Below are positions 1-34,546 of a DNA stretch of 34,546 nucleotides, in pieces. The position numbers and the translations under genes were made by a program. The notes below the pieces were generated by a model that saw only the letters and a program-made list of their open reading frames with translations, had not been told where the DNA came from and searched no databases. This DNA is from a virus, in the IMG/VR virus record IMGVR_UViG_3300032288_003360, positions 1 to 34,546 of that record; one strand, written 5' to 3'. Position 1 is the first letter of the stretch. Each line of letters opens with the position of its first letter.

Positions 1-198
1 AAGTTCGAAGTGAAATATATTATGACCGAGAATGCAGAAATGAAATCTCAAATTTTGGAAGTTGGTTCGGTGTGGCGTAATGAACCACTTGAACCACACC
101 AAATCATTTGCCTTGAAGAAGGCATAATCATTGAGGTTAGCACACCCGATTCGGTTGAAGATAATTATCGTGTATTACCTGGAGATTCACAGAAATGA
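1..198 (+). CDS. Partial hypothetical protein, 5' end outside the window
   Basis: The reading frame is open to the first base of the window, so this is probably the C-terminal part of a longer gene. Internal GTG (10) and ATG (22) codons lack a convincing ribosome binding site. It ends in TGA at 196-198, overlapping the ATG of the next gene at 195, which suggests translational coupling. The C-terminal residues (HQIICLEEGIIIEV, then YRVLPGDSQK) look like the strand-turn-strand end of a small cupin-like barrel, but with so little sequence this is only a guess. I do not recognise the family. Confidence 0.55.
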   Translation, partial: KFEVKYIMTENAEMKSQILEVGSVWRNEPLEPHQIICLEEGIIIEVSTPDSVEDNYRVLPGDSQK

Positions 199-908
199 AA
201 GTTTACATTGGACCTTATAAGAATTGGGTTGGACCATATCAAATAGCCGAAGCACTTTGCTTTTGGGCAAAGCCTGTGAAAGATGAATATGATTTTGAAA
301 GAAAACCCGATTGGGTACATAATTTTGGAACATGGCTCTCTCATGGAACTACTGATGAAAAAATTACAGATTCAAAAAATGCACCAAAAACTTGGCTATT
401 AAAACTGTGCCAATGGATAGAGTCTAAGCGTAACCGCACAACTTATATTAAGATTGACAAATACGACACATGGTCAATGGATCATACTCTTGGTATCATT
501 GCTTTGCCTATGTTGAAGCAATTACAAAAAAGTAAACACGGTGCACCAAATGTTGATGACGATGATGTGCCGGAAGAATTGAAATCTACTTCAGCACCAG
601 CTAAAGAGAATGAATGGGATACCGATGGTAACCATTTCAAACGCTGGGATTGGGTAATGGAAGAAATGATTTTTGCATTCGAACATCACCTTGATACTAA
701 GTGGGAAGAAGCGTACTCTAAAGGTGAATGGTCAACAAGAAGTGAAGCCTGTGAGTGGGATGAAAATGGTAAACCAAAAATGTACAAAATGGTTTACAAT
801 GATGACCACACACATGAAACTGATTATGAAGCTCTAAAGGTTGTACATGAAAGAATCGGAAATGGTTTTAAACTATTCGGAAAGTATTATCGAAACCTTT
901 GGGACTAA
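195..908 (+). CDS. Conserved T4-like phage protein of unknown function
   Basis: A 237-aa soluble protein starting MKVYIGPYKNWVGPYQIAEA. It is rich in Trp, Tyr and acidic residues. An Asp/Glu-rich linker (DVDDDDVPEE, around residues 118-127) separates an N-terminal part from a C-terminal helical part. The IAEALCFW and TWSMDHTLGIIALPML segments give the N-terminal part the look of a folded domain. I believe homologs with the same VYIGPY start occur in many aquatic T4-like phages, but I know no assigned function. The start overlaps the stop of the preceding frame by 4 nt. It lies just upstream of the cell-wall hydrolase, which by itself does not indicate a role. Confidence 0.8.
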   Translation: MKVYIGPYKNWVGPYQIAEALCFWAKPVKDEYDFERKPDWVHNFGTWLSHGTTDEKITDSKNAPKTWLLKLCQWIESKRNRTTYIKIDKYDTWSMDHTLGIIALPMLKQLQKSKHGAPNVDDDDVPEELKSTSAPAKENEWDTDGNHFKRWDWVMEEMIFAFEHHLDTKWEEAYSKGEWSTRSEACEWDENGKPKMYKMVYNDDHTHETDYEALKVVHERIGNGFKLFGKYYRNLWD

Positions 909-928
909 ATATAACTCAAGGAGAAATA

Positions 929-1492
929 TTGAGAAGTAAACCAATACTTTTTAGTCTGTTCTTTGCTTCGATTATCATAATGATATCAAGCATCAACATT
1001 CAAAATCCAACGATGCCAATTAAAGCATCTTTCAACTCACTTACCGATGAATCAAAAAAACAGGTAACGTGTCTCGCAGAAAATGTATACTTTGAAGCTG
1101 CCCATGAACCTCTTGAAGGTCGCAAGGCGGTGGCGTTCGTCACCTTCAATCGTGTTCAGACAGGTAACTATGCGAGTACAGTTTGTGATGTGGTAAAACA
1201 AAAGTCTAATGGGTCTTGCCAGTTTTCTTGGTATTGTGACTCATCATTTACCTCCAGGCTCTTGACAATCAAGCATACTCCGTTGTATAATGAGATATTG
1301 CAAATGTCAACACACATGTATTTGAATTTCGATAGAATGAAGGATGTAACAAATGGGGCAACCTACTATCATGCAGATTATGTAAATCCTGGTTGGACAA
1401 AACTACAAAAGGAGAAACAGATTGGCAGGCATATTTTCTACAAAAGCAAAGGTGATAAAATTGACAGAAACAAAGGAATCTATTATGAATAA
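929..1492 (+). CDS. SleB/CwlJ-type cell-wall hydrolase with N-terminal membrane anchor
   Basis: Hydrolase_2-family (SleB/CwlJ) peptidoglycan hydrolase of about 187 aa. The core pattern is visible: CLAENVYFEAAHEPLEGRKA, then a TFNRV motif and CQFSWYCD. Glu56 of ENVYFEA is the likely catalytic acid, by family analogy. Residues 5-23 form one hydrophobic segment, so the enzyme is anchored in or exported through the inner membrane and would act on host murein. I chose TTG at 929 because AAGGAGA (918-924) sits 4 nt before it. The frame also opens at TTG 899, but that has no ribosome site and overlaps the upstream gene. It could be the endolysin, perhaps signal-anchor-release type, since no T4 e-type lysozyme is in the window. 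That role is inference. Confidence 0.85.
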   Translation: MRSKPILFSLFFASIIIMISSINIQNPTMPIKASFNSLTDESKKQVTCLAENVYFEAAHEPLEGRKAVAFVTFNRVQTGNYASTVCDVVKQKSNGSCQFSWYCDSSFTSRLLTIKHTPLYNEILQMSTHMYLNFDRMKDVTNGATYYHADYVNPGWTKLQKEKQIGRHIFYKSKGDKIDRNKGIYYE

Positions 1493-1697
1493 AGATTTGA
1501 TTACAGTATGTGTATCGGTAATTATTGTGGTTTGTACCGCAATTATTGGCGCAATCATTTATAATATCAATGACAGAAACAACATGGCCAAAAATATCGA
1601 AGCAGCTATTGCTAAAGGTGTTGACCCATTGTCTGTAAAGTGTGCATATGAAACAAGCACCAACCCAACCTGCATAACATATGCAATGAAAAAGTAA
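1485..1697 (+). CDS. Small single-span membrane protein
   Basis: A 70-aa protein starting MNKDLITVCVSVIIVVC. It has one hydrophobic helix (about residues 5-27) and then a polar, charged tail with two Cys residues (KCAYETSTNPTC). I chose ATG 1485 because AAAGGA (1473-1478) precedes it, although the frame is open further upstream. It overlaps the end of the cell-wall hydrolase by 8 nt. Tight coupling to a murein hydrolase suggests a lysis accessory role such as a holin-like or spanin-like protein. There is no lipobox, and one span with a charged C-terminus is not diagnostic. Function unassigned. Confidence 0.65.
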   Translation: MNKDLITVCVSVIIVVCTAIIGAIIYNINDRNNMAKNIEAAIAKGVDPLSVKCAYETSTNPTCITYAMKK

Positions 1698-1711
1698 ACT
1701 AGGAGTATATT

Positions 1712-1984
1712 ATGGCTATTCAGCAAGTGAGTGTTAATCAATTATCTAACCCAGCCGACAGGGATAAACTATTAAAAGTTATCCGTGAATGCTCTGATGC
1801 GATGGTTCGTGCGTCAGCAGAAAAAGACTTTATCAAAGAAGCAACGGCTGATATCAGTAAACAATTACAGTTACCTAAGAAAATCGTTCAACGAATGGTT
1901 AAGGTTTACTATAAACAAAATTATGATGAAGAAGTGGCAGTACATGACCAATTTGAAACTCTTTATGAAACTGTGGTGAAATAA
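1712..1984 (+). CDS. dsbA: DsbA-like double-stranded DNA-binding protein
   Basis: 90 aa, the length of T4 DsbA (89 aa), which binds dsDNA near late promoters and helps late transcription. The C-terminal half matches the T4 protein as I recall it: MVKVYYKQNYDEE, an acidic stretch, then ETLYETVVK at the same distance from the end as T4's LYDTVFSK. The rest is predicted helical with Lys/Arg-rich faces (KKIVQRMVK). The Shine-Dalgarno AGGAG at 1701-1705 fixes the start. Context supports the call: in T4 the order is rnh-dsbA-33-59-32, and gp33, gp59 and gp32 candidates follow here on the same strand. The stop overlaps the next ATG at 1984. Confidence 0.72.
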   Translation: MAIQQVSVNQLSNPADRDKLLKVIRECSDAMVRASAEKDFIKEATADISKQLQLPKKIVQRMVKVYYKQNYDEEVAVHDQFETLYETVVK

Positions 1985-2361
1985 TGCCTAAATTTACTCT
2001 AACCTGTGAACATGATGGTCCTGTTGGGTCAAAAAATACTTTAGAATTTGAAGCTGACTTTTTACCGACTGTACTTGAACACTTCAGACAATTCTTAAAA
2101 GGTTGTTCATTTGAATTTGATGGTGAATTGGAAATTGTAGGCCTTGACTATTACAAAGAACCAGAACTTGATTATCCCGATGAGTACGAAGAAGACTATG
2201 TTGGCACACAAGTATTTGACAACATGGCTTCTAGTCTAATGAAATCACCATTAGATGAGGTTGCTACATTCTCACTTGAAGAAAAATGTTCTGTATGTGG
2301 ACTTCCCGTTGCTATCATGCAAAGAAATACATGCTTTGATCCTAAATGTGGAATTAAATAA
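1984..2361 (+). CDS. Cys-rich hypothetical protein with possible zinc site
   Basis: A 125-aa acidic protein inserted between dsbA and gene 33. The N-terminal part (PKFTLTCEHDG, then a FEFDGELEIVGLDYY segment) looks alpha/beta, followed by a very acidic stretch (DYPDEYEEDY, about 63-72). The C-terminus carries Cys102, Cys105, Cys117 and Cys122 in a CX2C-X11-CX4C arrangement, consistent with a small zinc-binding knuckle. The gene is translationally coupled on both sides (ATG overlaps the dsbA stop; its stop overlaps the gp33 ATG), so it is probably made with the late-transcription proteins. I do not recognise a function. Confidence 0.75.
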   Translation: MPKFTLTCEHDGPVGSKNTLEFEADFLPTVLEHFRQFLKGCSFEFDGELEIVGLDYYKEPELDYPDEYEEDYVGTQVFDNMASSLMKSPLDEVATFSLEEKCSVCGLPVAIMQRNTCFDPKCGIK

Positions 2362-2585
2362 TGCCTACTAGAGATGAAATGGCAAAATTTGCCAAGGCTA
2401 TCGATGCATTGGTTGCTAGGTCCCGCTACAACTATATCGAAGCTATCGTGGAACATTGCAGAGAAACCGGTCTTGAAATTGAGGTTGCAGCTACATTGAT
2501 TAATGCAAACCTCAAGGCTAAGATTGAGAACGATGCAATGGATAATAACATGTTGAAAGAAAAAGGTTCTAGATTGCCTATATGA
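2361..2585 (+). CDS. 33: gp33-like late transcription coactivator
   Basis: 74 aa. In T4, gp33 bridges the host RNA polymerase beta-flap and the sliding clamp gp45 to activate late promoters. Short gp33 homologs are usual in aquatic T4-like phages. The protein is all-helical and has the conserved core YIEAIVEHCRETGLEIEVAA followed by INANLKAKIE. Its short hydrophobic C-terminus (SRLPI) is where the clamp-binding tail would be. Position between dsbA and gp59 matches T4 gene order. ATG overlaps the upstream stop; its own stop overlaps the gp59 start by 4 nt. The T4-like late promoter boxes elsewhere in the window are the expected targets. Confidence 0.75.
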   Translation: MPTRDEMAKFAKAIDALVARSRYNYIEAIVEHCRETGLEIEVAATLINANLKAKIENDAMDNNMLKEKGSRLPI

Positions 2586-3175
2586 CTGGCTACGAAACAT
2601 TCAGTTTGTATCAGGCTCTCAAATTACATTTCACACAAGAATCATATGATTTTTTCAAATACAATGGTAAAACCAATGTTAGTGTGACTACATTTGAGAA
2701 CCGCAAAGACAAATATCATTTCTATAAGTTATCTCGCCGTCTTGCACAAAAGGAAGACATGATTGATTTCATTGTTGCTAATTTTGTGGAAGATGAAAAA
2801 GCTTGGGTTGGTTCATTATTACTAGAAGATGCTGAAGTGAATTATCGCAAGCACCAGAAGGTCATACAATCAATGTCATACAATTTTGAAAGTGAATGTC
2901 GTGACCTCTTTGATGGACTTGATGATCCAAACTCTATCCTGCGTGTTGGTGATGACTATCCAACTCTACTGAGAAAAGCACTTAGGAAAGAAGTAACAAT
3001 AGAAACTGTTTGTGTGTTAAACAACCTAATGGGATTCGTACCCGTTTGGTCTAAAAAGATTGCCGATACTATACATTGGCCAAATTATCGGTTGAAATTG
3101 CTCAAGTATGCCGCATTTCTTCCTAAGGATGATGTAAAATATAGGCTAATTCTGAAGAAAGTATTGAATAAATGA
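2582..3175 (+). CDS. 59: gp59-like replicative helicase loader
   Basis: 197 aa (T4 gp59 is 217 aa). gp59 loads the gp41 helicase at forks coated with gp32. Recognisable segments are LYQALKLHF near the start, FFKYNGK, the ENRKDKYHFYKLSRRL block (T4: RRDKYFFQKLSEK), a FIVANFVEDEKAWVG segment matching T4's FISNLVANQDAWIG, and a basic C-terminus with NYRLKLLKY. The arrangement matches the two-domain, mostly helical protein. The start overlaps the gp33 stop. It is separated from gp32 by one nucleotidase gene, whereas the two are adjacent in T4. Confidence 0.88.
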   Translation: MTGYETFSLYQALKLHFTQESYDFFKYNGKTNVSVTTFENRKDKYHFYKLSRRLAQKEDMIDFIVANFVEDEKAWVGSLLLEDAEVNYRKHQKVIQSMSYNFESECRDLFDGLDDPNSILRVGDDYPTLLRKALRKEVTIETVCVLNNLMGFVPVWSKKIADTIHWPNYRLKLLKYAAFLPKDDVKYRLILKKVLNK

Positions 3176-3660
3176 AAGTAACTAAACTCTACCTGGATAT
3201 GGATGGTGTACTATGCAACTTTGAGAAGCGATTCACAGATTTGTATGGTAAGGATGCTCTTGGTTCCCGTGACCGTAAAAACTTCACAACCAATTGGCCT
3301 AACTTTATTATGGATGGAAACTTTGAAAGCCTTGAATGGTTCCCAGGTGGAAAAGAGTTACTTGATTTTATTCAAAACGAAACTGACTGGGAAGTGGAGA
3401 TTCTATCTTCATCTGGTGGTGAAAAATTCCATTCAGAAGTTGCTGCTCAGAAAGTGATGTGGCTTTGTGACAAAGGTATACCCTACAAAGCCAATATTGT
3501 TCCAGGCCGAAAGCATAAAACAGCATATGCTACACCTGAAACTATTTTAATTGATGATACTGAAGACATTATCGTTAATTTTAATGCCGCTGGTGGTGTT
3601 GGTATTCTGCACAAGGATATCAATGTAACACTGGCAAAATTGAGGACTCTACTTGATTAA
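3172..3660 (+). CDS. HAD-family 5'(3')-nucleotidase-like phosphatase
   Basis: 162 aa, HAD superfamily, 5'-nucleotidase-type with a small cap. Motif I is LDMDGVLCNF (nucleophile Asp9, acid/base Asp11). Motif II is ILSSSGG (Ser79-Ser81). A Lys/Arg cluster, GRKHK (112-116), provides motif III. Motif IV is ILIDDTEDI (Asp128, Asp129, Mg binding). Members dephosphorylate (deoxy)nucleoside monophosphates or related phosphoesters; the substrate cannot be read from sequence. It is inserted between gp59 and gp32, with a 4-nt overlap on gp59. A role in adjusting dNMP pools during replication is plausible but inferred. Confidence 0.85.
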   Translation: MKVTKLYLDMDGVLCNFEKRFTDLYGKDALGSRDRKNFTTNWPNFIMDGNFESLEWFPGGKELLDFIQNETDWEVEILSSSGGEKFHSEVAAQKVMWLCDKGIPYKANIVPGRKHKTAYATPETILIDDTEDIIVNFNAAGGVGILHKDINVTLAKLRTLLD

Positions 3661-3742
3661 AATACTAAATAAAGTATATTATGAATAATGTGGATAATCT
3701 ACTATACTCCGTTAATACTACGTCTATACAAAGGAAAATTAT
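3661..3742 (+). promoter_or_regulatory. AT-rich leader and probable promoter region of gene 32
   Basis: The 82-nt gap before gp32 is the longest intergenic stretch in the window and is strongly AT-rich. It contains a CTAAATA box (3665-3671) resembling a late promoter and a TATACT hexamer (3703-3708) that could be a sigma-70 -10 element, though no good -35 is seen. The Shine-Dalgarno AAAGGA (3730-3735) is well placed for the ATG at 3743. In T4, gp32 represses its own translation by binding an unstructured AU-rich leader. This leader has the right composition, but I did not find a clear pseudoknot. Confidence 0.45.
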
Positions 3743-4627
3743 ATGACTTCATTCGCAAATCTAAAGCGTAACAGCAATTCATTTGAGAAACTCTCAAAAG
3801 CGGTCGAGGCTACATCAGCTGGCACCGAAAACTCCAAAGATGACAATCGTTTCTGGCAACCAGAAGTTGACAAGGCAGGTAATGGCATGGCCATTATTCG
3901 TTTCTTGCCAGCACCTGCTGTTGATGGCGATGATGCACTTCCTTGGGTTCGCACATTCAGCCACGGTTTTCAAGGACCAGGCGGATGGTTTATTGATAAC
4001 TGTTTGACTACTCTTAATGAGAAGTGTCCAGTTTGTGAACACAACAACACATTGTGGAACTCTGGTATTGAAGCAAACAAAGATGTTGCTCGTAAGCAAA
4101 AACGCAAGTTGAGCTATCTAGCAAACATTCTTGTGGTTTCTGACCCAAGCAATCCTTCTAATGAAGGACAAATCAAACTTTATAAGTTTGGTAAGAAAAT
4201 CTTTGATAAGATTACTGAAGCAATGAATCCAGAATTTGCTGATGAAACACCAGTTAACCCATTTGATATGTGGGAAGGTGCTAACTTCAAGTTGAAGATT
4301 CGTAATGTCGAAGGCTATCGCAACTATGACAAATCAGAATTTGCCGATGTGTCTGCTCTGTTGGATGGTAACGATGAGAAACTGGAAGAATTGTGGAAGA
4401 AAGAGTATTCTCTGAAAGATTTTACAGAGAAGAAAAACTTCAAACCTTATGACCAATTGAAAGGTCGTTTAGACAAGGTTCTAGGCTTCACAGGCGCACC
4501 TATCGCCAAGACTAAAGCTGAAGATACTGTTGCATCATTCAAAGATGATGTGTCTGTATTAGATTCTAAGATTTCTGAAAGTGATGATGACTTGGATTAT
4601 TTCAAGTCTCTTGCTGACCAAGATTAA
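3743..4627 (+). CDS. 32: gp32 single-stranded DNA-binding protein
   Basis: 294 aa (T4 gp32 is 301 aa). It coats ssDNA and organises replication, recombination and repair. The basic N-terminus (residues 7-14, LKRNSNSF) resembles the LAST cooperativity motif. The OB core has VRTFSHGFQGPGGWFIDNC. The zinc site is His74, Cys87, Cys95 and Cys98, equivalent to T4 His64, Cys77, Cys87 and Cys90, with the same H-X12-C and C-X2-C spacing. The C-terminus is a long acidic tail (SESDDDLDYFKSLADQD) that in T4 recruits partner proteins including gp59. It has its own leader and Shine-Dalgarno and is followed by a strong terminator, so it ends the transcription unit. Confidence 0.95.
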   Translation: MTSFANLKRNSNSFEKLSKAVEATSAGTENSKDDNRFWQPEVDKAGNGMAIIRFLPAPAVDGDDALPWVRTFSHGFQGPGGWFIDNCLTTLNEKCPVCEHNNTLWNSGIEANKDVARKQKRKLSYLANILVVSDPSNPSNEGQIKLYKFGKKIFDKITEAMNPEFADETPVNPFDMWEGANFKLKIRNVEGYRNYDKSEFADVSALLDGNDEKLEELWKKEYSLKDFTEKKNFKPYDQLKGRLDKVLGFTGAPIAKTKAEDTVASFKDDVSVLDSKISESDDDLDYFKSLADQD

Positions 4628-4646
4628 ACTAATCCCATGCAAGTGC

Positions 4647-4671
4647 AACCCCGCCTAGTGCGGGGTTTTTT
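4647..4671 (+). terminator. Rho-independent terminator after gp32
   Basis: AACCCCGC (4647-4654), a 5-nt loop and GCGGGGTT (4660-4667) form an 8-bp GC-rich stem leading into a T run that ends at 4671. The T run reaches the stop codon (4670-4672) of the convergent 810-aa gene on the other strand. On the minus strand no T tract follows the hairpin, so it should mainly stop rightward transcription. Confidence 0.92.
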
Positions 4672-7102
4672 ACGTCACCCGTTGGAATAGATTTAAAAAC
4701 ATATCGTCATATACAGAAGGTAGATTACCTTGTGATTGTTGGCCACCACCAGATGATGCTTGTGTACTGTTGTTAGTTATATTGGTTACATTATTAACCA
4801 AACCTTCAATCATTCTCATAGTGTCTGAAAAGTCTGCTGTTGCTCCCATCAACATTTCTCCAAAGTTTGGCATCGTTGGCATTAAACTTGGTACTAATGG
4901 CAAAGATGGTTTTGATGCTGATGCTAAAGTAGTATCGCTTTTATTTTTAGCTAACATTGTACCACTGCCATGACCCATTGGACCACCACCTTTTAACGCA
5001 GCTATAGTTGTATCAACATTTGTATTTAATTGTGGATTAGTTTTTGCAGCCGCACCTTTAAGTCCCAAAACATCTAAAGAATTTGCATCACCCATGCCAG
5101 CATTTTGTGCATCAATTAATTGTTTAGTACCTTTTGCACCAACAGCGTGAGCCATAGATAGATATTCTTCGGTATCTGGTAGTCCGTAAGCTCTCAACTG
5201 TTTAGCATTTGATTCTGTATATGCTGTCATCATCTTTTCTTGATTCTGACCATTGAACAAATCATTTGGTCCAAGACCTGCTAATTTAGCAGCTGCAATA
5301 ACATCCATAAACTGATATTTTCCAGCAGCTTGTTTATTTGATTTCTTTTCTCTCTCGCCTGCTTGCCAAGCAGCAACTTCACCTATCGTATTTTCTGTAA
5401 CTAATTTTCCATTTATTGTAGCACCGCCTGCTTTGCCAAATATAGTATCATAGTTTCCTCCAGATTCTCTACCACCAATTCTAGAAGCGTAATCGCCAGA
5501 AGGTGCTGCGGTTGGTTTTGTGGAAGGTGCTGTTGGTGCTGAAGTTGGAACAGCTGGGGTTGGTTTACCAGCAGCTGCAAGTCTTGCCGCTTCAGCAGAA
5601 CTCTCATTTGGCGCAGATGGTAATGCTTGTACTTTAGCAGTTTCAAGTTGTTGCGGTACAACACCCAATCGTTTTAATTTTTCTTCGTAAAATACGGCTC
5701 TTTGTTTTAATATCTTTTCATTACCACCTTGATTAATATCATCCTGTATTGAAGCAAGTGCAGCAACACCATCAATAACTTGTTGTTGGCTATCTGGCGC
5801 TAAAGCATCTATTACTTGATATGCAGTTAAAGCTGTTAACCAAGCAGCGCCAATTGGACCACCAATAAGTGCAGCTGCTTCACCAGCAAAGAATTTTTTC
5901 AGTATTTCACCAGCGCCTTTTTTAGCAACATTTTTAGCACCTTGTTCTGCAGCCATTCTTGCTGCTCGTTCTCTAATTTTATCTTCTGCTGTCTTGTTGA
6001 AACCTGCTGGTACTTTTTCTCCAATAGTTCCAGGTTTTATTACTGGACCTTTACTAGGAGTTCCTGGTGCTCCAGGTGTTGGTGCTCCAGGTGCTCCAGG
6101 TGCTGGTGCTCCGGTAGTTGGCATTGGCAATCCCAATTTCGAAGCACCCCATGCAATTGCAGCTGCGCCGGCCGCAGTTGCTAAACCTGCAAGAGCACCA
6201 CCTAGAGCTGTAATTGCTAAGTATAAAGCGCCACCCGCAGCTAAAACTGTAAGAAGGCCACCAGGAATTTGTAATTCTTTTTGCAAGTAATCATCTAAAG
6301 CTGAAACCGCTTTGATAATTAATTGTCCAATAGATTTAAAAATCTCAACTATTCCACCAATAATTTTTGGGTCACTAACTATGTCACTTGTCAGGTCAAT
6401 TAATTTTTTTATTCCTTTTAACACATAATCAAATGCATCAACAGCAAATTCTTTAACTTTAGCATAAATTTCTGGGTTATCTAATAATTTTCCAATACCT
6501 GCCATTAAAACACCAATTATCCCACCTTTAATTAAAAGAGATGCTATTGATGATAATATGTCAAATATGCTTTTTTCTTCCTTAGGTTTAGCACCCACTT
6601 GTGTTGGAGTTTTAGTTGCTATTCCGCCTGCTTTACTAAATTTAGATTCATAAGCAGTCTCTCTATCACCAGCTCTTTTAAAGAACATGTCTGCATTTTT
6701 TGTTGCAGTACCACCTTGCAATTTGACCAGTTTCATAATGTTCAATTTGGTCAAATTCATGTCCATTGCCATTGCAGGCAAGACAGAGGAGTTTTTTGCG
6801 GCTAACTTTGAATGTATCTTTAGTTCTCTGGTCTCACCAGTAAGAATGTCCATCTTTGTTTCTAATGCGCCACTAGAGAATGAACCACCTAAACTGGCAA
6901 TTTTTCCACCAGATTTAGCAGGTGTTGCACTATACGATTTAAACATTGATGGTAAAGCAGTTGCGAGAAATCCTTTTTGATTAAAGAATTGTCTTGGATC
7001 CACTTTCTCAAGAGCTCGTTTACCTAAAGTTGATGCTATTCCACCACCTTTAGATTTTTCAGCCTTGTAAATTTCTGCTAATCTGGACTTGTTTTCTGCC
7101 AT
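4670..7102 (-). CDS. Large hub/tape-measure-like tail protein with lysozyme-like domain
   Basis: 810 aa, last gene of the leftward operon. The N-terminal 170 residues are basic and Gly-rich. Two long hydrophobic stretches follow (about 181-206 and 282-318), as in tape-measure proteins. Next is a collagen-like Gly-Pro-Ala segment (331-352), then a helical region and a Pro/Ala/Thr linker (512-535). Residues 537-670 look like a lysozyme/lytic transglycosylase domain: RIGGRESGGNYDTIFGKA with candidate catalytic Glu546, and AAGKYQFM (592-599). The C-terminus is low-complexity Asn/Gly/Gln-rich and ends FLNLFQRVT. Position directly after a frameshifting chaperone-like pair supports a tape measure or gp29-like hub component that carries the murein-digesting activity T4 places in gp5. 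The exact T4 equivalent is uncertain. Confidence 0.75.
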   Translation of the reverse strand: MAENKSRLAEIYKAEKSKGGGIASTLGKRALEKVDPRQFFNQKGFLATALPSMFKSYSATPAKSGGKIASLGGSFSSGALETKMDILTGETRELKIHSKLAAKNSSVLPAMAMDMNLTKLNIMKLVKLQGGTATKNADMFFKRAGDRETAYESKFSKAGGIATKTPTQVGAKPKEEKSIFDILSSIASLLIKGGIIGVLMAGIGKLLDNPEIYAKVKEFAVDAFDYVLKGIKKLIDLTSDIVSDPKIIGGIVEIFKSIGQLIIKAVSALDDYLQKELQIPGGLLTVLAAGGALYLAITALGGALAGLATAAGAAAIAWGASKLGLPMPTTGAPAPGAPGAPTPGAPGTPSKGPVIKPGTIGEKVPAGFNKTAEDKIRERAARMAAEQGAKNVAKKGAGEILKKFFAGEAAALIGGPIGAAWLTALTAYQVIDALAPDSQQQVIDGVAALASIQDDINQGGNEKILKQRAVFYEEKLKRLGVVPQQLETAKVQALPSAPNESSAEAARLAAAGKPTPAVPTSAPTAPSTKPTAAPSGDYASRIGGRESGGNYDTIFGKAGGATINGKLVTENTIGEVAAWQAGEREKKSNKQAAGKYQFMDVIAAAKLAGLGPNDLFNGQNQEKMMTAYTESNAKQLRAYGLPDTEEYLSMAHAVGAKGTKQLIDAQNAGMGDANSLDVLGLKGAAAKTNPQLNTNVDTTIAALKGGGPMGHGSGTMLAKNKSDTTLASASKPSLPLVPSLMPTMPNFGEMLMGATADFSDTMRMIEGLVNNVTNITNNSTQASSGGGQQSQGNLPSVYDDMFLNLFQRVT

Positions 7103-7345
7103 TTATTTTCTCGCTTGCTGTTGAGCTTTTAATCGTTCTTTTTCTTCTTCTAAAAATTTCACCAACATATCAATGTAAACTTGTCTTTCCCAAGGTAACA
7201 TGTTATCCAATTCCGTCAAACTATACTTGTGGTGTTGCATTAAAGCAAAGTTAGTTTGAAAGTAATTACCTAAGGTATCATAACCAAATATTATACGAAA
7301 AAATTTTGAATGCCTTCCACGACAATCTTTTCTTCGTAACCACAC
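7103..7345 (-). CDS. -1 frame extension of gp26 (tail assembly chaperone-like); probably not a stand-alone gene
   Basis: This frame overlaps the 3' end of gp26 and has no credible start of its own. The GTG at 7345 lies inside gp26 without a ribosome site, and the first ATG (7240) is preceded by no Shine-Dalgarno. Protein-like sequence begins exactly at the slippery site (FFRIIFGYDTLGNYFQ) and runs through ALMQHHKYSLTELDNMLPWE to a charged helical tail rich in Glu, Lys, Arg and Gln. The simplest reading is a -1 frameshift within gp26 yielding a fusion (7103-8031, about 308 aa), like lambda G/GT or P2 E/E'. Both sit immediately upstream of a tape-measure gene, as here. If translated from ATG 7240 it would be a 45-aa protein. 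Confidence 0.7.
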   Translation of the reverse strand: MWLRRKDCRGRHSKFFRIIFGYDTLGNYFQTNFALMQHHKYSLTELDNMLPWERQVYIDMLVKFLEEEKERLKAQQQARK

Positions 7346-8031
7346 TTACCACATTTAAAATCCAAAGGTTTAGAAATCTTTGGCATTGTAGTAAAAAACT
7401 TTTGAATCTTTTCAAGGTCATCTTGTTGTAGGTTGTCTACAAACTCCATCAATTCTTCTTTTGTAGAATCTTTGGCATAATACATTTGTTCATCATCATA
7501 AATGAAATCAATACAATTGACAATAACATCCATAATGGTATCGATAGATTCACTCTGCAAATTATCAAAGTTCTTTACCATTCCCAAAGTTGGATACTTC
7601 ATTACAATACCCAACTTGTCAGTAATTTCAATCTTATTGTTGTGGTCTTTATCAATAGTCGGTTTGATATCTAAGATATTCAAATCAAACTTAACCAGAC
7701 CACCACAAGGTTTGTCTTCACCCTTGTCATCCTTAACGATGTTGTTACAGTTGTATTTTAAATTAACAACCTCACCAACAGACCTAGCACGAAGCTGCAT
7801 GAATAAATGTTCAAGGTCAAATGTTGGCAAATCATCAACATCAATATCTGATATAATACAATTATTCAATACTTGTTTGACCACATTGATTGTTTCTTTT
7901 TCATCATTTGACTGTGAAGCCATCAGAAACAATTTTTGCTCTTTTACAAGAAACGGTCTATATTTTACTTTCTTACCTGATGAAATTAAAGTAGTTTCAT
8001 AGGTCGGCACATCAATTTTTGGTAAAGCCAT
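7291..8031 (-). CDS. 26: gp26-like baseplate hub assembly protein (T4_baseplate family)
   Basis: 246 aa (T4 gp26 is 208 aa). The N-terminus MALPKIDVPTYETTLISSGK and the KYRPFLVKEQKLFLMA block are characteristic of the gp26/T4_baseplate family. In T4, gp26 helps assemble the central hub. Four cysteines (95, 109, 227, 230, the last two as KCGKCG) could form a zinc-ribbon-like site. The frame ends at TAA 7291-7293, immediately after the slippery heptamer, so the protein is probably made in a short and a frameshifted long form. A GAGG Shine-Dalgarno lies before the ATG (minus strand, about 8039-8042). Confidence 0.85.
   Translation of the reverse strand: MALPKIDVPTYETTLISSGKKVKYRPFLVKEQKLFLMASQSNDEKETINVVKQVLNNCIISDIDVDDLPTFDLEHLFMQLRARSVGEVVNLKYNCNNIVKDDKGEDKPCGGLVKFDLNILDIKPTIDKDHNNKIEITDKLGIVMKYPTLGMVKNFDNLQSESIDTIMDVIVNCIDFIYDDEQMYYAKDSTKEELMEFVDNLQQDDLEKIQKFFTTMPKISKPLDFKCGKCGYEEKIVVEGIQNFFV
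7297..7303 (-). promoter_or_regulatory. Candidate -1 ribosomal frameshift heptamer T TTT TTC
   Basis: On the minus strand the gp26 frame reads CAA AAT TTT TTC GTA TAA. T TTT TTC fits the X XXY YYZ rule in the correct phase, two codons before the gp26 stop. It is overlapped by a second fitting heptamer, A AAT TTT (7300-7306). Slipping back one base joins gp26 to the downstream frame as Asn-Phe-Phe-Arg-Ile-Ile-Phe-Gly. I did not identify a downstream stimulatory structure. Confidence 0.7.
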
Positions 8032-8048
8032 TTTATATCCTCATTAAA

Positions 8049-8840
8049 TTATATTAGTACTCTTGCGAGTGGGTTCACGAATGTATTGCTAACAGATTGA
8101 CCTAGTTTATCAAAAAATGGCGCAGCCTTCGCACCAAACAATGCAGCTGCGGCTGCAGCAAGGTCATAACTACCAGCATAAACAACACGGTACTTTTGAT
8201 ATGTGAATTGTACCGAAACACGGTGAAAACTTTCTTCTGACCATGAAAGTGGCTGAGAAGAAATTCCAAGTGGAAATGCATCCATTAATTCAACAACAAA
8301 TATCTTTTTAATAAACTCATCATACTGAATGATTTGAATATTTGTCATGTATCTGGTTTCATCATCTTTAGCATAACGCAAGTTGTTTGTGTCAGTAGGC
8401 ATAATTGCTTCTAACCAACGGTCAAATAACTTACGTTCATAGAATTCGTTAGTACACAAAAACGTCAATGTAGTTTCTTGGTACTGTGTTTGATATGGCA
8501 CTTTAAAAGATGGGCCATAGATTTTAACATCTTGTGTTAATAGTGATTTGCCTGGTAACTCAGCACTCTCGCATTGAAGTGCCAAATATCGAGAAATAGA
8601 TGGGTTGGAAGTTTTAGATTGTTCACTACTAGTTCCTCCTCCACCAATAATACTGTTAATATCTTGTGTAATATCTGCAATGATGGCATTTGGAAAGTTA
8701 AGTAGTTTTTCCAAAACAGATGATTCAATAAAATTATTGATGTATGGTGGAATAGGCAATATAACTTCATATCGGCTAGGTTTTGCTAGACCATCTTTAG
8801 CCTTAACATTAGAAAGAAATAATTGTGGTGAGAATGACAT
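8049..8840 (-). CDS. Tail-tube-fold protein, candidate gp54-like tube initiator
   Basis: 263 aa. A tail-tube core is apparent: SRYEVILPIPPYI, RYLALQCESAELPGKSL, YGPSFKVPYQTQYQETTLTF, KLFDRWLEAIM and the late strands VELMDAFPLGISSQPLSW and VSVQFTYQKYRVV. This pattern is shared by gp19-type tube proteins and by the tube cap and initiator gp48 and gp54. It is longer than gp19 homologs (about 160-200 aa) and has an extra Ser/Gly loop (IIGGGGTSSEQ) plus a hydrophobic Ala-rich tail. gp48 is encoded separately nearby and major tube genes usually lie by the sheath gene, so gp54 is the best guess. It overlaps the neighbouring stop codon by 1 nt. Confidence 0.7.
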   Translation of the reverse strand: MSFSPQLFLSNVKAKDGLAKPSRYEVILPIPPYINNFIESSVLEKLLNFPNAIIADITQDINSIIGGGGTSSEQSKTSNPSISRYLALQCESAELPGKSLLTQDVKIYGPSFKVPYQTQYQETTLTFLCTNEFYERKLFDRWLEAIMPTDTNNLRYAKDDETRYMTNIQIIQYDEFIKKIFVVELMDAFPLGISSQPLSWSEESFHRVSVQFTYQKYRVVYAGSYDLAAAAAALFGAKAAPFFDKLGQSVSNTFVNPLARVLI

Positions 8841-9418
8841 TAGAATTGTTCCTGAGATTCGGCATGAACTTTACTTGCTGATGCACCAACGAAACTTTCC
8901 ATTGGCAATAACGCAGCTATGTCCCATTCGTCAGCAGATATTTCCAAAAACCTTGATTGCACCTGACTAAAGAGATATCGTTTAATACAAGGCTGTGCTT
9001 CGAATATCTTTGAAGCGGAAGCCAAAGCAGCATAACTCAACCTCAACTTTGTAGTCTTATCAAATTTGGTATTGTTTGCATAATCACTTAACTTATCCAA
9101 TAAAATAATTCGTTGCTTTGGGTGAATGTAATGTAGATTCAACCCTAAAAATCCATCATTGTATTGTTCTATTGGTAGTACCAATGGGAACCGGTCGTAG
9201 TATTGCATCGAATCTTTTGTCTTGGGGTCATAGAAGTAAAAATACATCTTGCCGATTATGGTCGAATCACGTAGACGGGTTCTATCCTGTAGTAACGCCT
9301 GGCGAGTTGGCTTCAACTGAGTTACCTTAGATTGTAGCCATGCCCGTGCTTGGTTTGTTCTTGGAGTCAAACCTTGTTTTCTTAACGATTGATTTATTCT
9401 GTCTATTAGATACGCCAT
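8840..9418 (-). CDS. Conserved T4-like phage protein, possibly gp2-like DNA end protector
   Basis: 192 aa. The N-terminus is basic and helical. The conserved-looking centre is GKMYFYFYDPKTKDSMQYYD followed by FPLVLPI, GFLGLNLHYIHPKQRIILLD and a helical C-terminus ending in an acidic stretch (SADEWDI). I have the impression of this YDPK...YYDxFPL...GFLGLNxHY pattern from T4-like phages next to gene 4, which in T4 neighbours gene 2 (DNA end protector). That is synteny plus memory, not a firm identification. A small baseplate or hub protein is the alternative. The ATG has no Shine-Dalgarno; a TATAAATA box ends only 4 nt before it. Confidence 0.6.
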   Translation of the reverse strand: MAYLIDRINQSLRKQGLTPRTNQARAWLQSKVTQLKPTRQALLQDRTRLRDSTIIGKMYFYFYDPKTKDSMQYYDRFPLVLPIEQYNDGFLGLNLHYIHPKQRIILLDKLSDYANNTKFDKTTKLRLSYAALASASKIFEAQPCIKRYLFSQVQSRFLEISADEWDIAALLPMESFVGASASKVHAESQEQF

Positions 9419-9422
9419 GTTC

Positions 9423-9430
9423 TATTTATA
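9423..9430 (-). promoter_or_regulatory. T4-type late promoter TATAAATA abutting a start codon
   Basis: The minus strand reads TATAAATAGAACATG, an exact match to the T4 late promoter -10 box, with its end 4 nt before the ATG of the 192-aa gene (9416-9418). Initiation about 6 nt past the box would fall on or inside the ATG, giving a leaderless message for that gene or a leader for the genes downstream. Confidence 0.7.
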
Positions 9431-9862
9431 TCAAAGACCAAGTTCTTTTTCTGTGATAACTTTAAACTGCCACCCTTGTTCTTTACAGAAAAGGTCAGCT
9501 GCTCGCCATTTCTCTTGGTTGATAGCATAAGTTGCAGCCTCTTGGATGAATCTTTGAGTCTTGCGTTTCTGCACTGGCATCTTGGTCTGAGCCAAGGGTT
9601 TCACCTCTAATATATAAGTGGTAACCTTACCATCCTTTAGACGCATTTTTACAATAAAGTCTGGGAAGTATCTGTGTGTTTTATTGTCCACGGGAGACAC
9701 GTATGGTATTGGCAGTTCTTCGGATGCCCACCAGATAACATTCGGGTGGTCATCAAAATATTTCATAACCCTTAATTCCCAGTTGGAACGGTATATGATA
9801 TTTTTTGAATTCCCGTTGTATTTGGATGGGTTCTTGGGTAAAAAAGTTCCTTTATATGACAT
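9431..9862 (-). CDS. 4: gp4-like head completion protein with nuclease motif
   Basis: 143 aa (T4 gp4, also called gp50, is 150 aa). The protein finishes the packaged head before tail joining. Sequence pattern: NIIYRSNWELRVMKYFDDHP, VIWWASEELPIPYV, RYFPDFIVK and YILEVKP. Together Glu29, Pro67-Asp68 and Glu86-Val-Lys88 form a PD-(D/E)xK nuclease arrangement of the kind reported for gp4, consistent with trimming DNA ends at the portal. It is the first gene of the leftward tail operon and diverges from gp48, with 31 nt between the two ATGs. No clear late promoter or Shine-Dalgarno is seen for it. Confidence 0.88.
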   Translation of the reverse strand: MSYKGTFLPKNPSKYNGNSKNIIYRSNWELRVMKYFDDHPNVIWWASEELPIPYVSPVDNKTHRYFPDFIVKMRLKDGKVTTYILEVKPLAQTKMPVQKRKTQRFIQEAATYAINQEKWRAADLFCKEQGWQFKVITEKELGL

Positions 9863-9868
9863 AAATAG
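9861..9868 (+). promoter_or_regulatory. Late promoter box ATAAATAG for the rightward baseplate operon
   Basis: CATAAATAG (9860-9868) overlaps the divergent gp4 start codon and lies 25 nt before the gp48 ATG. Initiation about 6 nt downstream would leave a leader of roughly 20 nt containing an AAAAGG ribosome site (9882-9887). This is the normal arrangement, in contrast to the boxes that abut ATGs elsewhere. Confidence 0.75.
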
Positions 9869-9893
9869 TATCTAGGCAACCAAAAGGCAGACA

Positions 9894-11318
9894 ATGGCAT
9901 TTTTCTCACTAACAGACATAAAATATGTTCCTGGTCAGGATAGACAATTTGAAGTTAATACTGACCAGTTTAATATAGACAATAAGAGATATCCAATTGA
10001 TATTGGAAGTGCAGACAAAGCACACTACATGATGTTCTTTGTCAATGTACAAGAACGAACACAAGTTGGTGGTTACAATTATGATAGTACCACAAGCGCT
10101 AAAGTTTTAGAGAACATGAGTGGTTCTCAGAATGGTTTTTCTGTTTCTCGGGATCTTTTAAATCAAGGTATTGATTATTTGAGCAATTTAAATACTCAAA
10201 CAGACTCCTCAATTTCGGACATGCAATATAATACGGAAGAAGTAGCTGATGATGGCACCACATCAGGAATTGTAAAACAAATACAAGCTACTAATGTATT
10301 GTCAAAAATTGGTCAAGCGGCAAAATCGTTTAAAGACACAGATTTTTTAAAGCGTGGTAACTTTTTTCGTACTGTAAAAAGAACAAAAGATACTATTGCA
10401 TTGTATATGCCAGATACTTTGGCGTTTGATTATCGCCAATCATATAGTGATGTGAGTGTCACTAAAGACTTGGGTGATTTTGGTTTAGCAGTTCAGGCTG
10501 GGGCATCATTACTTGATAAGAGAAATACATCAAGTAATCAAGCAATTATGCAAAATCTTTCACCATTTTTGGCGGATTTTGCTAAAAGTAGAGGCATTGG
10601 TGGTGATAGTACATTTACTGCATTCACTGCTGCAACTGGTGGAGTTTTAGCAACTAATCCTCAACTTGAATTGATTTATCAATCACCATCATTTAGAAAT
10701 TTTAGATTCTCGTTTATGTTTTATCCAAGAAGCCAAAAAGAAGCTAAACAAGTTTTGGGTATTATTGATATGTTTAGATTCCACCAAGCGCCAGAAGTTC
10801 TTACTTCCACCTATGGTCGTTTCTTGGTACCACCTTCTGAGTTTGATATTAAGTTTTACTATAACGGCCAAGAAAATCCTAATATTCCACAAATATCAAC
10901 ATGTGTTTTAACAGACATTTCTGTTGATTATGCACCATCTGGTTTTGCATCATATGAAACTTTGTCCAATAAACCAGAACGTGGTGGTACTGGTATGCCT
11001 GTTGCAATCCGCATGGACTTGGCATTTAAAGAGACAGAAATTATCACTAAACAATTCTTGTCTGGTGAGAAAAGAAGTTATGCTTCAGTATTTAATGGTA
11101 ACGAACCAATTAATGGTTTGGATATTGGTGGTGAAATGCGAACACAAGAACAACTGGATTATGCTGCTAGTTTGGGTGATTGGGATGAAACTAATCCAAA
11201 CTATGGTTTAACTCAGGAAAATACGGCTACATCAGATACGGAGTTTGATTTGGTTAATGGTGATTGGGGTTCTGATAATTCAATCTCAGTTGAAGAAGAT
11301 GGCGAAGCGGGTGCATAA
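9894..11318 (+). CDS. 48: gp48-like baseplate tail tube cap
   Basis: 474 aa (T4 gp48 is 364 aa). It forms the ring on the hub from which the tail tube grows. Visible pattern: N-terminal DADKAHYMMF-like block (GSADKAHYMMFFVNVQE), TIALYMPDTLAFDYRQSYSD, a variable middle, then the tube-fold C-terminal half with LELIYQSPSFRNFRFSFMFY, EVLTSTYGRFLVPPSEFDI, CVLTDISVDYAPSGFASYE and AIRMDLAFKETEIITKQFL. The last 70 residues form an acidic, Asn/Asp/Glu-rich tail not expected in T4 gp48. AAAAGG lies upstream of the ATG. It opens the rightward structural operon. Confidence 0.88.
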   Translation: MAFFSLTDIKYVPGQDRQFEVNTDQFNIDNKRYPIDIGSADKAHYMMFFVNVQERTQVGGYNYDSTTSAKVLENMSGSQNGFSVSRDLLNQGIDYLSNLNTQTDSSISDMQYNTEEVADDGTTSGIVKQIQATNVLSKIGQAAKSFKDTDFLKRGNFFRTVKRTKDTIALYMPDTLAFDYRQSYSDVSVTKDLGDFGLAVQAGASLLDKRNTSSNQAIMQNLSPFLADFAKSRGIGGDSTFTAFTAATGGVLATNPQLELIYQSPSFRNFRFSFMFYPRSQKEAKQVLGIIDMFRFHQAPEVLTSTYGRFLVPPSEFDIKFYYNGQENPNIPQISTCVLTDISVDYAPSGFASYETLSNKPERGGTGMPVAIRMDLAFKETEIITKQFLSGEKRSYASVFNGNEPINGLDIGGEMRTQEQLDYAASLGDWDETNPNYGLTQENTATSDTEFDLVNGDWGSDNSISVEEDGEAGA

Positions 11319-11319
11319 T

Positions 11320-11967
11320 ATGGCAAAATATTTTAATTACTTTCCTAAAACTCCTTACTATAAAAGTAAAGATTCCACATCTTTGGATGTTGTAACAAAT
11401 ATCACAACACGCTTTAATTTTGACAATCGTTTTCGTCAAAATGCTGCAACTTATTACAAGTATAAAATTAGAGAAGGTGAAACGCCAGAAATTTTAGCGT
11501 CCAAGATTTATGGTTCTCCTGAGAAACATTGGGTAATTTTATCACTAAACAATATTGTGGATCCAATTTTCGAATGGCCTTTGCCAAATAGAAGTTTTGG
11601 TAAATTCATTGAGAGTAAATATAAAGCTAGTGCTTCAGCAAATCAAACAGGTCTTGAATGGGCAACAGCAAATGTTTATGGTTATTACAAAGTTGTAACT
11701 AGAAGTAATCCAAATACCGGTGTTATAAATGTAAATAGGATTAAATTGGATGCTAATACATACAATTCTACCACTCAAACAACAACAAATTATACTTTAG
11801 AAGACGGCACTTCGTTGATTGTTGCTATTACCAAAGAATCAAAAACTTATTATGAATATGAACAAGAAATAAATGAAAATAAAAGATTGATATCAATTCT
11901 TAAGCCTGAGTTTGTAACTGAACTGGAATCTGAATTGATAGCAGTTATGAAAGATAGTATTGCATGA
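11320..11967 (+). CDS. 53: gp53-like baseplate wedge protein
   Basis: About 215 aa from ATG 11320 (T4 gp53 is 196 aa). In T4 it joins wedges to each other and to the hub. A LysM-like block is clear at residues 46-80: YKIREGETPEILASKIYGSP, then KHWVILSLNNIVDPIFEWPL (T4: PEELANAIYGNPQLYWVLL). The C-terminus has YYEYEQEINENKRLISILK, similar to T4's EAAVLENEKLRQIKII. I chose ATG 11320, one base after the gp48 stop; the in-frame ATG at 11245 lies inside gp48 and its extra residues look like out-of-frame translation. It overlaps the gp27 start by 4 nt. Confidence 0.9.
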   Translation: MAKYFNYFPKTPYYKSKDSTSLDVVTNITTRFNFDNRFRQNAATYYKYKIREGETPEILASKIYGSPEKHWVILSLNNIVDPIFEWPLPNRSFGKFIESKYKASASANQTGLEWATANVYGYYKVVTRSNPNTGVINVNRIKLDANTYNSTTQTTTNYTLEDGTSLIVAITKESKTYYEYEQEINENKRLISILKPEFVTELESELIAVMKDSIA

Positions 11968-13292
11968 ATGATTTTAATTTAATACAACCCACAGACTTCA
12001 ATATTAATGAGTTAGCATTGGTGACAAAGGGTGGTAAAATTAGTTTGAGAGACATTTATGAAGAAATAAACATACATGAAAGTATGTTAGCTCCTTGCAT
12101 TTCAGGCAGTATCATTATCAATGATGCTATTGGGTTGTCATCAAAATTACTATTAGATGGTACAGAAATTCTGTTAATTGATATTGACAAAGGTGCTGGC
12201 CTTTTTAGAATGAAAAGGTCCTTTAGGGTATACAAACAAACCGATAGAAGAACTATCAACCAAACTAGTGAGTCATATGTTTTAAGATTTGCCTCAGAAG
12301 AAATTGTTTTATCGGAACAACAGTTGCTAACTGAATGTTACAAAGGAACTTATACTGATATTACAAAAAAGATATTGACCAATAAGTTAAGAGTTTCTCC
12401 AAACAATTTGAGTGGCAAGTTTGATAAATCTCTTGGTGCCAATGATGTTATTATGCCAGGTTTAAAACCATTTGATGCTCTCAATTGGTGTGCTAAAAGA
12501 GCTATTGATTCTAAAGGACAACCAACTTTTATGTTCTTTGAAAATGTGGAAGGTTATAACTTTACCACACTTTCCAGTATCATGCAATCGCCATCGATTT
12601 TCAATGTCAACTTTGATATCAAAAACTTGGTTGGCGATAATACAAAAGAAGAATTATTGGGTGCTCGAGCAATGGAAGTTATGACGCAGTTTGACTTCAT
12701 TAAGAATACACAGGCTGGTGTTTATGCAGGAACATTTGTTGGTATTGACCCATTGACACGGCAAATAAAAGTTGATAAGAAAACGATGGACAATATCTAT
12801 GGTGGTGTAAGGCATGCGAATGAAAATGCGAATTTGCCAATTGAAACAAATAAATTAGGTAAAACAAACTATCAAATGACAGATTCTAGGGTGGTTTACT
12901 ATCTCACAACTGCTTTGCGTGGTTCTTCAAATTTTATTAGACAGAATGAACCTGGTTCTTTACAAGTGGATGATACGCCTCAGAAATTTGCATATGCTAG
13001 AAAAGCCATATTGCAAAATTTTATGGGTCAAAGACTTAAAGTAGTTTTGCCTGGAAATTTTACAGTATCGCCTGGAAGGACTATTAATTTGGAAGTACCA
13101 AAGCGTTCCTTCAACACGAAAGGTGATAATAATTATGATTCAACTTTAAAAGGTAAGTATGCAATCTTATCGACCAGACACATTATAAGATATAATATGT
13201 TTGAAACGGTTGCAGAAGTAGTTACAGATTCTTCAGAAAAACCAGTTGTCACTTCGAACAGAGACCTGGCCAGAACAACATGGGGTTATTAA
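11964..13292 (+). CDS. 27: gp27-like baseplate central hub protein
   Basis: 442 aa (T4 gp27 is 391 aa). gp27 trimers form the ring of the hub that holds the gp5 spike. Features: an N-terminal beta domain (ELALVTKGGKISLRDIYEEI, ISGSIIINDA), LLDGTEILLIDID, SFRVYKQTDR, the YVLRFASEEIVLSEQQLL block, and a C-terminal beta region (GQRLKVVLPGNFTVSPGRTI, KYAILSTRHIIRYNMFETVA) that resembles the shared gp27/VgrG tube-domain end. Position between gp53 and the gp5-like genes supports the call. It overlaps the gp53 stop by 4 nt and lies 3 nt before the next ATG. Confidence 0.87.
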   Translation: MNDFNLIQPTDFNINELALVTKGGKISLRDIYEEINIHESMLAPCISGSIIINDAIGLSSKLLLDGTEILLIDIDKGAGLFRMKRSFRVYKQTDRRTINQTSESYVLRFASEEIVLSEQQLLTECYKGTYTDITKKILTNKLRVSPNNLSGKFDKSLGANDVIMPGLKPFDALNWCAKRAIDSKGQPTFMFFENVEGYNFTTLSSIMQSPSIFNVNFDIKNLVGDNTKEELLGARAMEVMTQFDFIKNTQAGVYAGTFVGIDPLTRQIKVDKKTMDNIYGGVRHANENANLPIETNKLGKTNYQMTDSRVVYYLTTALRGSSNFIRQNEPGSLQVDDTPQKFAYARKAILQNFMGQRLKVVLPGNFTVSPGRTINLEVPKRSFNTKGDNNYDSTLKGKYAILSTRHIIRYNMFETVAEVVTDSSEKPVVTSNRDLARTTWGY

Positions 13293-13295
13293 AAT

Positions 13296-14339
13296 ATGTA
13301 TGAAAATGATTTAGTAAGAACTAGTAATTGGACTGGAGTTGTAGAAGACTATGATGATCCATTAAAAACTGGAAGACTTCGTGTTAGAATTAATGGATAT
13401 CATAATGTTAATAAAACAATTCTTCCTACAGATTGTTTACCTTGGGCTATGGTTGGATTGCCAGTTAACGGTTCAACATCATTCACAACAGCTAAAGTTG
13501 GTGATTGGGTCATTGGCTTCTTTTTAGATGGAGACTCAGCTCAATTTCCAGTTGTGACTCATGTTCTTCCAGGTATTAATACTGTGCTTGTTAAACAACC
13601 AGTTGGTGCACCTGTTATGCCAAATGGTGAACTATATGATAGAGTTGGTCAACCATCAGTGCCTCCATTAGGTCGTGGTGTTGTGCAATTTACAGCCATA
13701 GATACTTCAAATAGAAGAAGAGCACACATTTGTGATATTTCATATGAAGTGGATCAAACTGTTGGTGCTATGAAGAATCTTTATGGTCCTATTGTTGATG
13801 CTATTAGGACACTTATTAATGTTGTGGTGGGATCATCAAATTATGATCCAACAGGTCTTGTAAAACAAGCAATCGAATTTGCAAGACAAATTGTTAGGTT
13901 TATTAAAGATGTTACATCAACTTTAAAGAAAATACAAGAAACAATTGATGGTTATTTGACCGTGTTGAGAAAAGTTTCAGCAATGATTACCTATCTTCGT
14001 AGTTTACCAGAAAGAGCTTTGGCATTTTTAACTGATTGTTTAGGAAATTTATATAAATCTTTACGAGCTGGTTTTACATCATTGTTTGCTTTTGATGGTG
14101 ACTCTGGACTTTTTGGTGAAGTTGGTGAGTTGCTAAATACAATATCAGAAGGAGTTGATGCTGTAACCCAAGCAACTAGAGCTGCAGCTTCAATTGCTGC
14201 AACTCCACAAAAAATTGCAGCAATAATAGCAACACCAACAAGCGCTGCTGAAGCTGCAGCTGCAGGTAAACAAGTGGAACAATTAATTAGTGATGCTGGT
14301 GTACCAGCAAGTCCAATTGAAGTTGGCGCAGGACCTTAA
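13296..14339 (+). CDS. 5: gp5 N-terminal OB-fold hub protein without lysozyme domain
   Basis: 347 aa. Residues 8-95 match the OB-fold domain of gp5/VgrG that sits under gp27: NWTGVVEDYDDPLKTGRLRV, then CLPWAMVGLPVNG, KVGDWVIGFFLDGDSAQFPV and VTHVLPGI. T4 gp5 continues into a lysozyme and a beta-helix; this protein does not. Residues 155-347 are instead amphipathic helices (AIRTLINVVV, EFARQIVRFIKDVTSTLKKI, MITYLRSLPERALAFLTD) ending in an Ala-rich tail. No lysozyme motif is present. The beta-helix spike is the separate next gene. The two should assemble with gp27 as a split gp5. Confidence 0.82.
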   Translation: MYENDLVRTSNWTGVVEDYDDPLKTGRLRVRINGYHNVNKTILPTDCLPWAMVGLPVNGSTSFTTAKVGDWVIGFFLDGDSAQFPVVTHVLPGINTVLVKQPVGAPVMPNGELYDRVGQPSVPPLGRGVVQFTAIDTSNRRRAHICDISYEVDQTVGAMKNLYGPIVDAIRTLINVVVGSSNYDPTGLVKQAIEFARQIVRFIKDVTSTLKKIQETIDGYLTVLRKVSAMITYLRSLPERALAFLTDCLGNLYKSLRAGFTSLFAFDGDSGLFGEVGELLNTISEGVDAVTQATRAAASIAATPQKIAAIIATPTSAAEAAAAGKQVEQLISDAGVPASPIEVGAGP

Positions 14340-14358
14340 TGTGGAATTGAAATAATAT

Positions 14359-15207
14359 ATGTCAGATACATTTATACCTTATGAGAGAGAAGTATTGCCT
14401 GAAAGGCCTGATACTGATTTAGGTTGGACTGAGCCGGAATCTCCTGCTTCAGTAGAATATCCACCAAAATATCCATTTAATAATATTACTCAAACTATGT
14501 CTGGCCACATGTTTGAGATGGATGATACACCAGGTGGAGAAAGAATACGTATACATCATCGTTCTGGAACATTTACAGAAATGCATCCAAACGGAGATGA
14601 AGTGCATAAAATTTATGGTGATGGTTATGAAATTATTACTAAAAATAAAAATGTATTAATTAGTGGTGTTTGCAATATCACTATTAACGGTGATTCCATT
14701 CTTCATGTCAAAGGTAACAGAAAAGAAATTGTTGAAAAAGATTACAATCTTATTGTTAAGGGTAAATATAATCTTGTAACAAAAGGTGAAGCTAGCTTAA
14801 TGTCTTCAGAAGACATGACTATTGGTGCTGGTGGTGATGTTTTAGGTGGTGGAGGTTCTCTAAATATTAAAACTGGTGACCACTTACTAATAACTGGTGA
14901 TTTGGAAGTTGACGGACATCTTGAAGCTTACTCAGTTGGTGCTGTTAGGGTTGATGCGAGAGCTGGTATTTCTTGTGGTATAGGTGATCCTGGTAACCCA
15001 CTCAAAGGTAGACTTCCAACACCTCCTTTAGGAATATTTTCTGCAACAACAGTTACTGCTTTACTTTCTGTTGCTGCTCCATTAGGAACTTTTGGTTTAA
15101 TGGATTCTATATTAATGACCGATACGGTAAATACTGCATTACATAATTGTCACTTTCACGCCAGTTTCAAAGGGCCTACAGGTCCACCAATTCCAAAAAT
15201 GATTTAA
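14359..15207 (+). CDS. gp5 C-terminal beta-helix spike protein with HxH tip
   Basis: 282 aa. After a linker, residues 50-75 (GHMFEMDDTPGGERIRIHHR) match the entry into the gp5/VgrG spike. This is followed by a repetitive beta-helix of short strands (VLISGVCNITINGDSILHVK, YNLIVKGKYNLVTKGEASLM, LLITGDLEVDGHLEAYSVGA). The C-terminus has HNCHFHASFKGPTGPP with His265-Phe-His267. An HxH pair near the tip binds iron in the P2 gpV and phi92 gp138 spikes, where a trimer supplies six His. It is encoded apart from the OB-domain gene, 19 nt downstream of it. It should form the membrane-piercing needle; no separate PAAR tip gene was seen in the window. Confidence 0.82.
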   Translation: MSDTFIPYEREVLPERPDTDLGWTEPESPASVEYPPKYPFNNITQTMSGHMFEMDDTPGGERIRIHHRSGTFTEMHPNGDEVHKIYGDGYEIITKNKNVLISGVCNITINGDSILHVKGNRKEIVEKDYNLIVKGKYNLVTKGEASLMSSEDMTIGAGGDVLGGGGSLNIKTGDHLLITGDLEVDGHLEAYSVGAVRVDARAGISCGIGDPGNPLKGRLPTPPLGIFSATTVTALLSVAAPLGTFGLMDSILMTDTVNTALHNCHFHASFKGPTGPPIPKMI

Positions 15208-15216
15208 GGATATACT

Positions 15217-16125
15217 ATGGCAACTTTATTTGACAGAACAGGTTTTAATTTTACAGATACAAGTGGTACAATAGCTGTATTGCCAAACTCGGCTATACAA
15301 CAGATAAATTCAGCACCGGCATTGGTACCAAATCAATGGATGAAAGATGATTTGGTAAATGATGATACTAATGGTTATTATAAAAACCCTCTTGCGAATT
15401 CGTGTAATATTATTTGGAGTTCTTCTAACACATTAATTAATGTTACAAATTCGTTGCAGGGTTCTGGTAACTTGACGGCATTGTGGACTACAATTAATGC
15501 AGACTTAAAAGCTATTTCTGGTTATAATGTCACAACAGGAAGTGCTGAAGCGCCGCCAATAGTTGAAACACATTATACCGGCCAAATGGAAGAATTTTTA
15601 GCTCACACCTATAGGATTTCAGGTGTAGTTCCAATTACTGCAAATACAGATGCAGCTGCAAAACCACATCTTGAGCAGGCTATGCAAATTGGTCGAGCAT
15701 TAACATATTTGATATATCAAGTTGATGGCCGAGAAGACAATGCTCCTATGTTAGGCAGTTTTACAAGCCTTTTAGTAGCTAACACAATTTATGACTATGC
15801 TAATATTATTGTAACCTATGCAAACACAATTAATGCAAGTGTATCTGAAAGTGTTGGTGGTACTCCTCCAGACGACATCTTTACAATCAGAACTTCTAAT
15901 TTGAGTTATGCTGTGGTAAATACTATTGCTACTTCTGCTAATAGTTTAATTACTTTAATCCGTGATAGACGTATACATGATGAGAATTTTTATACAAAAT
16001 CCAATGAATTGGTCAACGAAGCTAAAAACATACGTAGATATTCAAATTTAGGTGCATCTGAAAGCAGTTTAGTTGACAATCTTATTGGAACTGATAAATT
16101 AAAATCTAGGCTTGCTAATCAGTAA
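15217..16125 (+). CDS. Baseplate-region structural protein of unknown function
   Basis: 302 aa. The N-terminus (LFDRTGFNFTDTSGTIAVLP) is followed by a Ser/Asn/Thr-rich middle and a helical second half (HLEQAMQIGRALTYLIYQVD, FTSLLVANTIYDYANIIVTY, SANSLITLIRDRRIHDENFY). It lies between the spike gene and gp25, has AAGGA (15208-15212) before its ATG, and ends right before the gp25 late promoter box. The position suggests a virion or baseplate-assembly component, but I do not recognise a T4 counterpart. Confidence 0.75.
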   Translation: MATLFDRTGFNFTDTSGTIAVLPNSAIQQINSAPALVPNQWMKDDLVNDDTNGYYKNPLANSCNIIWSSSNTLINVTNSLQGSGNLTALWTTINADLKAISGYNVTTGSAEAPPIVETHYTGQMEEFLAHTYRISGVVPITANTDAAAKPHLEQAMQIGRALTYLIYQVDGREDNAPMLGSFTSLLVANTIYDYANIIVTYANTINASVSESVGGTPPDDIFTIRTSNLSYAVVNTIATSANSLITLIRDRRIHDENFYTKSNELVNEAKNIRRYSNLGASESSLVDNLIGTDKLKSRLANQ

Positions 16126-16126
16126 C

Positions 16127-16134
16127 ATAAATAG
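16127..16134 (+). promoter_or_regulatory. Late promoter box ATAAATAG abutting the gp25 start
   Basis: CATAAATAG (16126-16134) starts directly after the upstream stop codon (16123-16125) and ends 3 nt before the gp25 ATG (16138). No Shine-Dalgarno is present before gp25. Transcription starting about 6 nt after the box would begin at the ATG itself, implying a leaderless gp25 message that also leads gp6 and gp7. Confidence 0.7.
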
Positions 16135-16137
16135 AAA

Positions 16138-16542
16138 ATGGCAACAGTAACTACAAACACAACCAGAGAATGGCGAGACTTGGATTTGAATTTTAAGATT
16201 CATCCAATCCGTAAAGACATTAATAAAAATCGAGCCGAAATGGCAGTAATCAATTCTATTAAGAATTTGATTTCTACCAGACACTATGAAGTTCCTTTCC
16301 AACCAGAAATTGGTTGTAATGTCCAAAAATTACTGTTTGAGCCATTAGATTCGGTTACAGCAACTTTAATTGAACGTGAGATTACGGAAACAATCAACAA
16401 CTTTGAGCCTAGAGCTGAAGTGGTAAGTCTCACAGTATTAGCGGATTTTGATAATAATGGTTTTAAAGTTGAGATGTTATTTAAAATAGTTAATAGAACC
16501 GACCCGGTAGCAATCAAATTTTTCTTAGAGCGAGTTCGATAA
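16138..16542 (+). CDS. 25: gp25-like baseplate wedge protein
   Basis: 134 aa (T4 gp25 is 132 aa), GPW/gp25 family. It caps the wedge and nucleates the sheath; the family was once thought to be lysozyme. Key features: DLDLNFKIHP near the N-terminus, VINSIKNLISTRHYEVPFQP, EIGCNVQKLLFEPLD, and the conserved EPR triad at residues 90-92 (NNFEPRAEV). It has no Shine-Dalgarno and a late promoter box just before its ATG. Its stop (16540-16542) abuts the gp6 ATG. Confidence 0.95.
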   Translation: MATVTTNTTREWRDLDLNFKIHPIRKDINKNRAEMAVINSIKNLISTRHYEVPFQPEIGCNVQKLLFEPLDSVTATLIEREITETINNFEPRAEVVSLTVLADFDNNGFKVEMLFKIVNRTDPVAIKFFLERVR

Positions 16543-18594
16543 ATGGCAGATAATCGTCTACAAGTTGCGGAACTTGATTTTGATACAATCAAAACCAACC
16601 TAAAATCTTATTTAAAACAACAGTCGGAGTTTCAAGACTATGACTTTGAGGGTTCAGGTCTCGATGTTCTCATAAACCTTCTTTCTTATAATACACACTA
16701 TAACGCATACTATCTCAACATGGTAGCCAACGAAGCATTCTTGGATACAGCTTTGTTGAGAGACTCTGTAGTGTCTCATGCTAAAACATTAGGGTATGTT
16801 CCATATTCTAAGACAGCTGCAACAGCAACTATTAATGTGACTGTGGAAACTGGTTCTACTGTAATTGATACTGCAACTATACCAAAAGGTTTTACTTTAA
16901 TTTCTAACACAATTGATAATGAAAATTATAACTTTGTGGTTTTGTCAGATGTAACTGTTACTAAAAGTGGAACAAAATACTTCTTTGAAAACTTACAAAT
17001 TAAAGAAGGCCAATTTGTAAGTTACTCATTCACACAAGAGGAGAGTTCAAATCCTAAAGCTATATTTGAAATTCCTGATGCCGATATTGACACTTCAACC
17101 ATTTCAGTAAGTGTTAAACCATCTTCTAGCAACACACAAACAACAATTTACAATAAAGTTACTGATGTTTTGGATGTAACAGGTGCTTCTGAGGTTTACT
17201 TCCTGCAAGAAGCTAGAGGTGGTAAGTATAAAATTTACTTTGGTGATAATATTATTGGTAAAAAATTGAATGATGGCGCCATCATTACTGTTACCTATTT
17301 GTCAACAAATGGTATTTTAGCTAATAAAGCTTCAGAATTTACTGTTGGTGCAGCAATTGGCGCCTTTACCAATATTACTGTAGATGTTGTCAATGTTGCT
17401 TCAGGTGCAACAAATAGGGAAACTGTCAATGAAGTTAAGTACAATGCTGTGGCTCAATTTGCAACACAGAATAGATTGGTAACTTTTAAAGATTATGAAT
17501 CTTATATTACTAAAAATTATCCATCATTAGAATCCATTTCCGTTTGGGGTGGTGAAGATGAAGATCCACCAATTTATGGTAAAGTATTATTATCAATTAA
17601 ACCGAAAGTAGATTACTATATTTCGGAAAAAGAAAAACAAAGAATCATTGATGACATTATTACACCAAAATCTATTGTTGCAGTTCAAACAGAATTTCGT
17701 GACCCCGAATATTTGTATTTGTTAGTAAACAATTACATTCAATATGACCCTAAAAAGACCACACTTGGTGAATCAGCTCTTAAATCTAATGTTAAGAATG
17801 CTGTGATAGCATATAGAAATGATAAATTAAATAGATTTACTTCAAAATTTATTCTTTCTAAGATGCAAGATTATGTTGATGCAACAAGTGTTAATTCCAT
17901 TATTGGCTCAGAAACAACTGTTCGTTTACAGAAAAGATTTTTGCCAACATTAAATGCTTCTAAAAATTACAATATTATTTTTAATGCACCTCTACATCGT
18001 GGAACAATTACTAATAAATTGAATTCTACAAACTTCAATGTTAACGATTCTGATGGTGTTGAAAGAACGGTTCAATTTGATGAGATTCCACAATCTTATT
18101 CCGGCATCACATCCATTGGCGTTACTGATGCTGGTTCTGGTTATACATCTGCACCAACTGTAACAATTACTGGTGATGGCACCGGCGCAACCGCAGAAGC
18201 TATTATTGTAAACGGAAGAATCCAAAGAATTAATATTGTTGACCGTGGTACAGACTACACCCGTGCTATTGTTACCATCACTGGTGGTAATGGTTATGGT
18301 GCTAAGGCCACAGCTCTTGTTGATGGTAAAGTTGGTACATTAAGGTTAGTATATTATGATACGAATGCTCAACGCCAAATTGTCCAAGAAAATGTTGGTA
18401 ACATTTATTATGATACTGGTAAAATAGAAATTTTTGACCTGAACATCCTTTCGGTTGATTCTATTGATGGTTTTATTCGCCTATCTTTTGAATCTGAAAA
18501 GGGGATTATTGAAACCATTAAAAATACTATTATAACTATTGATGAAACCGATCCAACTTCGATTACAATTGATTTGGTCAAAGTATCTGTCTAA
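16543..18594 (+). CDS. 6: gp6-like baseplate wedge protein with Gly-rich repeat insertion
   Basis: 683 aa (T4 gp6 is 660 aa), the main inner-wedge protein, homologous to the gpJ/Baseplate_J family. The N-terminal block is typical: DFDTIKTNLKSYLKQQSEFQ, DYDFEGSGLDVLINLLSYNT, then NMVANEAFLDTALLRDSVVS and AKTLGYVPYS. The central FKDYESYITKNYPSLESISV and the VLLSIKPK stretch fit the J-like core. Around residues 520-595 it carries two copies of a Gly-rich beta repeat (GVTDAGSGYTSAPTVTITGD; INIVDRGTDYTRAIVTITGG) that also occurs in the next three wedge-region proteins but is, to my knowledge, not in T4 gp6. Confidence 0.93.
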   Translation: MADNRLQVAELDFDTIKTNLKSYLKQQSEFQDYDFEGSGLDVLINLLSYNTHYNAYYLNMVANEAFLDTALLRDSVVSHAKTLGYVPYSKTAATATINVTVETGSTVIDTATIPKGFTLISNTIDNENYNFVVLSDVTVTKSGTKYFFENLQIKEGQFVSYSFTQEESSNPKAIFEIPDADIDTSTISVSVKPSSSNTQTTIYNKVTDVLDVTGASEVYFLQEARGGKYKIYFGDNIIGKKLNDGAIITVTYLSTNGILANKASEFTVGAAIGAFTNITVDVVNVASGATNRETVNEVKYNAVAQFATQNRLVTFKDYESYITKNYPSLESISVWGGEDEDPPIYGKVLLSIKPKVDYYISEKEKQRIIDDIITPKSIVAVQTEFRDPEYLYLLVNNYIQYDPKKTTLGESALKSNVKNAVIAYRNDKLNRFTSKFILSKMQDYVDATSVNSIIGSETTVRLQKRFLPTLNASKNYNIIFNAPLHRGTITNKLNSTNFNVNDSDGVERTVQFDEIPQSYSGITSIGVTDAGSGYTSAPTVTITGDGTGATAEAIIVNGRIQRINIVDRGTDYTRAIVTITGGNGYGAKATALVDGKVGTLRLVYYDTNAQRQIVQENVGNIYYDTGKIEIFDLNILSVDSIDGFIRLSFESEKGIIETIKNTIITIDETDPTSITIDLVKVSV

Positions 18595-18598
18595 GTAA

Positions 18599-21139
18599 AT
18601 GTCTAATCTAAAAACCTCTCTACTTGTTGCACAACAAGTACCTGAATATGTAAGTGACGAATATCCATTATTTGTTTCTTTCCTTGAAGCATATTACGAA
18701 TTCATGGAGAATGCTCAAAGTACACAAAAAAATGATGTGATGACTTTGAGTAAAAACATGAGATACATCTCCGATGTTGATGCGTCTATTGGTGCATTTG
18801 AAAGAAGTTTTTTTAGTAACTTTGCATCTTTATTTCCTAGAGATGTTAGAATTAACAAAGATATGCTCATTAAAAATGTGCTGCCTTTGTATGTGTCTAG
18901 AGGTAATGAGAAGTCATTTAAACTTCTTTTCAGAATGTTATTCGGTGATGAGGTAAATGTTCTTCTTCCTAAAAATAACATTCTTCGTGTTTCTGATGGT
19001 AAATGGATTCTTGACAATCTCCTTAAGCTGGAAACCGATGTACGTAGCATCTACACAGGCAATGGTACTGAAAAAACATTTTATTTGGCTCAACAAGTAA
19101 ATGTTGATGAGGTTCAGATTTATGTGAATGATGTTTTAAAAACAATTGATACCGATTATACAATTCGTAGAGAATCGAGAAAGTTGGTATTCAATACTGC
19201 GCCGGCATTAAACGCTTCAATTAAAGCTGTTTACAGTAATTTTGATATTACACTTTTAAACAACCGAAAAATTGTTGGCGGAACTTCAGGTGCGGCTGCT
19301 ATTGTTGAAACTGCATCAAAAAGAATTATTACAGACCGTCTAAATTTTGGTTTGCCATTTGAATTGATTATTGATAAGAAAACACTATCCGGGTTATTTG
19401 GTAATGGTGAAGAAGTGAGAACGGATATTATTGATTCCAATGGAACAAAAATTGTTATTGCAGCTGATACATTCTCCATTCTAACAACCATCTTTGTAAC
19501 CAATAGTGGCGCAGCTTATAATGTTGGTGACAAGATTACTGTATTGGGTGGTGGTGCCACTTCAGTTGCTACAGCAGAAGTAGCGTCTGTCACCTTGGGT
19601 GTTGCTAATCGTATTGCTATTGAATATGGTGGAGCTGGTTTCCATACTGCTAGTATTATTACACACTTATCAGAAGGCAATAGAACAATTATTGGTGCGG
19701 TTGATGGTGTTGATACATCTGCAACCAGGTCGGCTAACTTCTTCCAATTAAATGAAGATGTTATTTTTAATTATGCCAATATTTCACTATCAGCGGCTGA
19801 CTATGGATTTCCATCGCAGGCAATCCCAGCTGGTGAAAATATCAACACAAGAATTTATGATGCGCTAAGTACACTCACAATTACAGACCTTGGTCCAATG
19901 ACCAATGCTGTTATTTTGTTCTCTAATACTTCTATCAATACTTCATCACTTGATTCTGAAGGTGCTCGTTACCTTCTTGGAAATACCATCTATGATATCA
20001 AATCTTTCCGTGCAGTTGGTCGTATTGATATAAATGATGGTGGTGTAAACTATAAAGTTGGTGATGAAGTTAATTTTGGACCAAATCCATCCGGCACATA
20101 TGGTAGCGGCGCAGCAGCTGCTGTAAGTGAAGTTTCCAATACTGGTAGAATTACAAGAATTAGAATACAATCACCTAGAGTTGCTGGTACTGCAAACATC
20201 CTAAACAATTCAATTGTTGTTACAGGAACTGGAACATCGTTTGGTACTGAACTTGGTGTTGGTGATAAGATTACTATCAGAAGTCAAGACCGTTTTGTAA
20301 ATTCGGTAACTTCAGCTACATCATTGACTGTTAATTCTGCATTTACTTTTAGTGATGGAACAGTTTGGTCTAATAATAGTCCAATTGGTTCATTATCCCG
20401 TGGCGTTGTGGGTGGTATTAACTATACGCAAGGTTCTTTTCCAACTCTTACTGTTGCCACTACTTCAGGTGGTTCTGGTGCTAATGTTGCAATCACTGCT
20501 TTGATGGGTGATGGTGAAAGATTGAATGCGATAACGGATTCTGTGGCTGGCCAAATTCTTTCTATTAGAGTTACAAGTGGTGGAACTGGTTACAAATATA
20601 TTCCACAAGTTGACTTGACTAACATTGGAGATGGTAATGCCAAGGCTGAGGCACAAATTGGTACATCATATTTGACATTACCTGGTCGATGGACAACTTC
20701 TGATTCTATCCTGTCTAGTTCGGAAAGACGCCTACAGGGTAGTGATTATTATGTGGATTACTCTTACACTACATCTTCATTGACAGAATTTACCCGCTAC
20801 AAGGATGTTTTAAAACAACTCCTACATCCAGCTGGTTTCGTTAATTATGCGGACTTGAATAAGAATTCAACCATTAAACCTAGTCAAACCACAGTTTCGA
20901 GAACACTTACTAACCAGATTTCAGGAACAGTATCAGTTTCTAATGGTTCAATTTACGTGGCTGGTATCAATACGAAATTCAACATCGCAAACTCTCTCGG
21001 AACACTTACTGTCGGCTCAAGTATTGCTGTCAACGGTGAATTGAGAGTGGTAAATAGTATTTTCAGTAACACAAATATTTCTGTTTCTTCTGCATGGACT
21101 ATGAACACCAGCGGTGAAACCTTAATTATAGTGACATAA
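18599..21139 (+). CDS. 7: gp7-like baseplate wedge protein with added beta-repeat domains
   Basis: 846 aa (T4 gp7 is 1032 aa). The match is to the T4 C-terminal region: EYPLFVSFLEAYYEFME, VSRGNEKSFKLLFRMLFGDE (T4: STKGIEASYKFLFKVLYNEE) and near the end TRYKDVLKQLLHPAGFVNYA (T4: SSRWKSDVIRFVHPVGFGF). The N-terminal half of T4 gp7 is missing. Between these blocks are modules: a Tyr/Val-rich beta domain at about 145-220, Gly-rich repeats (SIRVTSGGTGYKYIPQVDL), and two copies of a GTGTSF...VGDKI-type domain (about 523-595 and 773-843, the latter at the C-terminus). Position after gp6 fits the 6-7-8 order. Confidence 0.85.
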   Translation: MSNLKTSLLVAQQVPEYVSDEYPLFVSFLEAYYEFMENAQSTQKNDVMTLSKNMRYISDVDASIGAFERSFFSNFASLFPRDVRINKDMLIKNVLPLYVSRGNEKSFKLLFRMLFGDEVNVLLPKNNILRVSDGKWILDNLLKLETDVRSIYTGNGTEKTFYLAQQVNVDEVQIYVNDVLKTIDTDYTIRRESRKLVFNTAPALNASIKAVYSNFDITLLNNRKIVGGTSGAAAIVETASKRIITDRLNFGLPFELIIDKKTLSGLFGNGEEVRTDIIDSNGTKIVIAADTFSILTTIFVTNSGAAYNVGDKITVLGGGATSVATAEVASVTLGVANRIAIEYGGAGFHTASIITHLSEGNRTIIGAVDGVDTSATRSANFFQLNEDVIFNYANISLSAADYGFPSQAIPAGENINTRIYDALSTLTITDLGPMTNAVILFSNTSINTSSLDSEGARYLLGNTIYDIKSFRAVGRIDINDGGVNYKVGDEVNFGPNPSGTYGSGAAAAVSEVSNTGRITRIRIQSPRVAGTANILNNSIVVTGTGTSFGTELGVGDKITIRSQDRFVNSVTSATSLTVNSAFTFSDGTVWSNNSPIGSLSRGVVGGINYTQGSFPTLTVATTSGGSGANVAITALMGDGERLNAITDSVAGQILSIRVTSGGTGYKYIPQVDLTNIGDGNAKAEAQIGTSYLTLPGRWTTSDSILSSSERRLQGSDYYVDYSYTTSSLTEFTRYKDVLKQLLHPAGFVNYADLNKNSTIKPSQTTVSRTLTNQISGTVSVSNGSIYVAGINTKFNIANSLGTLTVGSSIAVNGELRVVNSIFSNTNISVSSAWTMNTSGETLIIVT

Positions 21140-21143
21140 ATAG
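21136..21143 (+). promoter_or_regulatory. Late promoter box ATAAATAG abutting the gp8 start
   Basis: CATAAATAG (21135-21143) overlaps the gp7 stop codon (21137-21139) and ends 5 nt before the gp8 ATG (21149). There is no Shine-Dalgarno before gp8. Initiation about 6 nt after the box would place the ATG at or next to the mRNA 5' end. Confidence 0.7.
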
Positions 21144-21148
21144 AATTT

Positions 21149-22750
21149 ATGGCAGCAATAACCAATAAAAAACTATCTTTTAATACCGCAGAACAGTTCA
21201 AAGAACAGTTCTCCGAAGGTATTCCAACAATCACTTATGTGTATATGGGAAATCATGTTCCGTATGCAAATGAGGCTTCTCCTAATTCCATCGTTGACAC
21301 CGTTGCAGATGAGAAAATAACTTGGGATAATATGTTCGCAGCAAAGCGAGCAACTGGAAACGATGTACAATTAGTTGTTCCTAGGGTTAATTGGACATCC
21401 AATACTGGTTATCGCCAGTATGATGATACAATCTCAATTGAAACTTTATTGTCAGCAAATCCAGCACAGAATTTAAAACCAATGTATGTTATTACATCGG
21501 CTAGAAATGTTTATAAGTGCGTTTCAAATAGCGCTTCTGCTAATTCTACAGTTGAACCAACTGGTGATTATACAACTTCCAATGGTAATATTTCCACATC
21601 TGATGGGTTTGTTTGGAAGTATATGTACAATGTGAAACCATCCAATAAGTTTTTAACTACTGATTGGATGCCTGCACCAACATCCACATCTGCATTGGAT
21701 TATGGTGTTAACAATTCCGGTGTGGTCGATGGAGAGTTGACAAATATTGTTGTTACAAATCCAGGTGTAAATTACAGGCAAGCTTCAAACATTAGAGTTG
21801 ATTTGTTTGCTTCTGGTCAGACTGAAATTAAATTATCAAACACATCGTTGGTACTTTCAATCTTTAGTATTCCAACTTTGGCTAATTTAAGTAATCTGTC
21901 CATTTCAGGAACAGGTATTGCTACAGATACTTATATCAGTTCTATTTCAAATACAACTGGTACTATCACACTTTCTGGTCCAACAAATGCTGTTGGCGGT
22001 AATGCAAATAATGTGACAATTTCAACCCGAGTGTTTATTTTTGGTGATGGAATTGGTGCTGTTGCAACAGCTACAATATCAAATACATCGTCTGGCGCTT
22101 CAGCTTCACAAGCTAATATTTCTAAAATATCAGTTTCAACAATTGGTTCTGGTTATACTAGAGCAAATGCATTTGTTTATGGCTCAGGTTCTGGTGCAAT
22201 AACTAGAGTTATTTTGCCTCCAAAATTTGGCCATGCATTTAATCCTGCTAAAGAATTGCTTGCTAATAATGTTATGGTCACAGTTCGTGTTGGTGAAATA
22301 GATTCAACAGAACAGGGTTTAATTTCAGTAGATACTTCGTTTAGGCAAATTGGCCTTCTGAGAGATCCATATAAATATGGGTCAACTGTTGCTGCAAATA
22401 CATCTACTGCAAATTCTGTAATTTCACAAACTACTAACTTGGATGTTGTTGCAGGTGGTGCGTATTCTTTGAATGAATATGTATACCAAGGCCCAGTTAA
22501 TACTCCAAATGCATATGGTTTTGTTAATGCACAAGCAACAAATGGTGTTCGTTTGACCAAGGTTCAAGGAACATTTATTACTGGTCTTTTACTTGTCGGT
22601 GCTAATTCTGGTGCTTCCAGAACTGTTACTGCTGTGACGAATCCAGAATTTCAACCATATACAGGTGATATATTGTATACGGAAAATATAACAAAACTCG
22701 ACCGGGCAGATGGCCAGGCGGAAAATATTAAACTAGTCGTAAGTTTTTAA
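21149..22750 (+). CDS. 8: gp8-like baseplate wedge protein, expanded
   Basis: 533 aa (T4 gp8 is 334 aa). The N-terminal part is recognisable as gp8: FKEQFSEGIPTITYVYMGNH, a WDNMFAAKRATGNDVQLVVP block, NTGYRQYDDT, YVITSARNVYKCVSN and TSDGFVWKYMYNV. The C-terminal part has TEQGLISVDTSFRQIGLLRD and ends DRADGQAENIKLVVSF. About 140 residues in the middle (roughly 190-345) are Gly/Ser/Thr-rich beta repeats (IVVTNPGVNYRQASNIRVDL; ISVSTIGSGYTRANAFVYGS), which account for the extra length. Transcription probably starts at the box directly before the ATG. Confidence 0.9.
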   Translation: MAAITNKKLSFNTAEQFKEQFSEGIPTITYVYMGNHVPYANEASPNSIVDTVADEKITWDNMFAAKRATGNDVQLVVPRVNWTSNTGYRQYDDTISIETLLSANPAQNLKPMYVITSARNVYKCVSNSASANSTVEPTGDYTTSNGNISTSDGFVWKYMYNVKPSNKFLTTDWMPAPTSTSALDYGVNNSGVVDGELTNIVVTNPGVNYRQASNIRVDLFASGQTEIKLSNTSLVLSIFSIPTLANLSNLSISGTGIATDTYISSISNTTGTITLSGPTNAVGGNANNVTISTRVFIFGDGIGAVATATISNTSSGASASQANISKISVSTIGSGYTRANAFVYGSGSGAITRVILPPKFGHAFNPAKELLANNVMVTVRVGEIDSTEQGLISVDTSFRQIGLLRDPYKYGSTVAANTSTANSVISQTTNLDVVAGGAYSLNEYVYQGPVNTPNAYGFVNAQATNGVRLTKVQGTFITGLLLVGANSGASRTVTAVTNPEFQPYTGDILYTENITKLDRADGQAENIKLVVSF

Positions 22751-22759
22751 GGACGGTAA

Positions 22760-25700
22760 ATGGCTCTTGATACCAATTTTAATGTAAACCCATATTATGA
22801 TGACTATGATGAAAATAAGAAATTTCTTCGTATGTTGTTTAAGCCAGGCTATGCTGTTCAGGCTCGTGAATTAACACAAATTCAAACAATTTTACAACAA
22901 CAAGTACAAAGATTTGGTAATCATGTATTTAAAAACGGCTCTGTTGTCACTGGCGGCCAAACCTTCTTTCAAGAGGTAACTTATCTCAAATTGGATTCTA
23001 CATTCTTAGGTAATGCTGTTACTGTAGATAACTTCGTTGGTAAAACACTTGTTGATGATAACACAAATCCAACCAAACGTGCAATGGTTTTGAAGGTGTT
23101 TGATGCTGATGCTGGCACTGGTGATCCAAAAACTTTATTGGTTAAATCAATTTTTGGCACAGAGTTTGCAGCTGGTGATACAATTAAAACTTTTGAAACA
23201 AATACTATTTCAGCTAATGTTGCAACAGCCGGAGTTGGCACAGGCCAAATCTTCTCAGTTAATGAAGGTGTTTTCTATTATGAAGGCTTCTTTGTTAAGA
23301 ACGATGCACAAACTATTGCTGTTTCAAAATATACAACCAATTCAAATACAAGAGTTGGTTTTGAAATTACTGAATCCACAGTATCATATGCATCCGATAC
23401 TTCATTGTTGGATCCAGCTCAAGACGCTTCCAACTATCAAGCTCCTGGTTCTGACCGTTACAAGATTACAATGACTTTGGCTCAACGTAGCCTTGAGTCT
23501 ATTGATGATACACAATTTATTGAATTAGCTAGAATTGATGAAGGTAAATTAGCAAAGTATAATCGAGAGCCAATCTATTCGGTGTTGGAAGAAACACTAG
23601 CTCGTAGAACATATGATGAATCTGGTAACTACACCGTTAGACCATTCAATTTAACATTGAACACATCCGCCGCAAATACAGCAAACATGGAAGTAATCTT
23701 ATCTCCAGGCAAGGCGTATGTGTATGGTTACGAATATGAATCAGTTTCACCAAAAAAACTTATTGTTCCAAAACCAAGAAGTACAACTAGTGTTACAAAC
23801 AAACGTATTACCGCAGACTATGGATACTATGTTTATGCAAATACACTTTATGGAACTTTGCCAATTAACAGCCTTCAAACTGTTGACCTGCATTGTGTTC
23901 CCAACTCATCAATTAATGTAACCTCTACTGCAACCATTTCCAACACAAAGATTGGTACTGCAAGAATTAAATCTATCCAGTTTGATTCAGCAACAAACAC
24001 ATCCAATTCTGCGACATATCAATACAAGGCTTTCTTGTTTGACGTTAATGTTGGATCATTAACAGGTGTAGTTAATACAGCTATCAATGTGAGTTCTGTG
24101 CAAATTGCTAATACTTTGATTTTAGCTAATAACAGGATGACAACTGATAATGCTTACATTGGTGCTAAATTTAGAATTACTAGTGGACCTGGTGCGGGCG
24201 AAACTGCTAAGATAATTACAAATTATAGTGGTGTAAACTCTACCATTACTTTGTCCGATCCATTTGTTGCAACATTAACAAACAGTTCAGTATATTCAAT
24301 TGATTTCGAATTCAATGATGTTAATTCTATTGTAGTTACAAGTGGTGCCGGTGCAACCGCAAGAGTTGCCGCACTTGACATTGACCAACGCTCTAAAGAC
24401 CATTCGACAACATTCGATGATGTGTTTATTAGTGACACAAACACCGAAGCTTTAATCTTTAAACTTGGTGAAAATTACATTGCCAATAGTTCAATTTCTG
24501 GTCTTTCATTGTCATACAGAAGGTTGTATGAATCACAAACATTTGGAGCTGGTTTATCTCCTGCATTGGGTTTAAGCAGTGGTGAAGCATTGTCTACAGC
24601 TTCTTCTACTACAACAAGACAAGCAAATTATCAAGTTGTTGTTACAGCTGCAGGATCTTCTTCATATCAAGTTGGCAAAGCTATTCCTGCTGACCAATTC
24701 ACAGTTGATTTGGCTACTAGAAAAATTACAGTCACAAACGGTTTAAATTTAACCGCAAATGTTTATGCGACTATTGATGCTACTGCGCCAAATCCAAAAA
24801 CCAAAACTTATGTTCCTGCAAACACTTCGTTGCAGCTGTCTGCTGGTGTAGACTTATTTGGTAATGGTGCTGTCACGTTATACACATCTAACGGCCAAAT
24901 TCAGATTGCCGCTAATACGGTTGTTAAATCACCGACTGTTTCACAGTCTCTATATGTTCCAGATGTTATCTACATTTCTTCAGTACTAGATTTTAATAAT
25001 AACAACATCACACAGGCAAATGTTGCTTCTGCAATTGATGTTACCTCACGCTATGCGCTTGATAGTGGTCAAAGAGATTCTTATTATGACCACTCATCCA
25101 TCAAATTAAGACCTGGTAGTGCAGCACCTGTTGGGCCATTGGTTATCAAATTTGATAGATTCTCATCATCTGGTGCAGGATTCTTCACAAACGATTCATA
25201 CAACACCTATTCGTATGAAAATATTCCAAATTTTACATCTTCAAGTGGTACCAACTATTCGTTACGTGATTGTTTGGACTTTAGACCAATTCGTTCAGCT
25301 GCAACAGCTGCCACAGCAAACTCTATTGTGTTTGATGTATATTCATCAACAACTGGTCCAAAGATTCCAGAAAATGGCTCAGATATTATTTTGAGTTATA
25401 ATTATTATCTACCACGTAACGATAAAGTTGTTCTCAATAAAGACCGCACTTTTGAGGTTATAAGTGGTGTTCCTTCTTTATATCCAGAAGATCCAAAAGA
25501 TAGAGACAACTCTATGACATTGTATGTCTTGCGTAGTCCTGCATATGTGGCAAACACATCTAATGTGTCAACACAATATTTAAATCACAGACGCTATACC
25601 ATGAGAGATATTGGTACTATTGAAAAGCGTATTGAGAATTTGGAATACTACACATCATTGTCATTGTTGGAACAAAGCACAGTTTCTAAACAAGACTTAA

Positions 25701-28700
25701 CAATTTTAGATTCACAAAATTTACCAAGATTTAAAAATGGTATTATTGTAGATTCTTTTACTGGTTCAGGTGTGGCTGATGTGGCACAACCAGATTATCA
25801 TGCATCTATTGATTCTAAACTACAAGAGTTGCGTCCATCATTTACCACAAGTGCGGTAACTTTAGAATTTGATTCCGCTAATTCTTCTGGCTTTACACAA
25901 AATGGAACTTCTCTCGTTGTAAGCACTACTGATACTCCTTTTATTGACCAATCTAAAGCGTCAAAAGCATCAAATATTAATCCATTTAATATTACCAACT
26001 ATATCGGTAAGATTGCAATTGATCCAACAACCGATATTTGGTTAGATACAAATCGTCAACCAGATGTTGTGATTAACCTTGGCGGTTCTGCTGATGCATG
26101 GAATAGAATTACTTCATTGACTTCTCCATATGATTACGTATGGGGTTCATGGGAAAATCATTGGACAGGAACAACTACAGAGTCCCGAGATTTTGTGGGC
26201 CGATCCATGACGGGTAACTTAGGTTTTTGGGGCGGCGATGGTAATACTTCGGGTATGGCTCAAATTATTGATACATATCAAACAACAACTACACAAGCTG
26301 GCACATCTACTCGCTCAGGTGTTGTGTCTAGGGTTGTTCCAGAAACCATTACACAAAATATTGGTGACAGACTAGTTGACTTATCTATTATTCCTTACAT
26401 GAGAACTAAGGGTATTGTGATGGTTGGTACTGATTTCAAACCAAATGTCACATTGTATCCATTCTTTGACACAACTCCTGTTGAAGCATTTACTGCTCGT
26501 GCTAATAAATTTACGTTACAAAACAATAATCTTAGTTACAGAACAGAAATTGGTAACTTTGAACAAGTAACTATTTTTAACAATGGTACTGCATCATCTG
26601 TTGGTACTGCATTCATAGTTAGAACATCAAATACTGAAGCTTTCATTGTTAATAATCAACCAACTGGTTCTTATAACCTTGCTTCTGCAAACTTAATTGG
26701 CCAATCTACGGGAACATCTTCTAAGATTGTTCGTTATGAACACTATACAGGTCGAGTTACTGCGGCCAATACAAATTCGATTACATTGGCATTAGATGCT
26801 AATTCTGCAAACAATGTTTCTGATTACAATACATCTGCAATCTTTGTTGTTTCAGGAACTGGCGCTGGTCAAACTGCAACAATTACTTCATATAATCCTG
26901 CAACAAGAGTTGCTATGATTTCTGGTACATGGGGAACAACTCCTATTGCCAACGATTCATTCTACTCTATTGGCAGAATGAGAACAACTTCTGCTGGTGA
27001 TGTTGCTGGTATCTTTACGATTCCTGCCTCAACATTCCGTATTGGTGAAAAGAAACTTCGTTTAATTGATAACAACATTAACGATATTGTGGCTTCCACC
27101 ACAAACGGAGATGCATCATTCTTTGCTCAGGGTGCTGTACAAACAGTTGAGGCTTCAATCCTTTCTGTCACACAACCTACAATTCAAAGAACAGCGGTAC
27201 AACAAGAACAACCAATCTCCAGAATTGCTGGTCAAACTAGAACGGATGTTGTTGTTGGATGGTATGACCCACTTGCACAAACATTCTTGATTGACCCGAT
27301 TGCATATCCACAAGGTGTGTATATCAGTAGGTTGCGTACTTGCTTTAAGTCTAAAGATGATACTATTCCAGTTACTCTGCAATTACGTCCAACTGTGAAT
27401 GGTTATCCATCTTCATCTGTAATTTATCCAAATGGTTCTGTTACATTAACACCAGATAAAGTTAAGATTACAGATTCTCCAAGTTTGGATGATGCAACTA
27501 AGTATACAGAATTTAAGTTTGATTCACCAATCTATATGCAACCAGGCGAACACTCATTTGTGTTGTTTGCTAACTCAAACAAGTATGAGGCATATGTTGC
27601 TGAAGTTGGTAAGTTAGATATTGTCCAACAAAGACAGATTTCGGAACAGGCCTATGGTGGTTCTCTATTCTTGTCACAGAACGGTTCTACATGGACGGCT
27701 GACCAAACATCAGACATGTTATTCCGAATATACAGAAATGTATTCTCTACAGCGCCGGCTACGCTGCAATTTAATGTTGTAGCGCCGTCATCTAATGTGG
27801 CTTATGACTTGATGCATTTGATTACAAATGATTTGACTATTGCTAATACATCTGTGGCTTATACATTTAATTCAACAAGAGATGGTCTAGGTTCTAAAAC
27901 AGGCTTCTTGCCAATCACTCAACTGCGTAATTATACAATGGATGATGGTTTTGGCCGCCGTGTTATTACAGGTGCTAACACATCATTGGTGTTGAAGGCT
28001 ACAATGGCAACATTGAATCCTGCCGTTACGCCTGTGGTTGATACGTCACGTTGTGGTGCTATTCTTGTTGAAAACAAAATCAATAACTTGCCATTGAGTA
28101 ACTCAGGAATATTCGTTACATCTCCAGGTACAGGCTACGCAAATACTGCTGACATTACTGTAACTATTACAGGCGGCGGTGGTACAGGCGCAACTGCTGT
28201 GGCTAATGTTGTATCTAATACAGTTAATTCTGTATACATCACAAACGCCGGTTCAGGTTATACAACTTCACCAACAATCACATTAACACCTGGCTCAGGC
28301 GGTGGTTCTGGTGCGGCTGTCGTGTATAACGGTGAGGATAAACAACTCGGAGGTAACTCTGATGTGCGTTATATGACACGTAAAGTTATTTTGAATGATG
28401 GCTTTGATTCTGGTGACCTTCGTGTTTACCTGACTGCATATAAGCCATCTAATGCTAACATCCATGTGTACTATAAGATTCTATCTAAGTCTGATAATGA
28501 TTTGTTCGATAATAAGAGCTATCAGTTGATGACAGAACTTGGCAATGAAAACTATGTTGCAACTAACAAAAATGATTTCCGTGAATTAGTATTCGCACCT
28601 GGACTTGGTGGTGTTGCAAACAATTCTGTGAGTTACACAACCGATACAACCGGATTCTCAACATTTAGAACCTTCGCAATTAAGATTGTAATGGCAGGTA

Positions 28701-28762
28701 CAGATACAATTGATGTTCCAAAAGTTCGTGATGTTCGTGCAATCGCATTCCCAGCAGGTTAA
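22760..28762 (+). CDS. Giant DUF4815-type baseplate/tail structural protein
   Basis: 2000 aa, 17% of the window. The N-terminus MALDTNFNVNPYYDDYDENK and FLRMLFKPGYAVQARELTQI, QTILQQQVQRFGNHVFKNGS matches the DUF4815-type structural protein common in aquatic T4-like phages. Later blocks: FDRFSSSGAGFF (about 797), a helical RDIGTIEKRIENLEYYTSLS segment (about 951-970), GWYDPLAQTFLIDPIAYPQG (about 1498), and MQPGEHSFVLFANSNKYEAY. Gly-rich repeats lie at about 1782-1855 (FVTSPGTGYANTADITVTIT; ITNAGSGYTTSPTITLTPGS), as in gp6-gp8. It likely forms the outer baseplate or fibre attachment in place of T4 gp9-gp10, which is inference. GGACGG (22751-22756) precedes the ATG at 22760, after the gp8 stop. 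Confidence 0.85.
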   Translation: MALDTNFNVNPYYDDYDENKKFLRMLFKPGYAVQARELTQIQTILQQQVQRFGNHVFKNGSVVTGGQTFFQEVTYLKLDSTFLGNAVTVDNFVGKTLVDDNTNPTKRAMVLKVFDADAGTGDPKTLLVKSIFGTEFAAGDTIKTFETNTISANVATAGVGTGQIFSVNEGVFYYEGFFVKNDAQTIAVSKYTTNSNTRVGFEITESTVSYASDTSLLDPAQDASNYQAPGSDRYKITMTLAQRSLESIDDTQFIELARIDEGKLAKYNREPIYSVLEETLARRTYDESGNYTVRPFNLTLNTSAANTANMEVILSPGKAYVYGYEYESVSPKKLIVPKPRSTTSVTNKRITADYGYYVYANTLYGTLPINSLQTVDLHCVPNSSINVTSTATISNTKIGTARIKSIQFDSATNTSNSATYQYKAFLFDVNVGSLTGVVNTAINVSSVQIANTLILANNRMTTDNAYIGAKFRITSGPGAGETAKIITNYSGVNSTITLSDPFVATLTNSSVYSIDFEFNDVNSIVVTSGAGATARVAALDIDQRSKDHSTTFDDVFISDTNTEALIFKLGENYIANSSISGLSLSYRRLYESQTFGAGLSPALGLSSGEALSTASSTTTRQANYQVVVTAAGSSSYQVGKAIPADQFTVDLATRKITVTNGLNLTANVYATIDATAPNPKTKTYVPANTSLQLSAGVDLFGNGAVTLYTSNGQIQIAANTVVKSPTVSQSLYVPDVIYISSVLDFNNNNITQANVASAIDVTSRYALDSGQRDSYYDHSSIKLRPGSAAPVGPLVIKFDRFSSSGAGFFTNDSYNTYSYENIPNFTSSSGTNYSLRDCLDFRPIRSAATAATANSIVFDVYSSTTGPKIPENGSDIILSYNYYLPRNDKVVLNKDRTFEVISGVPSLYPEDPKDRDNSMTLYVLRSPAYVANTSNVSTQYLNHRRYTMRDIGTIEKRIENLEYYTSLSLLEQSTVSKQDLTILDSQNLPRFKNGIIVDSFTGSGVADVAQPDYHASIDSKLQELRPSFTTSAVTLEFDSANSSGFTQNGTSLVVSTTDTPFIDQSKASKASNINPFNITNYIGKIAIDPTTDIWLDTNRQPDVVINLGGSADAWNRITSLTSPYDYVWGSWENHWTGTTTESRDFVGRSMTGNLGFWGGDGNTSGMAQIIDTYQTTTTQAGTSTRSGVVSRVVPETITQNIGDRLVDLSIIPYMRTKGIVMVGTDFKPNVTLYPFFDTTPVEAFTARANKFTLQNNNLSYRTEIGNFEQVTIFNNGTASSVGTAFIVRTSNTEAFIVNNQPTGSYNLASANLIGQSTGTSSKIVRYEHYTGRVTAANTNSITLALDANSANNVSDYNTSAIFVVSGTGAGQTATITSYNPATRVAMISGTWGTTPIANDSFYSIGRMRTTSAGDVAGIFTIPASTFRIGEKKLRLIDNNINDIVASTTNGDASFFAQGAVQTVEASILSVTQPTIQRTAVQQEQPISRIAGQTRTDVVVGWYDPLAQTFLIDPIAYPQGVYISRLRTCFKSKDDTIPVTLQLRPTVNGYPSSSVIYPNGSVTLTPDKVKITDSPSLDDATKYTEFKFDSPIYMQPGEHSFVLFANSNKYEAYVAEVGKLDIVQQRQISEQAYGGSLFLSQNGSTWTADQTSDMLFRIYRNVFSTAPATLQFNVVAPSSNVAYDLMHLITNDLTIANTSVAYTFNSTRDGLGSKTGFLPITQLRNYTMDDGFGRRVITGANTSLVLKATMATLNPAVTPVVDTSRCGAILVENKINNLPLSNSGIFVTSPGTGYANTADITVTITGGGGTGATAVANVVSNTVNSVYITNAGSGYTTSPTITLTPGSGGGSGAAVVYNGEDKQLGGNSDVRYMTRKVILNDGFDSGDLRVYLTAYKPSNANIHVYYKILSKSDNDLFDNKSYQLMTELGNENYVATNKNDFRELVFAPGLGGVANNSVSYTTDTTGFSTFRTFAIKIVMAGTDTIDVPKVRDVRAIAFPAG

Positions 28763-28765
28763 CAT

Positions 28766-28993
28766 ATGCCATTAGTAAAAGTTAACGACTCTATTTTTGT
28801 TCGAGATACTCATTCTAAGGCCATTCTAAATACAGATAGAAATGGTCTAAATGAGTATTATATGAAACGTGAGCTTGCAAAAAAACAGCAACTAGAAAAA
28901 ACTGAAGATAAAGCTCGATTGAATAAGCTAGAAGAAGATATGCAAGAGATTAAACAATTGCTGTTACAAATAGCGGCAAATCAGGACAAGTAA
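28766..28993 (+). CDS. Small coiled-coil protein
   Basis: 75 aa. The N-terminus (MPLVKVNDSIFVRDTHSKAI) looks like a short beta hairpin. Residues 28-73 form a charged amphipathic helix (YYMKRELAKKQQLEKTEDKA, then NKLEEDMQEIKQLLLQIAAN) with heptad-like Leu/Ile spacing, so a coiled coil is likely. The gene starts 3 nt after the giant structural gene and its stop overlaps the next ATG. It may bridge or stabilise a trimeric tail component, but no function is established from sequence. Confidence 0.75.
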   Translation: MPLVKVNDSIFVRDTHSKAILNTDRNGLNEYYMKRELAKKQQLEKTEDKARLNKLEEDMQEIKQLLLQIAANQDK

Positions 28994-29775
28994 TGGCTAT
29001 AATTTCACAATTAAATACCGCAAACACCTTCAGTCAATGGTTGACGGGAACGCAAGACCTTATTGGCAAAGTAAACGAACTGATTGAAGGTGGAAATACC
29101 TTTACTTTCTATTCAAATACCAATCTTTCGGTTGCTAACAATCTTACAATTGGCGGCGACTTAACAGTAACGGGAAATATTGTATTAGATTCAATTAGTT
29201 TTGATGATATCAACTCTAATGGTTCGGCTTCTTTTGCAAACAATTTAACAGTTTTAGGCACTTCAAATCTTAATACTGTTACCAGTACCACTGGTCTTTT
29301 AAATGTTAATTCAAATCTACTTGTAAATGGATTTGCATTTTCTTCAAATGCTAATGTGAGAACTGGTGTTACTACCTTTGCTGTGGTTAATTCTGGTTCA
29401 GGTGCTTACCTATTTGACCAATACTCTGGTAATAATCCCGACATATATTTACATCCTGGCCAAACAGTTTCATTTAACATTAATGCTTCTGGCCATCCGT
29501 TCCTTATAAGACAGTCAAATGGTGGAACACTTTATAATGTAGGACTTACTCATGTGTCAACAGCTGGTGTTGTTACTGTTGAAAGTGGTGCTCAAGCAAA
29601 AGAATCTGGAACACTCATCTGGAAAGTTCCTTTTGGATTAGCAGGTAACACTTATGTTTACCAATGTCAAAACCACTCAGTCATGGTAGGCAATTTAATT
29701 ATACAAACAACAGTATCATCAGCCTACAGTAGAGCTTCAGACGATGCGGTGGCTTTCTCAATCGCACTAGGATAA
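28993..29775 (+). CDS. Tail structural protein with C-terminal cupredoxin-like copper domain
   Basis: 260 aa. The N-terminal ~120 residues hold a helix (TFSQWLTGTQDLIGKVNELI) and short beta repeats (LTIGGDLTVTGNIVLDSISF), as in tail fibre shafts. Residues 130-240 look like a cupredoxin: TVSFNINASGHPFLIR with His168, and TYVYQCQNHSVMVGNLII with Cys225, His228 and Met231. The CX2HX2M spacing equals that of amicyanin and all four type-1 copper ligands are present. A similar YQCQxHxxM domain occurs, as I recall, in structural proteins of other marine phages. No signal peptide. It lies between the giant baseplate protein and the fibre genes, so it is probably a virion protein. Confidence 0.8.
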   Translation: MAIISQLNTANTFSQWLTGTQDLIGKVNELIEGGNTFTFYSNTNLSVANNLTIGGDLTVTGNIVLDSISFDDINSNGSASFANNLTVLGTSNLNTVTSTTGLLNVNSNLLVNGFAFSSNANVRTGVTTFAVVNSGSGAYLFDQYSGNNPDIYLHPGQTVSFNINASGHPFLIRQSNGGTLYNVGLTHVSTAGVVTVESGAQAKESGTLIWKVPFGLAGNTYVYQCQNHSVMVGNLIIQTTVSSAYSRASDDAVAFSIALG

Positions 29776-29787
29776 ATAGATAAATAG
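29772..29787 (+). promoter_or_regulatory. Tandem late promoter boxes ATAAATAGATAAATAG
   Basis: Two ATAAATAG boxes sit head to tail (29772-29779, 29780-29787), the first overlapping the upstream stop codon (29773-29775). A leader of about 15-20 nt would follow, carrying AAGGA (29794-29798) before the ATG at 29808. This should drive the fibre and adhesin operon. Confidence 0.7.
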
Positions 29788-29807
29788 AATATCAAGGATA
29801 TTAAAAC

Positions 29808-30125
29808 ATGGCAAACACTTTTAAAAATTATTTTGGCAAAAATGTCGCAGCAAATACGACTGTTTTTACCGCTGGCAGTGGGGTTCAGGCTACTATTATT
29901 GGTATGTCTATTGCAAACATCACAGCCGCTCCAATCAGTTGTAACGTATTCGTAACGGCCGGTGGAGTTGACTATTACATGGTCAAAGACGCTTCTATTG
30001 CAGTTGGCGGTGCTCTTGTCCCAATTGGCGGAGACCAAAAGTTGGTACTAGAAGCTGCAGATGCAATCAAATGCTCGGCAACCTCAAATTGTGACGTTAT
30101 CTTATCGGTGCTGGAGATTAGTTAA
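29808..30125 (+). CDS. Small beta-rich structural protein
   Basis: 105 aa. The sequence is strand-rich and nearly free of charged helices: KNVAANTTVFTAGSGVQATI, IIGMSIANITAAPISCNVFV, VDYYMVKDASIAVGGALVPI and CDVILSVLEIS. The arrangement suggests a small beta-sandwich like those of phage decoration or fibre-base proteins. It is first in the operon driven by the tandem late promoter and its stop overlaps the ATG of the fibre gene. Specific role unknown. Confidence 0.75.
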   Translation: MANTFKNYFGKNVAANTTVFTAGSGVQATIIGMSIANITAAPISCNVFVTAGGVDYYMVKDASIAVGGALVPIGGDQKLVLEAADAIKCSATSNCDVILSVLEIS

Positions 30126-30712
30126 TGTATATCGGTAATACACCTACTACACAACTGTACAATTCAGCTCTTGACTCGTTCAACGGCGATGGTACTACAG
30201 TTGCATTTACAGTATCCAGAGTTGTTGGAACAGAGAAAGACCTAGACGTTACAGTTAATGGTGTTCCGCAAGACCCGAATAATTCATACACAGTTAATGG
30301 TAGTGTCGTAACATTTACTGAAGCACCATCTGTAGGCACAGGTAACATCATTGTTAGATTCCGTGCTTATGTTGTAACAAAGATTGTACCTGATGATGAG
30401 TCTGTTACAGCAGCCATGATTGCTAACAACTCCATCACTGGTGCAAAAATTACATCTAACACAATTAGTGGTACTCAGATTGTTGATAACTCAATTACAG
30501 GTTTAGAAATTGCAGCCAATACGATTGGTTCTTCGAACCTAACAACAACTGGTGTTACCGCTGGTATATACGGTGGTACAGGAAATACAGCAAGTTTAAC
30601 TGTTGATGCACAAGGTAGAATTACAGCCGCTGCAAATGTGGTAAGTTCAGGCGGTGGTGCTGGAGTTGCAGGTGCAAAAACTATCATACTTGCTAACATA
30701 TTTCACGGATAA
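30125..30712 (+). CDS. Tail fibre protein with decapeptide repeats
   Basis: 195 aa. Residues 15-82 look like a fibre-base beta-sandwich (FNGDGTTVAFTVSRVVGTEK, LDVTVNGVPQDPNNSYTVNG, VTFTEAPSVGTGNIIVRFRA). Residues 93-139 hold about five copies of a 10-residue repeat of the form [ST]-[VI]-[TS]-[GA]-x-x-[IL]-x-x-N (SITGAKITSN, TISGTQIVDN, SITGLEIAAN), expected to fold as a trimeric beta-helix or spiral. A GIYGGTGNTASLTVDAQGRI motif follows, common in phage fibres. The protein ends with a short hydrophobic tail (KTIILANIFHG). It is short for a complete fibre and may be a connector onto which adhesins bind. Confidence 0.8.
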   Translation: MYIGNTPTTQLYNSALDSFNGDGTTVAFTVSRVVGTEKDLDVTVNGVPQDPNNSYTVNGSVVTFTEAPSVGTGNIIVRFRAYVVTKIVPDDESVTAAMIANNSITGAKITSNTISGTQIVDNSITGLEIAANTIGSSNLTTTGVTAGIYGGTGNTASLTVDAQGRITAAANVVSSGGGAGVAGAKTIILANIFHG

Positions 30713-30726
30713 TTAAGGAAAAATAA

Positions 30727-31140
30727 ATGGCAAATCCAAACATGGCAAACTCGGTGTTCATATATGGCAGTACTGCCTATGTGCAACCCTCTACAACTGC
30801 AACAAATACTGCATGGCAATACTCTAGTACAACAAGTGGTACTGCAACATTGACTGGTCTCACACCTGCAGCTGGTAGTGTGAATAGACTTGGAAGTATT
30901 GTTGCAACAAACATGACACCTAACACAACAAACGTGACTGTTGCTGTTTCTGGAACTGCAACATATACTGCTGCAAATGCATATTACCTTGCATATCAAA
31001 CTTCTATTCCACCAAACTCATCATTGATTGTAACTGATAAGAGTGTTCCTGTATATGTTACAGAATATCAATCAGTTGGTGTTACAGTTGGTGTTGCTAA
31101 CTCTGTAAGCTTTGTTGTCAACTTAGAAACTATTACCTAA
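30727..31140 (+). CDS. Thr/Ser/Asn-rich structural protein
   Basis: 137 aa, almost entirely predicted beta strand with Thr, Ser, Asn, Val and Ala dominating and very few charges: VFIYGSTAYVQPSTTATNTA, TATLTGLTPAAGSVNRLGSI, YYLAYQTSIPPNSSLIVTDK, then VYVTEYQSVGVTVGVANSVS. The pattern resembles small phage decoration or fibre-associated proteins. AAGGAAA (30716-30722) precedes the ATG, and the stop overlaps the first glycine-rich gene. Function not recognised. Confidence 0.75.
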   Translation: MANPNMANSVFIYGSTAYVQPSTTATNTAWQYSSTTSGTATLTGLTPAAGSVNRLGSIVATNMTPNTTNVTVAVSGTATYTAANAYYLAYQTSIPPNSSLIVTDKSVPVYVTEYQSVGVTVGVANSVSFVVNLETIT

Positions 31141-32012
31141 TGTCTAATCGATATCAAGGCGCCTTTTTATCGACTTCATCATACACTACTAATCCTTCAG
31201 TAACAAACGTAGAATACCTTGTTGTTGCTGGTGGCGGTGGCGGTGGTTATGGTGTAGGTGGTGGAGGTGGTGCTGGCGGTTTATTATCTGGAATAATTTC
31301 TGTCACTCCTGGCACAGCTTATACGATAACTATTGGTGCTGGCGGTACTTCACAAGCAACTGGCCAATATGGCCTTGACGGATCAAATTCTATTTTTGGA
31401 CCAATTAAAGCACTTGGCGGTGGAGGAGTATATAATGGCGGAAGTCCTGGCGGCTCAGGCGGTGGTGCTGAAGGTGTCGGTGCAAATAATGCTGGAGGTC
31501 TAGGCACAACAGGACAAGGTTTTGCAGGTAGTTTTGGTGGCGGCGGTGATGCCGGTAGTTATGCCGGTTCAGGTGGTGGTGGCGCAGGTTCTCGAGCAGG
31601 AGCGTATACCATAGGCCGTGGACTTCCTGGAAATGGCGGGGCTGGAGTTGTTTCATTAATCACTGGTTCGGCCGTGCAATATGGCGGTGGTGGCGCTGGT
31701 GGTGCTAACAGTTCTCCACCAGGAGCTCCTAAAGGAATTATTGGCCAAGCATCAGGCGGCGGTGGCCAAGGTGGTTTAGGATCTAATGGATTTTCTGGTA
31801 TTCCAAATACCGGTGGCGGCGGCGGCGGCGGTGGAGCAGATACCACAAACTCTATCAATTGGACTGGTGGTAATGGTGGTTCGGGTGTTGCAATACTTCG
31901 TTATCCTTCATACTTACCAACTGCTAAATTAACAACTGGTGGACCATTAAATTACATTGCAGGAATATATCGTGTATATATTTTTAGTGCATCTGGTACA
32001 ATTACATTCTAA
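31140..32012 (+). CDS. Glycine-rich adhesin-like tail protein, paralog 1
   Basis: 290 aa. After a 20-residue leader it has the family signature VEYLVVAGGGGGGYGVGGGG, then LLSGIISVTPGTAYTITIGA. Next come a long run of GGGGG-X blocks (about 75-245), GSGVAILRYPSYLPTA, and a C-terminal strand YRVYIFSASGTITF. Glycine runs separated by short variable loops suggest a polyglycine-type sandwich, as in the gp38-type adhesins of T-even phages, where exposed loops choose the receptor. This is structural analogy, not demonstrated homology. First of at least four tandem copies. Confidence 0.85.
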   Translation: MSNRYQGAFLSTSSYTTNPSVTNVEYLVVAGGGGGGYGVGGGGGAGGLLSGIISVTPGTAYTITIGAGGTSQATGQYGLDGSNSIFGPIKALGGGGVYNGGSPGGSGGGAEGVGANNAGGLGTTGQGFAGSFGGGGDAGSYAGSGGGGAGSRAGAYTIGRGLPGNGGAGVVSLITGSAVQYGGGGAGGANSSPPGAPKGIIGQASGGGGQGGLGSNGFSGIPNTGGGGGGGGADTTNSINWTGGNGGSGVAILRYPSYLPTAKLTTGGPLNYIAGIYRVYIFSASGTITF

Positions 32013-32020
32013 GGTAAATA

Positions 32021-33508
32021 ATGGCAAGTGGTATTTTTACTCAAAGACAAGTTCAAAGAGAAGTATTAAAAGGTTCATGGGTTAACACCAAAGTACCTTC
32101 AGTTGAATACCTTGTTATTGCTGGCGGTGGCGCTGGCGGTAATAGCATTGGTGGTGGCGGTGGTGCTGGTGGTTTATTGCAAGGACATATTTCTGTAGCT
32201 TCTGGAACACCAATTACGGTAACCGTTGGTGCTGGAGGTTCCAATAATTCGGGTGTAAATTCTGCTTTCTCATCAATCATTGCAACCGGTGGCGGTAGAG
32301 GTGGTTCTTATTTGGATGAAATAGGTGGTCCTGGTGGATCAGGTGGTGGCGGTGGTGCTAGAGAAACATCTGCGTTAAATGCAAATGGTGGTGTTGGAAT
32401 AGCAGGCCAAGGAAATGCGGGTGGTGTAGGATTTCCATTAAATACAAATTACACTGGTGCGGGCGGTGGTGGTGCAGGAACAATTGGTAGAACCGCAGTA
32501 AACAATTATGCTGGACTTGGTGGTGATGGGTTAGCTTCTGATATTTCTGGCACACGAACAGTTTATGCTGGCGGCGGCGGTGGAGGAACACACCCTACTG
32601 GTACGGCTGGTGTTGGTGGTTCAGGTGGTGGTGGCGCAGGCACAGCGAGTGGTGGTGGTGCAGGTGTTGCCGGAACTTCTAACTTGGGTGCAGGCGGTGG
32701 TGGTTCAACATATAATCAACCAGCTGGCGGTAACGGTGGTTCAGGTGTTGTAATTATATCTTATCCTGATGTATATGCAAACGCAGTATCACAAACAAAC
32801 GGAACATTTAGTTATACTGGTTCAGGCAGTTTATATGTAAATGGTTCAAGTGGCATTACATATCCTAGTGCAACACAATTTAATCTATCAGGTTCTTCAT
32901 TTACAATCCAATGTTGGATGTACATGACAGCAACAACTGGTTATAGAACAATTATAACAAAGAGAGCTGCTGGTGGCGGCCCATCTTACAGTTTAAAAAT
33001 TCCAACAAGTTCTAATAAATTAGCATTTGGTAATTCTGTTAATGAATTATCATTTAATAGTGATATTACATATAATACATGGTATCATGTTGCTATCGTA
33101 TGTGATGGAACAAATACAAAATTATATTTAAATGGTGTCAATGACGGACAAGTAGCATTAGCTGCAACATCTGATAATTCAGCTGACCTTGCTGTTGGGG
33201 GTCATGTAAATAATGGTAATGAATATATGACAGGATATATTTCCAATTTGCAAGTTATTAAAGGTGTTCAATTATATACAACTAATTTTACTCCACCTAC
33301 ATCACCAATTGTAAATGCAAACGATACATCAACATCATTATTGTTACCTACAGAAACACCTTTTGTTGGAATAGACAAATCAAGTTACTGTAGTTCACAT
33401 ACATTAAGTGGTTCTCCAACTTGGAATCCATTGACACCTTTTACTGTGGGTAGAGGTTTGCAAAAACGTGTATACACATGGACTTCTTCAGGTACAATAA
33501 CATTCTAA
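32021..33508 (+). CDS. Glycine-rich adhesin-like tail protein with LamG-type domain, paralog 2
   Basis: 495 aa. Residues 27-250 repeat the paralog family plan: VEYLVIAGGGAGGNSIGGGG, LLQGHISVASGTPITVTVGA, Gly-rich core, GSGVVIISYPDVYANA. An extra domain follows at about 263-431 with the LamG/concanavalin-like pattern: QFNLSGSSFTIQCWMYMTAT, YSLKIPTSSNKLAFGN, TYNTWYHVAIVCDGTNTKLY, LNGVNDG and YISNLQVIKGVQLYTTNFTP. The family ending VYTWTSSGTITF is retained. LamG-like folds often bind glycans, so this copy may add a second carbohydrate-binding specificity. AAGGTAA lies before the ATG. Confidence 0.87.
   Translation: MASGIFTQRQVQREVLKGSWVNTKVPSVEYLVIAGGGAGGNSIGGGGGAGGLLQGHISVASGTPITVTVGAGGSNNSGVNSAFSSIIATGGGRGGSYLDEIGGPGGSGGGGGARETSALNANGGVGIAGQGNAGGVGFPLNTNYTGAGGGGAGTIGRTAVNNYAGLGGDGLASDISGTRTVYAGGGGGGTHPTGTAGVGGSGGGGAGTASGGGAGVAGTSNLGAGGGGSTYNQPAGGNGGSGVVIISYPDVYANAVSQTNGTFSYTGSGSLYVNGSSGITYPSATQFNLSGSSFTIQCWMYMTATTGYRTIITKRAAGGGPSYSLKIPTSSNKLAFGNSVNELSFNSDITYNTWYHVAIVCDGTNTKLYLNGVNDGQVALAATSDNSADLAVGGHVNNGNEYMTGYISNLQVIKGVQLYTTNFTPPTSPIVNANDTSTSLLLPTETPFVGIDKSSYCSSHTLSGSPTWNPLTPFTVGRGLQKRVYTWTSSGTITF
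33479..33496 (+). repeat. 18-nt direct repeat at the 3' end of paralog 2 (copy 1)
   Basis: TGGACTTCTTCAGGTACA, encoding Trp-Thr-Ser-Ser-Gly-Thr of the C-terminal strand, occurs exactly again at 34398-34415 at the end of paralog 3. Together with the shared EYLVVAGG coding block near each start, it gives homology on both sides of a variable core. Confidence 0.85.
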
Positions 33509-33512
33509 AACT

Positions 33513-34427
33513 ATGAGTAAATATCTTGGCGGTCTTGTGACTGCAACAATTAATGCGCTAGGCAAGAAACCATCTGAAGTGGAATACTTGGTGGTTGCTG
33601 GTGGCGGTGGTGGTGGAGGCGCAAGAGGATCAAACGCACTTCAAGCTGCTGGAGGTGGAGGTGCTGGAGGTTTAAAGTCTGCAACAGGATTTCCAATAAC
33701 TCCCGGTTCCGTAATAGTTGTTACTGTTGGAGCAGGCGGTGCATTGTCATCTTCACTTGCTAATGGTGGCAATGGCGGCAACTCTGCATTTTCTTCTATC
33801 AGCACAACTGGTGGTGGTGGAGGTGGAGGTGGTTCAGGTGGTGGTCTTGGTGTTGCTGGTTCTAATGGTGGTTCAGGTGGTGGTGGTGGAACTGGATATG
33901 CTAGTGGTGGAAGTGCTGCAGGTGGTACAGGAGTTTCCGGCGAAGGTAACAATGGCGCAACTGCTGTTTATGCTTCTGGTGGAGGTGGCGGCGGCGCCGG
34001 TTCAGTTGGAGCAACCGTGCGAGCAAATGCTGGTGGCCAAGGAGGCACAGGTATTTGCTCAATAATAACTGGCCAACGTGTTTTATATGCTGGCGGCGGT
34101 GGCGGTGGAGTTTACAATAATGCAGGTGGTACAATCAATATTGACGCACAAGGTCTAGGTTCAGCAGGTGGTGGTAATGGTCGGTCACACAGTTCTTTTG
34201 GAGCTACAAACGGACAATCAGGAACTGGCGGAGGCGGAGGCGGCAATGCTTCTTTTTATGGTGGTGATGGTGCCATTACTAGCGGTAGTGGTGGTTCTGG
34301 CATCGTCATCATTCGATACCCACAAACACTCACACCTCCAACAACTGTTACAGGAAATGTACAGGTTGGTTATGCAGGTGGATATCAAATATATACTTGG
34401 ACTTCTTCAGGTACAGTAACATTTTAA
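33513..34427 (+). CDS. Glycine-rich adhesin-like tail protein, paralog 3
   Basis: 304 aa with the family layout: short basic leader, VEYLVVAGGGGGGGARGSNA, LKSATGFPITPGSVIVVTVG, a glycine-run core (about 90-260), GSGIVIIRYPQTLTPP, and the terminal strand YQIYTWTSSGTVTF. Its last coding bases share an exact 18-nt stretch with the end of paralog 2 (33479-33496 and 34398-34415), evidence of recent duplication or recombination. It starts 4 nt after the previous stop. Confidence 0.85.
   Translation: MSKYLGGLVTATINALGKKPSEVEYLVVAGGGGGGGARGSNALQAAGGGGAGGLKSATGFPITPGSVIVVTVGAGGALSSSLANGGNGGNSAFSSISTTGGGGGGGGSGGGLGVAGSNGGSGGGGGTGYASGGSAAGGTGVSGEGNNGATAVYASGGGGGGAGSVGATVRANAGGQGGTGICSIITGQRVLYAGGGGGGVYNNAGGTINIDAQGLGSAGGGNGRSHSSFGATNGQSGTGGGGGGNASFYGGDGAITSGSGGSGIVIIRYPQTLTPPTTVTGNVQVGYAGGYQIYTWTSSGTVTF
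34398..34415 (+). repeat. 18-nt direct repeat at the 3' end of paralog 3 (copy 2)
   Basis: Exact copy of 33479-33496. The equivalent site at the end of paralog 1 (about 31980-32009) encodes the related Phe-Ser-Ala-Ser-Gly-Thr but has diverged at the base level. Confidence 0.85.
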
Positions 34428-34433
34428 ATTACA

Positions 34434-34546
34434 ATGGCTAAACATTCAGGCATTTTTAGACAGTCAGATATAGCACAAGCTATTACAGATAACAATTGGG
34501 TTGGTACTACACCTCCTACTATAGAGTATTTGGTTGTTGCTGGCGG
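34434..34546 (+). CDS. Glycine-rich adhesin-like tail protein, paralog 4 (3' end outside the window)
   Basis: The frame opens at ATG 34434, 6 nt after the paralog 3 stop, and runs to the window end: MAKHSGIFRQSDIAQAITDN, then a TPPTIEYLVVAGG start of the family signature. The leader resembles that of paralog 2 (SGIFTQRQVQREVLKGSW). No stop codon occurs before the window ends, so the gene is cut by the window rather than broken. Confidence 0.8.
   Translation, partial: MAKHSGIFRQSDIAQAITDNNWVGTTPPTIEYLVVAG

Follow-up and report, generated by a model that had tools for sequence, protein, structure and literature searches.

Among the closest described systems to the locus studied here are the G/GT pair of lambda and the E/E' pair of P2, in which a −1 slip close to the 3' end of a gene located between those of the tail tube and the tape measure leads to a short and a long product. 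In T4-like phages, the tail assembly chaperones (TACs) were reportedly identified by Vladimirov, Gautam and Davidson in 2022, work that is said to connect gp26 and gp51 with chaperones. The original prediction, which was made from the DNA letters only, had proposed a link between the T4 hub assembly factors and the general tail chaperone system; this link is not new, as it was reportedly published in the 2022 work. The G-T frameshift has been described as conserved in long-tailed phages except T4 (2016 review, PMC5009743). According to PMC10885494, a short gene together with a long fusion gene is found in some T4-like phages, and poly-T −1 signals in TAC-N genes of T4-like phages are given as known in PMC12846349. 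Since T4-like TACs and poly-T signals had been reported earlier, the system of the window is of an already known type. The present analysis adds the scale of its conservation, a selection boundary, evidence from start codons, the T4 group as a control and a finding on the annotation of gp51.

The window, that is, the whole stretch of 34,546 nucleotides that was analyzed, corresponds to a viral record of 34.5 kb that is probably a fragment. Its source is a lake-type relative of T4 in which a single gene would give a helper protein for tail building in two sizes. The genes concerned lie on the minus strand in the order tail tube, gp26, extension and long ORF, the first encoding a tail tube or gp54-like protein (8049..8840; phrog_45, E 5e-33). 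The 0-frame product of gp26 (TAC-N, 246 aa; 7291..8031) matched phrog_150 (E 6e-73) and, at residues 9-245, PF12322 (T4_baseplate; E 2e-65, 220.9 bits vs. a gathering score of 24.5). The 3' end of this frame reads CAA AAT TTT TTC GTA TAA and contains the slippery heptamer T TTT TTC (7297..7303). The X XXY YYZ phase was as predicted, but the distance of two codons to the end of the frame had to be corrected, as one sense codon (GTA) separates heptamer and stop. The overlapping A AAT TTT also proposed is present in the window but is not conserved, some relatives reading AAAGTTTTTTC. In-phase runs of six T (T6) were found 5 times in the 10,618 codons of the window genes and, within the last 12 codons, only in gp26. 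The −1 frame from C7297 encodes an extension of 64 aa (RIIFGYD...QARK; 7103..7297), whose stop (7105..7103) is placed directly before the ATG (7102) of an 810-aa ORF. This extension (TAC-C, corresponding to the C-terminal domain of T4 gp51) matched phrog_634 (T4 gp51 'baseplate hub assembly catalyst'; E 2e-28), the homology starting at residue 14 of the ORF as listed, which coincides with the slip site. It also matched the last part of the phrog_150 profile (positions 229-278).

We have high confidence that gp26 is the short chaperone TAC-N and that a minority −1 slip at T TTT TTC gives a gp26-gp51 fusion acting as TAC-NC. A minority of the ribosomes would slip back one base at the heptamer, the two tRNA-Phe placed on TTT and TTC re-pairing on TTT and TTT, and the slipped ribosomes would translate 64 more codons, giving a fusion with the junction N-F-F-R-I-I. 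With respect to lambda G/GT and P2 E/E', the differences are the heptamer, T TTT TTC in the window, and the larger size of gp26, which has a second domain with a CxxC motif.

The conservation of this arrangement was surveyed in phages of Kyanoviridae, pelagiphages and phages of Methylophilales, Sinorhizobium, Caulobacter, Pseudomonas, Aeromonas and Vibrio. In the first 80 related viral contigs (gp26 identity 60-97%), the junction was present in 78, all of which (78/78) had TTTTTTC in phase, and a recognizable −1 extension was reached in 77 of them. The complete set comprised 279 loci from related viral contigs and isolates, 2 of which run off the contig end; the distant ones were sought with single-protein queries. 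T6 was in phase in 255/255 testable loci outside Ackermannviridae and two vibriophages, the final base of T TTT TT(N) being C in 236, T in 18 and G in 1. All 250 complete extensions of T6 loci were open (250/250), with a length of 57-69 aa. Isolates showing the slip arrangement include Syn1, P-SSM2, P-HM1, ME01, Mosig, Melnitz-2, phiN3, phiM9, Cr30, Milchi, AsFcp_4 and ValKK3. The standard frameshift signature of tail chaperones is thus present at hundreds of loci in T4-like phages that do not belong to the T4 group. At the codon level, the codon 5' of the Phe-Phe pair ended in T in 220/220 unique junctions and the second Phe codon was TTC in 201 of the 220, while Phe-Phe pairs elsewhere in these gp26 genes were written TTTTTC in 27/226 only. 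This codon usage points to a synonymous constraint at the slip site.

The same fusion product could also come from RNA polymerase slippage on the T run, where an added base would give a mixed pool of mRNAs. The run is of six to eight T and the product would be alike; however, exactly six T closed by C were found in 236/255 loci and in the X XXY YYZ phase of ribosomal slippage, and a run of six T is short for efficient transcriptional slippage. We consider this origin extremely improbable. Two minor variations were seen among the relatives. In 16 loci, comprising the pelagiphage-like L217 and L083 and their relatives, the gp26 0 frame continues seven codons longer 3' of the heptamer, and in L007 seven codons of the extension (SLTELDN) have been lost in frame with respect to close relatives, leaving the frame intact.

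Alignment of the gp26 homologs, the check proposed with the original prediction, bore out that the heptamer and the −1 frame are conserved and that homology and purifying selection both start from the slip site. Pooled over near relatives, the dN/dS of the −1 frame was 0.14 over extension codons 1-19 and 0.11 over codons 20-55, similar to that of gp26 itself (0.11), while upstream of the slip the −1 frame gave 2.3 and downstream of it the 0 frame gave 1.7; all these values are descriptive, as the pairs are not independent. A GTG at 7345 was considered as an upstream start of the −1 frame and discarded, because upstream starts were not conserved and the stretch showed no purifying selection in that frame.

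These data bear on the possibility that the extension forms a small gene of its own, that annotated as gp51, with an independent start and expressed by coupling or re-initiation at the gp26 end. A short separate gp51 is annotated in many relatives, the GenBank records examined either annotating it separately or omitting it and none joining it to gp26, and an ATG overlaps the gp26 stop in ValKK3, Cr30, phiM9, K382 and phiDP10.3. However, residue conservation sets in at the slip site, ahead of any possible start in 110/216 unique loci, in which no ATG, GTG or TTG was found in the −1 frame before extension codon 15. The extension had been said to hold only one ATG in the window, which was wrong, as there are three (codons 20, 33 and 44); the first extension ATG was preceded by a Shine-Dalgarno-like sequence in 2/210 cases, and one locus had an extension without any ATG. 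In addition, selection was alike over codons 1-19 and 20-55, and a separate gene would leave the conservation of T6 without explanation. In 19 of the 216 unique loci a −1 frame stop abuts the heptamer, and consequently the frame can be entered there only at or after the heptamer. As predicted, an independent start could not account for the conserved extension in this start-codon survey. We regard a separate gene as very improbable; on these sequence grounds, the conserved part of the extension cannot be made by an independent gene, and in the window the −1 frame (7103..7297) appears to be read only as part of the gp26 fusion.

This reading affects existing annotations. The 'gp51 baseplate hub assembly catalyst' of Kyanoviridae and the window extension are the same thing, although the former is annotated as a separate truncated gene and the latter is part of a gp26 fusion. 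It was remarked in 2010 (PMC3037559) that the first ~200 residues are absent from the gp51 of cyanophages and vibriophages; cyanophage gp51 would lack them because gp26 supplies them. The comparison indicates that no separate gene exists for the cyanophage 'gp51', which would imply a wide correction of annotations, most 'gp51' genes of cyanophages and related phages being wrongly annotated halves of a fusion protein.

A possible stimulator of the slip was sought at both sides of the heptamer. The folding of the downstream RNA was no better than that of shuffled sequences (z −0.7 and −0.3). Upstream, a Shine-Dalgarno-like GAAGG (7313..7317) is located 9 nt 5' of the heptamer, and its GG at −11/−10 was kept in 220/220 unique junctions. 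The Gly codon of GAAGG is also kept in T4 gp26, a gene without slip. GAAGG was not retained as a demonstrable stimulator because, although conserved, it is inseparable from this Gly codon common to T4.

The T4 group provides a natural control, with two genes in place of the slip and the heptamer absent. In T4 gp51, residues 1-201 make up a complete PF12322 domain (E 8e-55), after which comes the extension domain (phrog_634, E 8e-24), and the gp51 C-terminus aligns with the window extension from the slip site; by these matches, T4 gp51 combines a paralogue of gp26 and the extension in one reading frame. Both systems share the two homologous domains (PF12322 and phrog_634) and a short and a long product, but T4 has two genes that have diverged and lie on opposite strands, with no heptamer, whereas the window has one gene with a −1 slip. 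No in-phase heptamer was found at the 3' end of T4-type gp26 genes accompanied by a separate gp51, and the Phe-Phe pair is written TTC TTT in T4 and its near kin. In a phylogenetic tree, read as unrooted, gp26 of the T4 group formed one clade (100/98) and the gp51 N-domain another (100/100), and all 17 slip-bearing rows plus four Ackermannviridae or vibriophage rows constituted a third group (95/89). The simplest reading of these sequences is that one old duplication stands in for the slip in the T4 group. As a separate observation, T4 gp26 weakly matched the gp28 family phrog_1140 (E 9e-4), and gp28 may be another remote relative.

The loci without T6 were 22, of which 20 belonged to Ackermannviridae (L199-L216, L090 and L101) and two were the Vibrio phages K382 (L087) and VPALA (L089). 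In Ackermannviridae the gp51-like extension lies in the −1 frame after a nearly invariant junction, GAR ATT TTC ATY TAA, some members having TAATG and others no nearby start codon; a non-canonical slip or coupling is possible at this site. In K382 and VPALA the extension follows CTT TTC in the −1 frame with no canonical heptamer. T6 is therefore not universal, because the −1 extension persists without it in Ackermannviridae. Loss of the heptamer with the extension kept had been named beforehand as a finding against the slip; it occurs in Ackermannviridae, the two vibriophages and T4, but the slip in the window is unaffected, and these losses are lineage-specific replacements rather than evidence against it. 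We suggest only tentatively that the gp26 family has three exchangeable routes to a short and a long chaperone, namely the T6 slip in most lineages, duplication in the T4 group, and an undescribed non-canonical −1 signal or stop-start coupling in Ackermannviridae and the two vibriophages.

The fold of gp26 was analyzed with an AlphaFold2 model of the window protein (pLDDT 89). In VIA-align, residues 1-95 of the model resembled RBSTP2171 (3fgx; Z 7.6), HK97 gp13 (2ob9; Z 7.5) and Bacillus subtilis YqbN (3klu; Z 7.0), with rmsd 4.1-4.3 over 84-85 residues, all with Z < 8 and hence of moderate strength. PICI ORF19 (Z 5.1) came below, the next row having 4.6 and the remainder ≤2.5. We take RBSTP2171 and YqbN to be tail assembly chaperones; gp26 has ~150 further residues beyond these three structures. 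Ordinary Foldseek gave HK97 gp13 only at rank 30 (E 1.8), Pfam Phage_TAC_3 was matched weakly by 3/64 gp26 relatives (best E 0.003), and a sequence search of solved structures yielded no match. When the T4 gp51 model was used for a fold search, neither a TAC nor any clear match was returned, which is no argument against the fold. With moderate strength, the model suggests that the gp26 N-domain has the TAC fold. The chaperone role foreseen for gp26 agrees with this TAC-like N-domain and with the two-product architecture, and we conclude that gp26 and gp26-extension correspond to TAC-N and TAC-NC.

As for the client, the 810-aa ORF (4670..7102) is presumed, from its gene order and a match to phrog_90 (endolysin; E 4e-6, residues 547-627), to be a tape-measure candidate with a muralytic-type domain. 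Syntenic long ORFs in several relatives weakly matched tape-measure PHROGs; the 810-aa protein itself had no match in Pfam, and in tblastn its sole match, covering 10% of its length, was in P-TIM40. On the basis of gene order and these weak matches, it is presumed to be the chaperone client. The same frameshift could also serve a T4-type hub assembly chaperone only, with a client other than the tape measure, given that gp26 and gp51 are listed as hub assembly chaperones in T4 (PMC3004832) and that the tape-measure identity of the 810-aa protein is presumed. However, the TAC-like fold and the two-product architecture speak against this, and the order tail tube, TAC and long ORF fits lambda-type modules; in T4, moreover, gp29, the tape measure, is also listed among the hub proteins (PMC3004832), so that hub and tape-measure roles may be one. 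We judge an exclusively hub-related role rather unlikely. Under the tape-measure reading, and by analogy with lambda, many short and few long copies would probably coat the tape-measure protein encoded by the next gene, and the role of the extension, as in lambda G/GT, would be to recruit the tail tube protein. Within the 810-aa ORF, residues ~547-670 form a lysozyme- or transglycosylase-like stretch (ESGGNY..AAGKYQF).
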